From assembly GCF_036227265.1 (NCBI RefSeq), contig NZ_CP109446.1, positions 4,101,001-4,165,000 on the forward strand: a stretch of DNA of 64,000 nucleotides, given 5' to 3'. The notes under the pieces were generated by a model that was given only the letters and a program-made list of their open reading frames with translations, did no database searches and had not been told where the DNA came from. Source of the stretch: Streptomyces sp. NBC_01476 (GTDB lineage Bacteria; Actinomycetota; Actinomycetes; Streptomycetales; Streptomycetaceae). Position numbers and translations under genes: made by a program. Of this stretch, positions 1 to 64,000 are shown one piece after another; within the stretch, counting starts at the first letter, position 1, and each line of letters starts with the position of its first letter.

Positions 1-1212
1 GGAGAGGGCGATCACCGGGACTTCGAGCTCCTTGGCGAGGAGCTTGAGGTTACGGGACATGTCGGAGACCTCCTGCTGGCGGCTCTCCGGGCGGCGGGAG
101 CCGCCGGACTGCATCAGCTGGAGGTAGTCGATGACGACCAGCCGCAGGTCGTTGCGCTGTTTGAGGCGGCGGCACTTGGCCCGGATCTCCATCATCGACA
201 GGTTCGGCGAGTCGTCGATGTAGAGCGGCGCCTCGGTGACGTCGGACATCCGGCGCGCGACCTTCGTCCAGTCGTCGTCGGTCATCGTGCCGGAGCGCAT
301 GTGGTGCAGCGCGACCCGGGCCTCCGCGGAGAGCAGCCGCATGGCGATCTCGTTGCGGCCCATCTCCAGCGAGAAGATGACGCTGGGCATCTTGTTGGCG
401 ATCGAGCAGGTGCGCGCGAAGTCCAGCGCCAGCGTCGACTTGCCCATTGCCGGGCGCGCGGCGATGACGATCATCTGACCGGGGTGCAGCCCATTGGTGA
501 GCGAGTCCAGGTCCGTGAAGCCGGTCGGCACCCCGGACATCTGGCCGCTGCGCGAACCGATCGCCTCGATCTCGTCGAGCGCGCCCTCCATGATGTCGCC
601 GAGCGGCAGATAGTCCTCCGAGGTCCGCTGCTCGGTGACCGCGTAGATCTCCGCCTGGGCGTTGTTGACGATCTCGTCGACATCGCCGTCGGCCGCGTAT
701 CCCATCTGCGTGATCCGGGTGCCGGCCTCGACCAGGCGGCGCAGCACCGCCCGCTCGTGGACGATCTCGGCGTAGTACTCGGCGTTGGCGGCGGTCGGCA
801 CCGCGTTGACGAGGGTGTGCAGATAGGGCGTGCCGCCGATCCGGGCGATCTCACCGCGCTTGGTGAGTTCGGCCGCGGTGGTGATCGGGTCGGCGGGCTC
901 ACCGCGGGCGTAGAGGTCGAGGATCGCGTTGTAGATGGTCTCGTGCGCCGGGCGGTAGAAGTCCGCGCCCTTGAGCACCTCCACCACGTCGGCGATGGCG
1001 TCCTTGGAGAGCAACATGCCGCCGAGGACGGACTGTTCGGCGTCCAGGTCCTGCGGGGGCACCCGCTCGAAGCCGCCGTTCTCCCCGAAGCGGCCCGAAC
1101 TCTCCTCGCCCGCGCCCTTCTTGCGGAACGGGCTGACCGCCGGCGGCTCGTCCGGCGGCATCTCCCAGTGGTCGTCGGCGGGTTCGGGCTGGCTCATCCG
1201 GGGTTGGCTCAT
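1..1212 (-). CDS. dnaB: replicative DNA helicase DnaB (3' end outside window)
   Basis: Hexameric helicase that unwinds DNA ahead of the replisome. The visible 404 codons hold the N-terminal DnaB domain (residues about 35-150: LDAEQSVLGGMLL, YNAILDLYARGEP) and part of the RecA-like ATPase with Walker A ARPAMGKST near residue 254 and Walker B LVVIDYLQLM near residue 360. The frame is still open at the left window edge, so the C-terminus is missing. Two tandem starts exist: MSQPR followed by MSQPE, at 1212 and 1197; the first is taken here and either could be used. The gene is downstream of, and on the same strand as, the rpsF-ssb-rpsR-rplI operon, but the MATE gene on the opposite strand lies between. 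Identity is certain; the start is not. Confidence 0.97.
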   Translation of the reverse strand, partial: MSQPRMSQPEPADDHWEMPPDEPPAVSPFRKKGAGEESSGRFGENGGFERVPPQDLDAEQSVLGGMLLSKDAIADVVEVLKGADFYRPAHETIYNAILDLYARGEPADPITTAAELTKRGEIARIGGTPYLHTLVNAVPTAANAEYYAEIVHERAVLRRLVEAGTRITQMGYAADGDVDEIVNNAQAEIYAVTEQRTSEDYLPLGDIMEGALDEIEAIGSRSGQMSGVPTGFTDLDSLTNGLHPGQMIVIAARPAMGKSTLALDFARTCSIANKMPSVIFSLEMGRNEIAMRLLSAEARVALHHMRSGTMTDDDWTKVARRMSDVTEAPLYIDDSPNLSMMEIRAKCRRLKQRNDLRLVVIDYLQLMQSGGSRRPESRQQEVSDMSRNLKLLAKELEVPVIALS

Positions 1213-1379
1213 TCCCGTCACCCTCCCTCCGTCCGACCGGTCCTTCCGGACCCCGCGTGCGTGCCACTCTTTCACGGCACGGCTACCAGAACCGCGCCAC
1301 CCGGCCGCCGCGAAACAGGCGCGTCGGGTACGTCGGGAAGGCTCCACGGTAGGCCCCCGGGGCACCCGGACCAACCCCG

Positions 1380-1468
1380 TTATCCACAGGGGGTGTGGAC
1401 GGCGGCCCGATACCTGTGGAGAACTGCCCCCAACCTGTGTACAGCCCTTGGGACAGCCCTGTGGACAA
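1380..1468. promoter_or_regulatory. cluster of four DnaA boxes upstream of dnaB
   Basis: Four 9-mers fit the actinobacterial DnaA-box pattern within 89 bp: TTATCCACA at 1380-1388, and on the other strand TGTGGACGG at 1394-1402, TGTGGAGAA at 1415-1423 and TGTGGACAA at 1460-1468. They sit in the 443-bp gene-free stretch between divergent dnaB and the MATE gene. A role in dnaB control or DnaA titration is inference. Confidence 0.75.
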
Positions 1469-1620
1469 GCCGCCAATCGGCTGACGGCAACCGCTGTGAC
1501 CTGGCACTTCTTCATCCATAGCCTGTGCAGGAGAAAAACTTTTCCGCCGCGTCCAAGATCGCCACAAACAACGCGGAGGAGATCACTCTACGCAGTCGCC
1601 CGTAATGACTGGACGCTCAC

Positions 1621-1649
1621 TTCACCTCTTACTTGTGGACGATTATGCT
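1621..1649 (+). promoter_or_regulatory. putative promoter of the MATE transporter gene
   Basis: TTCACC at 1621-1626 and TATGCT at 1644-1649, spaced 17 bp, resemble a vegetative (HrdB-type) promoter. The expected transcription start is about 1656, exactly at an in-frame GTG, so a leaderless message is likely. Confidence 0.45.
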
Positions 1650-1655
1650 GTGCCT

Positions 1656-3047
1656 GTGCATCCGGTCGCCGATCCTCCCGAGCAGCAGGACCCCGTCCGC
1701 CTCCCCGGATCCGTGCGCCGCCGCCACGACCGGGAGATCATCGCGCTGGCGCTGCCCGCCTTCGGAGCGCTGGTCGCCGAACCGCTCTTCGTCATGGTGG
1801 ACAGTGCGGTTGTCGGCCATTTCGGCACCGCCCAGCTCGCCGGTCTGGGCGTGGCCGCCGCGCTGCTCACCACCGCGGTCAACATCTTCGTCTTCCTCGC
1901 CTACGCCACCACCGCCGCGGTCGCCCGCCGGGTCGGCGCCGGCGACCTGTCCGCGGCGCTCCGGCAGGGGGTGGACGGCATCTGGCTGGCGCTGCTGCTC
2001 GGCGCCGCGGTGATCGCCGTCGTCCTGTCCACCGCGCCCGGCCTGGTGGACCTCTTCGGCGCCTCCGGCACGGCCGCCCCGTACGCCACCACGTATCTGC
2101 GGATCAGCTCCCTGGGCATCCCGGCGATGCTGGTGGTGCTCGCCGCCACCGGAGTGCTCCGCGGCCTCCAGGACACCCGCACCCCGCTTTACGTGGCTGT
2201 CGGCGGCTTCACCGCCAACGCCGCGCTCAACGCCACCCTGGTCTACGGCGCCGGTCTCGGCATCGCCGGCTCCGCCTGGGGCACGGTCATCGCGCAGAAC
2301 GCCATGGCGGCGGTCTACCTCACCGTGGTGGTCCGCGGGGTGCGCCGCCAGAGCGGGGACACGGCCGGCGGGGACTGGTGGGCGATGCTGCGCCCGGACG
2401 CCGCGGGCATCCGGGCCTGTGCCAAGGCCGGCGTCCCGCTGCTGGTCCGTACCGTCAGCCTGCGGGCGGTGCTGCTGATCGCCACCGCGGTGGCCGCCGG
2501 GCTCGGTGACACCGAGATCGCCGCCCACCAGATCACCCTCACCGTCTGGTCGCTGCTGGCCTTCGCGCTGGACGCCATCGCCATCGCCGGGCAGGCGATC
2601 ATCGGGCGCTACCTGGGCGCCGGTGACGCCCAAGGGGCACAGGCCGCCTGCCGGCGGATGATCGAGTGGGGAGTGGCCTGCGGGCTCGTGCTGGGACTCC
2701 TGGTGGTGGCGGGCCGGCCGCTGATCGGGCCGCTCTTCACCTCGGACCCCTCGGTACGGCACGCGCTGATGTCCGCGCTGCTGGTGGTGGCCGTCGCCCA
2801 GCCGGTCTGCGGTGTGGTCTTCGTGCTCGACGGCGTGCTGATGGGCGCCGGCGACGGGCCGTATCTCGCCTGGTCGATGCTGGTGACGCTGGCCGTCTTC
2901 ACGCCGGCCGCGTTCGCCGTGCCCGCCCTCGGCTGGGGCCTGACCGCTCTGTGGTGGGCGATGACCCTGATGATGCTGACCCGGCTGGCCGCCCTGTGGC
3001 TGCGGGCCCGCTCCGGCCGCTGGATCGTCACCGGCGCGGCTCGCTGA
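1656..3047 (+). CDS. MATE family (DinF-like) efflux transporter
   Basis: Multidrug and toxin extrusion transporter of the inner membrane, expected to have 12 transmembrane helices and to use a cation gradient. The N-terminus reads RRRHDREIIALALPAFGALVAE, then VMVDSAVVGHFGTAQLAGLG, typical of actinobacterial DinF-like MATE proteins; length about 464 aa is normal. No ribosome site precedes any start. GTG 1656 is chosen because a promoter predicts transcription starting there. A longer frame begins at ATG 1605 but contains a TTA codon and promoter-like sequence. It is convergent with rplI, with a parS site and terminator between. Substrate unknown. Confidence 0.85.
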   Translation: MHPVADPPEQQDPVRLPGSVRRRHDREIIALALPAFGALVAEPLFVMVDSAVVGHFGTAQLAGLGVAAALLTTAVNIFVFLAYATTAAVARRVGAGDLSAALRQGVDGIWLALLLGAAVIAVVLSTAPGLVDLFGASGTAAPYATTYLRISSLGIPAMLVVLAATGVLRGLQDTRTPLYVAVGGFTANAALNATLVYGAGLGIAGSAWGTVIAQNAMAAVYLTVVVRGVRRQSGDTAGGDWWAMLRPDAAGIRACAKAGVPLLVRTVSLRAVLLIATAVAAGLGDTEIAAHQITLTVWSLLAFALDAIAIAGQAIIGRYLGAGDAQGAQAACRRMIEWGVACGLVLGLLVVAGRPLIGPLFTSDPSVRHALMSALLVVAVAQPVCGVVFVLDGVLMGAGDGPYLAWSMLVTLAVFTPAAFAVPALGWGLTALWWAMTLMMLTRLAALWLRARSGRWIVTGAAR

Positions 3048-3148
3048 GCGCCGAGCTGGCCCAACCAGCCCACCCAGCCCACCCGGCCCACCCCGGCTGT
3101 GGCCCGGTCACAGCCCGGGCCGTACCGAAAGAACGGGGGCGGACCTCC

Positions 3149-3192
3149 AAAAAAACGAGGGCCGGACCTCCCGAAATCGGGATGTCCGGCCC
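3149..3192 (-). terminator. intrinsic terminator of the rpsF-ssb-rpsR-rplI operon
   Basis: Inverted repeat 3159-3192 has 9-bp outer arms GGGCCGGAC/GTCCGGCCC plus a 5-bp inner stem CCCGA/TCGGG. On the minus strand it is followed by a run of seven T (plus-strand A-run at 3149-3155). This is one of few terminators here with a real U-tract. Confidence 0.85.
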
Positions 3193-3196
3193 ACTG

Positions 3197-3212
3197 TGTT
3201 CCACGTGGAACA
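3197..3212. promoter_or_regulatory. parS: parS-like ParB-binding site, CC/GG class
   Basis: Perfect palindrome GTTCCACGTGGAAC at 3198-3211 with flanking T and A. It is the streptomycete parS sequence with T-to-C and A-to-G changes at symmetrical positions. It lies between convergent rplI and the MATE gene. A degenerate neighbour, GTTCCCCGTGGAAC, lies at 3244-3257. Confidence 0.8.
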
Positions 3213-3268
3213 TTGCGCCTGTTCGCTGCCGAACCCGCCCAACGTTCCCCGTGGAACACCAACCGCAC

Positions 3269-3718
3269 TCAGGCGGCCACGACCTCCAGGTCGAGCACAA
3301 CCGCGACCTCGGGGTGCAGCCGTACCGAGACCTTGTGCGCGCCGAGCGTCTTGATCGGCGCGGTGACCTCGACCCGGCGCTTGTCGACCGCCGGGCCGCC
3401 CGCGGCCTTGATCGCCGAGGCGATGTCGGCCGGGGTGATCGAGCCGAAGAGCCGGCCGGTGTCGCCCGCCCGGGTGCTCAGCTTGACCTTGACGGACTGG
3501 AGCTGAGCCTTGACCGCGTTCGCGTCCTCCAGCGAGTGGATCTCGCGGATGCGGCGGGCGCGGCGGATCTGCTCGACGTCCTTCTCGCCACCCTTGGTCC
3601 ACGCGATGGCGAAGCCCCGCGGGATCAGGTAGTTCCGGGCGTAGCCCGGCTTGACGTCGACGATGTCGCCGGCGGCACCGAGGCCGCTGACCTCGTTGGT
3701 AAGGATGATCTTCGACAT
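3269..3718 (-). CDS. rplI: 50S ribosomal protein L9
   Basis: Binds 23S rRNA domain V of the large subunit. The N-terminal domain is recognised by [20 protein letters not shown] and the [11 protein letters not shown] rRNA-binding loop (residues 24-35), followed by the long connecting helix and C-terminal domain. Length 149 aa is standard. It is the last gene of rpsF-ssb-rpsR-rplI, 17 bp after rpsR, and ends before an intrinsic terminator. Confidence 0.98.
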
Positions 3719-3735
3719 GCTTCGGTCACCCTTCC

Positions 3736-3972
3736 TTATCGAGCGGTCGACGTGTACGGCAGCAGCGCCATCTCACGGCTGTTCTTCACGGCCGTGGCGA
3801 CGTCACGCTGGTGCTGAGTGCAGTTGCCGGTGACGCGGCGGGCACGGATCTTGCCACGGTCAGAAATGAACTTCCGCAGCATGTTCGTGTCCTTGTAGTC
3901 CACGTACACGGTCTTGTCCTTGCAGAACGCGCAGACCTTCTTCTTCGGCTTGCGCGGAGGCGGCTTCGCCAT
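3736..3972 (-). CDS. rpsR: 30S ribosomal protein S18, zinc-binding (C+) form
   Basis: Small-subunit protein that pairs with S6 on 16S rRNA; 78 aa. CAFC near residues 14-17 and CTQH near residue 57 give four possible zinc ligands. This suggests the zinc-containing paralogue; many actinobacteria keep a second zinc-free S18 under Zur control elsewhere. The body motif [17 protein letters not shown] is typical. It lies between ssb and rplI in the replication/ribosome operon. Zinc binding is inferred from residues only. Confidence 0.97.
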
Positions 3973-4014
3973 GGTGTTTCTCCTATGAGATCAAGAAGTT
4001 GTGGAGGTCCGCCC

Positions 4015-4617
4015 TTAGAAGGGCGGCTCGTCCGAGTAGCCGCCGCCGGAGGAACCGGAGCCGCCGCCCCAGCCACCACCGCCGCCACCGGCCGGGGCAC
4101 CCCCGGCCTGGCCACCGCCGGCCGGTGCACTGGTCGCCCAGGGGTCGTCGGCGGGAGCACCGCCGCCGCCCTGGCCGCCCCAGGAACCACCGCCCTGGCC
4201 GCCGGCACCGCCACCGCCGTAGCCACCCTGCTGACCGCCGCGGCCGCCGCCACCGCTGGTCTTGGTGACCTTCGCGGTGGCGCTCCGCAGGCTGGCGCCG
4301 ACCTCGTCGACATCCAGCTCGTAGACCGTCCGCTTGACGCCTTCACGGTCCTCGTACGACCGCTGCTTCAGGCGGCCCTGCACGATGACGCGCATGCCGC
4401 GCTGGAGCGACTCGGCGACGTTCTCAGCCGCCTGCCGCCAGACCGAGCAGGTCAGGAAGAGGCTTTCGCCGTCCTTCCACTCATTGGTCTGCCGGTCGAA
4501 GGTACGGGGAGTGGACGCGACGCGGAACTTCGCGACCGCCGCACCCGACGGGGTGAAGCGCAGCTCGGGGTCGTCGACGAGATTGCCGACGACCGTGATG
4601 ACGGTCTCGCCTGCCAT
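4015..4617 (-). CDS. ssb: single-stranded DNA-binding protein
   Basis: Coats single-stranded DNA at forks. The OB fold spans residues 1-110 ([38 protein letters not shown]). A long Gly-rich linker follows, ending in the acidic tip SDEPPF used to dock partner proteins. Length 200 aa fits streptomycete SsbA. It is placed between rpsF and rpsR as in most bacteria. The start ATG 4617 follows GAGAGG. Confidence 0.98.
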
Positions 4618-4659
4618 GGGATGACCTCTCTGGTGACTGCTGCTACTCGGGGGCCCGGA

Positions 4660-4950
4660 CTAGTGCAGTTCCGGACGGAGGACCTTGGTCCGCAGCACCG
4701 ACTCGTTCAGGTTGAGCTGACGGTCGAGCTCCTTGACGACCTCGGGCGAGGCCTTGAGGTCGACGACCGAGTAGATGCCCTCGGGCTTCTTGTTGATCTC
4801 GTAGGCGAGACGACGACGGCCCCAGGTGTCGACCTTCTCCACGTTGCCGCCGCCGTTGCGGACGACGGCGAGGAAGGACTCGATCAGCGGGGAGACAGCG
4901 CGCTCCTCCAGATCGGGGTCGAGAATGAGCATGAGCTCGTAGTGACGCAT
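4660..4950 (-). CDS. rpsF: 30S ribosomal protein S6
   Basis: Small-subunit protein binding S18; 96 aa, beginning [20 protein letters not shown] 4950 is chosen because AAAGGAGGT stands just upstream with ideal spacing; longer frames reaching 5046 lack conservation. It is first gene of rpsF-ssb-rpsR-rplI, divergent from the small membrane protein at 5224. Confidence 0.98.
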
Positions 4951-5223
4951 AGGGGAACCCACCTCCTTTGGACTCAGCGGCCACGGCATTTCCGTGGCAG
5001 GAGGGTTTGTGCTTTGCGTCGCAACGGTAGCGCGGGCCACTGACACTGCCGCCCGAAGACCTCGGGTCGGCCTGATCGTGCCCGCGCGGAGAACCGGTGC
5101 AGACCGTACAGACTACCCGGGCTGGTCCCCCGGGTTGAAATCCGGTCCCTAATGCCCGCAATCTGTACACATCGGGTGTGTAGGGCGCTACCTTGCGCCA
5201 TTGCTCCGTCACGGAGGTGCCCC

Positions 5224-5550
5224 ATGGCACAACAGCACGCGGCACAGACCCACCGGGCCGACCGGGCCCGTCGTCCCAGTCCCTTCTCCCTCAACTCCGA
5301 CGGCCGGCGTCATCCGCTGGAGAACTCCCTGGTCCTGGTCACGCTGGCGCTCGGCTTCGTCGCCTCCATCACCGCGGGATTCGACTTCCTGCACGCGGTG
5401 GCCGCGTGGACCGGTGTGGCCGGCCTGCTGACCGGTGCCTGGGGCCAGTACATCTCGGTGACGACCTCGGAGCGGTACGGCTTCATCATCGGGCTCGGCA
5501 TGTCGGGGATCGGCTTCTACATCGGCATGGCACACGGCGGGTTCGTATAG
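5224..5550 (+). CDS. small conserved integral membrane protein
   Basis: 108 aa with a polar N-terminus (about 30 residues) and three predicted hydrophobic segments: LVLVTLALGFVASITAGF, AVAAWTGVAGLLTGAW and GFIIGLGMSGIGFYIGM. ATG 5224 follows GGAGG at normal spacing. It looks like a family conserved beside rpsF in streptomycetes. I do not recognise a function. It is transcribed away from rpsF and precedes femX on the same strand. Confidence 0.8.
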   Translation: MAQQHAAQTHRADRARRPSPFSLNSDGRRHPLENSLVLVTLALGFVASITAGFDFLHAVAAWTGVAGLLTGAWGQYISVTTSERYGFIIGLGMSGIGFYIGMAHGGFV

Positions 5551-5669
5551 ACCCCGGATCCAGGCCGCGCGGCCGGCCCCCGGTCAGGCCCCCGGCCAGG
5601 CCGCGCGGCCACGCCGTCCGGCCACCGCCCGCCCGGTCCCGGTACCTCCGGTGGCCGCAGCAGGTAGCG

Positions 5670-5737
5670 GGGGCGCTCCCCCCTCGCAGTAGGCTTCGGG
5701 CCAGTAAAGCCCGCTGTCTGAGCATGGGGAGCGCCCC
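5670..5737 (+). promoter_or_regulatory. 12-bp inverted repeat enclosing the femX ribosome site
   Basis: GGGGCGCTCCCC (5670-5681) and its exact complement GGGGAGCGCCCC (5726-5737) flank a 44-nt spacer. The downstream arm contains the GGGGAG ribosome site two bases before ATG 5740. If both arms are transcribed the site would be sequestered; a TAGGCT -10-like hexamer at 5690-5695 might instead start transcription inside the spacer. Confidence 0.45.
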
Positions 5738-5739
5738 GC

Positions 5740-6861
5740 ATGAGCCTGACCCTGAGGACCATCAGCCGCGAGCAGCACCTGGCGTACATCCAGAGCCTGC
5801 CGTCGGCGAGCCACTGCCAGGTCCCGGCATGGGCTGATGTGAAGAACGAGTGGCGGTCGGAGAGCCTCGGCTGGTTCGACGAGAAGTCCGGCCAGATGGT
5901 CGGCGCCGGCCTCGTTCTCTACCGGCAGCTCCCGAAGGTCAAGCGGTACCTGGCGTATCTCCCCGAGGGCCCGGTCATCAACTGGTACGCGCCCAACCTC
6001 GACGAGTGGCTGCAGCCGATGCTCGCCCACCTCAAGTCGCAGGGTGCCTTCACCGTGAAGATGGGCCCGCCGGTGATCATCCGCCGCTGGGACGCCACCG
6101 CGGTCAAGGCGGGCATCGCCGATCCTGACGTCAAGCGGCTGCGGGACGTGGAGGCCACCTTCATCGAACCGCGGGCCTTCGAGGTGGCCGAGCGGCTGCG
6201 CCGGATGGGCTGGCAGCAGGGCGAGGACGGCGGGGCGGGCTTCGGCGACGTACAGCCGCGCTACGTCTACCAGGTCCCGCTGGAGAACCGCTCGCTCGAC
6301 GACATCCTCAAGAACTTCAACCAGCTGTGGCGCCGCAACATCAAGAAGGCCGAGAAGGCCGGCGTGCAGGTGATCCAGGGCGGCTACGACGACCTGGCGG
6401 TCTGGCAGCAGCTCTACGAGATCACCGCCGAGCGCGACCACTTCCGCCCGCGCCCGCTGTCGTACTTCCAGCGGATGTGGACCCGGCTCAACGCCGAGGA
6501 CCCCAACCGGATGCGGCTCTACCTGGCGGTGCACGAGGGCGAGGCGGTGGCCGCGGCCACCATGCTCACCGTCGGCCGCCACGTCTGGTACTCCTACGGC
6601 GCCTCCGCCAACCACAAGCGGGAGGTCCGGCCCTCCAACGCGATGCAGTGGCGGATGCTCCGGGACGCGTACGCGATGGGCGCCAGCGTCTACGATCTGC
6701 GCGGCATCAGCGACTCCCTGGACGAGAGCGATCATCTGTTCGGCCTGATCCAGTTCAAGGTGGGCACCGGCGGCCAGGCTGCCGAATACTTGGGCGAGTG
6801 GGATTTCCCGCTCAACAAGCTGCTCCACAAGGCACTCGACATCTACATGTCGCGCCGCTGA
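5740..6861 (+). CDS. femX: FemX-type peptidoglycan aminoacyltransferase
   Basis: FemABX family enzyme that adds the first cross-bridge amino acid to lipid II from aminoacyl-tRNA; in streptomycetes this is expected to be glycine on LL-DAP. The 373-aa protein has the tandem GNAT-like fold of the family; conserved stretches include CQVPAWADVKNEW, YVYQVPLENRSLDDILKNF and SYGASANHKREVRPSNAMQW, followed by the YDLRGISDSLDESDHLFGL block near the end. ATG 5740 has GGGGAG upstream. An alanine-racemase-like gene follows 36 bp later, probably in the same operon. Confidence 0.9.
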   Translation: MSLTLRTISREQHLAYIQSLPSASHCQVPAWADVKNEWRSESLGWFDEKSGQMVGAGLVLYRQLPKVKRYLAYLPEGPVINWYAPNLDEWLQPMLAHLKSQGAFTVKMGPPVIIRRWDATAVKAGIADPDVKRLRDVEATFIEPRAFEVAERLRRMGWQQGEDGGAGFGDVQPRYVYQVPLENRSLDDILKNFNQLWRRNIKKAEKAGVQVIQGGYDDLAVWQQLYEITAERDHFRPRPLSYFQRMWTRLNAEDPNRMRLYLAVHEGEAVAAATMLTVGRHVWYSYGASANHKREVRPSNAMQWRMLRDAYAMGASVYDLRGISDSLDESDHLFGLIQFKVGTGGQAAEYLGEWDFPLNKLLHKALDIYMSRR

Positions 6862-6897
6862 CCGGCCGACTCGCACAAGGAAGGTCTTGACCAGGCC

Positions 6898-7938
6898 ATG
6901 GCGCTCACCCTGTACGTCGACTCCGCACGCTGGCGTGCCCACCATCAGTCCGTGGTTGACCAGTTCCCCGGCATCGTGCCGGTCTGCAAGGGGAACGGCT
7001 ACGGCTTCGGCCACGAGCGGCTCGCCGACGAGGCGACCCGGCTGCGGGCCGGCATGCTCGCCGTCGGCACCACGTACGAGGCGGCCCGGATCAAGGACTT
7101 CTTCGGCGGCGATCTGCTGGTGCTGACCCCGTACCGGCTCGGCGAGGAGCCGGTACCGCTGCCCGACCGGGCGATCCGCTCGGTCTCCTCGGTGGAGGGC
7201 GTACGCGGCCTGGTGGGCGCCCGGGTGGTGATCGAGGTGATGAGCTCCATGCGGCGGCACGGCGTCGCCGAGGACGACCTGGTGAAGCTGCACACCGCGA
7301 TCGACGACGTGCGGCTGGAGGGCTTCGCCATTCACCTGCCGCTGGACCGTACCGACGGCAGCGAGGCGGTGGAGGAGGTCTTCGCCTGGATGGAGCGGCT
7401 GCGGGCCGCCCGGCTGCCGCTGCACACCATGTTCGTCAGCCATCTGAAGGCCACCGAGCTGGCCACGCTCCAGCAGCAGTTCCCGCAGACCAAGTTCCGG
7501 GCCCGGATCGGCACCCAGCTGTGGCTCGGCGACCACGACGCCACCGAGTACCGCGGCGCGGTGCTGGACGTCACCCGGATCGCCAAGGGCGAGCGGTACG
7601 GCTACCGGCAGGAGAAGTCGGCGGCGGACGGCCACCTGGTGGTGGTGGCCGGCGGCACCTCGCACGGCGTCGGCCTGGAGGCTCCCAAGGCGCTGCACGG
7701 GCTGATGCCGCGGGCCAAGGGCGTGGCGCGGGCCGGCCTCGCCACCGTCAACCGCAACCTGTCGCCCTTCGTGTGGGCCGGCAAGCAGCGGTGGTTCGCC
7801 GAGCCGCCGCACATGCAGGTCTCGATCCTCTTCCTGCCGAGCGACGTGGCGCCGCCCGCGGTCGGCGACGAGCTGGTGGCGCATCTGCGGCACACCACGA
7901 CCCAGTTCGACCGGGTCGTGGACCGCAACCCCTCCTGA
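6898..7938 (+). CDS. alanine racemase-like PLP protein
   Basis: 346 aa, related to fold-III PLP enzymes of the alanine racemase family. The PLP lysine motif reads VCKGNGYGFG with K31; ERYGYR near residue 235 may supply the second catalytic Tyr, and TQLWLGD corresponds to the dimer-side motif. The usual VGYADG block is replaced by VAGGTSHG and the C-terminal barrel is short, so it may act on another substrate or be non-catalytic. It follows femX by 36 bp, which suggests a role in wall precursor supply. It ends 7 bp from the convergent GT87 gene. Confidence 0.75.
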   Translation: MALTLYVDSARWRAHHQSVVDQFPGIVPVCKGNGYGFGHERLADEATRLRAGMLAVGTTYEAARIKDFFGGDLLVLTPYRLGEEPVPLPDRAIRSVSSVEGVRGLVGARVVIEVMSSMRRHGVAEDDLVKLHTAIDDVRLEGFAIHLPLDRTDGSEAVEEVFAWMERLRAARLPLHTMFVSHLKATELATLQQQFPQTKFRARIGTQLWLGDHDATEYRGAVLDVTRIAKGERYGYRQEKSAADGHLVVVAGGTSHGVGLEAPKALHGLMPRAKGVARAGLATVNRNLSPFVWAGKQRWFAEPPHMQVSILFLPSDVAPPAVGDELVAHLRHTTTQFDRVVDRNPS

Positions 7939-7945
7939 GAACCGC

Positions 7946-9466
7946 TCAGCGCCCGTTGCCGGGGTCGTAGACGCCCTCGGGCGCCTCGGGCCCGCTGCTC
8001 GGTCCGTGCGCCCAGGCCGCGTGCTTGGGCGCCTCATAGGGCGCCGGGCGCAGCACGAACGCGTCAGGGGCGCCGTCCAGCACCCCGCCCGCCGGGTCGT
8101 CCTGTCCGTCCTGCCGCAGCACGTCGTGCTGCGGCAGCAGGATGTCCCGCACCACCAGGGCGCACAGGTAGAGCACGCCGATCAGGTGGACGGCGATGGC
8201 CAGGTGGTACGCGTCGGCGGTCAGCCCGTGCCGCTTGGTCCCGCTGACGTACGCCAGCCGCATCCAGATGCCGAGGAAGTACAGCACCTCCGTGCCCTGC
8301 CAGATCAGCAGGTCCCGCCAGCGCGGCCGGGCCAGCACCGCCAGCGGCAGCAGCCACAGCACGTACTGCGGTGAGTAGACCTTGTTGCTGATCAGCAGCG
8401 CGGCCACCGCCAGGAAGGCGAGCTGGCCGACCCGGGGGCGGCGCGGGGCGTAGAGCGCCAGCCAGGCGATGCCCGCGCAGAGCAGCAGCATCACGGCGGT
8501 GCCGTACGCGTTCACGCCGGAGAGCGGATTGCCGGAGCGCTCCATGATGATCAGCCAGAAGGAGCCGTAGTCGGTGTGCCGCTCCTGGCTGAAGGTGTAG
8601 AACTGCGCCCAGCCGTCGGGTGCCAGCAGCATCACCGGCAGGTTGACCACCAGCCAGGCCACTACGGCGCCGGCCAGTGCGCCGCCCCACTGCCGCATCC
8701 GCCCGGCCCGCAGGCACAGGATGAACAGGGCGGCCAGCAGCAGCACCGGATAGAGCTTGGCCGCGGTGGCCAGGCCGATCAGCACCCCGGCGGGCACCAC
8801 CTTGCCGCGTGACCAGAGCATCAGGCCGGCGGCGGCCAGCGCGACCGCGAACAGGTCCCAGTTGATGGTGGCGGTCAGCGCCAGCGCGGGGGACAGGGCG
8901 ATGAACAGGCCGTCCCAGGGGCGCCGCCGGTTGGTCCGCGCCACGCAGACCACCAGCACCACCGCGCAGATCATCAGCATCGCCGAGTTGACGATCCAGT
9001 AGATCTGCGCGCTGTGCTGCGCCGTGCCGTGCGGGGTGAGCCAGGACGCGACCTCCATGAAGAGGCCGGTGAGCACCGGGTACTCCAGGTAGTGGATGTC
9101 CGGCGAACTGCTCATCGCATCGGGGATGCGGTCGAAGTACGGCACCAGGTCGGCGGCGAAACCGCGCTGCGCGTACAGGTGCGGAATGTCGGAGTAGCAG
9201 GCGTGGATGTACTGGGCGTCGCCGCCCTGGAACCAGCCGCTGGAGTAGCAGGACGCCTTCTGCACCATGCCGAGCGCGAACAGGCCGATCACGACCAGGA
9301 CCATCACCCGCAGCGGATTCCACCAGCGGTGCCCGCCGACGGCGGCCCAGCGCCCGGCCGGGCCGCCGATCAGATCACTGGCCGCGGTGGCCAGGGGGTC
9401 CTCTTCGGTGGGCCGCACGGGGGGCTCTCGCCGGTCGTCCTCTGCACGGTCGTGCACGCTCGTCAT
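7946..9466 (-). CDS. GT87 family membrane glycosyltransferase (DUF2029-like)
   Basis: 506 aa with a polar N-terminus (about 50 residues), 10-12 predicted transmembrane helices and a polar C-terminal tail. WFQGGDAQYIHACYSDIPHLY and IHYLEYPVLTG near residues 80-130 match the polyprenyl-phosphate-mannose-dependent GT87 group used by actinobacteria for extracytoplasmic mannosylation. ATG 9466. It lies 59 bp downstream of the penicillin-binding protein gene on the same strand, an arrangement suggesting joint envelope assembly. Acceptor unknown. Confidence 0.82.
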   Translation of the reverse strand: MTSVHDRAEDDRREPPVRPTEEDPLATAASDLIGGPAGRWAAVGGHRWWNPLRVMVLVVIGLFALGMVQKASCYSSGWFQGGDAQYIHACYSDIPHLYAQRGFAADLVPYFDRIPDAMSSSPDIHYLEYPVLTGLFMEVASWLTPHGTAQHSAQIYWIVNSAMLMICAVVLVVCVARTNRRRPWDGLFIALSPALALTATINWDLFAVALAAAGLMLWSRGKVVPAGVLIGLATAAKLYPVLLLAALFILCLRAGRMRQWGGALAGAVVAWLVVNLPVMLLAPDGWAQFYTFSQERHTDYGSFWLIIMERSGNPLSGVNAYGTAVMLLLCAGIAWLALYAPRRPRVGQLAFLAVAALLISNKVYSPQYVLWLLPLAVLARPRWRDLLIWQGTEVLYFLGIWMRLAYVSGTKRHGLTADAYHLAIAVHLIGVLYLCALVVRDILLPQHDVLRQDGQDDPAGGVLDGAPDAFVLRPAPYEAPKHAAWAHGPSSGPEAPEGVYDPGNGR

Positions 9467-9525
9467 GGCGCCATCCTGCCGTACGTGACTGTGCGGGCGA
9501 GAGCCCCCGTGTCAGTTCTCGGGCG

Positions 9526-12291
9526 TCACCCTCCCGGTTTGGTGGGTCCGCGGCCCGGCTGGGTGTCGGTCGGTGTCGCGGTCGGCGAATCGGTCGGGCT
9601 CGCCGGTGGGGTGGTCGTGCCGCAGCTCTGCCACGGGAAGCAGGGCTGGGTCGGCGTGTCCGAGGGGGTCGGCCCGGTCGGCGGGGTGTCCGTCGGCGTG
9701 GGCGGCGGCGTGGTGGCCGGCGCGGTGGTCGGCGGAGCCGTGGTCGGGGTCGGGGTGGTCGCCGTCGGGGTGGGCGTCGGGCTCGGCACGTTGCCGTAGA
9801 TGACGTCGCCGACCTTCGAGGCCGGCTTGTCGAACGGCAGCTTCGGCTCCGTGGCCAGCGCCGCGTTCATGTAGTCCTTCCAGATCTGCGCGGGGAAGGA
9901 ATTACCGTGGATCTTCGTGACGCCGGCGGTGCCGAACATCGACAGGAACGGGTTGACCTTCACCTTGCCGGTGGCCTTGTCCACGTGCGACTGGTCGTCA
10001 CGCCGGAACATCACGACCGAGGTGGACAGCTGCGGCGTGTAGCCGTCGAACCACGCCGACTTGTTGTCGTCGGTGGTACCGGTCTTGCCCGCCGCGATCC
10101 GGCCGCCGTCCAGCTGCGCGGTGGTACCGGTGCCCTTCTTGACCACGTCGGTGAGCATGCCGGTGATGGTGTCCGAGACCAGCGAGCTGAAGGCCTGCTT
10201 GGACTCGTCCTTGTGCGACCAGAGCGTCGAGCCCTCGTGCACCACGCTCTTCACCGAGAACGGGTCGTTCTGCACGCCGTGGTTGTCGAACGTCGCGTAG
10301 GCGTCGGCCATCCGGATCGCGCTGGGCGAGGAGGTACCGATGGAGTACGTGACGCTGTTCTTGTAGTCGAGCAGGCCGTTGGAGGCGTCCGCGACCAGTC
10401 CTGCCTTGATGGCGGCCTCGTGCACCAGGTCGGTGCCGACGTCCTGGCCGAGCTGGACGTACGGGGAGTTGAGCGAGTCGTCGAGCGCCGTGCGGAGGGT
10501 GACCTTGGGGACGCTCTCCCCGTCGTCGTTGGGCTGGCGCCACTGGATCTTCTGGCCCTTGTCGTCCAGTCCCTCCCATGGCTTGCCGGTGTAGTCGTTG
10601 ATCAGCTGGTTGTCCTTGCCGCTGAACCAGCTGTCCGGGGAGACGACCGTCCGCTCGTCGTCGCTCTGGACCGGTCCCTTCTTCGGATCCCGGATGCCGT
10701 GGGTCATCGCGGCCGCCAGGACGAAGGGCTTGAAGGTCGAACCGACCTGCGCGCCGGTCTCGTCTGCGTTGTTGGTGAAGTGCTTGGTGGCGTCCTCACC
10801 GCCGTAGATGGCGAGGATCGCGCCGTTCTTCGGGTTGAGCGAGGCGCCACCGAACTGGACGAACTGGTCCATGTCCTCGCCGTCGGCGTTCTTGTGCGCT
10901 CCGCCGGGTTTGATGTTGGCGTCGCGGACCTTCTTGACCGCTGCGGTCAGCGCGTCCACCTTCGGTTTCTGGAAGGTGGTGTGGATCTCGTAGCCGCCCT
11001 GGTTGAGCTGGTCCTGGGTGAGCACCTTCTTGTTGATCAGGTACTGATTGGCCAGCGTCACCATGTAGCCGATCTGCCCGGCCATCTGCGCGTTCTGCTT
11101 CTGCGGCAGCGGCATCGGGTACTTGGTGTACTTCGCCCGGTCCTCGGGCGACATCCGCTTGTTCTTGACTTCCTGGTCCAGGATCCAGGACCAGCGCTCC
11201 TGCGAGTTCTGCAGGTTGCTCGCCGCGGTGGCGCTGGGGTCGATCCCGGGGTTGCCCGCCGGGTCGAAGTACGTCGGGCCCTTGAGCAGTGCGGCGAGGA
11301 CGGCGCACTGGCTGGGGTTGAGCTTCGCCGCGTCGACGCCGTAGTACGTACGGGCCGCCGCCTGGATGCCGTAGGCGCCGCGCCCGAAGTACGAGGTGTT
11401 GAGGTACCCCGCCATGATCTCGGACTTCTTCATGGTCGCGCCGACCTTTATGGAGATGAAGAGTTCCTTGAACTTGCGGGTGAAGGTCTGCTGCTGGTTG
11501 AGCCGGGTGTTCTTGACGTACTGCTGGGTGATGGTCGAGCCGCCCTGCGTCTCGCCGCCCTTGGCCATGTTGAACAGCGCGCGCCCGATACCCATCGGGT
11601 CGACGCCCCGGTCGGTCTCGAAGGTCTTGTTCTCCGCCGAGATGACCGCGTCCTGCATCGCCTTCGGGATGGCGTCGATGCTGATGATCTGGCGGTTGAC
11701 ATCACCGCCGGTGGCGATCATCTGGTGGCCGTCGTCCCAGAGGTAGACGTTGTTCTGCGCCGTGGCGGCGAGATTGACGTCCGGGACCCCGACCATGGCG
11801 TAGGCGATGCCGACCAGGCCGAGGAGGGTGCCGGCGAAGCCGATGAACACCGCGGTCACCTGCCGCCATGACGGCATCCACCGGCGCCAGCCGTCCTTGC
11901 CGTAGCGCGGGTAGTCGATGAACCGTTTCTTGGCCGGCCGCCGGCCGGGGGCGCGGCCGCCACGGCCCGCCGGGCCGCCGGGACCCCCGGGGCCGCTGCC
12001 CGCGCCGCCCTTGCGCCGGGCGGCCCGGCCGCCCTGTGCGGCGCGGCGGGCGGCGGCGCGGCCCTGGTACGGCTGCTGGTCTTCACCGCGCGGGGGACCG
12101 CCGGCGCTGGGTCCGCCGGCCGGGCCGCCGGAGGCGTGGCCGGCGGGCGGCTGCCCGCCCGGCGCGGGGCCTCCTGCGGCTCGCCGCCCGCCGGACGGCG
12201 GGGGCGTCGGCTGCTGCCCTCCGCGTCGGGCGGCAGCCCGGCCGCCCGGGGGCGGCGATGACTGCGGCAGCTTGCGACGGTGCTCGCTCAT
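9526..12291 (-). CDS. class A penicillin-binding protein (transglycosylase/transpeptidase)
   Basis: Bifunctional peptidoglycan synthase of 921 aa. Order: a disordered Pro/Gly/Arg-rich cytoplasmic region (1-130), one membrane anchor near residues 145-168, and a GT51 transglycosylase (GGSTITQQYVKN near 245). The transpeptidase domain follows with GSTFK (about 519), SLN (about 605) and KTGTT (about 735). A Thr/Pro-rich external tail of about 80 residues ends the protein. All three penicillin-binding motifs are intact. The first catalytic motif reads ENKTFETDRGVD rather than EDxxF. The GT87 gene lies downstream. Confidence 0.96.
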   Translation of the reverse strand: MSEHRRKLPQSSPPPGGRAAARRGGQQPTPPPSGGRRAAGGPAPGGQPPAGHASGGPAGGPSAGGPPRGEDQQPYQGRAAARRAAQGGRAARRKGGAGSGPGGPGGPAGRGGRAPGRRPAKKRFIDYPRYGKDGWRRWMPSWRQVTAVFIGFAGTLLGLVGIAYAMVGVPDVNLAATAQNNVYLWDDGHQMIATGGDVNRQIISIDAIPKAMQDAVISAENKTFETDRGVDPMGIGRALFNMAKGGETQGGSTITQQYVKNTRLNQQQTFTRKFKELFISIKVGATMKKSEIMAGYLNTSYFGRGAYGIQAAARTYYGVDAAKLNPSQCAVLAALLKGPTYFDPAGNPGIDPSATAASNLQNSQERWSWILDQEVKNKRMSPEDRAKYTKYPMPLPQKQNAQMAGQIGYMVTLANQYLINKKVLTQDQLNQGGYEIHTTFQKPKVDALTAAVKKVRDANIKPGGAHKNADGEDMDQFVQFGGASLNPKNGAILAIYGGEDATKHFTNNADETGAQVGSTFKPFVLAAAMTHGIRDPKKGPVQSDDERTVVSPDSWFSGKDNQLINDYTGKPWEGLDDKGQKIQWRQPNDDGESVPKVTLRTALDDSLNSPYVQLGQDVGTDLVHEAAIKAGLVADASNGLLDYKNSVTYSIGTSSPSAIRMADAYATFDNHGVQNDPFSVKSVVHEGSTLWSHKDESKQAFSSLVSDTITGMLTDVVKKGTGTTAQLDGGRIAAGKTGTTDDNKSAWFDGYTPQLSTSVVMFRRDDQSHVDKATGKVKVNPFLSMFGTAGVTKIHGNSFPAQIWKDYMNAALATEPKLPFDKPASKVGDVIYGNVPSPTPTPTATTPTPTTAPPTTAPATTPPPTPTDTPPTGPTPSDTPTQPCFPWQSCGTTTPPASPTDSPTATPTDTQPGRGPTKPGG

Positions 12292-12545
12292 GAACAGCTA
12301 CTCCTCGACAGGCGGGGTCGCCTGAAGGCAACGATGACATTCGGGTCGGTCCCCCTGCGTGCGACTGAGTCGGGTCGCACCGCACCGAGGATCAAGACGC
12401 ATGCCGGCGTCACGGGGTTCCCGGTGCTTCGCATGCCGAACAGAGTACGCACGACCAAAAGGCGCTCGACACGAACGATCAACGCATAACGGGCGGTTGA
12501 CAGCCCACACATCCCCCGATGTGACACCGGTCACCGCCGCGCGCC
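12292..12545. other. gene-free spacer between the PBP and padR genes
   Basis: Divergent intergenic region. I see no convincing promoter for the PBP gene and no coding signal; the right part leads into the padR promoter. TTGACA at about 12498 has no matching -10. Confidence 0.5.
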
Positions 12546-12599
12546 TTGCATGATGTGTCGGGCCGTTCTATCGTCTCGATGTATCGACTCGATACATCG
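12546..12599 (+). promoter_or_regulatory. padR promoter with a perfect PadR-type operator
   Basis: TTGCAT (12546-12551) and TATCGT (12569-12574) with a 17-bp spacer form a vegetative-type promoter. Overlapping the expected start at about 12581 is a palindrome at 12577-12599, arms CGATGTATCGA and TCGATACATCG around one C. It contains the ATGT...ACAT signature of PadR operators. This implies autorepression. Confidence 0.75.
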
Positions 12600-12680
12600 G
12601 GTCGAGACAGTGAGAACACGGTAGCCGGACCGGGACGAGCCGCGGCACGCGGATCGGTACGCGGACGAGGGGACGAGGGA

Positions 12681-13322
12681 TTGAGCAAGCGCTCCGGAAT
12701 CCTCGAGTTCGCGATTCTCGGACTGCTTCGGGAGTCCCCGATGCACGGCTACGAGCTGCGCAAGCGGCTCAATACCTCGCTCGGGGTGTTCCGCGCCTTC
12801 AGTTACGGGACTCTGTATCCCTGCCTGAAGACGCTGGTCGCCCAGGGATGGCTGATCGAGGAGACGGCTGCGGACAGCGATCCGCTCGCCGCGCCCCTGG
12901 CCGGCCGCCGGGCGAAGATCGTCTACCGGCTGACGGCCGCGGGCAAGGAGCACTTCGAAGAGCTCCTCGCCCACTCCGGTCCCGACGCCTGGGAGGACGA
13001 ACACTTCGCCGCTCGTTTTGCCTTCTTCGGCCAGACGTCGAAAGACGTCAGGATGCGCGTCCTGGAAGGACGGCGCAGCCGTCTGGAGGAGCGTCTGGAG
13101 AAGATGCGCGCCTCTTTGGCGCGCACCCGTGAGCGGCTCGACGACTACACGCTCGAGCTGCAGCGGCACGGCATGGAATCGGTGGAGCGCGAGGTCCGCT
13201 GGCTCAACGAGCTGATCGAGACCGAGCGGACCGGCCGCGTCGAGCAGCCGGCCGCCGAGCAGGACCACGACCACAACAACCAAGAGAACGGCGGCCGACC
13301 CGGAGACCGGGGAACCGCGTGA
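12681..13322 (+). CDS. PadR family transcriptional regulator
   Basis: 213 aa. The N-terminal winged helix is clear: [20 protein letters not shown], then [20 protein letters not shown] and [17 protein letters not shown] long C-terminal helical dimerisation arm follows. TTG 12681 is selected because the protein family begins there and GAGGGA precedes it; in-frame ATGs at 12546 and 12579 would add a non-conserved extension. It overlaps the GTG of the inositol-phosphate synthase frame by 4 bp, so the two are co-transcribed and the regulator probably controls inositol synthesis as well as itself. Confidence 0.88.
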
Positions 13323-13345
13323 CGATTACACAGGGAGCAACCGGT

Positions 13346-14428
13346 ATGGGTTCGGTTCGCGTAGCCATCGTTGGCGTAGGCAACTGCGCCTCGTCGCTGG
13401 TGCAGGGTGTCGAGTACTACAAGGACGCCGACCCGGACGGCAGGGTGCCTGGGCTCATGCACGTGCAGTTCGGCGAATACCACGTGCGTGACGTCGAGTT
13501 CGTGGCCGCCTTCGATGTCGACGCGAAGAAGGTCGGCCTCGACCTCGCGGACGCCATCGGCGCCAGCGAGAACAACACGATCAAGATCACCGACGTCCCG
13601 CAGACCGGTATCACCGTGCAGCGTGGCACCACCCTCGACGGGCTCGGCAAGTACTACCGCGAGACCATCGAGGAGTCCGCCGAGACCCCGGTCGACGTGG
13701 TCCAGGTCCTCAAGGACCGCGAGGTCGACGTTCTGGTCTGCTACCTGCCGGTCGGCTCCGAGGACGCGGCGAAGTTCTACGCGCAGTGCGCCATCGACGC
13801 CAAGGTCGCCTTCGTCAACGCCCTTCCGGTCTTCATCGCCGGTACCAAGGAGTGGGCGGACAAGTTCACCGAGGCCGGTGTGCCGATCGTCGGTGACGAC
13901 ATCAAGTCCCAGGTGGGCGCGACCATCACGCACCGCGTGCTGGCCAAGCTCTTCGAGGACCGCGGTGTGGTCCTGGAGCGCACCATGCAGCTGAACGTCG
14001 GCGGCAACATGGACTTCAAGAACATGCTGGAGCGCGAGCGCCTGGAGTCGAAGAAGATCTCCAAGACGCAGGCCGTCACCTCGCAGATCCCGGACCGGGA
14101 CCTCGGCGCCAAGAACGTGCACATCGGCCCGTCCGACTACGTCCAGTGGCTCGACGACCGCAAGTGGGCGTACGTCCGCCTTGAGGGCCGCGCCTTCGGT
14201 GACGTCCCGCTGAACCTGGAGTACAAGCTGGAGGTCTGGGACTCCCCGAACTCCGCGGGTGTCATCATCGACGCGGTGCGCGCCGCGAAGATCGCCAAGG
14301 ACCGCGGCATCGGCGGCCCGATCCTCTCCGCGTCCTCGTACTTCATGAAGTCCCCGCCGGTGCAGTACTACGACGACGAGGCCCGCGACAACGTGGAGAA
14401 GTTCATCCGCGGCGAGGTCGAGCGCTGA
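13346..14428 (+). CDS. ino1: inositol-3-phosphate synthase
   Basis: NAD-dependent conversion of glucose 6-phosphate to inositol 3-phosphate, the first step to phosphatidylinositol and mycothiol in actinobacteria. The Rossmann motif [16 protein letters not shown] starts at residue 5; the C-terminal block [20 protein letters not shown] is typical. Length is 360 aa from ATG 13346, which has GGGAG 10 bp upstream. GTG 13319, overlapping padR, would add 9 residues. A strong terminator follows. Confidence 0.95.
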
Positions 14429-14451
14429 TCTGCCGGCTTCGGCTGATGTGA

Positions 14452-14480
14452 AAGGCCCCGGGGCGTGCCCCCGGGGCCTT
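14452..14480 (+). terminator. terminator after ino1
   Basis: Perfect 12-bp arms AAGGCCCCGGGG and CCCCGGGGCCTT around a 5-nt loop, no long T-run, typical of streptomycete hairpin terminators. Confidence 0.8.
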
Positions 14481-14512
14481 CGCTGTGCGGGCGGCCGTGT
14501 GAAGCTGTCCCC

Positions 14513-15931
14513 ATGTCCGCCCCGCGCGATCTCCGCGTGCTGCTGAAGCTGCCCGACTTCCGGCGGCTGCTGGTGGTACGCCTGCTGTCCCAGCTCTCCG
14601 ACGGCGTCTTCCAGGTCGCGCTCGCCGCCTATGTGGTCTTCTCCCCGGAGAAGCAGACCTCACCGGGTGCGGTGGCCTCCGCCATGGCCGTCCTGCTGCT
14701 GCCGTACTCGCTCTTCGGGCCGTTCACCGGCGTACTGCTCGACCGCTGGCGGCGCCGGCAGGTGCTGCTGCACTGCAATCTGCTGCGGGCGGTGCTCTCC
14801 TGCGGGACCGCCGTCCTGATTCTGCTGCACGTGCCGGACTGGCTCTTCTACCTCTCCGCGCTCTCGGTCACCGGCGTCAACCGCTTCGTACTGGCCGGCC
14901 TGTCGGCCGCGCTGCCCCGGGTGGTGGACGCCGAACGGCTGGTGACGGCGAACTCGCTGGCGCCCACCGCCGGGACCCTGGCGGCCACCGTCGGCGGCGG
15001 CGCGGCCTTCGTGGTGCACCTCTTCCTCCCGCAGGGCGCCGGCGCCGACGCGGCCACCGTGCTGCTGGGGGCACTGCTCTATCTGTCCGCCGGGCTGTCC
15101 GCACTCGCCCTCGGGCGCGATCTGCTCGGCCCCGACCTGACCGGCGACGGCCCCCGGATCGGCGCCGCCCTCGCCTCCACCGCCCGCGGTCTCGCCGAGG
15201 GCCTGGCACACCTCAGGCAGCGCCCCGCCGCCCGCCGGGCGCTGACCGCGATGACCGCGATGCGCTTCTGCTACGGCGCGCTGACCGTGACGCTGCTGAT
15301 GCTCTGCCGCTACGCCTGGTCCGACCCCGCGGACAGTGACGCCGGGCTGGCGCTGCTGGGCCTCGCGGTCGGTATCTCGGCGGCCGGCTTCTTCGTGGCC
15401 GCGATCGTCACGCCATGGGCCACCGTTCCATTCGGCACGGCCGGCTGGATCGCGGGCTGCTCGGCCGCTTCCGCGGTACTGCTGCCGCTGCTCGCCCTGA
15501 GCTTCACCACCGCGCCGATGATGGTGGCGGCCTTCGCCCTCGGCGTCACCACCCAGGGCGCCAAGATCGCCACCGACACCGTCGTCCAGACCCGCACCGA
15601 CGACGCCTATCGGGGTCGGATCTTCTCGCTCTACGACGTCGCCTTCAATGTGGCCTTCGTCGGCGCCGCCGCGGTCTCCGCCCTGGTGCTGCCGGCGGAC
15701 GGCCGCTCCTCAGGGCTGATCATCGCGCTGACCCTGATCTACGCGGCGGTCGCGGTGAGCCTGCGCCGGGGCGATGTTCCACGTGGAACATCGCCCCGTG
15801 GAACCCACGAGGCCGGCACCCGTTCCCCGCGCGGGGCCCCGGCGCGGGGAACGGCGAGCCGTGGAACGGGGGCCGATGTTCCACGTGGAACATCGGCCGG
15901 GTTCAGTGCTGAGCCGCCCACCATTCCTTGA
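14513..15931 (+). CDS. MFS transporter with a parS-encoded C-terminal tail
   Basis: About 472 aa; 12 hydrophobic segments after the cytoplasmic start MSAPRDLRVLLKLPDFRRLL, with the MFS loop motif LLDRWRRRQVLL near residue 75. The membrane part ends at about residue 418 (LTLIYAAVAVSLRR). A polar tail of about 55 residues follows, in which DVPRGTS occurs twice because two parS palindromes are read through in this frame. The stop overlaps the 3' end of the convergent CCA gene by 29 bp. ATG 14513 is chosen as the family start. Substrate unknown. Confidence 0.85.
   Translation: MSAPRDLRVLLKLPDFRRLLVVRLLSQLSDGVFQVALAAYVVFSPEKQTSPGAVASAMAVLLLPYSLFGPFTGVLLDRWRRRQVLLHCNLLRAVLSCGTAVLILLHVPDWLFYLSALSVTGVNRFVLAGLSAALPRVVDAERLVTANSLAPTAGTLAATVGGGAAFVVHLFLPQGAGADAATVLLGALLYLSAGLSALALGRDLLGPDLTGDGPRIGAALASTARGLAEGLAHLRQRPAARRALTAMTAMRFCYGALTVTLLMLCRYAWSDPADSDAGLALLGLAVGISAAGFFVAAIVTPWATVPFGTAGWIAGCSAASAVLLPLLALSFTTAPMMVAAFALGVTTQGAKIATDTVVQTRTDDAYRGRIFSLYDVAFNVAFVGAAAVSALVLPADGRSSGLIIALTLIYAAVAVSLRRGDVPRGTSPRGTHEAGTRSPRGAPARGTASRGTGADVPRGTSAGFSAEPPTIP
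15768..15797. promoter_or_regulatory. parS: parS-like site inside a 30-bp perfect palindrome
   Basis: Core GTTCCACGTGGAAC at 15776-15789; the symmetry extends 8 bp on each side (GGGGCGAT/ATCGCCCC). It lies within the 3' end of the MFS gene. Confidence 0.82.
15821..15853. repeat. inverted repeat between two parS palindromes
   Basis: Arms CGTTCCCCGCGC (15821-15832) and GCGCGGGGAACG (15842-15853) around a 9-nt loop. With the flanking parS palindromes it makes three consecutive hairpins at the convergent MFS/CCA junction, which may act as a bidirectional terminator. Confidence 0.65.
15871..15898. promoter_or_regulatory. parS: parS-like site inside a 28-bp perfect palindrome
   Basis: Core GTTCCACGTGGAAC at 15878-15891, extended by GGCCGAT/ATCGGCC. 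It is 102 bp from the previous site, centre to centre, and lies just before the CCA gene stop. Confidence 0.82.
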
Positions 15932-17348
15932 GCGCGGCGACCGCGCCCTCCTCGCCCAGCGGGCCGTTCTCCAGCCGGAGCTCCAGCAGATGCCCGTACG
16001 CCTTGCCGACCAGCGGGCCCGGCGGGACGCCCAGGATCTCCATGATCTGGTTGCCGTCCAGATCCGGGCGGATGGCGTCCAGCTCCTCGCGCTGCTGGAG
16101 ATCGGCGATCCGCGCCTCCAGTGCGTCGTAGGTACGTGACAGCGCCGCGGCCTTCCGCTTGTTGCGGGTCGTGCAGTCCGAGCGGGTGAGCTTGTGCAGC
16201 CGCTCCAGCAGCGGGCCGGCGTCCCGGACATAGCGGCGGACCGCGGAGTCGGTCCATTCGCCGCTGCCGTAACCGTGGAACCGCAGATGGAGCTCGACCA
16301 GCCGGGAGACGTCCTTGATCTGGTCGTTGGGGTACTTCAGCGCGGTCATCCGGGCCTTGGTGAGCTTGGCGCCCACCATTTCGTGGTGGTGGAAGGAGAC
16401 CCGGCCGTCCGGCTCGAAGCGCCGGGTCTTCGGCTTGCCGATGTCGTGCAGCAGCGCGGCCAGCCGCAGGATCAGGTCCGGGCCGTCCGTCTCCAGGTCG
16501 ATCGCCTGCTCCAGCACGGTGAGGCTGTGCTCGTAGACGTCCTTGTGCTGGATGTGCTCGTCGCGCTCCAGCCGGAGCGCCGGCAGCTCGGGCAGCACCC
16601 GCTCGGCGAGCCCGGTGTCGACCAGCAGCCGCAGTCCCTTGACCGGGTGGTCGGAGAGGAGCAGCTTGTTGAGCTCGTCCCTGACCCGCTCGGCCGAGAC
16701 GATCCCGATCCGGTCGGCCATCTCCGTCATCGCGGCCACCACCTCGGGCGCGACCTCGAAGTCGAGCTGCGCGGCGAAACGGGCGGCCCGCAGCATCCGC
16801 AGGGGGTCGTCGGAGAAGGACGCCTCGGGGGTGCCGGGGGTGCGCAGGGTACGGGCCGCCAGGTCGTCCAGGCCGCCGTAGGGGTCGATGAAGTCGGAGC
16901 CGGGCAGCGCGACCGCCATCGCGTTTACCGTGAAGTCACGGCGGACCAGATCGTCCTCAATCGTGTCGCCGTAGGACACCTCGGGCTTGCGGGACGTCCG
17001 GTCGTACGCCTCGGAGCGGTAGGTGGTGACCTCCACCTGGAAGCTCTTCACCGCGTCGGTCCCCGGCCCGGGCACGTCCTTGCGCGCGCCGACAGTGCCG
17101 AAGGCGATGCCGACCTCCCACACCGCGTCCGCCCAGGGCCGAAGGATCTTCAGCACCTGTTCGGGCCGGGCGTCGGTAGTGAAGTCGAGGTCATGACCGA
17201 GGCGGCCCAGCAGGGTGTCCCGCACCGATCCGCCGACGAGGGCGAGCCGGAATCCGGCATCGTGGAAGAGCCGGCCGAGTTCCTCGGCCACGGGCTCGAC
17301 CCGGTGGCGGGGCGCTTGCGTCTGGGCGGCATTGTTGGCATTCGGCAC
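15903..17348 (-). CDS. cca: CCA tRNA nucleotidyltransferase (poly(A) polymerase family)
   Basis: Adds or repairs the 3' CCA of tRNAs. The nucleotidyltransferase motif ALVGGSVRDTLLGR precedes LDFTTDARPEQVLKI near residue 50; LRTPGTPEASFSDDPLRMLR is the neck region, and an HD domain shows LLHDIGKPKTR near residue 290. Length 481 aa. GTG 17348 (VPNANNAAQ) matches the usual family start and lacks a ribosome site, hinting at a leaderless message; a longer frame to 17408 is unlikely. It heads the conserved block with the DUF6049 and MurJ genes on the other strand. Confidence 0.95.
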   Translation of the reverse strand: MPNANNAAQTQAPRHRVEPVAEELGRLFHDAGFRLALVGGSVRDTLLGRLGHDLDFTTDARPEQVLKILRPWADAVWEVGIAFGTVGARKDVPGPGTDAVKSFQVEVTTYRSEAYDRTSRKPEVSYGDTIEDDLVRRDFTVNAMAVALPGSDFIDPYGGLDDLAARTLRTPGTPEASFSDDPLRMLRAARFAAQLDFEVAPEVVAAMTEMADRIGIVSAERVRDELNKLLLSDHPVKGLRLLVDTGLAERVLPELPALRLERDEHIQHKDVYEHSLTVLEQAIDLETDGPDLILRLAALLHDIGKPKTRRFEPDGRVSFHHHEMVGAKLTKARMTALKYPNDQIKDVSRLVELHLRFHGYGSGEWTDSAVRRYVRDAGPLLERLHKLTRSDCTTRNKRKAAALSRTYDALEARIADLQQREELDAIRPDLDGNQIMEILGVPPGPLVGKAYGHLLELRLENGPLGEEGAVAALKEWWAAQH

Positions 17349-17510
17349 AACGTAAAAGGGTACGGGTCCGCGGCACCCGCCGGCTCCCGGGTTTCCCTCC
17401 GGCCGCATGCTGGACGCCGCAGCACTCCGACACAGCGCGGATCGTTAACATGCCAGCACGCACATCCGATGAACGAGCACGACCGATGACGACGAGGGAC
17501 GGGCGAACGC

Positions 17511-19901
17511 GTGGGCGAGGCGGCACAGGCACCCGGAAGAGCCCCGTCGAGACGCCGACGGCGACTGCTGCGGGCCACCGCGCTGCTGTGCGGGGCTGCC
17601 CTGCTCACCGGGCTGCTGCAGGCCGCTGAGGCGACCAGCTCGCAGGCGCAGGCGACCACCGGCTCCCACACCGCCACCTTGACCCTGGACGGTCTCAGCC
17701 CGCGGGTGCCGACCGCCGACGGCTCGGTGACCATCTCCGGCACGGTGGCGAACAACAGCAAGTCCGAGATCACCGACGCGTACATCGGCGTGCGGATCGG
17801 CACCGGCGGCCCGCTGACCAGCCGCAGCGAGATGACCGAGGTCGCCGCCCGCACGACGTACAAGGCGGCGCTGGACGGTGGCGCGGACATCGACGGGCAC
17901 ACCACCGACGTGCCGGACATCCAGCCCGGACTCGGCGTCCCCTTCACGCTCAAGGTCCCGGTCAGCGCCTTCGACCTCGGCGACAGCGGCGTCTACCAGC
18001 TCTCGGTGACGCTCGACGGTCAGACCGCGGTGGAGTCCTGGCAGCACGTGCTCGGCATCCAGCGGACCTTCCTGCCCTGGTATCCCGACGGGGAGAGCGC
18101 CAAGACGACCCGGATCAGCTATCTGTGGCCGCTCACCGACCGGCCGCACATCGCGGCCCAGGGCGACCCCGAGTCCCAGCAGAGCCCGATCTTCCTCGAC
18201 GACGACCTGGCCAAGGAGCTGGCGCCCGGCGGCCGGCTCCAGGTGATGGTCGACCTGGCGAAGAACCTCCCGGTCACCTGGATCGTGGACCCGGATCTGC
18301 TCGCCTCGGTGGAGGCGATGACCAAGCCCTACCGGGTGGCGACGAACCCGAAGGACATCACCAGAACCGTCCCCGGCACCGGCACCGCGGACGCGAAGGC
18401 GTGGATCAACGCCCTGCGGACCGCGATCGCGGGCGCACAGGTGATCTCGCTGCCGTTCGGTGACACCGACATCGCCTCGGTCGCCCACAGCGGCCAGAAC
18501 GCCCGGGTGGGCGTCGCGCAACTCAAGACCGGGGTCACCCTCGGGAAGATCACCACGGACACCATCCTGGGCGTCAGGTCGGCCGCCAACGTCGCCTGGC
18601 CGGTCGGCGGGGCCCTCGACCCCTCCATCGTCTCGGTGGCCCGGGAGGGGGGCGCACAGCGGATCGTCGCCGCCAGCAACACCTTCACCGACGGCCCGGT
18701 CGAGTACACCCCGACCGCGTCCCGGCCGATCGGTCACGGCACCACCGCGGTGGTCGCCGACGCCCAGCTCTCCGGCGCCTTCTCCGGCTCGCTCAGCGAC
18801 GGCAGGGCGGAGGCCGCGGTGCAGAACTTCGTCGCGCAGACCCTGATGATCACCATGCAGGCGCCGAACCGGCAGCGGAGCCTGCTGGTGGCCCCGCAGC
18901 GGGTGCCGTCGATCGCGCAGGCACAGGCGATGGCCCAGGCGATCGAGCAGATCGACAGCAGCCCCTGGGCCGAGCTGGTCTCCTTCGACACCGTCGCCAA
19001 GGCGGCGCCGGATTCCAGGGCGAACCACCAGGTCCCGCCGGCCCGCGCCTACCCGAAGGCGCTGAGCAGGCATCAGCTGCCGCAGGACACCTTCCCCTCG
19101 CTGCGCGACATCCAGCAGCGGCTCAACAACTTCGTGGGCATCCTCACCATCCAGGACCGGGTGACCGTGCCCTTCCGCAACGCGATGCTGCGGGCGGTCT
19201 CCACGGGCTGGCGGGACGACCCGCGGAACACCTCGGACCCCAGCGATCCGGAGAATCCCGCCGGCTTCCGCAACTCCATCGACCAGTACCTCGACGACCT
19301 CACCGGCGCGGTGCACGTCCTGAAGAAGACCACGCTCACCCTCTCCGGGCGCAGCGGCACCATCCCGGTGACGGTGAAGAACGACCTGGGCCAGGCCATC
19401 AGCGGCCTGCAGCTGCAACTGACCTCGGGCGCGAACATCCGGCTGGAGATCAAGAACCCGCTCCAGCCGATCACCATCGACGGCGGGCATACCCGTACCC
19501 TGAAGTTCGAGACCAAGGCCAGCGCCAACGGCAAGGTCTCCATCACCACACAGCTCTACACCAAGGACGGCTCCCGCTACGGGCAGGCCGATACGTTCGA
19601 TGTCAAGATCACCAAGGTCACCGACCTGGTGATGCTGATCATCGCCGTGGGCCTCCTGCTGCTGGTGCTCGCCGGAGTCCGGATCTACCGTCAACGTAAG
19701 CGTCAAGCCGCCTCGGGCGGCGACGACGGCGGTTCCGGGGGCGGTTCCGAGGGCAACGGCGCAGGCGGCGGAAGCAACGGTAACGACGGAGACGACGGCG
19801 AGGCGGACAGCTCGTCACCCGGGCAGCCGGGTGACCCTGCCGCTGACACCGCCCCGCAAAGCCCGGAGCCGTCCCCGGCAGGTGAGAAGGTGGACGGATA
19901 G
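17511..19901 (+). CDS. secreted, membrane-anchored DUF6049 family protein
   Basis: 796 aa. Signal segment near residues 20-42 (LLRATALLCGAALLTGLLQ), a large extracytoplasmic region, and one C-terminal membrane helix (VMLIIAVGLLLLVLAGVRIY, about 705-724). A Gly/Asp/Ser-rich cytoplasmic tail closes it. It occupies the position of mycobacterial Rv3909, between the CCA gene and mviN, so a role in lipid II export or wall assembly is likely but unproven. The next gene, murJ, starts 26 bp later. The GTG 17511 start has only a weak GAGGG site. Confidence 0.85.
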   Translation: MGEAAQAPGRAPSRRRRRLLRATALLCGAALLTGLLQAAEATSSQAQATTGSHTATLTLDGLSPRVPTADGSVTISGTVANNSKSEITDAYIGVRIGTGGPLTSRSEMTEVAARTTYKAALDGGADIDGHTTDVPDIQPGLGVPFTLKVPVSAFDLGDSGVYQLSVTLDGQTAVESWQHVLGIQRTFLPWYPDGESAKTTRISYLWPLTDRPHIAAQGDPESQQSPIFLDDDLAKELAPGGRLQVMVDLAKNLPVTWIVDPDLLASVEAMTKPYRVATNPKDITRTVPGTGTADAKAWINALRTAIAGAQVISLPFGDTDIASVAHSGQNARVGVAQLKTGVTLGKITTDTILGVRSAANVAWPVGGALDPSIVSVAREGGAQRIVAASNTFTDGPVEYTPTASRPIGHGTTAVVADAQLSGAFSGSLSDGRAEAAVQNFVAQTLMITMQAPNRQRSLLVAPQRVPSIAQAQAMAQAIEQIDSSPWAELVSFDTVAKAAPDSRANHQVPPARAYPKALSRHQLPQDTFPSLRDIQQRLNNFVGILTIQDRVTVPFRNAMLRAVSTGWRDDPRNTSDPSDPENPAGFRNSIDQYLDDLTGAVHVLKKTTLTLSGRSGTIPVTVKNDLGQAISGLQLQLTSGANIRLEIKNPLQPITIDGGHTRTLKFETKASANGKVSITTQLYTKDGSRYGQADTFDVKITKVTDLVMLIIAVGLLLLVLAGVRIYRQRKRQAASGGDDGGSGGGSEGNGAGGGSNGNDGDDGEADSSSPGQPGDPAADTAPQSPEPSPAGEKVDG

Positions 19902-19927
19902 CCGGCGGACAATAAGGTGGGGCACTG

Positions 19928-22432
19928 ATGAACGCGCCGTATGACGGTGATCGCGACTCTGCGGGCCAGATGCCTCCCCAGCCCGAGCAGCGTCCCACGC
20001 CACCTGACCCGTATCTGCAGAACACCTACGCCTACGACCCCTACCAGCAGCAGGGACCGACGGCGCAGGACCCGGTGGACGAGGCACTGTACGACCGGGC
20101 GGCCCATCCGCCGCCCCCGCCCGCACCGGACGGCGGGCGGCACTGGCAGCAGTCCGGCTATCCGCAGATGCCCTACGGCGACGACGCCGGCACCCAGTAC
20201 GTAGGGGTGGACGGCCTGGTCGGCGGGCCCGGCCCCGGGCCCGAGCAGCAGCCGTACGACCCCTACGCGCACCTCTTCCGCGACCAGGCCGCCGGCGAGC
20301 AGCAGCAGCCGGCCCAGCCCGCGCCTCCCCAGGACCCGCGGCAGAACTACGGCCAGCAGCCGCAGCAACCCCAGCACCAGCAGCCGGTGCAGCACCCCCA
20401 GCAGCCTCAGCAGCAGGGCGGCTATCCGCAGCAGCAGTACCCGCAGCAGGGCTACCCCCAGCAGCAGTACGGCTACCCCCAGGGCTACCAGACGCCCGCC
20501 GACAACACCGGCACCGGCTACTCCGAGCCCACGTACCAGGAGCCCGCCTACGGGCAGCCCACGTATCCGACCGGCCAGTACGCCGAGTACGTGGACCCGC
20601 AGCAGTACGGCAACCCGGCCTACGGGGCCCAGGGGTACGGCCAGCAGGGACAGCAGGGCTACGTCGATCCGCGGTACGGCTACCCGTACCAGCAGCCGCA
20701 GGGGCAGCCGGCGCCGCCCGTCGCCCCGGTCGAGGCGACCGGTGAGGTGCCGCTGGACGCCACCGGGCAGGTGCCCGTCGTGGCGGAGACCAACGGCCGC
20801 GGCGGGAGCGTTCTCAAGTCCAGCGCGCTGATGGCCGCGGGAACCCTGGTCTCCCGGGTCACCGGCTTCGTCCGCACCCTGGTGATCGCCGCCGCGATCG
20901 GCGTCGCCACCCTCGGCGACTCCTACGCGGTGGCGAACACGCTGCCGACGATGATCTACATCCTCACCATCGGCGGCGGCCTCAACTCGGTCTTCGTCCC
21001 GCAGCTGGTCCGCGCGATGAAGGACGACGACGACGGGGGCGCGGCCTACGCCAACCGGCTGCTGACCGTGGTCATGGTGCTGCTCGGCGGGATCGTCGCG
21101 GTCACCGTGCTGGGGGCGCCCGTCCTGGTCCGGCTGATGTCCGCGAAGATCGCCGACAACCCCGACACGTACAGCGTGGCGACCACCTTCGCCCGCTACT
21201 GCCTGCCGACCATCTTCTTCATGGGCGTCCATGTGGTGATGGGCCAGGTGCTCAACGCCCGGGGCCGCTTCGGCGCGATGATGTGGACGCCGGTGCTCAA
21301 CAACATCGTGGTGATCTTCACCTTCCTGATGTTCATCTGGGTCTACGGCTCCTACAGCACCACCCGGATGGACGCCACCACGATCACCCCGGAAGGCGCC
21401 CGCCTGCTGGGCCTCGGCACCCTGCTGGGCCTGGTCGTGCAGTCGCTGGCGATGCTCCCGTACCTGCGCGACGCCGGCTTCAAGTTCCGGCCACGGTTCG
21501 ACTGGCGCGGTCATGGCCTCGGCAAGGCCGCCAGGCTCGCCAAGTGGACCTTCTTCTTCGTGCTGGCCAACCAGGCGGGTCTGATCGCGGTCACCCAGCT
21601 GGCCACCTGGGCGGGCTCCAACGCCGACAAGGACGGCTACCAGGGCACCGGCATCACCGCGTACAACAACGCGCTGCTGATCTGGCAGATGCCGCAGGCC
21701 ATCATCACCGTCTCGGTGATGGCGGCGGTGCTGCCGCGGATCTCCCGGGCCGCCGCCGACGGCGACATCACCGCGGTCCGCGACGACATCTCCTACGGCC
21801 TGCGGACCTCGGCGGTGGCCATGGTGCCGGCCGGCTTCGCCTTCCTCGCCCTGGGAGTACCGATCTGCGGGCTCCTCTACGCCAGCACTGGCGCCGAGTC
21901 GGCGCAGAACATCGGGTTCATCCTGATGGCCTTCGGCGTCGGTCTGATCCCCTTCTCGGTGCAGTACGTGATCCTGCGCGGCTTCTATGCCTTCGAGGAC
22001 ACCCGCACCCCCTTCTACAACACGGTGATCGTCGCGGCCGTGAACGCGGCGGCGGCCGGCATCTGCTTCCTGGTGCTGCCCGCCCGCTGGGCCGTGGTCG
22101 GCATGGGATTCGCCTACGGGCTCGCGTACGCCGTCGGTGTCGGGGTAGCCGCCAAGCGACTGAGGGCGCGTCTGCACGGAGATCTGGACGGCCGCCGGGT
22201 GATCCGCACCTACGCCCGGCTGGTCGGCGCCTGTATCCCCGCCGCGGCGATCGCCGGCGTGGCCGTGTACGTCATCATGGGCGCACTCGGCAGCGGTGCG
22301 GTCGGCGCCTTCGCCGCGCTGGTGGTGGGTGGCGTGCTGCTGCTCGGTCTGTTCGTCGTTGCCGCGAAGCGGATGAGGATCGAGGAGATGACCGCCATGA
22401 TCGGTATGGTCCGGGGGCGGCTCGGGCGCTGA
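19928..22432 (+). CDS. murJ: lipid II flippase MurJ (MviN) with long Pro/Gln-rich N-terminus
   Basis: MOP-superfamily flippase moving lipid II across the membrane. Of 834 aa, the first 290 or so are a cytoplasmic Pro/Gln/Tyr-rich low-complexity region with repeated QQYPQQG-like units. The 14-helix MurJ core follows (SALMAAGTLVSRVTGFVRTL to the end). ATG 19928 has AAGGTGGGG upstream. In mycobacteria the following pseudokinase domain is fused to MviN; here it is a separate gene 140 bp downstream. Confidence 0.95.
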   Translation: MNAPYDGDRDSAGQMPPQPEQRPTPPDPYLQNTYAYDPYQQQGPTAQDPVDEALYDRAAHPPPPPAPDGGRHWQQSGYPQMPYGDDAGTQYVGVDGLVGGPGPGPEQQPYDPYAHLFRDQAAGEQQQPAQPAPPQDPRQNYGQQPQQPQHQQPVQHPQQPQQQGGYPQQQYPQQGYPQQQYGYPQGYQTPADNTGTGYSEPTYQEPAYGQPTYPTGQYAEYVDPQQYGNPAYGAQGYGQQGQQGYVDPRYGYPYQQPQGQPAPPVAPVEATGEVPLDATGQVPVVAETNGRGGSVLKSSALMAAGTLVSRVTGFVRTLVIAAAIGVATLGDSYAVANTLPTMIYILTIGGGLNSVFVPQLVRAMKDDDDGGAAYANRLLTVVMVLLGGIVAVTVLGAPVLVRLMSAKIADNPDTYSVATTFARYCLPTIFFMGVHVVMGQVLNARGRFGAMMWTPVLNNIVVIFTFLMFIWVYGSYSTTRMDATTITPEGARLLGLGTLLGLVVQSLAMLPYLRDAGFKFRPRFDWRGHGLGKAARLAKWTFFFVLANQAGLIAVTQLATWAGSNADKDGYQGTGITAYNNALLIWQMPQAIITVSVMAAVLPRISRAAADGDITAVRDDISYGLRTSAVAMVPAGFAFLALGVPICGLLYASTGAESAQNIGFILMAFGVGLIPFSVQYVILRGFYAFEDTRTPFYNTVIVAAVNAAAAGICFLVLPARWAVVGMGFAYGLAYAVGVGVAAKRLRARLHGDLDGRRVIRTYARLVGACIPAAAIAGVAVYVIMGALGSGAVGAFAALVVGGVLLLGLFVVAAKRMRIEEMTAMIGMVRGRLGR

Positions 22433-22572
22433 TCGGGCCCGCGCACCACCCGGCGCTTTTTACCGCGCAACCTTCACGGCCCGCCGTGTGTCGTGCATAG
22501 CGGCGGAGTGTGGGCACAATTGTCTTCGGCTGGACGTGAGATCGCGCAATGGATGGGGAGGCAGGAACGACG

Positions 22573-24684
22573 GTGGCGGATCGGAGCACGGCCGCCGTCG
22601 GAGTGGCCAATGAGGGCGGCGAGAAGCAGCCCGCCGCACAGCACAGCGGCGCCACCTCCGGCGGAACGGCGACGGACGACCAGACCGGCAGTACATCCGA
22701 CGGCGTCGCGGCCGACACCGCGCCGAAGAAACGCCGGACCACCACCGAACAGAACAGCGCGGGCACAGCGGACTCCTCTCCTGTGACATCCGAGGCGAAG
22801 ACCAGGACCGGGGCCAAGGGCGACATCGACGCCGACAGCAAGGCCGCAGCAGCCCCCAGCACCACGACCGGGGCGGACGCCGGGTCCAAGGCCGGGACGG
22901 ACCCCGAGATCGCCCCCGAGATCGACCCCGGGGGCGACGCCGAGACCAAGACCCTGACCGACACCACGACCGTCCTCACCGCAGAGCCCGCGGCTCCGGC
23001 GAGGACTTCGGCCACCGCCACCATCGCCCTCACGCCCCCCGCCGCGGACACCGACGAGGCGACCACCACGCCGCTTCCCCCGGTCGCCACCGCGGTGAAG
23101 TCCGGTCCCGCTCCGAAACCGGCCACCGGTGGCAGCGGGAGCGGCGCCGCCGCCAAGAAGCCTTCAGCTCCCCGTGCCACCCCACCGGAGCTGCACAGCG
23201 GTCACAAGCTGGCCCGCCGCTACCAGCTGGCGGAGTGCGTCACCCGGGTGGACGGCTTCAGCAGCTGGCGTGCGGTGGACGAGAAGCTGCGCCGTGCGGT
23301 CGGCATCCACCTCCTGCCCGCTGACCACCGCCGGGCCCGCCAGGTGATGGCCGCGGCCCGCTCCGCCGCCCTGCTGGGCGACCCCCGCTTCGTCCAGGTC
23401 CTCGACGCCGTCGAGGAGAACGATCTGGTCTATGTCATCCACGAGTGGCTGCCCGACGCGACCTCACTGGCCGATCTGCTCACCACGGGCCCGCTGGAGC
23501 CGCACGAGGCCTACCAGATGGTCAGTCAGGTCTCGCAGGGCATGGCCGCCGCCCACCGTGAGGGCCTGTCGCATCTGCGGCTCGACCCGGGCGCGGTGCT
23601 GCGTACCGTCTCCGGGCAGTACCGCATCCGCGGGCTGGCGGTCGCCGCGGCGCTGCGCGGCCTCAGCTCCGAGACGCCCAAGCGCCAGGACACCGAGGCG
23701 ATCGGCGCACTGCTCTACGCCTCTCTCACCCAGCGCTGGCCCTACGAGGAGGACGCCCACGGCCTCGCCGGGCTGCCCAAGGGCGTCGGCCTGGTCGCCC
23801 CCGACCAGGTACGGGCCGGCGTCCACCGGGGCCTGTCCGAGATCGCCATCCGGGCCCTGGTGAACGACGGGGCGACCGCCTCCCGCGAGGAGGCGCCGTG
23901 CACCACCCCGGAGGAGCTGGCCAGGGCGGTCGCGGCCGTACCGCGCATCCGGCCGCCCGAGCAGCCCCCGCCGGTCTACCCCGCGTCCGTCTTCCAGCAG
24001 CCCCCGCCGCCGCCCGGCGGTGCCGCCCGGGTGCCGATGGCTCCGGCGGCCCCGCCGCCCGCACTGCCCGGCCGGACCGGCAAGGTCCTCAAATGGGCGG
24101 TGGTCGCGCTCCTGACCGTGGCGATCGGCCTGGGCAGCTGGCAGCTCGCCGACACCCTGCAGTCCCGTGAGGACCGCTCCACCCGCCCCCAGCCCACCGG
24201 CCAGAAAGCGGGCCAGGCCACCACGCCGCCGCCGGTGGGGCCGGTCAAGATCGTCGGTGCCCGGGACTTCGACCCGCTGGGTGACGGCACCGAGAGCCCT
24301 TCGACCGTGGACAGGGTCTACGACCACGACACGGGCACCTACTGGCAGACCCAGAATTACTACAGTCGGCCCGACCTCGGCGGTCTGAAGTCAGGCGTCG
24401 GCGTCATCGTGGACCTGGGCAAGGCCCACAACGTCAGCGGGGTGAAGGTCGACTTCGTCGGAGGGGACACCTCGGTCGAGCTGATGGCCGCCCCGCAGAA
24501 CACCGCGAAGATGCCCACCGCGCTCGGCGACTTCACCAAGGTGGCCTCGACGCACGGCACCGAGGTCACGCTGAAGCCCGGCACCAAGGTGAACTCCCGC
24601 TATCTCCTGGTGTGGCTGACCAAGCTGCCGCCGTCCGACGGCGCGTACCGGGGAAAGATCGCCGAGATCAGCGTCACGGGCTGA
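22573..24684 (+). CDS. membrane pseudokinase with discoidin-like outer domain
   Basis: 703 aa. Residues 1-210 are an Ala/Thr/Asp-rich disordered stretch. A protein-kinase fold spans about 215-465 but lacks catalytic residues: HLRLDPGAVL replaces the HRDLKPxN loop, and no DFG is seen. A proline-rich linker, one membrane helix (WAVVALLTVAIGLGSW, about 510-526) and an outer domain (VDRVYDHDTGTYWQTQNYYS) complete it. This layout equals the C-terminal half of mycobacterial MviN. GTG 22573 is chosen with AGGAACG upstream; ATG 22549 is possible. Confidence 0.85.
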   Translation: MADRSTAAVGVANEGGEKQPAAQHSGATSGGTATDDQTGSTSDGVAADTAPKKRRTTTEQNSAGTADSSPVTSEAKTRTGAKGDIDADSKAAAAPSTTTGADAGSKAGTDPEIAPEIDPGGDAETKTLTDTTTVLTAEPAAPARTSATATIALTPPAADTDEATTTPLPPVATAVKSGPAPKPATGGSGSGAAAKKPSAPRATPPELHSGHKLARRYQLAECVTRVDGFSSWRAVDEKLRRAVGIHLLPADHRRARQVMAAARSAALLGDPRFVQVLDAVEENDLVYVIHEWLPDATSLADLLTTGPLEPHEAYQMVSQVSQGMAAAHREGLSHLRLDPGAVLRTVSGQYRIRGLAVAAALRGLSSETPKRQDTEAIGALLYASLTQRWPYEEDAHGLAGLPKGVGLVAPDQVRAGVHRGLSEIAIRALVNDGATASREEAPCTTPEELARAVAAVPRIRPPEQPPPVYPASVFQQPPPPPGGAARVPMAPAAPPPALPGRTGKVLKWAVVALLTVAIGLGSWQLADTLQSREDRSTRPQPTGQKAGQATTPPPVGPVKIVGARDFDPLGDGTESPSTVDRVYDHDTGTYWQTQNYYSRPDLGGLKSGVGVIVDLGKAHNVSGVKVDFVGGDTSVELMAAPQNTAKMPTALGDFTKVASTHGTEVTLKPGTKVNSRYLLVWLTKLPPSDGAYRGKIAEISVTG

Positions 24685-24707
24685 TCGAGCGGCGGACGGG
24701 GGAGCCT

Positions 24708-25385
24708 GTGGCGTTGGAGGGAAGCCCGTTCGGCGGGGTCGACGACACCGCTCTGCTCGCCCGCCACGTGGCGGGCGAGCCCGACGCCTTCGGTGAACTC
24801 GTCCGGCGGCACCGCGACCGGCTGTGGGCGGTGGCGCTGCGCACCCTGGGAGACAGGGAGGAAGCCGCCGACGCCGTCCAGGACGCCCTGGTGTCGGCCT
24901 TCCGGTCCGCCCACACCTTCCGCGGCCAGTCGGCCGTCACGACGTGGCTGCATCGCATCGTGGTCAACGCCTGCCTGGACCGGGTCCGCCGCGCCGAGTC
25001 CCGGCGGACCGCCCCGGTCGCGGACGAGCAGAACTTCGAAGCCCTCATGGAGCCGCACGAGTCCGCAGAGGCGCCGGCCGAGCGGGACGAGCTGCACCGG
25101 GAGCTGCTGGCCGCGCTGGCCACGCTGCCGGCCGAGCAGCGTGCCGCCCTGGTGCTGGTCGACATGCAGGGCTACCCAGTGGCCGAGGCCGCCAAGGTGC
25201 TGGACGTGGCGGTCGGCACCGTGAAGAGCCGGTGCGCCCGTGGGCGCGCCCGGCTGCTGCCCCTTCTCACTCATCTGCGCTCCGAGGGCGTCGGCAGCGC
25301 CCTGGACACCGGGGGAAGGAACCGGGCGGAGGGGACATCCGTCACAGAGACGGGATCAGAACAGGGCGGAGGTGGCCACCGATGA
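24708..25385 (+). CDS. sigM: ECF RNA polymerase sigma factor SigM
   Basis: 225 aa ECF sigma factor. Region 2 reads FGELVRRHRDRLWAVALRTL, then DREEAADAVQDALVSAFRSA; region 4 reads LPAEQRAALVLVDMQGYPVA, then EAAKVLDVAVGTVKSRCARG. GTG 24708 follows GGGGGAG. It overlaps the anti-sigma gene by 4 bp (ATGA), and synteny with mycobacterial sigM-Rv3912 supports the name. A 26-bp palindrome at 24755-24780 falls in the coding sequence for LARHVAGE. Confidence 0.92.
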   Translation: MALEGSPFGGVDDTALLARHVAGEPDAFGELVRRHRDRLWAVALRTLGDREEAADAVQDALVSAFRSAHTFRGQSAVTTWLHRIVVNACLDRVRRAESRRTAPVADEQNFEALMEPHESAEAPAERDELHRELLAALATLPAEQRAALVLVDMQGYPVAEAAKVLDVAVGTVKSRCARGRARLLPLLTHLRSEGVGSALDTGGRNRAEGTSVTETGSEQGGGGHR

Positions 25386-26242
25386 CAGCGAAGAAGGGTG
25401 CAGGGACGGACCCGCATCCCGAGGTCGCCGAGATCTCCGACCTGACCGAGGGCCTGCTGCCGCCGGATCGCGGCACCGATGTCCGCGACCACATCGCCGA
25501 CTGCCCTCTGTGCAGCGACGTACTGACTTCGCTGACCGAGATCCGCGGGCTGCTGGGCTCCCTGCCCGGGCCGCAGCGGATGCCGGCGGACGTCGCCGGA
25601 CGGATCGACGCGGCGCTCGCCGCCGAGGCGCATCTCGACACCGTCCTGCCCGGCCCTCGTGTTCCACGTGGAACATCGCCCGAAGGGCAGAGCGGAGCGT
25701 CGGCCGAAAGGCACTCCGGAGACGGTGATGTTCCACGTGGAACATCGAACGTCACCCCTCTGCACCGTGGCCGCCGCCGGCGCAAGGGTCTGCTCGTCGC
25801 GGCCTCGGTCGCCGCGGTGGTCCTGGTCGGCGGCGGCATATACGAAGCGGCCTCCAGCGGCGGCGGTGACAACGCCGGCTCCAACAGCCTCAAGAAAGCC
25901 GACGCGGGAGCCGCCGCCGACCCGGTGGCGGCGCAGGTGCGGCAGCTGCTCGCCCAGCCGCCCTCGGCCGGCGCCCGCGGCAAGATCGGCGACTCCCCGA
26001 TGCTCAGCGGCCCCGACGGCACGGGCAAGGCCGCATCGGTGCCCGCATGTGTCCTCGATGCCACCGAGCGCTCCCAGGCGCCGCTGGCCTCCGAACGCGA
26101 CCTCTTCCAGGGCACGGACTCCTATCTCGTCGTGCTGCCGCACCCCGGTGACGGGTCCCTGGTGGACGCGTACGTTGTCAGCGCCTCCTGTACGGACACC
26201 AGCCCGGGTTCTGTGCTCTTCCAGAACACCTATCCACGCTGA
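25382..26242 (+). CDS. zinc-type anti-sigma factor for SigM
   Basis: 286 aa. The cytoplasmic zinc anti-sigma domain shows HIADCPLC (Hx3Cx2C) near residues 36-43. A linker (residues 95-125) contains VPRGTS twice, produced by two in-frame parS sites. One membrane helix (LLVAASVAAVVLVGGGIY, about 142-160) is followed by an extracytoplasmic domain of about 125 residues. ATG 25382 overlaps the sigM stop, so the pair is translationally coupled. Confidence 0.9.
   Translation: MTAKKGAGTDPHPEVAEISDLTEGLLPPDRGTDVRDHIADCPLCSDVLTSLTEIRGLLGSLPGPQRMPADVAGRIDAALAAEAHLDTVLPGPRVPRGTSPEGQSGASAERHSGDGDVPRGTSNVTPLHRGRRRRKGLLVAASVAAVVLVGGGIYEAASSGGGDNAGSNSLKKADAGAAADPVAAQVRQLLAQPPSAGARGKIGDSPMLSGPDGTGKAASVPACVLDATERSQAPLASERDLFQGTDSYLVVLPHPGDGSLVDAYVVSASCTDTSPGSVLFQNTYPR
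25661..25674. promoter_or_regulatory. parS: parS-like site in the anti-sigma gene (1)
   Basis: GTTCCACGTGGAAC, CC/GG class, read in frame as VPRGT. Confidence 0.8.
25730..25743. promoter_or_regulatory. parS: parS-like site in the anti-sigma gene (2)
   Basis: GTTCCACGTGGAAC, 69 bp from the previous copy and in the same reading frame, giving DVPRGTS. Confidence 0.8.
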
Positions 26243-26263
26243 CGGCGGGCGGCTCACAGCCGT

Positions 26264-26290
26264 GGGAATGTCGGGCCCGTAGGATCCGTT
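26264..26290 (+). promoter_or_regulatory. SigR-type promoter of trxBA
   Basis: GGGAAT at 26264-26269 and GTT at 26288-26290 with exactly 18 bp between match the established consensus of the thiol-stress sigma factor SigR (GGGAAT-N18-GTT). The site is about 60 bp upstream of trxB, which SigR is known to control in Streptomyces coelicolor. Confidence 0.85.
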
Positions 26291-26351
26291 AGGCAGGACG
26301 AGAGTCCCTCCAGGGCCCCCACAGCAGTTCGCAGAGACGAGGAATTCACCC

Positions 26352-27302
26352 GTGAGCGACATCCGCAATGTCATCATCATCGGCTCGGGTCCCGCGGGCT
26401 ACACCGCGGCGCTCTACACGGCGCGTGCCTCTCTCAAGCCGCTGGTGTTCGAGGGCTCGGTAACCGCCGGCGGTGCGCTGATGAACACCACCGAGGTGGA
26501 GAACTTCCCCGGGTTCCGTGAGGGCATCCTGGGTCCGGATCTGATGGACAACATGCGGGCCCAGGCCGAACGCTTCGGCGCCGAGCTCATCGCGGACGAC
26601 GTGACCGCGGTGGACTTCAGCGGTGACATCAAGACGGTCACCGACTCCGCCGGCACCGTGCACCGCGCCAAGGCTGTCATCGTCACCACCGGTTCGCAGC
26701 ACCGCAAGCTGAACCTCCCGAACGAGGATCTCCTCTCGGGTCGCGGTGTCTCCTGGTGTGCGACCTGTGACGGCTTCTTCTTCCGCGACCAGGACATCGC
26801 GGTGATCGGTGGCGGCGACACCGCGATGGAGGAGGCAACCTTCCTCTCGCGGTTCGCCAGGTCGGTGAAGATCATCCACCGCCGGGACACCCTGCGGGCC
26901 TCCAAGGCGATGCAGGAGCGTGCTTTCGCCGACCCGAAGATCTCCTTCGTGTGGGACAGCGAGGTCGCGGAGGTCAACGGCGACGGCAAGCTCTCCGGTC
27001 TGACCCTGCGCAACACCCGCACCGGTGAGACCTCGGAGCTGCCGGTGAGTGGTCTGTTCATCGCGATCGGCCACGACCCGCGGACCGAGCTCTTCAAGGG
27101 TGTTCTCGACCTGGACGCGGAGGGATATCTCACCGTGCAGGCCCCCAGCACCCGCACCAACGTTCCCGGTGTCTTCGCCGCCGGAGACGTCGTGGACCAC
27201 ACCTACCGTCAGGCGATCACCGCAGCCGGCACCGGCTGCTCCGCCGCTCTGGACGCCGAACGCTATCTGTCGGCGCTCGCGGACGCCGAGAAGGCCGCCT
27301 GA
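26352..27302 (+). CDS. trxB: thioredoxin-disulfide reductase
   Basis: FAD/NADPH enzyme that reduces thioredoxin. The FAD-binding motif [17 protein letters not shown] is near residue 9, the redox pair CATC ([10 protein letters not shown]) near residue 137, the NADP motif [12 protein letters not shown] near 155, and the second FAD motif [10 protein letters not shown] near 275. Length 316 aa is standard. GTG 26352 has GAGGA upstream. trxA follows after 63 bp; both lie behind a SigR promoter. Confidence 0.98.
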
Positions 27303-27365
27303 CGGCTTCCCCGCTTCACCTCTCCACACCCCTCCACCCCGCCCCAAGAACCTGAGGAGACTGCC

Positions 27366-27695
27366 GTGGCCGGCAACACCAAGACCGTGACCGACGCGAC
27401 CTTTGCCGAGGAGGTGCTCTCCAGCGACAAGCCCGTGCTGGTGGACTTCTGGGCCGAGTGGTGCGGCCCGTGCCGCCAGATCGCCCCGTCCCTCGACGCC
27501 ATCGCGGCCGAGCACGCGGACGAGATCACCATCGTCAAGCTGAACATCGACGAGAACCCGGAGACGGCCGCGAAGTACGGCGTCATGTCCATCCCGATGC
27601 TCAACGTCTACAAGGGCGGCGAGGTCGTGAAGACCATCATCGGCGCCAAGCCGCGGGCCGCCCTTGAGCGTGACCTCTCCGACTTCATCGGCTGA
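27366..27695 (+). CDS. trxA: thioredoxin
   Basis: 109-aa thioredoxin with the active site WCGPC at residues 35-39 and the conserved cis-proline in SIPMLNVYKGGE. It receives electrons from TrxB. GTG 27366 follows GAGGAG. A 48-bp palindrome with a parS core ends the transcription unit. Confidence 0.98.
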   Translation: MAGNTKTVTDATFAEEVLSSDKPVLVDFWAEWCGPCRQIAPSLDAIAAEHADEITIVKLNIDENPETAAKYGVMSIPMLNVYKGGEVVKTIIGAKPRAALERDLSDFIG

Positions 27696-27725
27696 CGCTC
27701 TCCAGCACAGCACCAGCGCGGTAAT

Positions 27726-27773
27726 GACGGCGGGCGGTTGATGTTCCACGTGGAACATCAACCGCCCGCCGTC
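27726..27773. promoter_or_regulatory. parS: 48-bp perfect palindrome with a parS-like core
   Basis: Core GTTCCACGTGGAAC at 27743-27756. Every base from 27726 to 27773 is symmetrical about 27749/27750; outer arm GACGGCGGGCGGTTGAT. It lies between convergent trxA and the GNAT gene, so it may be both a ParB site and a bidirectional terminator. Confidence 0.85.
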
Positions 27774-27789
27774 GTCGGTTCCCCGGACT

Positions 27790-28407
27790 CTAGAGCGGCC
27801 GGAGCGCCGGTTCCTTCTGTACCGCGCCCAGCAACCGGTCGATCGCCATCTCCACGTCTTCCTTCCAGGAGATGGTGGAGCGCAGCTCCAGCCGCAGTCG
27901 CGGATAGCGCGGGTGCGGGCGGACCGTCTTGAAGCCCACCGCGGTGAGATGGTCGGCGGGCAGGACGCAGCCGGGAGAGTCCCACTTCGCGTCCCCGAAC
28001 GCCTCGATCGCCTTGAAGCCCCGCCGGACCAGATCCTTGGCGACGGTCTGCACCAGCACCCGCCCGATGCCCTGCCCCTGGTAGCCCGGCAGCACCCGGG
28101 CGGTCATCAACTGCACGGCGTCCGGCGACACCGGGCTGGTGGGGAAAGCCGTGGAGCGCGGCACATACGCGGCCGGGGCGTAGAGCACAAAGCCGGCCGG
28201 CACCTCGTCGACGTAGACGACCCGGCCGCAGGAACCCCACTCCAGCAGGGCCGCCGAGATCCATGCCTCTTTCTCAAGTTCAGGCTTACCCGCCTGGACG
28301 GCCGCCTCGCCGCTGACCGGGTCCAGCTCCCAGAAGACACAGCGGCGGCAGGGCTTGGGGAGGTCCGGGAGATTGTCCAGAGTGAGCGGTACCAGCCGAC
28401 GTCCCAT
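27790..28407 (-). CDS. GNAT family N-acetyltransferase
   Basis: About 206 aa. The acetyl-CoA-binding signature ARVLPGYQGQGIGRVLVQ lies near residues 108-125, with VVYVDEVPAGFVLY upstream as core strand. The N-terminal segment has CRRCVFWELDP. ATG 28407 starts MGRRLVPLTLDNLP, the usual start in this family. It is convergent with trxA and lies downstream of parB on the same strand. The substrate is unknown. Confidence 0.85.
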   Translation of the reverse strand: MGRRLVPLTLDNLPDLPKPCRRCVFWELDPVSGEAAVQAGKPELEKEAWISAALLEWGSCGRVVYVDEVPAGFVLYAPAAYVPRSTAFPTSPVSPDAVQLMTARVLPGYQGQGIGRVLVQTVAKDLVRRGFKAIEAFGDAKWDSPGCVLPADHLTAVGFKTVRPHPRYPRLRLELRSTISWKEDVEMAIDRLLGAVQKEPALRPL

Positions 28408-28487
28408 GTGGCCAAGACCCCATTTCTGGCACGCACCGAGCAATCCGATCCCCGATCGGGTATCCGGTGCGGCCCTCGCAACCCTCG

Positions 28488-28514
28488 GGCACCCCGGCGG
28501 CTCACCGGGGTGCC
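28488..28514 (-). terminator. hairpin after parB
   Basis: Arms GGCACCCCGG and CCGGGGTGCC around a 7-nt loop, just past the parB stop. No U-tract. Confidence 0.55.
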
Positions 28515-28520
28515 TGTCCC

Positions 28521-29639
28521 TCACACGTCGTCCGTGCCCTCGCCGTCCTCGCCGTCCTCGGCCTCTTCGTCCTCCAGCCGGGACTCCAGCACCTTGCCCT
28601 CGCCGGGAGCCATCGCCCCCAGGATCCGCTCCAGATCGTCTATGGACGCGAACTCCACCACGATCTTTCCCCGCTTCTGACCCAGGTCGACCTTCACCCG
28701 GGTGTCGAAACGGTCGGAGAGCCGAGAGGCGAGGTTGGTCAGCGCCGGGGAGACCCGGCGGCCGGCTCGCGGTGCGGCGGACTTCCGGGCCGGCTTCGTC
28801 TCGCCGTTCATCAGCAGCACGATCTCTTCGACCGAGCGCACCGACAGCCCCTCGGCGACGACCCGGCCGGCCAGCGCCTCCTGCTGCTCCACGTCGTTCA
28901 GCCCGAGCAGCGCCCTGGCGTGACCGAAGGTGATCACCCCGGCCGCCACCTTCAACTGCACGGCGGACGGCAGCTTCAGCAGCCGCAGGGTGTTGGAGAC
29001 CTGCGAGCGGGACCGGCCGATCCGGTCGGCGAGCTGCTCATGGGTGCAGGCGAAGTCCCGCAGCAGCTGGTCGTAGGCGGCGGCCTCCTCCAGCGGGTTC
29101 AGCTGCGCCCGGTGCAGATTCTCCAGCAGGGCGTCCAGGAGGAGCTTCTCGTCCTCGGTGGCGCGGACGATCGCCGGGATCCGCTCCAGACCGGCCTCAC
29201 GGCAGGCCCGCCAGCGGCGCTCTCCCATGATCAGCTCGAACCGGTCGGTGTCGATCTGCCGCACCACCACCGGCTGCAGCAGACCCACCTCCTTGATGGA
29301 GGTGACGAGCTCGCTGAGCGCTTCCTCGTCGAAGACCTCGCGCGGCTGGCGCGGGTTCGGCGTGATGACGTCCAGCTCCAGCTCGGCGAAGTAGGCGCCG
29401 GTGACCGGAGCCTGCGTCGCGGACAGATCCGGCTCTGTTTCACGTGAAACAGGGATGTCCACCACCGGTGGGGTGGACTCGGGTGTTCTGCGGTCCACCA
29501 GACCCGCCACTTTCGCCGCCGCGACGCCACGTTCCGGCGTCAGGACGGGTCCGGCCGACGACGATGAGCCGTTCGGCTGCGGCGCGGCCGGGATCAGCGC
29601 GCCGAGACCACGGCCGAGCCCTCTGCGTCGATCACTCAC
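28521..29639 (-). CDS. parB: chromosome partitioning protein ParB
   Basis: CTP-dependent DNA clamp that loads on parS and spreads. 372 aa: the N-terminal ParA-stimulating peptide [14 protein letters not shown], the CTP/N-domain with ITPNPRQPR and the GERRWRAC motif near residue 158, the central helix-turn-helix for parS ([20 protein letters not shown]), and a C-terminal dimer domain with an acidic tail. A parS site near codon 65 is translated as PVSRET. It overlaps parA by 4 bp. Confidence 0.97.
29435..29452. promoter_or_regulatory. parS: parS site in parB, TT/AA class
   Basis: Exact streptomycete consensus GTTTCACGTGAAAC at 29437-29450, with CT/AG adding symmetry. Confidence 0.92.
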
Positions 29640-30751
29640 TGGATGCCCTCCGACATGCTGTGCGGGTTGTGCTCACTCTGCTCGTCCTGCGGGTCGTACT
29701 CGACGGCCACGCCGCCCGGCAGGCCGCGCAGCGCCATCTCCCGGGCCGCCTCCAGATAGGAGAGGGCGCCGCTGGAGCCCGGGTCGTAAGTCAGCACGGT
29801 CTGGCCGTAGCTGGGTGCCTCCGAGATCCGGACCGAGCGCGGGATGCTGGTCCGCAGCACCTCCTTGCCGAAGTGCGTCCGGACCTCCTCGGCGACCTGG
29901 GCGGCCAACCGGGTCCGGCCGTCGTACATCGTCAGCAGGATGGTGGAGACGAAGAGCTTCGGGTTGAGATGGGCGCGGACCAGGTCCACATTCTTCAACA
30001 GCTGGCCCAGGCCCTCCAACGCGTAGTACTCGCACTGGATCGGGATGACCACCTCGGCGCCGGCCACCAGTGCGTTGACGGTGAGCAGACCGAGGGAGGG
30101 CGGACAGTCGATCAGGACGTAGTCCAGCGGCTGCTCGTAGGACTCCAGGGCCCGCTGCAGCCGGCTCTCCCGGGCCACCAGCGAGACCAGTTCGATCTCG
30201 GCGCCCGCCAGGTCGATGGTGGCGGGAGCGCAGAAGAGGCCCTCCACATCAGCGACCGGCTGGACGACGTCGGAGAGAGGCCGGCTCTCCACCAGGACGT
30301 CATAGATGGACGGGACTTCGGCGTGGTGGTCGATGCCCAGGGCCGTCGAGGCGTTGCCCTGCGGGTCCAGGTCGATCACCAGCACCCGGCCGCCGTGCAG
30401 TGCCAGGGAAGCCGCCAGATTCACCGTGGTGGTGGTCTTGCCGACCCCGCCCTTCTGGTTGGCGACCACCATGATCCGGGTCTGTGCAGGTCGGGGCAGC
30501 CCCTCACCGGTGCGGTTCAGCGCCTCGACGGCCAACTGGGCGGCGCGACCGATAGGGGTGTCATCCATGGGAGGCAATGTTTCACGTGAAACATCGCCCA
30601 CGAACCCCGGGGGCCCAGCGAAGGGTCCCCCGGCTGATTCAGCTGAGCGGGGACCGGGGACCGGATCGGCCATCGGCCCCGCGATGTTGGCGTCGGACCG
30701 CAAGGACTCACTCTCCTCGACTTCAGGCTCGCAATGAGAAGAGCCTGCCAT
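29636..30751 (-). CDS. parA: chromosome partitioning ATPase ParA
   Basis: Walker-type ATPase that helps segregate ParB-origin complexes into spores. 371 aa. After an N-terminal extension of about 90 residues ([19 protein letters not shown]), the deviant Walker A motif [10 protein letters not shown] appears, followed by [13 protein letters not shown] and the [14 protein letters not shown] Walker B region. ATG 30751 matches the start I recall for streptomycete ParA; frames reaching 30916 or starting at MDDTPIGRA are alternatives. Two DnaA boxes and a hybrid parS lie upstream. Confidence 0.95.
30578..30593. promoter_or_regulatory. parS: parS site in parA, TT/AA class
   Basis: GTTTCACGTGAAAC at 30579-30592 with flanking T and A, read in the ParA frame as DVSRET. 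Confidence 0.92.
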
Positions 30752-30787
30752 GCCCGAGGGGTGCTGAACCAGCGAGGCCCGGTTGCC

Positions 30788-30815
30788 TGTGGATAAATCC
30801 CGAGAACTGTCCACA
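30788..30815. promoter_or_regulatory. two DnaA boxes upstream of parA
   Basis: TGTGGATAA at 30788-30796 (perfect TTATCCACA on the minus strand) and CTGTCCACA at 30807-30815, inside the parAB leader about 40-65 bp before the start. They suggest DnaA control of parAB. Confidence 0.65.
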
Positions 30816-30900
30816 GGAGCGGTCGTCTTAGCGGGTTTATTGGCACGGGCTTCAGCTGCGGCGCGGCCGCGGCTGAGCACTCCCGGAAGCAGCGAGCGAC

Positions 30901-30914
30901 GTTTCACGTGGAAC
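30901..30914. promoter_or_regulatory. parS: hybrid parS site upstream of parA
   Basis: GTTTCACGTGGAAC: left half of the TT/AA class and right half of the CC/GG class. Confidence 0.78.
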
Positions 30915-31011
30915 ACGATGCACAGCGCCGCGCCGCCAGCTCCGCAGACACTCCGGCTTATGTCGGTTTGGCCGTTTGTATGGCGTAGAGCACCAATCGC
31001 CCTCGCCTCAG

Positions 31012-31047
31012 GACGGCACCCACGACGGCACCCACGACGGCACCCCG
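31012..31047. repeat. 12-bp tandem repeat in the parA-rsmG spacer
   Basis: Unit GACGGCACCCAC occurs at 31012 and 31024, with a third, slightly altered copy at 31036. No other coding or RNA signal is seen between 30917 and 31105. Confidence 0.6.
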
Positions 31048-31105
31048 CCGCGGCACCCCGACTGAGTGCCGCGACGCCCCACCCGGCTGCCGCGGCGGCC
31101 TTCCG

Positions 31106-31843
31106 TCAGCGGCGGCGGCGACCGCCGCCACCGCGCTGATTGCGGCTGGCCCGAGCCGCCTTGGCCCGCCGGGTGGCCGCCCGGACCCCGCCCGGGCTCT
31201 CCCCGACGAGCACCCGCACCACCGTGGAGAGCGGGTCGACGATGCCCTCACCGACCTGGACCACGGTCGCCTCCACCGCGCCCAGCCGGCTCAGTGCCGC
31301 CCGGGACGCCTTGACCTCCTGCTCCGCGGTGTCGCCCTTGAGTACGGCCATCTCACCGTGCGGCCGCAGCAGCGGCAGACCCCAGCCGGCCAGCCGGTCC
31401 AGCGGTGCCACCGCCCGCGCGGTCACCACGTCCACCGGCGGCAGCTTGCCGATCATCTCCTCGGCCCGCCCGCGCACCACGGTCACATTGCCGACGCCCA
31501 GCAGCTTGACCACCTCTTCGAGAAAGGTGGTCCGCCGCAGCAACGGCTCCAGCAGCGTGATCCGCAGATCAGGCCGGGCCAGCGCCAGCGGAATCCCGGG
31601 CAGCCCGGCGCCGGAGCCCACGTCACAGACCGACACGTCCTCGTCGATGACCTCGGAGATCACCGCGCAGTTCAGCAGATGCCGTTCCCACAACCGGGGC
31701 ACCTCGCGCGGACCGATCAGCCCACGCCGTACGCCGGCGTCCGCGAGCAGCTCGGCGTAGCGCAGCGCGTCGGCGTACCGGTCGCCGAAGACCGTCCTGG
31801 CCTGCTCCGGCGGCGCGGGGAGTTCCGCTGCTGCCTCGGTCAC
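31106..31843 (-). CDS. rsmG: 16S rRNA (guanine-527-N7)-methyltransferase
   Basis: SAM-dependent enzyme modifying 16S rRNA G527; loss gives low-level streptomycin resistance. 245 aa with the SAM motif [17 protein letters not shown] near residues 70-86, and [17 protein letters not shown] and VTARAVAPL downstream. The tail is very basic (residues 220-245), longer than in proteobacteria. GTG 31843. It lies 131 bp after jag in the rpmH-to-parB cluster. Confidence 0.97.
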
Positions 31844-31974
31844 AGGGACTGTCCTTTCCTCGGTTCTGCGGGGACACCACAGACGTACCCATTCAGGCTG
31901 ACAAGCTTCGGCCCCGCCTGCGAACAGACGGGGCCGATGGAGCGGAGTGCGGGCTTTTGGTACCGATTCCCCGG

Positions 31975-32493
31975 TCAGACGGGGAGGACCACCACGCGGC
32001 GCTCCGGTTCCTCACCCTCGGACTCGCTGCGCAGTCCGGCAGCGGCGACCGCGTCGTGCACGACCTTGCGCTCGAAGGGCGTCATCGGGTCCAGCTTCAC
32101 CGGCTGCCCGGTCTGCTTCGCCTCGGCCGCCGCGCTCGCCCCGAGCTTCGCCAGCTCGGCCCGCTTACGGGCCCGGAACCCGGCGATGTCCAGCATCAGC
32201 CGGCTGCGCTCACCGGTCTCACGGTGCACCGCCAGCCGGGTCAGCTCCTGGAGCGCCTCCAGCACCTCGCCGTCCCGGCCCACCAGCTTGTTGAGCTCGC
32301 GGCTCGCCGGGTCGCCGATGATCGACACCGACGCGCGCTCACCCTCGACATCCATGTCGATGTCGCCGTCGAGATCGGCGATGTCCAGCAGCCCCTCCAG
32401 GTAGTCCGCCGCGATCTCCCCCTCCTGCTCCAGCCGGGAGAGGGTCGCGGACGAACCGCTGTCGGGTGCCGTGGTGGTGTTGACGTCGCTCAC
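31975..32493 (-). CDS. jag: Jag/KhpB RNA-binding protein
   Basis: 172 aa with a KH domain ([34 protein letters not shown]) and a C-terminal R3H domain ([17 protein letters not shown]). It probably binds RNA and affects membrane or cell-wall biogenesis. GTG 32493 has GGAG nine bases upstream; ATG 32502, three codons earlier, abuts that site and is less likely. It starts 25 bp after yidC. Confidence 0.93.
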
Positions 32494-32518
32494 GCCTGGC
32501 ATCTCCTCTGACTTCCTT

Positions 32519-33715
32519 CTACTTCTTCTTCGACGCGTTGCTCGGCTTGGCCTTCTGCCCGCCCGCCTTGGGGGTGCCGCCCTTGCCCGCACCGGCCCGT
32601 GGCGCACCCGCCCGGGGAGCGCCGGGCTTCCCGCCGCCGGCCCGTGGGGCACCGGTGCTCTTGGTGGCGCCGCCGGCCCCACCGCCCTTGCCGGCCGTAC
32701 TGGACCCCTTGGTGGCGCCGTCGGCACCGCCGGTACCGCCGCCGGTGCCGGACGGGGCCGAGGGGCCCGTCGCACCGCCCGCGGCGCCGCCCGAGGTGCG
32801 CTGGGACTTGCTCTGCCGCTTGGGCTGGCTGCGGTTGGCACGCGCGGCCTCGACCGCTTCCTTGGCCTTGACCTCCTCCAGCGGCTCCACCAGCTTGCCC
32901 TTGGCCCGCAGCCGCTCCTGGCGCTGCTTGAAGGCGAGGCTGCCCGGGGTGGGGTTGCGCCGGATGACGACCAGCTGCTGGCCCATCGTCCATACGTTGG
33001 TGGTGAGCCAGTAGACGAGCACACCGACCGGGGCGATCACACCGAAGCCGGCGAAGACCAGCGGGAACACGTACATCAGCATCTTCTGCTGCTGCATGAA
33101 CGGCGTGTTCACCGACATGTCCACGTTCTTCGTCATCAGCTGGCGCTGCGTGTAGAACTGCGAGAACGACATCAGCACGATCATCAGGATCGTGACGACA
33201 CGGACCTCGGTCTGGTGAGCGCCGAACTCGGCCAGCTTGGCCGCGCTGTCGGTGAACTTGGCCGGCAGCGGGGCGCCGAAGATGTGGGCGCTCTGCGCGC
33301 TGTCCACCAGGTTCTTGTGGATGACGCCGACCTCGTTGCCCTTCGCCACGTTGCTGAGCACGTGGTACAGGGCGAAGAAGAACGGCGACTGGACGAGGAT
33401 CGGCAAGCACGAGGAGAGCGGGTTGGTGCCCGTCTCCTTGTACAGCTTCATCATCTCTTCCGACTGCTTCTGCCGGTCGTTCTTGTAGCGCTCCTGGATC
33501 GCCTTCATCTTCGGCTGGAGCACCTGCATGTTCCGCGTCGACTTGATCTGCTTGACGAAGAGCGGAATCAGCGCCGTCCGGATCAGGACCACCAGCGAGA
33601 CGATGGACAGACCCCACGCCCAGCCGCTGTTCGCGTCGAAGATCAGGCTGTAGAAGGAGTGGAACTGGACGATGATCCACGAGACGGCGTCATAGAGGGG
33701 GTTCAGGATCCCCAC
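32519..33715 (-). CDS. yidC: membrane protein insertase YidC
   Basis: Inserts and folds inner-membrane proteins with or without SecYEG. About 398 aa. Segments near [15 protein letters not shown] and [20 protein letters not shown], with the conserved Arg, lead into the cytoplasmic hairpin ([20 protein letters not shown]). Later helices are followed by a Gly/Ala/Lys-rich basic tail of about 110 residues. GTG 33715 has AAGGAG at 8-bp spacing. yidD ends 2 bp upstream. Confidence 0.95.
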
Positions 33716-33717
33716 GG

Positions 33718-34035
33718 TCAGGCTCCTTGGGCGTGAGAGGGTCCGGTGGGCTCGGGCGTGACGGGCCCGTCGGAGCCGCCCCGCAGGTAGCGGCGCAGCC
33801 GATCGTGCCATGGCGGTCGTTTACGCGGCGGGACATGGTCCACGCCGCCCGGCGACCAGGGATTGCACCGCAGGATGCGCCACGCGGTCAGAGCGGTGCC
33901 CTTGATCGCGCCATGCCGGTCGATGGCGGTGTATCCGTAGTGGGAGCAGGAGGGGTAGTAGCGGCACACCGGACCGAGCAGTGGACTGATCGTCCACTGG
34001 TACAGCTTGATGAGTGCCAGCAACGGGTATTTCAT
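33718..34035 (-). CDS. yidD: membrane protein insertion efficiency factor YidD
   Basis: 105 aa, peripheral membrane factor assisting YidC. The family signature reads [20 protein letters not shown], then [11 protein letters not shown] and [14 protein letters not shown]. It overlaps rnpA by 4 bp and precedes yidC by 2 bp. Confidence 0.96.
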
Positions 34036-34430
34036 CGAGCCACCCTCCCCTCGGCTTCGCCATGGGTGTCGCGACCCAGCAGCCGCGTCAGTGCGGCGTC
34101 CAGATCGAGGGCCAGCTGTGCATGGTCCGCACTGCCGGCGCCGGGCAGTGCGCGTACTACCACCAGGCTACCGGGGGGCAGCAGAGGCAGACGCTCACGG
34201 ACCAGATGACGCAGTCGGCGCTTGACCAGGTTGCGTTCAACGGCTCCGCCCACCGCCTTGCTCACGACGAAACCCGCACGCGCCGGGGGAGTGCGCCCCC
34301 CAGGCACATGCGGGTCCGTGGTGTCGCGGCGGAGATGGACGACGAGAAGCGGTCGGCCGGCTCGGCGTCCGCGGCGAACCGCCGCTGCGAAGTCCTGCCG
34401 GCGCCTCAGCCGATTCTCGGTGGGAAGCAC
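34032..34430 (-). CDS. rnpA: ribonuclease P protein component
   Basis: Protein subunit of RNase P for tRNA 5' maturation; 132 aa. Motifs [40 protein letters not shown] and RLRHLVRER (RNR region) are intact. GTG 34430 gives the conserved start; the frame upstream to 34550 runs through rpmH. It starts 19 bp after rpmH. Confidence 0.96.
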
Positions 34431-34449
34431 GGCATGGGACCTGTGACGA

Positions 34450-34587
34450 TCAGGCGGACAGCCGGGCGCGGCCCTTGCTGCGGCGGGTCGCGAGGATGGC
34501 GCGGCCGGCGCGGGTGCGCATACGCAGACGGAAGCCGTGGGTCTTCGCACGACGGCGGTTGTTCGGCTGGAAGGTGCGCTTGCTCAC
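34450..34587 (-). CDS. rpmH: 50S ribosomal protein L34
   Basis: 45-aa very basic protein beginning [20 protein letters not shown] and ending [14 protein letters not shown] 34587 with TGGAG upstream. It is the first gene of the minus-strand cluster and divergent from dnaA; a promoter lies about 180 bp upstream. Confidence 0.97.
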
Positions 34588-34767
34588 TCGGGGGCTCCAG
34601 GGAGAATCGTGGGTCCGACGGGGAGTCGCCTGGCTGTCACCGTGCGCCCACGAAAAGCTCGCGGACCTTTCAGGTGCACCGCTTCAACGATCCTCCGATC
34701 ACATACCCGGAAGATCTTCGCCCATCGGTAGGCAGGCGGCAGCAGCCATCGACAACTCGACCTCGAT

Positions 34768-34797
34768 ACGGTACGTGCGGCTAGGCCATCCGGTCAA
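34768..34797 (-). promoter_or_regulatory. putative rpmH promoter
   Basis: On the minus strand, TTGACC and TACCGT are separated by 18 bp. The predicted start near 34761 gives a leader of about 175 nt. Confidence 0.6.
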
Positions 34798-34833
34798 ACC
34801 CGGATGTCGCGCCCCCCTGTGCGGCCCCGCGTT

Positions 34834-34888
34834 TTGTACACACCCTGTGGACAACGACTTGTACCGCGCACGCCGCCCTGACTACCGT
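34834..34888 (+). promoter_or_regulatory. dnaA promoter with two DnaA boxes
   Basis: TTGTACACA (34834-34842, one mismatch) and TGTGGACAA (34846-34854, perfect on the other strand) are 3 bp apart, just upstream of TTGTAC (34859-34864) and TACCGT (34883-34888). This fits autoregulation of dnaA. Together with the rpmH promoter it accounts for the 333-bp rpmH-dnaA spacer. Confidence 0.65.
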
Positions 34889-34920
34889 GACGTGATTCCC
34901 GACCTGAGAGAGCGTGCACT

Positions 34921-36834
34921 GTGGGCGACGTGACTGCCGATCTTGCCGCAGTGTGGCCGCGCGTACTGCAGAAACTCCTGGGGGACAGCGAGGACCTGAA
35001 GCCCAAGGACGCGGAGTGGCTCAAGCGCACCCAGCCGCTGGCCCTGGTGGCCGGCACGGCGGTGCTCTCCGCGCCCAACGAGTTCGCCAAGAGCGTCCTG
35101 GAAGGGCGGCTGCTGCCGCTGATCACCGAGGTGCTCAGCCGTGAGTTCGGTCACCCGGTGGGCATCGCCATCGCGGTGGCGTCCGGCGGCGACCAGGACC
35201 TGCCCCCCGGCCCGCAGCTGGACCGCCAGGAGCAGTCCGCTCCCGCGCAGGACCCGTACGACCGTGATCGTGATCGTGATCGTGATCGTGACCGTGATCG
35301 TGACCGCGACCGTGATGAACGCGGTGACCGGGACGACCGCGACCGCGGTGACCGCGGCGAACTCGACGGCGGCCCGCGGATGCGCCCGGCCTACCCCGAG
35401 CACCGCGACTGGCAGCAGCCCGGCCTCGGCACCTGGGGCGCCCCCGCCCCCGGCGGCTTCCAGGACCGCGACTCCGACTCCTACGGGGGGCCGCGGGAGA
35501 GCTACGACGGCCGGCGCGACTCCTACGACGGACAGCGCGAGAGCTACGACGGGCCGCGCGACCAGCGCTACCGGTCCGACACCCATGACGGCTACCCGGC
35601 GATCCCTCATCAGAGCCACCAGCAGTACGCACCGCCGCCGCCCCCGTACCAGCAGCAGGGTCAGGTGCCGCAGGCCCGCAGCGAGCAGCCGCCGGGCGGC
35701 CCCGGAGGTCCCGGTGGACCGGGCGGCCCCGGTGGACACAGCGGCGGCCACGGACGCCATGGCGCGCCCGGCGGCTCCGGTTCCTCGGGCGGCGCCGTCG
35801 AGCCCACCGCCCGCCTCAACCCGAAGTACCTCTTCGACACCTTCGTCATCGGCGCCTCGAACCGCTTCGCGCACGCCGCGGCGGTCGCGGTCGCCGAGGC
35901 GCCGGCCAAGGCGTACAACCCGCTCTTCATCTACGGCGAATCCGGGCTGGGCAAGACCCACCTGCTGCACGCCATCGGACACTACGCGCGGAGCCTCTAC
36001 CCGGGCACCCGGGTCAGGTACGTCAGCTCCGAGGAGTTCACGAACGAGTTCATCAACTCGATCCGGGACGGCAAGGCGGACGCGTTCCGCAAGCGGTACC
36101 GGGACATGGACATCCTGCTGGTCGACGACATCCAGTTCCTGGCGCAGAAGGAGTCGACGCAGGAGGAGTTCTTCCACACCTTCAACACCCTGCACAACGC
36201 GAACAAGCAGATCGTGCTCTCCTCCGACCGGCCGCCCAAGCAGCTGGTGACCCTGGAGGACCGGCTCCGCAACCGCTTCGAGTGGGGACTGATCACCGAC
36301 GTCCAGCCGCCGGAGCTGGAGACCCGGATCGCGATCCTGCGCAAGAAGGCGGTCCAGGAGCAGCTGAACGCGCCACCCGAGGTGCTGGAGTTCATCGCCT
36401 CGCGGATCTCCCGGAACATCCGCGAGCTGGAGGGCGCGCTGATCCGGGTCACCGCCTTCGCCAGCCTCAACCGGCAGCCGGTGGATCTGCAGCTGACCGA
36501 GATCGTGCTGAAGGATCTGATCCCGGGCGGCGACGACACGGTCCCGGAGATCAGCGGGACCGCGATCATGGCGGAGACCGCCGCGTACTTCGGGCTCGCG
36601 GTGGACGACCTGTCCGGCTCCTCGCGCAGCCGGGTGCTGGTGACCGCGCGGCAGATCGCGATGTATCTGTGCCGGGAGCTCACCGACCTGTCGCTGCCGA
36701 AGATCGGTGCGCTCTTCGGCGGCCGGGACCACACGACGGTGATGCACGCGGACCGCAAGATCCGCTCGCTGATGGCCGAGCGCCGGTCCATCTACAACCA
36801 GGTGACCGAACTCACCAACCGCATCAAGAGCTGA
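34921..36834 (+). CDS. dnaA: chromosomal replication initiator DnaA
   Basis: Binds DnaA boxes and opens oriC. 637 aa. Domain I covers residues 1-90. A very long domain II (about 95-300) is rich in Asp/Arg dipeptides, SYDG repeats and Gly. Domain III has Walker [17 protein letters not shown] and Walker [12 protein letters not shown]; domain IV has the DNA signature [18 protein letters not shown] 34921. Long domain II is typical of streptomycetes. An autoregulatory box pair lies upstream. Confidence 0.98.
35260..35316 (+). repeat. hexanucleotide microsatellite in dnaA
   Basis: About 9.5 units of GAYCGY (mostly GATCGT) encode alternating Asp-Arg within DnaA domain II. It is a multiple of three, so copy-number change would keep the frame. 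Confidence 0.9.
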
Positions 36835-36945
36835 GCCTCGCAGCGCCGTCGAAGCGCCTCCGAAGACCCGCACAGCACCTCACAGCACGCCTCACAGCGC
36901 CCCACAGCGCCTCGCCGTACCGTCACAGCACCCTCGGAACACCCT

Positions 36946-36976
36946 CAGCGCCCCGGGATCGACTCCCGGGGCGCTG
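36946..36976 (+). terminator. terminator after dnaA
   Basis: 12-bp arms CAGCGCCCCGGG and CCCGGGGCGCTG around a 7-nt loop. Upstream, 36868-36940 holds loosely repeated CACAGC(A/G)CC units. Confidence 0.75.
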
Positions 36977-37029
36977 TTCGTCGTTCACTCGTCGGTGGGG
37001 GCGCTGTTCGATTACTGGTCACCGGAGCC

Positions 37030-37610
37030 GGGTTACCCACAGATTTGCCGTGCTGCGCCTGTCCACACCCTGGGGACAGCGAAGTTGTCCCGAAAGCTTC
37101 CACAGGCTGCCCGCCGCAGGGGGCGTACCGCCAGCTCAGCGGGGTGTGGATATGTGGGCAACCTCTGTCCACAGACTGTGGACGGAAAGGACACCCGCGG
37201 CAGCCCCTTCGCGGTTGTCCACCGCTCGCCCACAGGATGGACCCTGTTGTGCACAGCTCCGGCCCACTTCTCCACACCTTTGTCCACTGTTCGGCAAGGA
37301 AATGCCCTCTGTCCCTCGCAAGAGTGAAAGGCGTCACACCAAGGTGGTGGGTTGGGCTGGGGAGAACCTGGGTATTTCTGGGGACGGCGCTGGGGAGAAC
37401 CCGGGGTCCCCTGTGGAGCGGGTGTGCACAACTTCCGGCCGTCCACAGCAGGGGCTGGTTATCCACGGGCGCCGTCCACAGGCGCGGTGGACAAAAAACC
37501 CGGCCTGACCTGGGCGGGAACCGGTTATCCACGGTATCCACAACCCCTACTACTACGACTACACGTAGATACCGGGGAAACTGCTTCGAAGCGGGGGCTG
37601 TGCACAACTC
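37030..37610. other. oriC: chromosomal replication origin oriC
   Basis: The 889-bp dnaA-dnaN spacer contains many DnaA-box-like 9-mers on both strands. Good examples are CTGTCCACA at 37059 and 37165, TGTGGACGG at 37177, TTCTCCACA at 37268, and CCGTCCACA at 37439 and 37472. One-mismatch examples are TTACCCACA 37033, TGTGGATAT 37145, TTGTCCACC 37215, TTGTCCACT 37280, TTATCCACG 37459 and 37525, GGTGGACAA 37486 and GTATCCACA 37534. TGTGCACAA-type boxes lie near 37247, 37423 and 37599. A box-poor gap lies at about 37290-37410. This matches the many-box streptomycete origin. DnaA, the initiator, is the gene immediately upstream. Confidence 0.93.
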
Positions 37611-37723
37611 GGCCCGGAGCCGCCCCGCGCCCGTGTCGCGGCTTGACGCCAACCCGCACCGACTGTCAGTCCTGTGCGTCAGACTGTTCCCCGACAGCCA
37701 GCAACAAGCAGGAGGCGGTTCCG

Positions 37724-38854
37724 GTGAAGATCCGGGTGGAGCGCGACGTACTCGCCGAGGCAGTGGCTTGGGCAGCCCGCAGCCTCCCGGCCCGTCCCCC
37801 GGTGCCTGTGCTCGCCGGGCTGCTGCTCAAGGCGGAGGAGGGCAGGCTCAGCCTCTCCGGCTTCGACTACGAGGTCTCGGCCCGCGTCTCGGTGGACGCC
37901 GAGGTCGACGACGAGGGCACCGTGCTGGTCTCCGGCCGGCTGCTCGCCGACATCTCCCGGGCGCTCCCCAACCGGCCGGTGGAGATTTCCACAGACGGTG
38001 TACGAGTGACCGTGGTCTGTGGAAGCTCGCGGTTCACCCTGCACACGCTCCCGGTGGAGGAGTACCCGGCGCTGCCGGCCATGCCCACCGCCTCCGGCAC
38101 CGTCCCCGGTGAGGTCTTCGCCGCCGCCGCCTCCCAGGTGGCCATCGCGGCCGGCCGGGACGACACCCTGCCGGTGCTCACCGGTGTGCGGATCGAGATC
38201 GAGGGCGACACGGTCACGCTCGCCGCCACCGACCGCTACCGCTTCGCGGTCCGCGAGTTCCTGTGGAAGCCGGAGCAGGCCGACATCTCCGCGGTCGCCC
38301 TGGTGCCCGCCAAGACCCTGCTGGACACCGCCAAGTCGCTCACCAGCGGTGACACCGTCTCCATCGCGCTGGCCGGCTCCGGTGAGGGCGAGGGGCTGAT
38401 CGGCTTCGAGGGCGCCGGCCGCCGCACCACCACCCGGCTGCTCGAAGGCGACCTGCCGAAGTACCGCACGCTCTTCCCGACCGAGTTCGCCTCGATCGCG
38501 GTGATCGAGACCCCGCCCTTCGTCGAGGCCGTCAAGCGCGTCGCCCTGGTCGCCGAGCGCAACACCCCGGTGCGGCTGAGCTTCGAGCAGGGAGTGCTCA
38601 CCCTGGAGGCCGGTTCCAGCGACGACGCACAGGCTGTGGAGAGGGTCGACGCCAAGCTGGAGGGCGACGACATCTCGATCGCCTTCAACCCGACCTTCCT
38701 GCTGGACGGCCTGAGCGCGATCGACTCGCCGGTGGCCCAGCTCGCCTTCACGACCTCCACGAAGCCCGCCCTGCTCAGCGGCCGTCCCGCGGTCGACGCC
38801 GAGGCGGACGACGCCTACAAGTACCTGATCATGCCGGTGCGGCTGTCCGGCTGA
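37724..38854 (+). CDS. dnaN: DNA polymerase III beta sliding clamp
   Basis: Ring-shaped processivity clamp; 376 aa with three topologically similar domains. Recognisable stretches: MKIRVERDVLAEAVAWAARS-like start, VLAGLLLKAEEGRLSLSGFD, AATDRYRFAVREF and the C-terminal YKYLIMPVRL. GTG 37724 follows AGGAGG; upstream codons run into oriC. gnd follows after 114 bp. Confidence 0.98.
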   Translation: MKIRVERDVLAEAVAWAARSLPARPPVPVLAGLLLKAEEGRLSLSGFDYEVSARVSVDAEVDDEGTVLVSGRLLADISRALPNRPVEISTDGVRVTVVCGSSRFTLHTLPVEEYPALPAMPTASGTVPGEVFAAAASQVAIAAGRDDTLPVLTGVRIEIEGDTVTLAATDRYRFAVREFLWKPEQADISAVALVPAKTLLDTAKSLTSGDTVSIALAGSGEGEGLIGFEGAGRRTTTRLLEGDLPKYRTLFPTEFASIAVIETPPFVEAVKRVALVAERNTPVRLSFEQGVLTLEAGSSDDAQAVERVDAKLEGDDISIAFNPTFLLDGLSAIDSPVAQLAFTTSTKPALLSGRPAVDAEADDAYKYLIMPVRLSG

Positions 38855-38968
38855 GTCCGGCCCGGGGTGCCGACGTAGGCTCGTCCTCGGTCAGCCACCG
38901 CAGACCCAAGCAGGCACAGGTCAGGCACGCGTCGCACGCTTCTGGCGTCTCGAAACGAAGGATCAGTG

Positions 38969-39847
38969 ATGGAGCTCGGTCTCATCGGTCTCGGCAAGAT
39001 GGGCGGGAACATGCGCGAGCGCATCCGCCGCGCCGGCCACACCGTCATCGGTTACGACAGGAACCCCGACGTCGCCGATGTCCACAGCCTCAAGGAGCTT
39101 GTGGATTCGCTGACGGGTCCGCGTGTGGTGTGGGTGATGGTGCCGGCCGGCGCCGCCACCCAGTCGACCATCGACGAGCTGGGCGAGCTGCTCTCCCCCG
39201 GTGACCTGGTGATCGACGGCGGCAACTCCCGCTGGACCGACGACGAGAAGCACGCCAAGGAGCTGGCCGAGAAGGGCATCGGCTTCGTCGACTGCGGCGT
39301 CTCCGGCGGCGTCTGGGGCCTGGCCAACGGCTATGCGCTGATGTATGGCGGCAAGGACGAGGACGTCGCCAAGGCGCAGCCGGTCTTCGACGCGCTCAAG
39401 CCCGAGGGCGACTCCGGCGCGGTGCACGCCGGTGTGGTCGGCGCCGGCCACTTCGCCAAGATGGTCCACAACGGCATCGAGTACGCCATGATGCAGGCCT
39501 ACGCCGAGGGCTGGGAGCTGCTGGAGGCGGTCGGCTCGGTCACCGACGTCCGCGAGGTCTTCCGCTCCTGGAAGTCCGGCACGGTCATCCGCTCCTGGCT
39601 GCTGGACCTCGCCGTGGACGCCCTCGACAAGGACGAGCACCTGGGCAATCTGCGCGGGTACGCGGACGACTCCGGCGAGGGCCGGTGGACGGTCGAGGCG
39701 GCGATCGACAACGCGGTGCCGCTGCCCGCGATCACCGCCTCGCTCTTCGCCCGCTTCTCCTCCCGCCAGGAGGACTCGCCGCAGATGAAGATGATCGCCG
39801 CGCTCCGCAACGAGTTCGGCGGCCACGCCGTCACCGCCGCGGAATAG
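38969..39847 (+). CDS. gnd: 6-phosphogluconate dehydrogenase (decarboxylating), short form
   Basis: Oxidative pentose-phosphate enzyme making ribulose 5-phosphate and NADPH. 292 aa, the short bacterial form. NAD(P) motif [13 protein letters not shown] at the N-terminus, [12 protein letters not shown] near residue 85, catalytic region [16 protein letters not shown] and [19 protein letters not shown] 38969 is preferred with AAGGA 6 bp upstream; GTG 38966 directly precedes it. Position between dnaN and recF is a streptomycete hallmark. Confidence 0.95.
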
Positions 39848-39902
39848 CCGTACGCAGCACGTCACAGCAGGGAGGTCGGCGCGCCCAGCGCCACAGCACG
39901 CG

Positions 39903-41075
39903 ATGCACGTAGCGCACCTGACGCTCGCCGACTTCCGCTCCTACGCCCGGGCCGAGGTCCCCCTCGACCCGGGCGTCACCGCTTTCATGGGTCCCAACGG
40001 CCAGGGCAAGACCAATCTGGTCGAGGCGGTCGGCTATCTGGCCACCCTCGGCAGCCACCGGGTCGCCTCCGACGCGCCCCTGGTCCGGGTCGGCGCCGAC
40101 CGGGCGGTGGTACGGGCCCAGGTGGTGCAGGGCGACCGGCAGCAGCTGGTCGAGCTGGAGATCAACCCCGGCCGGGCCAACCGGGCCCGGATCAACCGCT
40201 CCTCGCAGGTGCGGCCGCGCGATGTACTGGGCATCGTCCGCAGCGTGCTCTTCGCCCCCGAGGACCTGGCCCTGGTCAAGGGCGACCCCGGTGAGCGCCG
40301 CCGCTTCCTGGACGAGCTGATCACCGCCCGCGCCCCGCGGCTCGCCGGGGTGCGCAGCGACTACGAACGGGTCCTCAAGCAGCGCAACACCCTGCTGAAG
40401 ACCGCGGCACTGGCCCGCCGGCACGGCGGCAAGGGCGCCGACCTGTCCACCCTCGACGTCTGGGACCAGCATCTGGCCCGGGTCGGCGCCGAGTTGCTGG
40501 CCCAGCGCCTCGACCTGGTGGCCGCGCTGCAGCCGCTCACCGACAAGGCGTACGAGCAACTGGCCCCCGGCGGCGGGCCGGTGGCGCTGGAGTACCGCGG
40601 CTCGATCGGTGAGGAGCGCGGCGGGGCGGGCGTCCCGCCGGGCCTGGACCGGGGGCCGATGACGGGCCCGGCCGGCCGGGAGGACCTGTACGGGCGGCTG
40701 CTGGAGGCGCTGGCGGAGTCCCGCCGCCAGGAGATCGAGCGCGGTGTGACGCTGGTGGGTCCGCACCGTGATGATCTGGTGTTCAAGCTCGGCTCGATGC
40801 CCGCGAAGGGCTATGCCAGTCATGGGGAGTCGTGGTCGTACGCGCTGGCGCTGCGGCTGGCGTCGTACGAACTGCTCCGCGCGGACGGCGGCGAACCCGT
40901 CCTGGTGCTCGACGACGTCTTCGCCGAGCTGGATGTGAAGCGGCGGGAGCGGCTGGCCGAACTGGTCGCGCCGGGTGAGCAGGTGCTGGTCACCGCGGCG
41001 GTGGACGACGATGTGCCGGGCGTGCTGGTGGGGGCTCGGTTCTCGGTGGAGAACGGGACGGTGGAACGGCAGTGA
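39903..41075 (+). CDS. recF: DNA replication and repair protein RecF
   Basis: SMC-like ATPase acting with RecO/RecR at gaps. 390 aa. It starts [19 protein letters not shown], has Walker [15 protein letters not shown] near residue 31, the signature region [14 protein letters not shown] near 315, and Walker [13 protein letters not shown] near 335. No close ribosome site is seen. It overlaps the next gene by 4 bp (GTGA). Confidence 0.97.
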
Positions 41076-41638
41076 GCGACAAGCCCGAACGGCAGGAAGC
41101 AGAACCGGCGGCGCCGCGGGTGCCGGGGCCGGCCGGCGCCGAGCCCGCGGGCGTGGACCTGGCGCGGGTGGCGCTGCGCGCCGCCAAGGAGCAGGCCAGG
41201 GCCAGGGGCGCCGCGGCCGTACAGAAGAAACAGGCCAGGCGGGGCGGACTGCGCAGCGGTGCCCGCGCCGACGGCCGGGATCCGCTGTCGCTGGGCGCCG
41301 CGATCAGCCGGCTGATCACCGAGCGCGGCTGGGAGGCGCCGGCCGCGGTCGGCGGGGTGATGGGCCGCTGGCCGCAGCTGGTCGGGCCCGAGGTGGCGCT
41401 GCACTGCGCGCCGGAACGCTACGACGAGGACGCATGCGTTCTCACCGTGAGCTGTGACTCGACCGCGTGGGCCACCCAGCTGCGGCTGCTTGCCCCTACG
41501 TTGGTGGCCCGGCTGAACGCGGATCTCGGCCACGGCACGGTCAAGCTGATCAAGGTGCTGGGCCCGGCCGCGCCCACCCGTTCGTACGGGCGGCTGCGCG
41601 CACCCGGCAGCCGCGGGCCCGGCGACACCTACGGCTGA
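41072..41638 (+). CDS. dciA: DciA-like protein (DUF721), likely DnaB loader
   Basis: 188 aa. The N-terminal 90 residues are charged and Ala-rich; the C-terminal DUF721 domain includes [20 protein letters not shown] and [19 protein letters not shown]. DciA proteins are the ancestral replicative-helicase operators where DnaC/DnaI are absent, so this may load the DnaB at the left end of the window. Coupled to recF by a GTGA overlap. Confidence 0.88.
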
Positions 41639-43977
<2,339 letters not shown>

Positions 43978-44049
43978 GTCGGCCCCAGAATGCCGGCCCC
44001 CTCGGGCCCGCGAGCCGTGTGAGCCGTGTGAAAGGACAATCTGACAGCG

Positions 44050-46668
44050 ATGGCCGACGAGTCTTCCAACATTCCCCCCGTGCCCGACCTCCCCGAGTCC
44101 GAGATGGACCAGCGCAACGAGTCCGGCGGTCTGCGGATCGAGCCCGTCGGGCTTGAGACGGAGATGCAGCGCAGTTACCTCGACTACGCGATGTCCGTCA
44201 TCGTCTCGCGCGCCCTGCCGGACGTACGGGACGGCCTCAAGCCGGTGCACCGCCGCGTGCTCTACGCGATGTACGACGGCGGCTACCGGCCGGAGAAGGG
44301 CTTCTACAAGTGCGCCCGCGTCGTCGGCGATGTGATGGGCACGTACCACCCGCACGGTGACTCCTCGATCTACGACGCGCTGGTCCGCCTGGCGCAGCCG
44401 TGGTCGATGCGGATGCCGCTGGTGGACTCCAACGGCAACTTCGGTTCCCCGGGCAACGACCCGGCCGCGGCCATGCGGTACACCGAGTGCAAGATGATGC
44501 CGCTGTCCATGGAGATGGTCAGGGACATCGACGAGGAGACCGTCGACCTCCAGGACAACTACGACGGCCGCAACCAGGAGCCGACGGTCCTGCCGGCCCG
44601 CTTCCCGAACCTGCTGATCAACGGCTCGGCCGGTATCGCGGTCGGCATGGCCACCAATATCCCGCCGCACAACCTGCGTGAGGTGGCCGACGGCGCCCAG
44701 TGGTTCCTGGCGAACCCGGAGGCGGAGTCCGAGGAGCTGCTCGACGCGCTGATCGAGCGGATCAAGGGCCCCGACTTCCCGACCGGCGCCCTGGTGGTCG
44801 GCCGCAAGGGCATCGAGGACGCGTACCGCACCGGCCGCGGCTCGATCACGATGCGCGCGATCGTCGAGGTCGAGGAGATCCAGAACCGGCAGTGCCTGGT
44901 GGTCACCGAGCTGCCGTACCAGGTCAACCCGGACAACCTGGCGCAGAAGATCGCCGACCTGGTGAAGGACGGCCGGGTCGGCGGCATCGCGGACGTCCGC
45001 GACGAGACCTCCTCGCGTACCGGCCAGCGCCTGGTGATCGTCCTCAAGCGGGACGCGGTCGCCAAGGTGGTGCTGAACAACCTCTACAAGCACACCGACC
45101 TGCAGACCAACTTCGGCGCCAACATGCTGGCCCTGGTCGACGGCGTGCCGCGCACCCTGTCGCTGGACGCCTTCATCCGGCACTGGGTCGCGCACCAGGT
45201 CGAGGTCATCGTGCGGCGCACCCGGTTCCGGCTGCGCAAGGCCGAGGAGCGCGCCCACATCCTGCGCGGCCTGCTCAAGGCGCTCGACGCGATCGACGAG
45301 GTCATCGCGCTGATCCGGCGCAGCGACACGGTCGAGACCGCGCGCGAGGGCCTGATGGGCCTGCTGACCATCGACGAGATCCAGGCGAACGCGATCCTGG
45401 AGATGCAGCTGCGCCGGCTGGCCGCCCTGGAGCGGCAGAAGATCATCGCCGAGCATGATGAACTTCAAGCCAAGATCAACGAGTACAACGCGATCCTGGC
45501 CTCCCCCGAGCGGCAGCGGCAGATCATCAGCGAGGAGCTGCAGGCGATCGTCGACAAGTACGGCGACGACCGGCGCAGCAAGCTGGTGCCCTTCGACGGT
45601 GACATGTCCATCGAGGACCTGATCGCCGAGGAAGACATCGTCGTCACGATCACCCGTGGCGGTTACGTCAAGCGCACCAAGACCGAGGACTACCGGTCGC
45701 AGAAGCGCGGCGGCAAGGGCGTTCGCGGCACGAAACTGAAGCAGGACGACATCGTCGACCACTTCTTCGTGACCACCACCCACCAGTGGCTGCTCTTCTT
45801 CACCAACAAGGGGCGGGTCTACCGCGCCAAGGCGTACGAGCTGCCCGACGCCGGCCGGGACGCCCGCGGTCAGCACGTGGCGAATCTGCTGGCTTTCCAG
45901 CCGGACGAGCGGATCGCCCAGATCCTGGCCATCAAGGACTACATGGCGGCGCCGTATCTGGTGCTCGCCACCAAGTCCGGGCTGGTGAAGAAGACCGCGC
46001 TGAAGGATTACGACTCCCCCCGCGCGGGCGGCGTGATCGCGATCAATCTGCGGGAGGCCGCGGTCGAGGGCGGTTTCGACGAGCTCATCGGCGCCGAACT
46101 GGTCTCGGCGGAGGACGATCTGCTGCTGGTCAGCCGCAAGGCGCAGTGCATTCGCTTCACCGCGACGGACGAGGCGCTGCGGCCGATGGGCCGGGCCACG
46201 TCGGGTGTGAAGGGCATGAGTTTCCGCGAGGGTGACGAACTCCTCTCCATGAATGTCGTCAGGCCGGGTACTTTCGTCTTCACAGCCACTGATGGCGGCT
46301 ACGCCAAGCGGACCCGGGTCGACGAGTACCGCGTCCAGGGTCGCGGCGGACTCGGTATCAAGGCGGCGAAGATCGTGGAGGATCGCGGTTCGCTCGTCGG
46401 GGCGCTGGTGGTCGAGGAGACCGATGAAATCCTCGCCATCACCCTCAGCGGTGGCGTGATCCGGACACGGGTCAATGAGGTCAGGGAGACCGGCCGTGAC
46501 ACCATGGGCGTTCAGCTGATCCACCTCGCCAAGCGGGATGCCGTCGTCGGCATCGCGCGGAACGCCGAGGCGGAGGATGATCCTGAGGTGGCCCTGGCGG
46601 CCGGCGAAGGAGAGCTCGACACTGCGGCCGAGGGCGAAGCGCCCGCGGTCGGTGAACCGGAGGAGTAA
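44050..46668 (+). CDS. gyrA: DNA gyrase subunit A
   Basis: Breakage-reunion subunit; 872 aa. Quinolone-resistance region [18 protein letters not shown], catalytic Tyr in [10 protein letters not shown] (about 143), GyrA-box region [20 protein letters not shown], beta-pinwheel C-terminus and an acidic tail. ATG 44050. The DUF3566 gene starts 3 bp after its stop, so they form gyrB-gyrA-DUF3566. Confidence 0.98.
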
Positions 46669-46671
46669 ACC

Positions 46672-47304
46672 GTGAGTGGAGCCACGGGCGCCGCGGGTGG
46701 GGCCGGGACGACCGGAGGTGCCCCTGGCTCAGCCAACCTCAGCGGTCCTCAAGAGGGGGGATACACCGTGACGGACACCCGTCAGCCGCCGCCGCACCAG
46801 CCCGCGTCGGCGTACACACCGCCGCCGCCCGCGGGCGCGCCCGCGGTACCGGGAGGACCCGGCGTCCCCGGTCCGCCGGCCGGCGCCGGGGTGCGCAGGC
46901 CACGGCCGGCCGCCCGGACCGTGCCGCGCACCCGCAAGGCCCGGCTGCGGGTCTCCAAGGCGGACCCGTGGTCGGTGATGAAGGTGAGCTTCCTGCTCTC
47001 CATCGCACTGGGGGTCTGCACGATCGTCGCGGTGGCGGTGCTGTGGATGGTGCTCGACACCATCGGCGTCTTCACCACCGTCGGCTCGACGATCAGCGAG
47101 GCGACCACCTCGGAGCAGGGCGGCAAGGGCGGGTTCGACCTGGTGTCCTTCCTGTCGCTGTCCCGGGTGATGACCTTCACCACGATCATCGCGGTGATCG
47201 ATGTGGTGCTGGCCACCGCGCTGGCGACGCTGGGCGCGTTCATCTACAACCTGTCCGCCGGTTTCGTGGGCGGCGTGGAGCTGACCTTGGCGGAGGACGA
47301 ATAG
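46672..47304 (+). CDS. DUF3566 membrane protein
   Basis: 210 aa. A Gly/Pro-rich cytoplasmic half is followed by RLRVSKADPWSVMKVSFLLS, two membrane helices (near residues 105-130 and 165-195) and a short acidic end. This family sits directly after gyrA in most actinobacteria; function unknown. GTG 46672 has GGAGGAG upstream. Confidence 0.9.
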   Translation: MSGATGAAGGAGTTGGAPGSANLSGPQEGGYTVTDTRQPPPHQPASAYTPPPPAGAPAVPGGPGVPGPPAGAGVRRPRPAARTVPRTRKARLRVSKADPWSVMKVSFLLSIALGVCTIVAVAVLWMVLDTIGVFTTVGSTISEATTSEQGGKGGFDLVSFLSLSRVMTFTTIIAVIDVVLATALATLGAFIYNLSAGFVGGVELTLAEDE

Positions 47305-47333
47305 CGGTCACGGTGGCCGCGTCCCAACCGATT

Positions 47334-47362
47334 TTGGGCCGCGGCCATCCGTGCGCTAATCT
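47334..47362 (+). promoter_or_regulatory. tRNA-Ile promoter
   Basis: TTGGGC (47334-47339) and TAATCT (47357-47362), 17 bp apart, 13 bp before the tRNA. Confidence 0.7.
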
Positions 47363-47375
47363 TTCCGTGCAGCGC

Positions 47376-47449
47376 GGGGCTATAGCTCAGACGGTTAGAG
47401 CGCTTCCCTGATAAGGAAGAGGCCCCAGGTTCAAGTCCTGGTAGCCCCA
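47376..47449 (+). tRNA. tRNA-Ile (anticodon GAU)
   Basis: Full cloverleaf: acceptor GGGGCTA/TAGCCCC, D arm GCTC...GAGC, anticodon loop CTGATAA with GAT at 47410-47412, and T arm CCAGG-TTCAAGT-CCTGG. CCA follows in the DNA at 47450-47452; that CCA seems to come from the integrated element, since the displaced chromosomal end at 50881 continues differently. Confidence 0.97.
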
Positions 47450-47450
47450 C
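47407..47450 (+). repeat. attachment site att-left (44-bp direct repeat)
   Basis: The sequence from the anticodon arm to the first base after the discriminator is repeated exactly at 50839-50882. Integration into a tRNA 3' end reconstitutes the tRNA on this side. Confidence 0.93.
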
Positions 47451-47457
47451 CAGCGCA

Positions 47458-47490
47458 AACAGCCCCTCACGGGATCCGTGAGGGGCTGTT
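47458..47490 (+). terminator. terminator after tRNA-Ile (element-borne)
   Basis: 15-bp arms starting AACAGCCCCTCACGG around a 3-nt loop. The original chromosomal terminator appears to be the hairpin at 50892. Confidence 0.8.
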
Positions 47491-47507
47491 GACATCTACG
47501 GGTGACA

Positions 47508-48200
47508 TCAGTTGTCCGGAATCTGTCCGGTAAGCAGGTCCGCGAGCCGCGCGGCGGCGGCGCGCTGGTCCTCATCCACAACGTGTGTGTAGATGTCCAT
47601 GGTCATGCTGATCTGGCTGTGCCGAAGGATCGCCTGCGCAACCTTGGGGTGGACCTTGAGGAAAGCCAGCAGCGTCCCGCAGGTGTGACGGGCCAGCCGG
47701 ACCGTGATCCGCCGCACACCGGAGCGGGCCACCAGCCGCTCGAAGGTGAGCGAGAAGCCCCGCGGCTTGATCGGCCCGCCGTTCCGCTCGGAGAGGAACA
47801 GGTCAGCCTCGGGTGCCTGCTTCCACTCCTCACCGCCAGCCCGCCGCTCCAGCTCTTGCAGGTACTGCCGGTCCGCCCGCCAGTGCTTCGAGGCAGAAGG
47901 CCGGCAGCGGCAACGCCGCCTGTGAGGAGCCGGTCTTGAGCTTCTTGAGCACAAGCTTCCCGTCTACGCGCTGGACATGCATGATCGGCGTGAACTGGCC
48001 GTGTTCGAGGTCCACGTCTTGCCGGCGCAGGCCCAGAACCTCGCTGAGCCGTAGACCCAGGACCAGGACGAAGGCCGCGTAGAGCCGGTGCGACCGTGCA
48101 TGGCACGGTTCCGGGCGTTTCGGAGCGTCCGCAGCACCTCTGCCCACGTAGCCGCCTGGTCTGGCTTCTGCCGCCGCAGCTCGGCGAGCACGGCTCGCAC
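47508..48200 (-). pseudogene. tyrosine integrase, 3' part (frameshifted, partly deleted)
   Basis: Reading on the minus strand: QVRAVLAELRRQKPDQAATW and EVLRTLRNARNRAMH (core domain), then, after a deletion and frame change near 48075, RLYAAFVLVLGLRLSEVLG through LKTGSSQAALPLPAFCLE. After a second frame change near 47890 comes KHWRADRQYLQELERRAGG to VRLARHTCGTLL and ILRHSQISMTMDIYTHV with the catalytic Tyr. About 30 residues usually found before RLYAAF are missing. It cannot make a full integrase. Confidence 0.88.
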
Positions 48201-48231
48201 TGAGGTTCCCCCGCTGTGCGGGAGTGGCTGA

Positions 48232-49152
48232 CTAGCTGGTCAGGGCGGGTTGACGTGGTTTCAGGTTCACCGGTTCGGCCGCTGCCTGGTCGGCGTAGCG
48301 CTTCTCCTCGAACTCGATCGGGCTGAGGTAGCCGAGGCGTTTTTGGATGCGTCGGGGGTTGTAGAAGCCGTCGATGTACTCGAAGAGCGCCAGATTGGCT
48401 TCGGCCCTGGTCGCGAAGACGCGGCCGCGGATGCACTCGGTCTTAATGATCATCCACAGGTTCTCCGCCAGGGCGTTGTCGAAGGAGTCCCCGACGGAGC
48501 CCATGGACGCCCGGATACCCGCTCTGACCAGCCGCGTCGTCAGCTTGATACTCGTATATTGACAGCCGTGATCGGCATGGTGGACCAGTTCGCCCGGGGC
48601 GACCTCACGGCTGGCCAGGGCATACTCCAACGAGGACAGGACCAGGTCCGCGTCCGCGCGGGCGGAGGTCTCCCATGCCACGACGCGGCGGGAGAACACG
48701 TCGCGGATCGCCGACAGCCACAAAGGCCCCTCCCCGGTGGAGATCATGGTGAGGTCGGTGACCCACAACCGGTTCGGCGCGGGCGCGGTGAAGTCGCGTT
48801 GCACGAGGTCAGGGGCGAGATCGGCGTCCGGATCGCGGCGGGTGAACCCCTTGCCGCGGCGGGGGCTGATGCCGACGAGACCGGCCTCGCGCATGAGGCG
48901 CTCGACCCGTTTGCGGCCGACGTGCACTCCACCGCGCTTCAAGACGGCATGGACACGGGGCGAGCCGTAGACCCCGCCGGATTCCTCATGGACCTGCCGG
49001 ATCCGGCCGGTCAGCTCCGTGTCCTGACGGCGCCGTTCACACGGCTCCTTTTCTGCCTGGCGCCAGCGGTAATAGGTGGACGAGGGGATGTGCAGTTCCC
49101 GGAGTACGGGCTCGACCCCCAGGTGCGCGTGCTCATCGAGGAGCGCGGTCAC
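48232..49152 (-). CDS. IS3-family transposase OrfB (DDE)
   Basis: 306 aa integrase-core part. Catalytic acids fit D in WVTDLTMIST, D in VHHADHGCQYTS and E in LAENLWMIIKTE; the tail FYNPRRIQKRLGYLSPIEFE is typical. The frame is -1 relative to OrfA and opens before the GTG 49152 overlap. Expected product is an OrfAB fusion made by frameshifting. Confidence 0.93.
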   Translation of the reverse strand: MTALLDEHAHLGVEPVLRELHIPSSTYYRWRQAEKEPCERRRQDTELTGRIRQVHEESGGVYGSPRVHAVLKRGGVHVGRKRVERLMREAGLVGISPRRGKGFTRRDPDADLAPDLVQRDFTAPAPNRLWVTDLTMISTGEGPLWLSAIRDVFSRRVVAWETSARADADLVLSSLEYALASREVAPGELVHHADHGCQYTSIKLTTRLVRAGIRASMGSVGDSFDNALAENLWMIIKTECIRGRVFATRAEANLALFEYIDGFYNPRRIQKRLGYLSPIEFEEKRYADQAAAEPVNLKPRQPALTS

Positions 49153-49457
49153 CTGGGCCGGGTCGGGTCGAGCTGGGCCGCGAAAAAAGCCGAGGCTGTC
49201 CGCAGGACCTCGTTCGCCCGCTTGAGCTGGGCATTCTCCCTGCGCAGGGCGGCCAACTCCTCGCGCTCGGCAGTGGTCAACACGTCCTCCCGTTCGCCGG
49301 CGTCGGCCTCGGCCTGGCGGATCCAGTTGCGCAGGGCCTCGTGGTGGACACCGAGATCCTCGGCCATGCGGCGGATCACCGGCTTCGGCTCGGCCGCCCG
49401 GTACATCCGCACCGCACGCTCACGCAACTCCAGCGGGTACTTCCTCGGGGCAGGCAT
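49149..49457 (-). CDS. IS3-family transposase OrfA with slippery site
   Basis: 102 aa from ATG 49457 (MPAPRKYPLELRERAVRMYR), a helix-turn-helix (IRRMAEDLGVHHEALRNWIR) and a leucine-zipper-like end (LAALRRENAQLKRANEVLR). The codons GCT TTT TTC near the end hold a T TTT TTC heptamer (plus strand 49182-49188). A -1 slip there continues in frame through RGPARPDPAQV into OrfB. Confidence 0.92.
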   Translation of the reverse strand: MPAPRKYPLELRERAVRMYRAAEPKPVIRRMAEDLGVHHEALRNWIRQAEADAGEREDVLTTAEREELAALRRENAQLKRANEVLRTASAFFAAQLDPTRPR

Positions 49458-49526
49458 CGTCAGGGCTCCTCTCATGAGACCCATCTGACCTGCTGTCACC
49501 CTTCCCCGCATCTCGGGGGAACCTCA

Positions 49527-49956
49527 CACCTGCGCAGGCGTGAGACACGTCAGCGGCTTCTTCCCCAGCTTGGGGACGAGGTAGAGCCGCGTCTTGGCCT
49601 CGTACTTGTTGCAGGTGCCCGGTTCCTCGTTCGGCTTGACGATGTGCTCAAACCGGTAGCTCAGCCACTCGCCGAGCTTCCACGTCCGATCGTGCACCGG
49701 AACTCCGGCTCGCTCCCGGTCCTGAAGGTCGGCAGGCTTCTCGGGCCACCCCGTCATACGTTTTGCCGTAGACGTACTTCCGCACGCGCTGACCACTCGC
49801 GTTCGTGACGTAGGCCGCCCCCTGTGCAGAAACTCGGCGGCACCGGCCGATGGTCACCGAGGCCCGTCGGTGCGTGCGCATCAGGTCGTACACCGTGGAA
49901 CGCCCCACCTTGAGCCGTGCCATCACGTCGGGCTCGGTCAGCAGTTCGTCCGTCAT
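49527..49956 (-). pseudogene. excisionase fused to integrase 5' part (decayed)
   Basis: ATG 49956 starts an AlpA-type helix-turn-helix, MTDELLTEPDVMARLKVGRS, then TVYDLMRTHRRASVTIGRCR. At about 49845 the excisionase tail is lost and integrase N-terminal sequence (NASGQRVRKYVYGKTYD) follows in the same frame. A frame change near 49755 leads to LQDRERAGVPVHDRTWKLGE and TRLYLVPKLGKKPLTCLTPA, where the IS interrupts. Confidence 0.85.
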
Positions 49957-50217
49957 CCGCCATCCCGCCCGCAGGTAGGCCCAAGGGGATATGACGGCAG
50001 AACCACGACAGCCCATAGCGCGGTCACGACGATGCCTCCGGCGGGGGAGCTGATGCCCTGAACCACGCCCGCTCCACAAGAGTGAGGGCCGACGGCAGAC
50101 GGGATGGGAGCTGGGGGGAGTGGTGGCTGTCGGGTCACCCATACCGCTCATCGGTTGTCAGAGTGGGCCGCTACCGTGGGCCGCAGTCAGGCGGCAACTA
50201 GAGAAAAGGGGCTGGTC

Positions 50218-50691
50218 ATGGGTGCCAGCGGGTGGGATTACGTCACTACGTACCGAGGAAGTGTCGAGGCGACGCTCGAAGCGTTGCACGAAGAGGTCTT
50301 CCAGGAGATGTATGGCGACGGCGAGCAGTACGCGAGCCGTGAGGAGCTCTACGCCGATGAGGAGTTCATGGGCAACGAGGGCACTCATTCGATTTTGGAC
50401 GTGCGGTGGATAGTCAAGACGATCGAGCCTGACCAGGAGGTGGACTACGACACCGTCCGTCCGCTGACCAACGCCCGGCTTGTCCACCACTTCGGCACGG
50501 ATCGCCCAACTGTGAAGCAGTACCAGGACGCGATGGCTCGGGCGTACGAGACCATGAGGACCAGAAGTCTTGAGGATGAGGACACGACGTTGCTGGGAGA
50601 GGACCGGAAGCGCTGGACCGGCGTCTATGTGCTCCTCTACACCGAAGGTGAACCTACCCACGTCGGGTTCTTTGGTTCTTCTGGCGACTGA
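50218..50691 (+). CDS. unknown cargo gene of the integrative element
   Basis: 157 aa, acidic and soluble, starting MGASGWDYVTTYRGSVEATL. Other stretches are MYGDGEQYASREELYADEEF and VYVLLYTEGEPTHVGFFGSS at the C-terminus. Base composition looks less GC-rich than the core genes. ATG 50218 follows AAAAGGGG. I recognise no family. It is the only intact non-IS gene in the element, which suggests it may be retained for a function. Confidence 0.7.
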   Translation: MGASGWDYVTTYRGSVEATLEALHEEVFQEMYGDGEQYASREELYADEEFMGNEGTHSILDVRWIVKTIEPDQEVDYDTVRPLTNARLVHHFGTDRPTVKQYQDAMARAYETMRTRSLEDEDTTLLGEDRKRWTGVYVLLYTEGEPTHVGFFGSSGD

Positions 50692-50838
50692 GCTCGCGAT
50701 CGGGTCAGCCCCCGGCCAAGATGACATCACTAGCTGACACCAACAACTATGAACATCAGCAGTCTGCGCCGGATCCCAGCGGTCCATAGCCCAAGGCGGG
50801 AGACCGGATGCCCGTGGCCGTCGACGCGGTGCAATCGA

Positions 50839-50882
50839 CCTGATAAGGAAGAGGCCCCAGGTTCAAGTCCTGGTAGCCCCAC
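50839..50882 (+). repeat. attachment site att-right (44-bp direct repeat)
   Basis: Exact copy of 47407-47450. Here the sequence continues CTCGCG, not CCAGCG, so the pre-integration tRNA-Ile apparently had no encoded CCA. It is only a tRNA 3' half, not a second gene. Confidence 0.93.
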
Positions 50883-50891
50883 TCGCGAGCG

Positions 50892-50920
50892 AAACCCCCG
50901 GCCGGTCGGCCGGGGGTTTT
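50892..50920 (+). terminator. original tRNA-Ile terminator
   Basis: Arms AAACCCCCGGCCG and CGGCCGGGGGTTT, followed by one more T, ten bases after att-right. Confidence 0.75.
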
Positions 50921-51019
50921 GTGTTGCGGGCATTGGGGCGGCAGGTCACCGTTCGGTCTCGGCTGCTGTGTATAGTCGGGCGCGTCAAGCTGTCCCCAGT
51001 AGAAGGAGGAGGTCACGCC

Positions 51020-51160
51020 ATGAAGAAGATTCTCCTGGTCGCACTGGCCGCCGTCGCCGGGCTGTTCGTGTACCGGCAGATCCAGGCGGACCGCGCCGAA
51101 CAGGACCTGTGGACGGAAGCCACTGACGCGGTTCCGACGGGTTCCGGCGCGAACGTGTGA
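51020..51160 (+). CDS. DLW-39 family small protein
   Basis: 46 aa: a short hydrophobic N-terminus (KKILLVALAAVAGLFVYRQI), then ADRAEQDLWTEATD, which carries the family's DLW motif. ATG 51020 with GGAGGAGG upstream. It is normally found beside the gyrA/tRNA-Ile region of actinobacteria. Function unknown; probably membrane-anchored. Confidence 0.85.
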   Translation: MKKILLVALAAVAGLFVYRQIQADRAEQDLWTEATDAVPTGSGANV

Positions 51161-51212
51161 GACGCCCGCCGAGTCGCCTGCTGACACGCAGTCAGGCGTC
51201 GGAGCGTCCATA

Positions 51213-51243
51213 GGGCCCCGGCCGCACCAAGCGGTCGGGGCCC
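51213..51243 (+). terminator. terminator after the DLW-39 gene
   Basis: 13-bp arms GGGCCCCGGCCGC and GCGGTCGGGGCCC (one G-T pair) around ACCAA. Confidence 0.8.
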
Positions 51244-51295
51244 TTGCCTTTCGCGGTACGGGTCATCGCTGTTGCCGGACCGTGACAGAGAGCAC

Positions 51296-51335
51296 TTGAG
51301 TTTGCTTGAGCAAATGGAATACGTTGCTTGAGCAA
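51296..51335 (+). promoter_or_regulatory. promoter with paired operators before the VWA operon
   Basis: TTGAGT (51296-51301) and TACGTT (51320-51325) are 18 bp apart. Two copies of the palindrome TTGCTTGAGCAA occur, one in the spacer (51301-51314, with extra T/A) and one over the start region (51324-51335), 22 bp centre to centre. This looks like a repressor site; no regulator is evident nearby. Confidence 0.6.
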
Positions 51336-51367
51336 ACGGACAGCGTGGGCGAGGGGGATGCGACGCC

Positions 51368-53332
51368 ATGGGACGACGACCACCGCCGGGCTGCGGCCCG
51401 GCCCGCCGTACGTACCGCGGGCTCATACCCGCGCTCGGCGCCCTGCTGCTGACCGGCGCGTCGCTCGGCGGCGTCCTGGTCGCCGCTCCGGCCGCCACCG
51501 CCGCCCCGGGGGCGGACGACGCCAGCATGATCATGGTGCTGGACTCCTCAGGATCGATGGCCGGCCCGGACGGTTCGGGCCACACCCGGATCGCCGCCGC
51601 CCGCAGCGCCATCGGCGCGGTGGTGGACGCGCTCCCCAACGGCTACCCGACCGGGCTGCGGGTCTACGGCGCCTCCAAGGCGTCCGGCTGCGACGACACC
51701 AGCCTGGTGCAGCCGGTCACCGCGCTCGACCGCGCCGCGGTGAAGCGGGCGGTGGCCGCCGTACAGCCCAAGGGCGACACCCCGACCGCACAGGCGCTCA
51801 CCAGGGCGGCGGCCGATCTGCCGGCCGCCGGGCGGCGGACGATCCTGCTGGTCTCGGACGGCGAGTCCAACTGCGGTACCCCCAAGCCCTGCGAGGTGGC
51901 CGCCCAGCTGGCCGGCGACGGCATCGGCCTGCGCATCGACACCGTCGGCTTCCAGGTGAAGGGCGCCGCCCGCGAGGAGCTGGAGTGCGTCGCCAGGGCC
52001 GGCCACGGCGCCTACTACGACGCCCCCGACGCCGCCGCCCTCGGCCGGCAACTGGTCCGCGCCTCCCAGCTCAGCGCCGACGCCTACCGCTTCGCCGGCA
52101 GCGAGGCGCACGGCGGTACGCAGCCCGGACAGGCGCCGTTGCTCATGCCCGGGACGTACACCGACACCGTCGACCCCGGCCAGACCCGCTGGTACGCGGT
52201 CCGGCTGGACGCCGCCGCCACCGCGGACCTCTCGGTGACCGCCGCCCCCCAGCCGGGCGTCGCGGTCGACTACGGCGACGGCCTGGAGCTGAAGCTGGTC
52301 ACCACCGGGACGTACGGCTACACCTGCGACACCACCTCGGCGCACTTCCAGCAGGACGAGGGCGCCACCAATCTGACCGCCGCGGTGAGCCGGATCCCCA
52401 GCCAGAAGCACCAGGGCGACTGCGACAAGGCCGGCCGCTACCTGCTGTCGGTGCACCGCACCACCGCGGCCGGCTCCGACCGCAGCCGCTGGCCGGTCGA
52501 GCTGACCTACGGCGCCGAGGCCCCGCTGCCGGCCGGCACCGTACCGGCCGCCGCCACCACCGAGTACGGCCCGGCGCCCGCGCCGGTCACCGGCACCCCG
52601 AAGGACCTCACCGGCGGCACCGGCTTCAACGACGCCGCCCGGATCGGCACCGGCGTCTGGCGGGACCGGCTGCTGCCGGCCCAGATCCGCTACTACAAGG
52701 TGCGCCTGGGATGGGGCCAGCAGCTCACCTACGCCGCCGAATTCGCCAACGAGCCGGTGCTCGACGCCACCTCGACCTCCACCACCTTCGTCGCCACCTC
52801 GCTCTACGCGCCCGGCCGCCTGCCGGTCAAGGACGCCTCCGACGGACACGGCAACCGCATCTACGACGGCTCCCCGGTCGCGGTGGGCCTCGGCACGGTC
52901 CCGGTCACCTGGACCAACCGGTGGGTGGACGACGGCGCGGTGCGCGACGTGCACCAGCCGGGCGACTACTGGATCGCGGTCGGGCTCGGCCCGGACGCGG
53001 CCCGGCTGGCGCGGAACTCGGCGGTCGGCGTCGTCCTGCGGGTGCGGGTGAGCGGGCAGGAGCTGGCCGGGCCGCAGTACCGGGCGCCGGCGGTGGGGTC
53101 GGGCGGGGCGTCGGACGGGGGGTCCAGTGGCACGTCGGGCCAGACGTCGGGCGGGGCGTCGGATGGGGCCCGGGGCTCCACCGCGTCGGCGGCGGACACC
53201 GGGCCCGGGCCGGGCATGTCGGGGCGGGACTGGCTCGCGGCGGGAACAGGCGGCGCGGTCGCCCTCGCCGGACTGGCGGTGGCCGCACTGGTCCACCGGA
53301 TGAGGACACGTACGGACAGGGGTGGGGTATGA
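51368..53332 (+). CDS. secreted von Willebrand A domain protein with C-terminal anchor
   Basis: 654 aa. Signal region near residues 18-48 (LIPALGALLLTGASLGGVLV). A VWA domain with MIDAS motif DSSGS (residues 60-64) and the DTPTAQ loop covers about 55-240. Two beta-rich repeats follow (DTVDPGQTRWYAVRLDA; WRDRLLPAQIRYYKVRL), then a Ser/Gly linker and a final membrane helix (GTGGAVALAGLAVAALV) with a short basic tail. It overlaps the next gene by 4 bp. It probably binds a metal-dependent ligand outside the cell. Confidence 0.85.
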   Translation: MGRRPPPGCGPARRTYRGLIPALGALLLTGASLGGVLVAAPAATAAPGADDASMIMVLDSSGSMAGPDGSGHTRIAAARSAIGAVVDALPNGYPTGLRVYGASKASGCDDTSLVQPVTALDRAAVKRAVAAVQPKGDTPTAQALTRAAADLPAAGRRTILLVSDGESNCGTPKPCEVAAQLAGDGIGLRIDTVGFQVKGAAREELECVARAGHGAYYDAPDAAALGRQLVRASQLSADAYRFAGSEAHGGTQPGQAPLLMPGTYTDTVDPGQTRWYAVRLDAAATADLSVTAAPQPGVAVDYGDGLELKLVTTGTYGYTCDTTSAHFQQDEGATNLTAAVSRIPSQKHQGDCDKAGRYLLSVHRTTAAGSDRSRWPVELTYGAEAPLPAGTVPAAATTEYGPAPAPVTGTPKDLTGGTGFNDAARIGTGVWRDRLLPAQIRYYKVRLGWGQQLTYAAEFANEPVLDATSTSTTFVATSLYAPGRLPVKDASDGHGNRIYDGSPVAVGLGTVPVTWTNRWVDDGAVRDVHQPGDYWIAVGLGPDAARLARNSAVGVVLRVRVSGQELAGPQYRAPAVGSGGASDGGSSGTSGQTSGGASDGARGSTASAADTGPGPGMSGRDWLAAGTGGAVALAGLAVAALVHRMRTRTDRGGV

Positions 53333-54690
53333 AGCGCACGACGTTCACCGTGGCGGCCGCTCTGCTGGCGCTCGCCGCACTCCAGGGCCGGGCGGCGGCC
53401 GACGGCTCCGCCCCGCCCTCCACGGGATCATCGGGCGGCATGGGCGCTCCCGCCGTCCCTCCCGCGGTCTGGCAGCCGGCCGGCAGACCGCTGCCCGGCG
53501 CGGCCACCACCGCGGACGCCCCGGCGATGAGCGCGGCCACCACGTACCGCGACACCATCAAGCCGGGCGAGACGAAGTTCTACGGCATCGCCCTCGACGC
53601 GAAGTCCTCGGCGTACGTCTCGGCCTTCGCGGTCCCCGCGAGCGGTTCGCGGGTCGCGTACGGCGACGGCATCGAGCTGAAGCTGCAGAGCGCCGACGGC
53701 GACGACTGCGACAGCCGCGACGCCCACTTCCAGGACGAGGGCGACGCACGGCCGATCGGCACCGCGGTGACCCGGCTGATCGGCATCGGGTCCACCTGCC
53801 AGGACGCCAACCAGTACACCCTCCAGGTCCACCGGACCAGCGACGGCACCTCCGACCCGGGCGCCTGGCCGCTGGAGCTGCGCTACGTCGCCGAGCCGCC
53901 GCTCAAGGCCGGTGCGAACGCCGTCCCCGCGCCCGGCTTCGGCTCCGCCTCCCCCACCCCGCTCACCGCCGGCACCCCGCGGCAGGCGCACGGTGGCAGC
54001 AGCTTCGAGACGGCCGCGGCCGTCAAGACCGGCATCTGGAAGGACCGGGTGCTGCCCGGCGAGACCCGCTTCTACAAAGTCCCGGTCGACTGGGGCCAGC
54101 AGGCCACCGTCTTCGCCGACTTCTCCAGCGCCCAGGTCACCGACGCCGGCGCCTACATCGGCTCCGGCGTCCGGCTGGAGGTCTACAGCCCGGTCCGGGA
54201 GTACGTCGACGGCGACGACAAGGCGTACGCCGGCACCCCGACCTCGATCAGCGAGCAACTCGCCCCGGTCTCGTACACCAACCGCGCGGCCGACGACGAT
54301 CCGGTGGCCCGGATGCGGTACGCGGGCTGGTACTACCTGATGGTGACCGTGCACCCGCGGGTGGCCACCGCGGTGAGCGGCCCGGTGCCGGTCACGCTCC
54401 GGGTCGACGTCAAGGGCGCGGCGCTGGCGGCCCCCGCGTACGACGGTGATCCGTCGGCGGCCGGGATCGGCGTCGACGCGCACGACGTGTCGGCTGCGGA
54501 CGGGACGGCCGTCCCGGGCACGTCGTCGTCCTCCGGGGTGCTGCGGTTCGTGGCCTTCGCGGCGCTGGGGGCGGGGACGGTGCTGCTGCTGGCGCTGGCG
54601 GCCTGGTACGCGGCGGCGCGGCGGCGGGCCGGGCGGCCGGCGGACGCGGTGCCGCCGCCCACGGGGTACGGGCCGCCGCCGTCCTGGTGA
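53329..54690 (+). CDS. secreted, membrane-anchored paralogue of the VWA protein's C-terminal half
   Basis: 453 aa. Signal peptide (MKRTTFTVAAALLALAALQG). It has the same two repeats as the upstream protein (DTIKPGETKFYGIALDA; WKDRVLPGETRFYKVPVDWG) but no VWA domain. A membrane helix follows near residues 408-428 (VAFAALGAGTVLLLALAAWY), with a Pro-rich tail. Translationally coupled to the VWA gene by ATGA, so the two may form a surface complex. No known function. Confidence 0.82.
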   Translation: MKRTTFTVAAALLALAALQGRAAADGSAPPSTGSSGGMGAPAVPPAVWQPAGRPLPGAATTADAPAMSAATTYRDTIKPGETKFYGIALDAKSSAYVSAFAVPASGSRVAYGDGIELKLQSADGDDCDSRDAHFQDEGDARPIGTAVTRLIGIGSTCQDANQYTLQVHRTSDGTSDPGAWPLELRYVAEPPLKAGANAVPAPGFGSASPTPLTAGTPRQAHGGSSFETAAAVKTGIWKDRVLPGETRFYKVPVDWGQQATVFADFSSAQVTDAGAYIGSGVRLEVYSPVREYVDGDDKAYAGTPTSISEQLAPVSYTNRAADDDPVARMRYAGWYYLMVTVHPRVATAVSGPVPVTLRVDVKGAALAAPAYDGDPSAAGIGVDAHDVSAADGTAVPGTSSSSGVLRFVAFAALGAGTVLLLALAAWYAAARRRAGRPADAVPPPTGYGPPPSW

Positions 54691-54722
54691 GCCGCGCGTG
54701 GTTCTGGTGAGCCGCGCGCGGT
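54683..54722 (+). repeat. 20-bp tandem duplication between the VWA operon and the kinase gene
   Basis: Two imperfect 20-bp copies, each containing CTGGTGAGCCGCGCG. The first carries the stop codon of the VWA partner gene; the second touches the convergent kinase stop. Confidence 0.7.
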
Positions 54723-56164
54723 CAGGAGGCGAGGAGGGCGAGGACGCCGACGGCGATGCAGACGACCGCGAGGACGAGGACCGGGACCGCGATTCTGGCC
54801 GGCGGTCCCGGTCGGTGCGGGTGCACGGGGAGCCCGCCGGAGGCGGTGTCCTGACCGGTCGCGGCCTGCCAGGGGCTGGGGTGCCCGGTGCCCGGCGTGG
54901 GCTCCTCGGGGAGCACCGCGGTGGGCTGGGGGCGGGGCGGGCGGGGGCCGGCCGGGAGCGGCTCGGGCAGGGGCTGGGGCGGCGGGCCCGCGGTGGCCGC
55001 GGCGCGGGTCCTGGTGTGGGTGAGGGGTTCGTGCGGCGGGAGGGGGGCGGCGTGGCGCCCGCCGGAGCGCGGGGGCGCCGGGCGGGGCGGGGGGAGGGGG
55101 AAGCCGTCGCTCTCCTGGGAGGGGTTTCCGGGGGTGGCGGGTGGTGGGGTGGGGGTGGCCGACGGGGCGGGGGTAGCCGACGGGGTGGGGGCGGCCGACG
55201 GATCGCGGGGTATCGACGGGGCGGGGGGTATCGACGAGGCATCGCGCCCATCGGGACCACCGGGACCGTCCGGCCCACCAGGACTGTCCGGCCCGTCAGG
55301 GCCGAAGCCCTCCGGCAGCGGTCCGATCAGGTCGAAGATCTCCACCGGTTCCTCGCCGGCCGGCGGCTCGGGCAGCAGCTCGACCGCGGCGGCCAGCGCC
55401 TTGCGGGCTCCGGTCGCGGTACGGAACCGCGCTCGCGGATCGGGCTGCAGCAGCGAGCCGATCACCTTCCAGAGCGGTTCCGGCACCCCCACCGGCGCCG
55501 GCGGCATGCCCATCGCCAGGAAGCGCTCCTTGATGGCGTCCGCGTCCGGTTTCTGGCCGCCGAGCAGATAAAGGGCGACGAGCCCGACCGCGTACAGGTC
55601 GGCGGGGAAGTCGGGTTCGCTGCCGATCAGTTGCTCTGGCGCGAAGTATCCCGGCGTACCGACCACGTAATCCGTCTCGGTCAGCCGGGCGTCCCCCTTG
55701 CGCATGGCGATGCCGAAGTCAGAGAGCCGTACGTGCGGGGTGGCGGTGCCGGTCGCCTCCAGCAGGATGTTCGCCGGTTTGATGTCGCGGTGGACGACCC
55801 CTTCGGCGTGCACGGCGGTCAGGCCGGCCAGCAGCTGGTCCAGCAGGACGACCACGTAGTGCGGCGGCAGCGGGCCGTAATCCCCGATCAGGTGCGCCAG
55901 CGAGCCGCCGTGCACCAGGTCCATGGTGAACAGGACCTTGTCGTCGTCGGCCGCCCAGCTGGCAGGCGCCAGCACATGGGGGTGGTCGATGCGCATCGCC
56001 TGCTCGCGGACGAACCGCAGCAGTGCGTGGGCGTCGCTCTGCTGGAGCACTTTGGCGGCGACGTAGCGGCGCCGCCTGCGGTCCCAGGAGCGCCAGACCG
56101 CGCCGACCCCGCCGCGTCCGATCGGGTCCACCAGCTCGTAGCGGCCCGCGAAGACCTCACCCAT
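54722..56164 (-). CDS. serine/threonine protein kinase, membrane-anchored
   Basis: 480 aa. Kinase domain 1-270: glycine loop GRGGVGAVW, catalytic Lys in YVAAKVL, HRDIKPANILL, DFG in LSDFGIAM, and APEQLIG; all key residues present. A long Pro-rich linker follows, then a single helix at the very end (AVPVLVLAVVCIAVGVLALL), so the kinase faces the cytoplasm with almost no outer domain. It lies 29 bp from the downstream end of the helix-turn-helix gene, same strand. Confidence 0.92.
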   Translation of the reverse strand: MGEVFAGRYELVDPIGRGGVGAVWRSWDRRRRRYVAAKVLQQSDAHALLRFVREQAMRIDHPHVLAPASWAADDDKVLFTMDLVHGGSLAHLIGDYGPLPPHYVVVLLDQLLAGLTAVHAEGVVHRDIKPANILLEATGTATPHVRLSDFGIAMRKGDARLTETDYVVGTPGYFAPEQLIGSEPDFPADLYAVGLVALYLLGGQKPDADAIKERFLAMGMPPAPVGVPEPLWKVIGSLLQPDPRARFRTATGARKALAAAVELLPEPPAGEEPVEIFDLIGPLPEGFGPDGPDSPGGPDGPGGPDGRDASSIPPAPSIPRDPSAAPTPSATPAPSATPTPPPATPGNPSQESDGFPLPPPRPAPPRSGGRHAAPLPPHEPLTHTRTRAAATAGPPPQPLPEPLPAGPRPPRPQPTAVLPEEPTPGTGHPSPWQAATGQDTASGGLPVHPHRPGPPARIAVPVLVLAVVCIAVGVLALLAS

Positions 56165-56193
56165 CGTGCGCCGTCCGCCCCCTCAGCCGTCCG

Positions 56194-56760
56194 TCAGTCC
56201 TGATGTGCCGCGTAGTGCGCGACGGCGTCGCTCGTGCGTCCGGCGCCGTACACACGGAGGAACTCTGCCAGGTGCGGGTAGGCGGGCGCGAGGGCGTGCG
56301 CCGCCCCCTCGATCTCCTCCGCGGACGCCACCGACCGCAGCACCGTCTGGATGCCCCGCACCACCTGCCGGGCCGGGGCGGCGGCCCCCGGCACCGCTCC
56401 GGACGACGAGTGCGTGGTGTTCAGCACGGACGTCCCGGCCGACTCCCGGATCTCGTCCATCCGGGCGGCGGCCTCCATGGCCCCGGTCTTCCCCTCCGCC
56501 ACCTGGAACGCCAGCTCCTGCAGTGCCTGCAGCCGCTGCACCACCGCCGGGTTACCGATCTTGGCCCGCTGCCCGCTCATGAGCTGCGACAGCATCGGGG
56601 CGGAGAGGCCGAGCACGCCGGCGAGCCGGACCTGGTTGAGCCCCAGATCCGCGATCAGCCGCCGGAACAGATTCCCGAGCGGCTCCCCGTACCACCCGCG
56701 CTGCAACTCCATCGCCTCCACCGCCCGAGCGGCGGGATCCGCCCCTGACGTCGTCTCCAT
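56194..56760 (-). CDS. helix-turn-helix DNA-binding protein
   Basis: 188 aa. An XRE-like helix-turn-helix reads LIADLGLNQVRLAGVLGLSA and PMLSQLMSGQRAKIGNP (residues 30-70). A coiled helical C-terminus follows. ATG 56760 with GGGAGGG upstream is preferred over ATG 56772. It lies 29 bp upstream of the kinase gene; the pair probably forms an operon between tRNA-Ala and the VWA genes. Confidence 0.85.
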   Translation of the reverse strand: METTSGADPAARAVEAMELQRGWYGEPLGNLFRRLIADLGLNQVRLAGVLGLSAPMLSQLMSGQRAKIGNPAVVQRLQALQELAFQVAEGKTGAMEAAARMDEIRESAGTSVLNTTHSSSGAVPGAAAPARQVVRGIQTVLRSVASAEEIEGAAHALAPAYPHLAEFLRVYGAGRTSDAVAHYAAHQD

Positions 56761-56869
56761 ACGCCCTCCCATTTGCGGCTGCGAACCCGCAAACCATCCT
56801 ACGGACCCCCCGCCCCCCGGTACCCGGTCGGCCCCGGCCCCCGGAACCCGGTACGCTGTTCCGCGAAGC

Positions 56870-56942
56870 GGGGCCTTAGCTCAGTTGGTAGAGCGCTGCC
56901 TTTGCAAGGCAGATGTCGGGGGTTCGAATCCCCCAGGCTCCA
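56870..56942 (+). tRNA. tRNA-Ala (anticodon UGC)
   Basis: Cloverleaf with acceptor GGGGCCT/AGGCTCC, D arm GCTC...GAGC, anticodon loop TTTGCAA (TGC at 56903-56905), T arm GGGGG-TTCGAAT-CCCCC. No CCA is encoded (CCG follows). Confidence 0.97.
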
Positions 56943-57187
56943 CCGGTACGTACGCAGCTCAGTGGTCCCCTCGCCCGGTGTGGGTGAAGGGGCCGCTGGC
57001 GTCCAGTACGAGGTCAGGAAGTTGATCACGGTCACTGCGGTGTTCCGCCCATAGTCGTCACGCTCGCGCGCCGGGGCCGGGATGCCCGTGATCAGGCGGC
57101 GCCTGCTGGACGGAAGCCGCTTCACGTCGGCGGGCCAGGGGCGGAAATGGTTTGTGCGCACGGCGATGAAGCTGCCACGGTGCCCGG

Positions 57188-57709
57188 ATGGGGGTACTTC
57201 TGGGAGACAAGGGCAGGTTCGCCGTTGAGGTCGGCGAGTGGACCGACTCGCTGCGCCGGGTGGACCTGTGGGTCGCCGACCATTGGTTGACCTGCGACGA
57301 CAACGCGGCCTACGTCGAGCAATTCCGCCCCGCGGTGAGGGACACCGCGCTCCAGGTGCGCTCCGGCCATGGTTGGCCGCTGCCCTTCGCCGGTCTGTCC
57401 CCGGCTGCCACTCATCGGCGATTCGTCGCCGCAACGGGCAACGACACTGAGGACGAGCTACTCAGGGAACGGTTCTGGATCTTCGACGGCTGGGGACCCA
57501 CGACCGACAACCTGCTGGCTTACCTCTTCCGCGACGGGGACCAGTTGGTGATCACCGTGCAGTTCTGGCGTGATGAGCACCTGCGCAACCATCCTGAACA
57601 TGCCGGAACCGTCTTCGCAGTCGAGATCGAGGCTGCGGAATTCGCCGGCATCCTGGAGGACCTGGTCATCGTTCTCGACCCTGGTAAGCGCCCGCCCGCG
57701 ATCAAGTGA
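57188..57709 (+). CDS. hypothetical protein
   Basis: 173 aa, soluble, acidic, Trp-rich, starting MGVLLGDKGRFAVEVGEWTD. Other stretches are LQVRSGHGWPLPFAGLSPAA and YLFRDGDQLVITVQFWRDEH. Codon positions look normal for the genome. No ribosome site precedes ATG 57188. No family recognised. It is the first gene after tRNA-Ala in an accessory-looking patch next to pseudogenes. The 245-bp gap before it holds no clear feature. Confidence 0.6.
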   Translation: MGVLLGDKGRFAVEVGEWTDSLRRVDLWVADHWLTCDDNAAYVEQFRPAVRDTALQVRSGHGWPLPFAGLSPAATHRRFVAATGNDTEDELLRERFWIFDGWGPTTDNLLAYLFRDGDQLVITVQFWRDEHLRNHPEHAGTVFAVEIEAAEFAGILEDLVIVLDPGKRPPAIK

Positions 57710-57896
57710 CCGGGTGTCCGGCACCCCCTCGGTCTCGCCGCGTCCAGCTCCCGCAGTTCCTCCAGCGTCCCTTCCTTGGTTCGTCCCGTGAGTTGCGGGT
57801 GCGCCGCAGGCGAAGATGCTCATCTTGCTCCAGCGGTCGACCAGCCAGGGGAAGCGTTGGTGGAATGCGGTCGCCGTCGTGGTCTGGCGTCAGTGC

Positions 57897-59098
57897 TCAG
57901 GCGACCTTCTGACGGGCCAGCTCCCTGGCTCGTTCGTACACCTGCCGGGCGTGAGCGTTCGCGGTGTGCGGCCGGATGCCTCGCCGGAGGGCGTCGAAGT
58001 GCTCGTCGGCCCGTGAAGAGGAGAGGCGCTCGTAGTCGTCGAGGAAGGTCCGCCAGGTGCCGCAGGCGGCTTCGAGGTGACCCATTTCGAGTTGCCGTTG
58101 GGCGAGGAGGCCGTTCGCGTGTGCTCTGCCCTGCTTCTCCACTGCGGGTCGTACGCGGTTGGAGTCCCGCATGGACGTGACGGATCCGGCCACGTCACCG
58201 AGGGCGTAGCGGACGCTGGAGACGTGGAAGAGATAGGCGGCCCGGTCGTAACCGCCAATGGCGTCACGGTGGTTGTCCGCTTTCGCCAGGGCGGCTTCCG
58301 TCTCGGCCAGCCGGGTGAACGCCAGGCGCCGGTCGCCCACGAGTGCGGCGCCGTGCGCCTGCTGTCCCTTGAGGAATGCCTGCAGGCGGGGCCCCGCTTT
58401 GGGTGCGGCCTCGGCGGCTGAGTCGGCCAGCGCGAGTGCCTTCCCGGCGTGTTTCAGGTTGGCCGCCTGCAGCGCCGTGCCGCGCAGCGTGCGGCAGTAG
58501 GTCACGTGGTCCTCGGCCGCGCCGGCGAGTTGGAGGGCTTGCAGGTAATAGCGCTGGCCAAGACCGTGAGCCCGCTCGTACATGGCCATCCGGCCCGTCA
58601 GGTACACAAGGTCGGACGCCGCCGAGAGCATGTCCTTCCTGACCGTCTCGGACGCCTTGGCTTGCAGGTACGGGCCCACGGTGTTGACCAGGAACGCCGC
58701 GGCCATCGGGCGGGCGTGACCGCCCCCCAGCTCGTCGAGGATGTCGGCGATGCGCTCGGTCATGGTCCGGACGGTGGACACCTCGCCGGTGCCGATCCGC
58801 GTGTACGTCCGCTGGCGTACGCCTTGGCCCGGCCGGCCAGATCGGCATAGGCGGGGACGGGCAGCGCGGCGGCGTAGAGAGTCGTCGCAAGGAACGTGCG
58901 CCGAGAAGGGTCCATGTCTTCCCTTCCGGTCGAGACAAGTCCCTCAACAGTGTCAACCGGCAGTGGAGCATTGACCGTTGATTCAGCCACCGGCAACGGC
59001 ATGCCCGCTTCGACGTGGGTCACCGGTCGACCCAGGCGGCGTGAGAGCGCCTCGATGATCAGGGGGCGCAGGTCGGACCTCGGCCGCGTGTGCGACCC
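57897..59098 (-). pseudogene. XRE/TPR-type regulator, 5'-truncated and frameshifted
   Basis: The N-terminal remnant (RPLIIEALSRRLGRPVTHVE to MDPSRRTFLATTLYAAALP and AGRAKAYASGRTRG) and the C-terminal helical-repeat part (VSTVRTMTERIADILDELGG to YERARELARQKV) are in different frames. One base appears lost near 58800 (RTRR-IGTGEV expected). The helix-turn-helix start is missing; homology stops near 59095 where an MFS tail on the other strand begins. The family is common in streptomycetes. The 294-codon second part has its own possible start at 58781 but is unlikely to be functional alone. Confidence 0.78.
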
Positions 59099-59418
59099 TG
59101 GGGTCGGTGCTCAGCGCCTTCTACCGCCGCGACTTGACGCTGCCCGGCGGGCTGACCGGTGAACAGGCCGCAGCCGCCCGCGCATCGGTCACCGGCGGGG
59201 TGCAGACCGGATCACAGCTGCCCGGCCATGTGGGGCGGCAGGTCGTCGAACTGGCCAGGTACGCCTTCACCGACAGCTTCCACACCACGACCCTGATCGC
59301 CGCCGTGGTCATGGCGCTGGGCGCGGTGGTCGCCCTCTTCACGCTCCGGAACGTCCCGGCGGTGCTCACCGAGCGGCCGGAGGAGACGGCGGGCCCGATG
59401 CCGGTTCAGGCGGCCTGA
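59087..59418 (+). pseudogene. MFS transporter (14-helix type), C-terminal remnant
   Basis: About 110 residues: ATLGSVLSAFYRRDLTLPGG, then LPGHVGRQVVELARYAFTDS and FHTTTLIAAVVMALGAVVAL with the end FTLRNVPAVLTERPEE. This matches the last loop and final helix of DHA2-type drug transporters. No start region exists; upstream sequence belongs to the opposite-strand regulator. Confidence 0.72.
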
Positions 59419-59461
59419 CCGGGACAGGGCGGCTCAGCACGGCACCGGGAAGCACAGCACA

Positions 59462-59508
59462 GCGGAACGGCGGGGACCCCGGTGGAAAAGGGGTCCCCGC
59501 CGTTCCGC
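59462..59508. terminator. strong bidirectional terminator
   Basis: 19-bp perfect arms beginning GCGGAACGGCGGGG, 9-nt loop, between the MFS remnant and the convergent DUF5324 gene. Confidence 0.88.
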
Positions 59509-59541
59509 GCGGGAGAGCCGGCACAACGGAAAGAGCCGGAC

Positions 59542-60351
59542 TCAGCGGTCCTCGTCCGGCTTCTCGGCGTCGGCCTGCTTCGCCTCCACCTCCGGGTCGA
59601 GGCCGTGACCGTCCACCCGGTCCACCTGCGACGCCGACCCGTTGAGCGAGGTACCGCTCTCGTCGGCCAGCGTCTCCTCCAGCGGGTCGACCACGGTCAG
59701 CGTGCCGGCGCCACCGAGGCCCGCGTGATCGGCGTCCAGGGACTCCGTCGCATCGGTCGGCTCCACCAGCCAGTCCGGGTTGGACTGCTTGCTCCACCAC
59801 TTGAACGCCGCGTACGCGGCGCCGCCGGCCAGTCCGACGATGACCAGGCCCCGGAAGGCCCGGCCGGTCCGCTGCCGGCGGATCCGGCGCCGCACCAGCC
59901 GGTCGATGTCCGCCGCGGACACCGAACCGCGCAGCGCCGCCAGTGCGGCGCCACCGCGCAGCACCACTTCTTCCTTGGCCGGGCCGGCCACCGCCCGAGT
60001 GGCGGCGACAGCGGTGCCGACCCTCGGTGCGGTGTACTCGGCGGCGGCCTTCGCGCCCTTCTTCGTCCGCTTGGCGGCGGTCTCCACCGCGTTCGCCGCC
60101 TTCGGCGGGACGGCCGCAGCCGCCTGCTCGCGTACCTGGACGACCACGTGCTCGATCCGGTCGGCCAGCTTCTCGTCGTAACTCTGCTTCGCCATCGCGC
60201 CGGCCTGCCGGCCAAGTGCGCCGGCCTGCTTGCCGTAGTGCACGGCACCGTCCTTCGCCGTGCTCGCGTACGGTGCCGCCACCTCCGCGGCGTGCCGCAC
60301 GCTGTCCTTGGTCACGTCAGCCGCGTGGCGCACGCTTTCGATGCGGGTCAC
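59542..60351 (-). CDS. DUF5324 family protein
   Basis: 269 aa. An Ala/Lys-rich N-terminal half with amphipathic helices (TRIESVRHAADVTKDSVRHA) is followed by a membrane helix near residues 170-190 (GLVIVGLAGGAAYAAFKWW) and an acidic tail. GTG 60351 has GAGGAGG five bases upstream. Conserved in streptomycetes beside the cyclophilin gene; function unknown. Confidence 0.85.
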   Translation of the reverse strand: MTRIESVRHAADVTKDSVRHAAEVAAPYASTAKDGAVHYGKQAGALGRQAGAMAKQSYDEKLADRIEHVVVQVREQAAAAVPPKAANAVETAAKRTKKGAKAAAEYTAPRVGTAVAATRAVAGPAKEEVVLRGGAALAALRGSVSAADIDRLVRRRIRRQRTGRAFRGLVIVGLAGGAAYAAFKWWSKQSNPDWLVEPTDATESLDADHAGLGGAGTLTVVDPLEETLADESGTSLNGSASQVDRVDGHGLDPEVEAKQADAEKPDEDR

Positions 60352-60569
60352 AGGAACCTCCTCCTCGGTGGCGTACGGTTTTCGCCTTTCCACCCGGTTT
60401 GAAATCATGCCTGGCCGTACCGGTTACGGCATGTGCGGCAAGCCATCCGGGTCAGCTGGTTCCTTCCCCGGCGGACGAAGTCCCCTTGATCGGGGGGAAC
60501 CCGACGCGTGGTGGCCGAGGCGTGCAAGGATTTGTCCCCTGTCAGCGCGAGGACTATGGAAGGTAGATC

Positions 60570-61103
60570 GTGGCCGAGCAGCTCTACGCCACCTTGAGGA
60601 CCACCCACGGCGACATCGTGATCCGGCTGCTGCCGAACCACACTCCGAAGACCGTGGAGAACTTCGTGGGGCTCGCCGAGGGCACCCGCGAGTGGATCGA
60701 CCCGCGCACCGGCAACCCGTCGCACGAGAAGCTCTACGACGGCACCGTGTTCCACCGTGTGATCTCCGGTTTCATGATCCAGGGCGGCGACCCGCTGGGG
60801 AACGGCACCGGGGGTCCTGGGTACAAGTTCAACGACGAGTTCCACCCCGACCTGGCCTTCGACCGCCCCTACCTGCTGGCCATGGCGAACTCAGGGCCGA
60901 ACAGCAACGGCTCCCAGTTCTTCATCACGGTGGCACCGACGACCTGGCTGTCCCGCAAGCACACCATCTTCGGTGAGGTCGCGGACGACGCCAGCAAGAA
61001 GGCGGTGGACGGCATCATCGGTGCGCCGACCAACCCGCGCACCGACCGCCCGCTGGAGGACGTGGTGATCAACTCGGTCGTGGTGGAGAAGCGCGCCGGC
61101 TGA
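60570..61103 (+). CDS. cyclophilin-type peptidyl-prolyl isomerase
   Basis: Catalyses cis-trans proline isomerisation. 177 aa. Motifs TPKTVENFVGLAEG, FHRVISGFMIQGGDP (catalytic Arg/Phe), NSNGSQFFIT and HTIFGEV. No signal peptide, so cytoplasmic. GTG 60570 with GGAAGG upstream. A long hairpin terminator follows. Confidence 0.96.
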   Translation: MAEQLYATLRTTHGDIVIRLLPNHTPKTVENFVGLAEGTREWIDPRTGNPSHEKLYDGTVFHRVISGFMIQGGDPLGNGTGGPGYKFNDEFHPDLAFDRPYLLAMANSGPNSNGSQFFITVAPTTWLSRKHTIFGEVADDASKKAVDGIIGAPTNPRTDRPLEDVVINSVVVEKRAG

Positions 61104-61124
61104 TCCCGTACGCTCGGGAACATC

Positions 61125-61170
61125 GCGCCCCGTCCGTACGTACACAGCACGTACACAGTGGACGGGGCGC
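61125..61170 (+). terminator. terminator after the cyclophilin gene
   Basis: Outer arms GCGCCCCGTCC and GGACGGGGCGC; an inner GTACGT/ACGTAC pairing extends the stem. Confidence 0.7.
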
Positions 61171-61236
61171 GCGAGCGCTCGCCAACGCGCTGTCGGCAGG
61201 GGCCCGGCACGGGCCCAGCAGGGGAGTGGGACGCAC

Positions 61237-62103
61237 ATGGACCAGCAGCCGGTCTGCTGCTATCGGCACCCGGACCGGGAGACGGGCATACGCTGCACCC
61301 GGTGCAACCGGCCGATCTGCCCGGAGTGCATGGTCAGCGCCTTTGTCGGCTTCCAGTGCCGGGAGTGCGCCGGGCAGGCATCGGCCCCGCACACCCGGCC
61401 CCGCACGGTGGCCGGCGGCACAGTGGCGGCGGACCCGTTCCTGATCACGAAGATCCTGATCGGCCTGAACATCGCGGTGTTCGTGCTGGAACTGGCGATG
61501 GGCGACCGGCTGGTCGAGCGGCTGGGGCTCTACGCGATCTGCGGCAACGACATCACCGGGCAGCACGTCTGCATCGGCGTCGCCCAGGGCCCCGACCAGT
61601 GGTATCGCGTGCTGACCTCGGCGTTCGTGCACGAGAACTCGGGGGCGCCGCTGCACATCGCCTTCAACATGCTGTCCCTGTGGTGGATCGGCGCCCCGCT
61701 GGAACGGCTGCTGGGCCGCAGCCGCTATCTGGCGCTGTACTTCGTCTCGGCGATCGCGGGCAGCGCGGCGGTCCTGCTGCTGGCTCCGGACTCGCTGACC
61801 ATCGGCGCCTCGGGCGCGATCTGGGGCCTCTTCGGCGCGACCGCGGTCTTCGTGCGCCGGCTGCGCTACGACATGCGGCCGATCCTCTTCCTGTTGGCGC
61901 TGAACATCGTCATCAGTTTCACCTGGAGCGGTGTGAGCTGGCAGGCACACGTCGGCGGGCTGATCGGCGGCACCCTGGTCGCGCTCGGGCTGGCGTACGC
62001 GCCCCGTGAGCGGCGCGATCAGGTGCAGTGGGGGACGACCGCCGCGGTGCTGGTCGCGTCGCTGGCCGTCACCGCGGTCGCTGTGGCACAGGTCACGTCC
62101 TAG
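61237..62103 (+). CDS. rhomboid family intramembrane serine protease with zinc-finger N-terminus
   Basis: 288 aa. Residues 5-45 carry a B-box-like cysteine/histidine cluster (CCYRHPDRETGIRCTRCNRP, then CPEC and CREC). Six membrane helices follow; the catalytic Ser lies in IGASGAIWGLFGA and the His in WQAHVGGLIGG. It cleaves substrates within the membrane. ATG 61237 with GGGGAG upstream. Confidence 0.93.
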   Translation: MDQQPVCCYRHPDRETGIRCTRCNRPICPECMVSAFVGFQCRECAGQASAPHTRPRTVAGGTVAADPFLITKILIGLNIAVFVLELAMGDRLVERLGLYAICGNDITGQHVCIGVAQGPDQWYRVLTSAFVHENSGAPLHIAFNMLSLWWIGAPLERLLGRSRYLALYFVSAIAGSAAVLLLAPDSLTIGASGAIWGLFGATAVFVRRLRYDMRPILFLLALNIVISFTWSGVSWQAHVGGLIGGTLVALGLAYAPRERRDQVQWGTTAAVLVASLAVTAVAVAQVTS

Positions 62104-62132
62104 CGGCCGTGTCCGTTGGCGTTGATCAGACG

Positions 62133-62352
62133 TTATCCACAACGTGTAGGGGTGCCGACGCCTCCTGTGCACAACTGGTGGGAACGGCTGTGCGGAACGG
62201 CGGCGATCAGGGTTTTCCCTGCAAGATCAACGAAAGACCGGTGGCCGACACTCTGCCACCGGTCTCGTCACCGGTCGTACCGGCGTCAACCTCGTAGAGG
62301 TTATCCACAGATCTTCCGACCTTTTCCCCACTGTGGATAACCGTGTGGAAAA
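62133..62352. promoter_or_regulatory. DnaA-box cluster upstream of crgA
   Basis: Two direct TTATCCACA boxes (62133-62141, 62301-62309), inverted TGTGGATAA (62332-62340), near-match TGTGGAAAA (62344-62352) and TGTGCACAA (62166-62174) in the gap between the rhomboid and crgA 3' ends. Three are perfect, 25 kb from oriC. Confidence 0.72.
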
Positions 62353-62376
62353 CCCGCGCGGGCGCTGCCCGCCCGG

Positions 62377-62634
62377 CTACTTCCACTGCGTGGAGACGAC
62401 GAACCCGCCCGCGATGAAGCCGAAGCCGACCACGATGTTCCAGTTGCCGAGGGCGTCGACCGGCAGGCTGCCCTGGGTCACGTAGAACAGCACGATCCAG
62501 GCCAGACCGACGATGAAGAACGCCAGCATCAGGGGTGCGACCCACCCGCTGCGGTTGCCGAACTTTATGGCGGTGGCCGTCTTGGCGGGCGGCGGGGTGA
62601 AGTCGGCCTTCTTGCGGATCCGTGACTTCGGCAC
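62377..62634 (-). CDS. crgA: cell division protein CrgA
   Basis: 85 aa; inhibits or times FtsZ-ring formation in aerial hyphae and helps recruit septal proteins. Two membrane helices ([34 protein letters not shown]) after a basic start [18 protein letters not shown] 62634 with GGAGAG upstream. Divergent from the DUF881 gene. Confidence 0.96.
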
Positions 62635-62779
62635 GAGGGACTCTCCTGTCGATGCGCTGCGTAACCGCGCGGGTGTCGTGGGCTGCGCCGGGTGGATGGG
62701 GTGCCTGTGGCGGCACTACCGCTTCCGGGCGTCCGTTAGCGTAGTGCTTCCTCGGGTTGTTAAGGAGACAGGGTATTTG

Positions 62780-63565
62780 GTGACCGAGCCCGGTGGCACC
62801 TCCCCCACCCCTTCTTCCTCCCGGCCTGTCCACCGCACCGTAGCGCTGCGAGTGCTCAGCGCGGGAGTCTTCGCGCTGGCCGGCCTGATCTTCTGGATGA
62901 GTTTCGACACCGCCAAGGGCGTGGACATCCGCAGCGACGACCCGCTGCCGAAGCTCTCCGACAACGTCCGCGGCAAGAGCGGCCAGAACGAGAAGCTGGA
63001 GAAGCAGGTCGCCGGGGTCCGCCAGGACGTCGACCGGCTCACCCGGCAAGGCAGCGGCCTGCCGCCTGCCGAGCGCAAGCGCCTGGACGACCTCGCCGCG
63101 GCGGCCGGCACCGACCCGCTGACCGGCTCCGGCGTACGGGTCACCCTCAACGACGCCCCGCCCAACGCCACCGCGCTGGTCCCCGGCGTCCCCGACCCGC
63201 AGCCCAACGACCTGGTCATCCATCAGCAGGACCTGCAGGCCGTGGTGAACGCGCTCTGGCGGGGCGGCGCCCAGGGCATCCAGATCATGGACCAGCGGCT
63301 CATCTCCACCAGCGCGGTCCGCTGCGTCGGCAACACCCTGATCCTCCAGGGCCGCGTCTACTCCCCGCCCTACCGGATCACCGCTGTGGGTGACCGGGGA
63401 AGACTGCGCCAGGCGCTCACCGACAGCCCCGCGATCCAGAACTATCTCCAGTACGTGCAGGCGTACGGCCTCGGCTGGAACGTGGCCGACCCCGGCCGGG
63501 TCACCTTGCCGGGCTACGCCGGCTCGGTCGATCTGCACTATGCGACACCTGTGACCCCGCGATGA
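62780..63565 (+). CDS. DUF881 family protein
   Basis: About 261 aa. Short cytoplasmic start, one membrane helix (VLSAGVFALAGLIFWMS), a coiled-coil (LSDNVRGKSGQNEKLEKQVA), then the extracytoplasmic DUF881 domain (GVRVTLNDAPP; NDLVIHQQDLQAVVNALWRG). Often encoded near crgA and division genes in actinobacteria. GTG 62780, with AGGAG 12 bp upstream; TTG 62777 is possible. Confidence 0.88.
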   Translation: MTEPGGTSPTPSSSRPVHRTVALRVLSAGVFALAGLIFWMSFDTAKGVDIRSDDPLPKLSDNVRGKSGQNEKLEKQVAGVRQDVDRLTRQGSGLPPAERKRLDDLAAAAGTDPLTGSGVRVTLNDAPPNATALVPGVPDPQPNDLVIHQQDLQAVVNALWRGGAQGIQIMDQRLISTSAVRCVGNTLILQGRVYSPPYRITAVGDRGRLRQALTDSPAIQNYLQYVQAYGLGWNVADPGRVTLPGYAGSVDLHYATPVTPR

Positions 63566-63728
63566 CCCGCCGAAGAGGCTCCCATGACCCGCCGGTGAGC
63601 GTGGCCGCGGGCCGTCAGGAGCCGCCGGATGAACCGATGCCGAAGCTTTGACCAGCACAGCCCCCTTGACGGTCGATCTCCCTTTACTCTGTTCCGGGGA
63701 CTGTCGGGACGCAGAAGAAAGGCAGCAC

Positions 63729-63929
63729 ATGTACGGCTGGATCTGGCGACGCCTGCCGGGTAACGCGTGGGTGCGGGCGTTCACCTCGCTCGTGCTGGTC
63801 CTGGCCGTCGTCTACCTGCTGTTCCAGTACGTCTTCCCCTGGGCGGAGCCGCTGCTGCCGTTCAACGAGGTGACCGTCGACAACAACAACGGCATGAGCG
63901 CCGTCAGTGGGGTGGCCGCGGTTCTATGA
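63729..63929 (+). CDS. small conserved membrane protein
   Basis: 66 aa, one helix (AFTSLVLVLAVVYLLFQYVF) followed by a short outer segment with NEVTVDNNN. ATG 63729 after AGAAAGG. It overlaps the next gene by 4 bp (ATGA). Unknown function, conserved at this position in streptomycetes as far as I recall. Confidence 0.78.
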   Translation: MYGWIWRRLPGNAWVRAFTSLVLVLAVVYLLFQYVFPWAEPLLPFNEVTVDNNNGMSAVSGVAAVL

Positions 63930-64000
63930 GCGCACGCATCCTGGTTGTCGACAACTACGACAGCTTCGTCTTCAACCTGGTCCAGTACCTCTACCAGCTC
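63926..64000 (+). CDS. pabA: glutamine amidotransferase, PabA/TrpG type (5' end only)
   Basis: Only 25 codons are in the window: MSARILVVDNYDSFVFNLVQ then YLYQL. This is the standard N-terminus of aminodeoxychorismate/anthranilate synthase component II. Coupled to the small membrane gene by ATGA. Which of the two pathways it serves cannot be decided here. Confidence 0.88.
   Translation, partial: MSARILVVDNYDSFVFNLVQYLYQL

Follow-up and report, generated by a model that had tools for sequence, protein, structure and literature searches.

A four-gene VWA surface-protein module of Streptomycetaceae with a probable local, autoregulatory HTH repressor

The window (the whole stretch of 64,000 nucleotides analysed here) contains an operon for a VWA surface protein and its paralogue, a Ser/Thr kinase gene and a gene for an XRE-type helix-turn-helix (HTH) protein. 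Judging from the placement and conservation of one short palindromic operator, the HTH protein probably represses both the VWA operon and its own gene. We consider it likely that the four genes together form a module under this local repressor; more tentatively, the kinase may act as one step of its control.

Results

The order of the genes is vwa-par > < kin-hth, with a tRNA-Ala gene beyond hth. The VWA gene (51368-53332, plus strand) encodes a protein of 654 residues, with a signal peptide, a VWA domain with intact MIDAS, two β domains and a C-terminal transmembrane segment. Its paralogue (53329-54690, plus strand, 453 residues) has a signal peptide, two β-sandwich domains and a C-terminal transmembrane segment; the two genes share a 4-bp ATGA overlap, in agreement with the initial annotation, which had described them as translationally coupled. 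The convergent downstream position that it gave the other two genes is also correct. Both are on the minus strand: the Ser/Thr kinase gene (56164-54722, 480 residues) encodes an N-terminal kinase domain with HRD and DFG motifs and a C-terminal tail anchor, but no extracellular domain, and starts 29 bp behind the HTH gene (56757-56194, 187 residues). The start of the latter was placed at the ATG behind GGGAGG; the reading frame is open to 56772. Just upstream of the module, the region 47376-50887 is the leftover of a tRNA-integrated element, in which the 3′ end of a tRNA-Ile gene is repeated (49 bp, 96%) at 47407-47455 and 50839-50887, flanking an integrase fragment, an excisionase-like HTH gene and an IS3-type transposase.

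The palindrome TTGCTTGAGCAA occurs twice upstream of the VWA gene, at 51302-51313 and 51324-51335, 22 bp apart, in line with the two helical turns first noticed; the genome search that had been proposed located no further exact copy in the 8.4-Mb genome (8,397,038 bases). An alignment of relatives generalises the operator to TTYGC-N4-GCRAA, with near-maximal information in the half-sites and little in the variable N4 core. Operator 1 (TTTGCTTGAGCAAA, 51301-51314, plus strand) lies in the spacer between an inferred -35 element (TTGAGT, 51296-51301, plus strand) and an inferred -10 element (TACGTT, 51320-51325, plus strand). Operator 2 (GTTGCTTGAGCAAA, 51323-51336, plus strand), 22 bp from operator 1, overlaps the -10 element and covers the -10/+1 region; it has one mismatch to the generalised pattern. 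TTGAG is near-invariant across loci, with TTGAC(T/G) in its place in other families, and the alignment of promoters shows TANNTT as the -10 element, with a spacing of 17-18 bp to the -35 element. Upstream of the -35 element is a conserved box, GGACCGTGAC (51277-51286, plus strand), whose distance is kept in the majority of the operon promoters compared and which may be a site for an activator or a second regulator. The HTH promoter carries the same type of operator as its VWA-operon target (TTCGCAGCCGCAAA, 56772-56785, minus strand), as expected of an autoregulatory gene; directly upstream of it is the inferred -10 element of the HTH-kinase transcript (TAGGAT, 56796-56801, minus strand), conserved as TAGGAT or TAAGAT in the aligned promoters. 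The HTH operator is preceded, 8 bp upstream, by an additional TTTGC half-site (56789-56793) that might accommodate another subunit of the regulator; in many Actinacidiphila this produces a TTTGC-N12-GCAAA motif across the start region.

The initial annotation had made its proposal depend on conservation of the palindrome, and the operator pair is indeed conserved in relatives. In most Actinacidiphila the two operators start 22 bp apart and the -35/-10 spacer measures 18 bp; the corresponding values for Streptomyces are 21 and 17 bp. Across these and other genera the operators keep fixed places, operator 1 between TTGAG(T) and TANNTT and operator 2 on TANNTT, and by this comparison of aligned sequences the pair is far beyond chance. 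A search of 81 loci (977,947 bases) returned 96 exact operator matches, 38 of them in operon promoters and 55 in HTH promoters; the remaining three, in loci L050 and L073, precede an operon whose first gene was not recognised by our script. Control patterns with N3, N5 and N6 cores had 1, 1 and 0 matches in the same 978 kb. In a set of 80 GTDB genomes, which were retrieved by HTH homology and overlap in species with the 81-locus set, the HTH promoter contains an exact operator in 77, placed immediately after the -10 element.

At the operon itself, a matched-locus test found no exact operator in 44 of 67 loci with both the HTH gene and the paralogue; Streptomyces pairs often have one mismatch per site, or the VWA gene is absent. 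Four loci (L051, L054, L058, L062) have kept the HTH gene in the absence of an operon operator, and most of them have lost the VWA gene or carry a shortened one. In L104 and L105, where the VWA gene is missing, the operator pair is visible before the retained paralogue. A combined -35/operator 1/operator 2 pattern proved too strict as a search tool and was discarded: it matched in 2 of 12 genomes and missed the window through the mismatch in operator 2.

In families of the class other than Streptomycetaceae the HTH gene is divergent from the VWA gene, or the HTH-kinase pair lies several kb away. Nevertheless, each of the 16 exact sites in 15 such loci (212,820 bases) falls at a vwa, par or hth promoter, and several of these promoters have canonical TTGACT or TTGACG -35 elements. 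In one distant genome (L227) the paralogue and the VWA gene have separate promoters, at 7793 and 9226, both with the series -35/operator 1/-10/operator 2. Single exact operators occur beside the 3′ end of the kinase gene in Streptomyces albireticuli (L171:7730) and S. griseocarneus (L191:7751; both in reverse-complemented coordinates), two loci in which the paralogue was not found. Another doubled palindrome, of the TTGCCTCGGCAAGTG...CACTTGCCGAGGCAA type, was seen outside the module (G115:C1:7767598-7767688, G020:C58:163496-163586 and G038:C271:1211-1244).

Co-occurrence of the genes across streptomycetes, a check suggested at the outset, bears out their association. The paralogue is present in 84 and the HTH gene in 80 of 150 Streptomycetaceae genomes, the latter being widespread in Streptomyces and Streptantibioticus, and the gene order is retained in most of the examined loci with complete genes. 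Comparison with named genomes assigns the window to the genus Actinacidiphila. Five Actinacidiphila genomes in which the HTH gene is absent genome-wide (G071, G088, G094, G106, G118) have no intact operators. Intact operators are also absent from a related pair of genomes, G008 and G023, the second of which retains only the C-terminus of the HTH protein and a decayed operator pair; locus L064 combines a truncated HTH gene with decayed operon operators. In a kinase tree the genomes lacking the HTH gene fall into two losses. Because this amounts to only about two independent events, we regard the evidence from HTH loss as supportive rather than conclusive.

The HTH protein matches Pfam HTH_31 with an E-value of 3.8e-4, below the curated cut-off. 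Its AlphaFold model (mean pLDDT 81) consists of two helical domains, an N-terminal one with the HTH and a C-terminal one, joined by a disordered linker containing Ser and Thr (residues 109-125). The helices and fold of the model identify a DNA-binding domain whose top fold match is ClgR, an XRE-type regulator of clp genes that binds a palindrome of the GTTCGC...GCGAAC type, with five bases between the half-sites. The match to the Corynebacterium glutamicum structure (3f51), the nearest solved fold, is weak (E = 0.22), and the likeness is at the level of the fold only. The second helical domain, which follows the linker in the HTH protein, is additional to ClgR. The half-sites of the two palindromes are similar, but ClgR differs in its five-base spacing and its targets. 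We dropped membership of the ClgR group given the N4 spacing of the operator; the N5 control had 1 match in 978 kb. The recognition region of the HTH protein, SAPMLSQ..SGQRAKIGNP, is near-invariant wherever operators occur. By adjacency, SCO3859 is the likely counterpart in S. coelicolor. Reported MtrA binding upstream of sco3863 was considered and set aside, as no tie to the module locus could be established.

The kinase matches Pfam Pkinase (E = 1.3e-37). HRD and DFG motifs are present in all 34 orthologues and a C-terminal tail anchor is predicted from hydropathy in 33 of them; the protein in the window has no N-terminal hydrophobic segment and is thus predicted to be a tail-anchored Ser/Thr kinase. 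SCO3860 of S. coelicolor, listed as a tail-anchored kinase candidate (PMC3087755), is of the same type and has a C-terminal tail (RPGPPARVALPVLLLALACYAVGF...) that closely resembles those of the module kinases. That study gives it candidate status only and does not tie it to a VWA operon, an HTH protein or an operator.

The VWA domain matches Pfam VWA_2 (E = 1.4e-10). The window protein has the MIDAS residues DSSGS, T and SDG, as do most of the 19 orthologues whose VWA domain is complete; one further aligned sequence was left out as a misread ORF. Hydropathy predicts a hydrophobic N-terminus and a C-terminal transmembrane segment for the VWA protein, consistent with export and anchoring. C-terminal anchors are predicted in 23 of 26 VWA proteins and 38 of 41 paralogues, as the initial annotation had supposed, and the two β-rich repeats that it saw in both proteins are 38-40% identical over about 300-360 residues. 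It had also called for structural modelling of the repeats: the AlphaFold model of the paralogue (pLDDT 87) shows two β-sandwich domains and a C-terminal transmembrane helix. No Pfam match was found for the paralogue in the window, and no sequence match of its β domains to solved structures. The top fold match in the PDB is to the PPC and collagen-binding domains of clostridial collagenase (ColG, 5iku; E = 2.5e-9), with low TM-scores and no sequence match; of 31 paralogue members, one hits Pfam PPC (E = 0.0014). Given that a collagen-binding domain is the nearest fold, a binding or adhesive role of the paralogue is plausible from the model.

Discussion

We infer that the HTH protein binds the operator and that binding represses transcription. 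At the VWA-operon promoter two copies of the HTH protein, presumably as dimers spaced by two helical turns, would cover the -35/-10 spacer and the region from the -10 element to the start, and so block RNA polymerase. A single operator immediately downstream of the -10 element of the HTH promoter would subject the HTH-kinase transcript to negative autoregulation. Autoregulatory XRE/lambda-type repressors of a neighbouring operon likewise act through a pair of palindromes in the target's core promoter, separated by about two helical turns, and have an operator in their own promoter. The present module differs from these in having a VWA surface operon as its target and in transcribing the regulator gene together with that of a tail-anchored kinase.

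The initial annotation had attributed control of the operon to an unlinked factor, and this is the one part of it that we would replace. In principle, an unlinked transcription factor could bind both promoters, the HTH gene being merely another of its targets, and a DNA-affinity screen that recovered SCO3859 on ssg promoters (PMC4457907) allows for wider roles. We think this unlikely. The operator occurs in the linked HTH gene's own promoter in 77 of the 80 genomes retrieved by HTH homology, is confined to module promoters in the loci studied, follows the HTH and VWA genes through rearrangements and is missing from the two clades that have lost the HTH gene; the most economical interpretation of this pattern is that the linked XRE protein is autoregulatory. 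Moreover, the genome contains only 12 exact TTYGC-N4-GCRAA sites, two of them at the locus and seven of the other ten inside predicted high-GC3 ORFs. On these counts we also reject a genome-wide regulon and claim no further targets.

Some XRE proteins are activators, and the conserved GGACCGTGAC box might mean that the operon promoter needs activation, albeit by another factor. That the HTH protein itself activates from these operators is distinctly improbable, since they occupy the positions of repressor sites: in the -35/-10 spacer, over the -10 element and downstream of the -10 element of the HTH gene. An anti-phage defence system built from the VWA protein and the kinase was rejected as highly improbable: the kinase scores against the PD-T4-6 and mad6 kinase models, which score any Ser/Thr kinase domain, the VWA protein is marginal against TerY, the other products are secreted and membrane-anchored, the gene order is stable in many species, the locus adjoins a tRNA-Ala gene here, and no signs of horizontal spread were seen.

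If the linked HTH protein is the repressor, the kinase is the likeliest source of its signal. Co-transcription and the Ser/Thr-rich linker suggest, more weakly, that the HTH protein is a substrate of the kinase: phosphorylation of residues within 109-125 would relieve repression. The loose conservation of the linker Thr outside Streptomycetaceae counts against this step. The VWA protein and its β-sandwich partner would be displayed on the outer face of the membrane, and surface or envelope sensing, or adhesion, is a plausible function for the module as predicted from its proteins. More tentatively, the locus may represent an ancient envelope-signalling module of actinomycetes that has escaped description, in which phosphorylation of the linker of a dedicated XRE repressor by the tail-anchored kinase gates the VWA/β-sandwich pair, forming a transmembrane circuit from surface to operator within one locus.

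The suggestion that the system is undescribed has held up so far: we found no description of the module or the operator in the papers searched, and literature searches with the palindrome sequences gave unrelated matches only. The parts are of known kinds; their combination and the operator appear to be new in those papers. For genes that bear only generic names, and that over half of the sampled Streptomycetaceae genomes contain, the analysis provides a probable regulator, a local regulon and an operator that is short, repeated and restricted to the module in the loci studied. An orphan tail-anchored kinase thereby gains a testable substrate and output.

Follow-up and report, generated by a model that had tools for sequence, protein, structure and literature searches.

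The convergent gap between the rhomboid protease gene and crgA probably contains a DnaA-binding control element close to oriC. It would be the counterpart of the crgA-side cluster of S. coelicolor, would belong to an element that spans the class, and would act by restraining re-initiation; from the comparison of sequences, we hold this reading with reasonable confidence. DnaA boxes are present in the gap and conserved, and outside the Streptomycetaceae they recur at the same position with fixed spacing.

DnaA boxes between the rhomboid protease gene and crgA

The window (the whole stretch of Streptomyces sp. NBC_01476 DNA analysed, 64 kb) contains 10 exact boxes as compared to 0.55 expected. 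The gap contains four exact TTNTCCACA boxes, three of them TTATCCACA, and two boxes with one mismatch (Table 1). When the gap was shuffled 5000 times, exact boxes averaged 0.006 (maximum 1, against 4 observed) and boxes with up to one mismatch averaged 0.19 (maximum 3, against 6 observed). A preliminary description had counted three perfect and two near boxes; the three TTATCCACA boxes stand, but the near boxes number three, not two. Pfam matches confirm both flanking genes, and these converge, as it had stated. It had expected no promoters here, and a scan of the gap for sigma-70-like promoters found none. Its placing of the cluster 25 kb to the right of oriC also holds, since the oriC boxes are located at about 37.0–37.6 kb in the window and dnaA at 4137562–4137762 of the chromosome. 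The GC-rich hairpin between the two box groups probably serves both convergent genes, rhomboid and crgA, as a terminator.

Table 1. Features of the rhomboid/crgA gap and clusters of exact DnaA boxes (window positions unless marked)
Feature	Position	Strand	Remarks
Rhomboid protease gene	61237..62103	+	PF01694
Rhomboid/crgA intergenic gap	62104..62376		273 bp; convergent flanking genes
DnaA box TTATCCACA, rhomboid-proximal	62133..62141	+	Exact; mean column identity 0.96 (80-sequence Streptomycetaceae alignment)
Near box TTGTGCACA	62166..62174	-	1 mismatch; weakly kept, identity 0.55
GC-rich hairpin GACCGGTGGC/GCCACCGGTC	62236..62264		Between the box groups
Conserved non-box block GTTGACGCCGGTACGACC (crgA sense)	62273..62290	-	TTGACGCCGGTGTGAC in many relatives
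12-bp perfect inverted repeat	62299..62342		From boxes 62301 and 62332; paired in RNA fold
DnaA box TTATCCACA	62301..62309	+	Exact; identity 1.00 over alignment
Compact three-box array	62322..62352	-	>12>10< in crgA sense; window counterpart of class-wide array
Near box TTTTCCCCA	62322..62330	+	1 mismatch; third box of compact array
DnaA box TTATCCACA	62332..62340	-	Exact; identity 0.98
DnaA box TTTTCCACA	62344..62352	-	Exact match to TTNTCCACA
crgA	62377..62634	-	PF06781; cell-division gene; anchor of the element
Cluster at rhomboid/crgA	chromosome 4163133-4163352		4 exact boxes
dnaB/MATE cluster	chromosome 4102380-4102468; window 1380..1468		Exact boxes 1380+, 1415-, 1460-
Dyp-type peroxidase/serS cluster	chromosome 4026273-4026666; L187 1262-1659 (chromosome 4026261-4026658)		5 exact boxes

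Conservation in the Streptomycetaceae

At least three exact boxes lie past crgA in 79 of the 80 named Streptomycetaceae loci and two in the remaining one; for one locus, where no rhomboid end was found, 500 bp was taken. With 79 gaps and the window aligned, the mean column identity is 0.85 in the boxes and 0.59 elsewhere. The best-kept stretches are the boxes at 62301 and 62332, and the box-free stretch 62273–62290 is also conserved. This block matches TNACNC-N2-GNGTNA, mostly as TTGACGCCGGTGTGAC, which is present in 44 of the 79 Streptomycetaceae gaps; the same half-sites occur with a spacer of 3 in 20 of 79. The block is a possible counterpart of a palindrome found in other families (TTACACNNGTGTAA, described below), which is itself absent from the edge of the array in Streptomycetaceae.

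A three-box array downstream of crgA across the class

One even draw across the class gave 197 genomes, with crgA found in 196. From these, 98 crgA loci of 33 families were taken; the 97 with at least 300 bp downstream were used for box counts. An exact box lies within 300 bp downstream of crgA in 78 of the 97 loci, leaving 19 without, and within 300 bp upstream in 2 of 97; shuffles give an expectation of 0.58. Families f3, f5, f7, f18, f21, f25, f30 and f36, each represented by one or two loci, have no exact box in the downstream 300 bp.

Beyond the Streptomycetaceae, the boxes are arranged as a compact array of three with fixed spacing, >10<13< or >11<12< (arrowheads denote box direction, numbers spacing). 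Both spacings were varied from 9 to 16, giving 64 combinations, in a scan with up to 3/21 mismatches of the 86 loci outside family f1 (which makes up 12 of the 98). Spacing 10/13 was found in 42 of 86 loci (16 families), 11/12 in 14 (10 families) and 12/12 in 11 (7 families); no other combination exceeded 7 loci or 6 families, with 10/15 and 10/14 among the highest. The control upstream of crgA gave zero matches at all 64 spacings. The middle box faces either way, its orientation switching between families, and the outer inverted pair keeps a start-to-start distance of 23 bp in 17 families.

Genome-wide, strict patterns were used. The >10<13< array (up to two mismatches) matched once each in 58 of 197 genomes, and 57 of these 58 matches lie 18–276 bp downstream of crgA; the reversed control gave 0 matches in the 197 genomes. 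For the >11<12< array, 73 genomes gave 82 matching places, 37 of which lie past crgA; its reversed control gave one match, in one genome. Counting either pattern, a strict array lies past crgA in 89 of 197 genomes and, by hand count, in 24 of 36 families. The window genome gave no strict match. Its own array, >12>10< accompanied by additional boxes, is too diverged for the strict pattern. In all 24 genomes (of 29) that have both genes on one contig, crgA and dnaA are 11–75 kb apart. The neighbour gene of crgA varies, and in two loci of family f12 the array lies inside or beside the 3′ end of the rhomboid coding sequence. Recurrence at one place in most actinomycete families examined probably marks an old, shared initiation-control site.

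Family f20 has a mirrored pair of three-box arrays past crgA, 46–47 bp apart (G124:C11:303819-303896, G186:C1:2373173-2373250 and G035:C12:164881-164959), and crgA appears as two adjacent matches in several f20 genomes.

Some of the 45 >11<12< places far from crgA lie immediately upstream of dnaA, in one genome of f22 and in several of f4; in the f4 genomes the array (L269, about 1514–1545, G171:C77:38236 and G003:C1:5965766) is possibly an autoregulatory or oriC element. The 45 places also include the dnaB/MATE gap of family f16 (locus L268, around 1560).

Other box clusters in the genome

The 8.397-Mb chromosome, a single contig, carries 107 exact boxes. Among the 100 of these that were listed, three clusters have at least three exact boxes within 400 bp, none of them more than about 115 kb from oriC (dnaA at 4137.6 kb). 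The cluster between the Dyp-type peroxidase gene and serS is the largest among the boxes listed and includes a >13>12< array. The dnaB/MATE cluster, already proposed in the preliminary description, is real; it occupies a divergent gap and overlaps the beginning of the longest dnaB ORF. As the same gap carries a >11<12< array in f16, the left-hand cluster is conserved too. The suggestion that clusters flank oriC on both sides is thus well supported for the crgA-side and dnaB-side pair as control clusters, far beyond this genome.

Pairs of exact boxes 17–22 bp apart recur round the chromosome (for example at 3173342, 2708859, 4505107, 6358657, 3139727 and 2559160 of the window genome, G000), several of them preceded by a GAGTGGC-type hairpin (L188–L196). 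A search for a neighbour gene common to the tandem pairs (about 18 bp apart) elsewhere in the genome found none; the neighbours of the pairs are diverse (phosphorylase, MinD-like, DegV, DEAD helicase and MFS). These pairs may represent a dispersed element or a site for a regulator, and not one for replication.

A palindrome abuts the array

In 54 of the 74 array loci analysed, belonging to 23 families, the palindrome TTACACNNGTGTAA scores at least 9/12 at a distance of 0–2 bp from the edge of the array, and it does so at 10–12 or 20–22 bp in none of the 74; array loci with more than 3/21 mismatches (24 of 98) were omitted. In nine loci of one family, it also scored at 14 bp from the array. Genome-wide (33 genomes, up to two mismatches) it is rare, with at least a few places per genome among the matches listed. 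From these matches, 17 sites away from crgA were picked by hand, mostly the strongest of each genome. Twelve are upstream of one gene family, with PF02467 (WhiB) in all six ORFs scanned; these whiB-promoter sites come from many families (L251–L255, L259–L263, L265 and L267, at about 1501). By eye, at several of these loci, the palindrome overlaps TTGAC-17-TGTAAT, with −35/−10-like spacing. Four sites, all from one f4 genus, are upstream of a Pfam-less gene that follows an acetyltransferase gene, an order that we take to be that of sepX/glpR. The last is neither whiB-type nor acetyltransferase-linked.

The half-sites TNACNC and GNGTNA fit what we take to be the BldD consensus, in which the spacer is presumably 1. 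Both strings are present in the consulted part of one BldD paper. We rejected BldD as the identity of the site; a spacer of 2 is kept, and a spacer of 1 is found in 1 of 86 loci. WhiA was not adopted either, because its motif, in the part of PMC3781837 consulted, is the monomeric, asymmetric GACAC. GACAC-like stretches occur upstream of several whiB promoters.

Relation to the Streptomyces coelicolor clusters

S. coelicolor reportedly has three DnaA-box clusters, D78, H24 and H69, around oriC, said to have been described by Smulczyk-Krawczyszyn et al. in 2006 (J Bacteriol 188:6184). Deletion of D78, which differs from the crgA-side cluster, is said to have led to more frequent initiation or more origins in that study. 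crgA is SCO3854 in S. coelicolor, and 80 named relatives carry boxes at the crgA-side gap. Since H69 is, we assume, the cosmid carrying crgA, the cluster in the window is very probably the counterpart of H69, and with that identity the Streptomyces feature is very probably known already. Like H69, it is a DnaA-box cluster in an intergenic gap near oriC. Three clusters surround oriC here as well (crgA/rhomboid, dnaB/MATE and Dyp-peroxidase/serS, among the boxes listed). The 2006 work reportedly dealt with S. coelicolor and is not known to have described the class-wide array, its constant spacing or the palindrome that abuts it.

In the consulted parts of reviews citing the 2006 work, repression of untimely initiation is ascribed to the S. 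coelicolor clusters near oriC; either titration or inactivation would agree with this. The class-wide fixed array with its abutting palindrome appears to be new; no description of it was found in the open-licence literature searched. The literature used, each item in part, was PMC4285127, PMC10950094, PMC4585315, PMC3411110, PMC13121528, PMC4255298, PMC5742627, PMC8682772, PMC4245941, PMC13220808, PMC6265350, PMC3937824, PMC13270200, PMC5295017 and PMC3781837.

Comparison with DARS, datA and Bacillus subtilis

We measured DARS1 of Escherichia coli K-12 (L199) as >14<12<, with the order > < <. For DARS2, 14/12 was the best of five spacings tested, at 5/21 mismatches. The actinomycete array resembles the cores of both in having three boxes, of which box I opposes II and III, with a convergent I–II pair. 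It differs in its I–II spacing, 10–12 bp as compared to 14 in E. coli (a difference of 2–4 bp), and in being near oriC, which DARS1 and DARS2 are not. Spacings 10/13 or 11/12 dominate, and 14/12 was found in only three of the non-f1 actinomycete families tested. As the defining I–II spacing fails, we rejected a classification of the class-wide array as DARS. The array may work like a nucleotide-switch site.

In datA of E. coli, boxes 7, 2 and 3 surround an IHF site, and the locus stimulates DnaA-ATP hydrolysis. The likeness to datA is by description in partly consulted sources, as an intergenic DnaA-box cluster that represses untimely initiation. The B. subtilis clusters outside oriC, whose removal leads to early initiation, are likened from the consulted part of a review. 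The preliminary description saw a resemblance to titration or reactivation loci; the box order, like that of a DARS core, agrees with reactivation, but the I–II spacing of 10–12 rather than 14 does not. Judged by sequence, titration, inactivation and reactivation fit alike.

Proposed role and alternatives

In the restraining element that we favour, the strong boxes would be occupied by DnaA throughout the cycle and the weaker middle box would be filled cooperatively, so that a convergent DnaA pair and a tandem neighbour together would make up a compact complex. Because it is close to oriC, the element would be duplicated early, soon after initiation; with every new round its capacity for holding or inactivating DnaA would double, and re-initiation would be restrained. 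The fixed spacing suggests a defined DnaA complex, not only a sponge; simple titration would not need such spacing. This counts against the favoured reading, as do the 19 of 97 loci that have no exact box downstream, the finding of the strict array near crgA in 89 of 197 genomes, the lack of a strict match in the window genome, and the functional result of 2006, which reportedly concerns D78 and not the crgA-side cluster. The negative effect on initiation is suggested by the literature on the sister clusters.

The opposite effect would result if the convergent pair and the tandem third box held ADP-DnaA head to head, promoted nucleotide exchange and so raised the level of active DnaA, as in DARS. 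The array shares the > < < order of DARS1, its spacing is under constraint, and reviews, in the parts consulted, describe DARS box I as opposing II and III and working head to head. We nevertheless regard reactivation as improbable, given the 14/12 spacing of DARS1 and its scarcity among the families, the fit of DARS2 to 14/12 with 5/21 mismatches, and the repression ascribed to the S. coelicolor clusters in the review text consulted. A transcriptional role is likewise unlikely. For crgA and its neighbour, DnaA bound past crgA would then act as an insulator or roadblock, or it would regulate a promoter nearby, so that the output of division genes would be tied to the DnaA level. This would suit the linkage to crgA in 57 of 58 >10<13< matches despite the varying neighbour gene, and the occurrence of the abutting palindrome at whiB-type promoters too. 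However, a GC-rich hairpin is already present in the gap, no promoter-like site was found in the window gap, and the similar arrays of the dnaB/MATE gap and the stretch upstream of dnaA suggest a role in replication.

It is very improbable that the boxes belong to an ordinary conserved 3′ flank, retained for an RNA hairpin or terminator and not because DnaA binds them. Boxes 62301 and 62332 do make up an inverted repeat, and they are paired with each other in the RNA fold, but the orientation of the middle box flips between families, and it is the outer spacing, not stem pairing, that is conserved. The array within or beside the rhomboid coding sequence in the two f12 loci, and the same arrays upstream of dnaA, also argue against it.

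More tentatively, the site could be a composite node spanning the class, with the fixed three-box DnaA site and an abutting operator of a dimeric regulator coupling initiation to septation through a DARS/datA-like switch whose geometry is unlike that of E. coli; we consider this possible but doubtful. If it were true, the state of DnaA and a division regulator would each be sensed by the other at a single place on the DNA, and the other main sites of that regulator would be whiB-type and, in one genus, sepX/glpR-like promoters. How DnaA is limited between initiations in actinomycetes is poorly known, and a single-copy, precisely spaced array offers a direct target. The palindrome common to the array and the whiB-type promoters suggests a physical link between the control of replication and of division.
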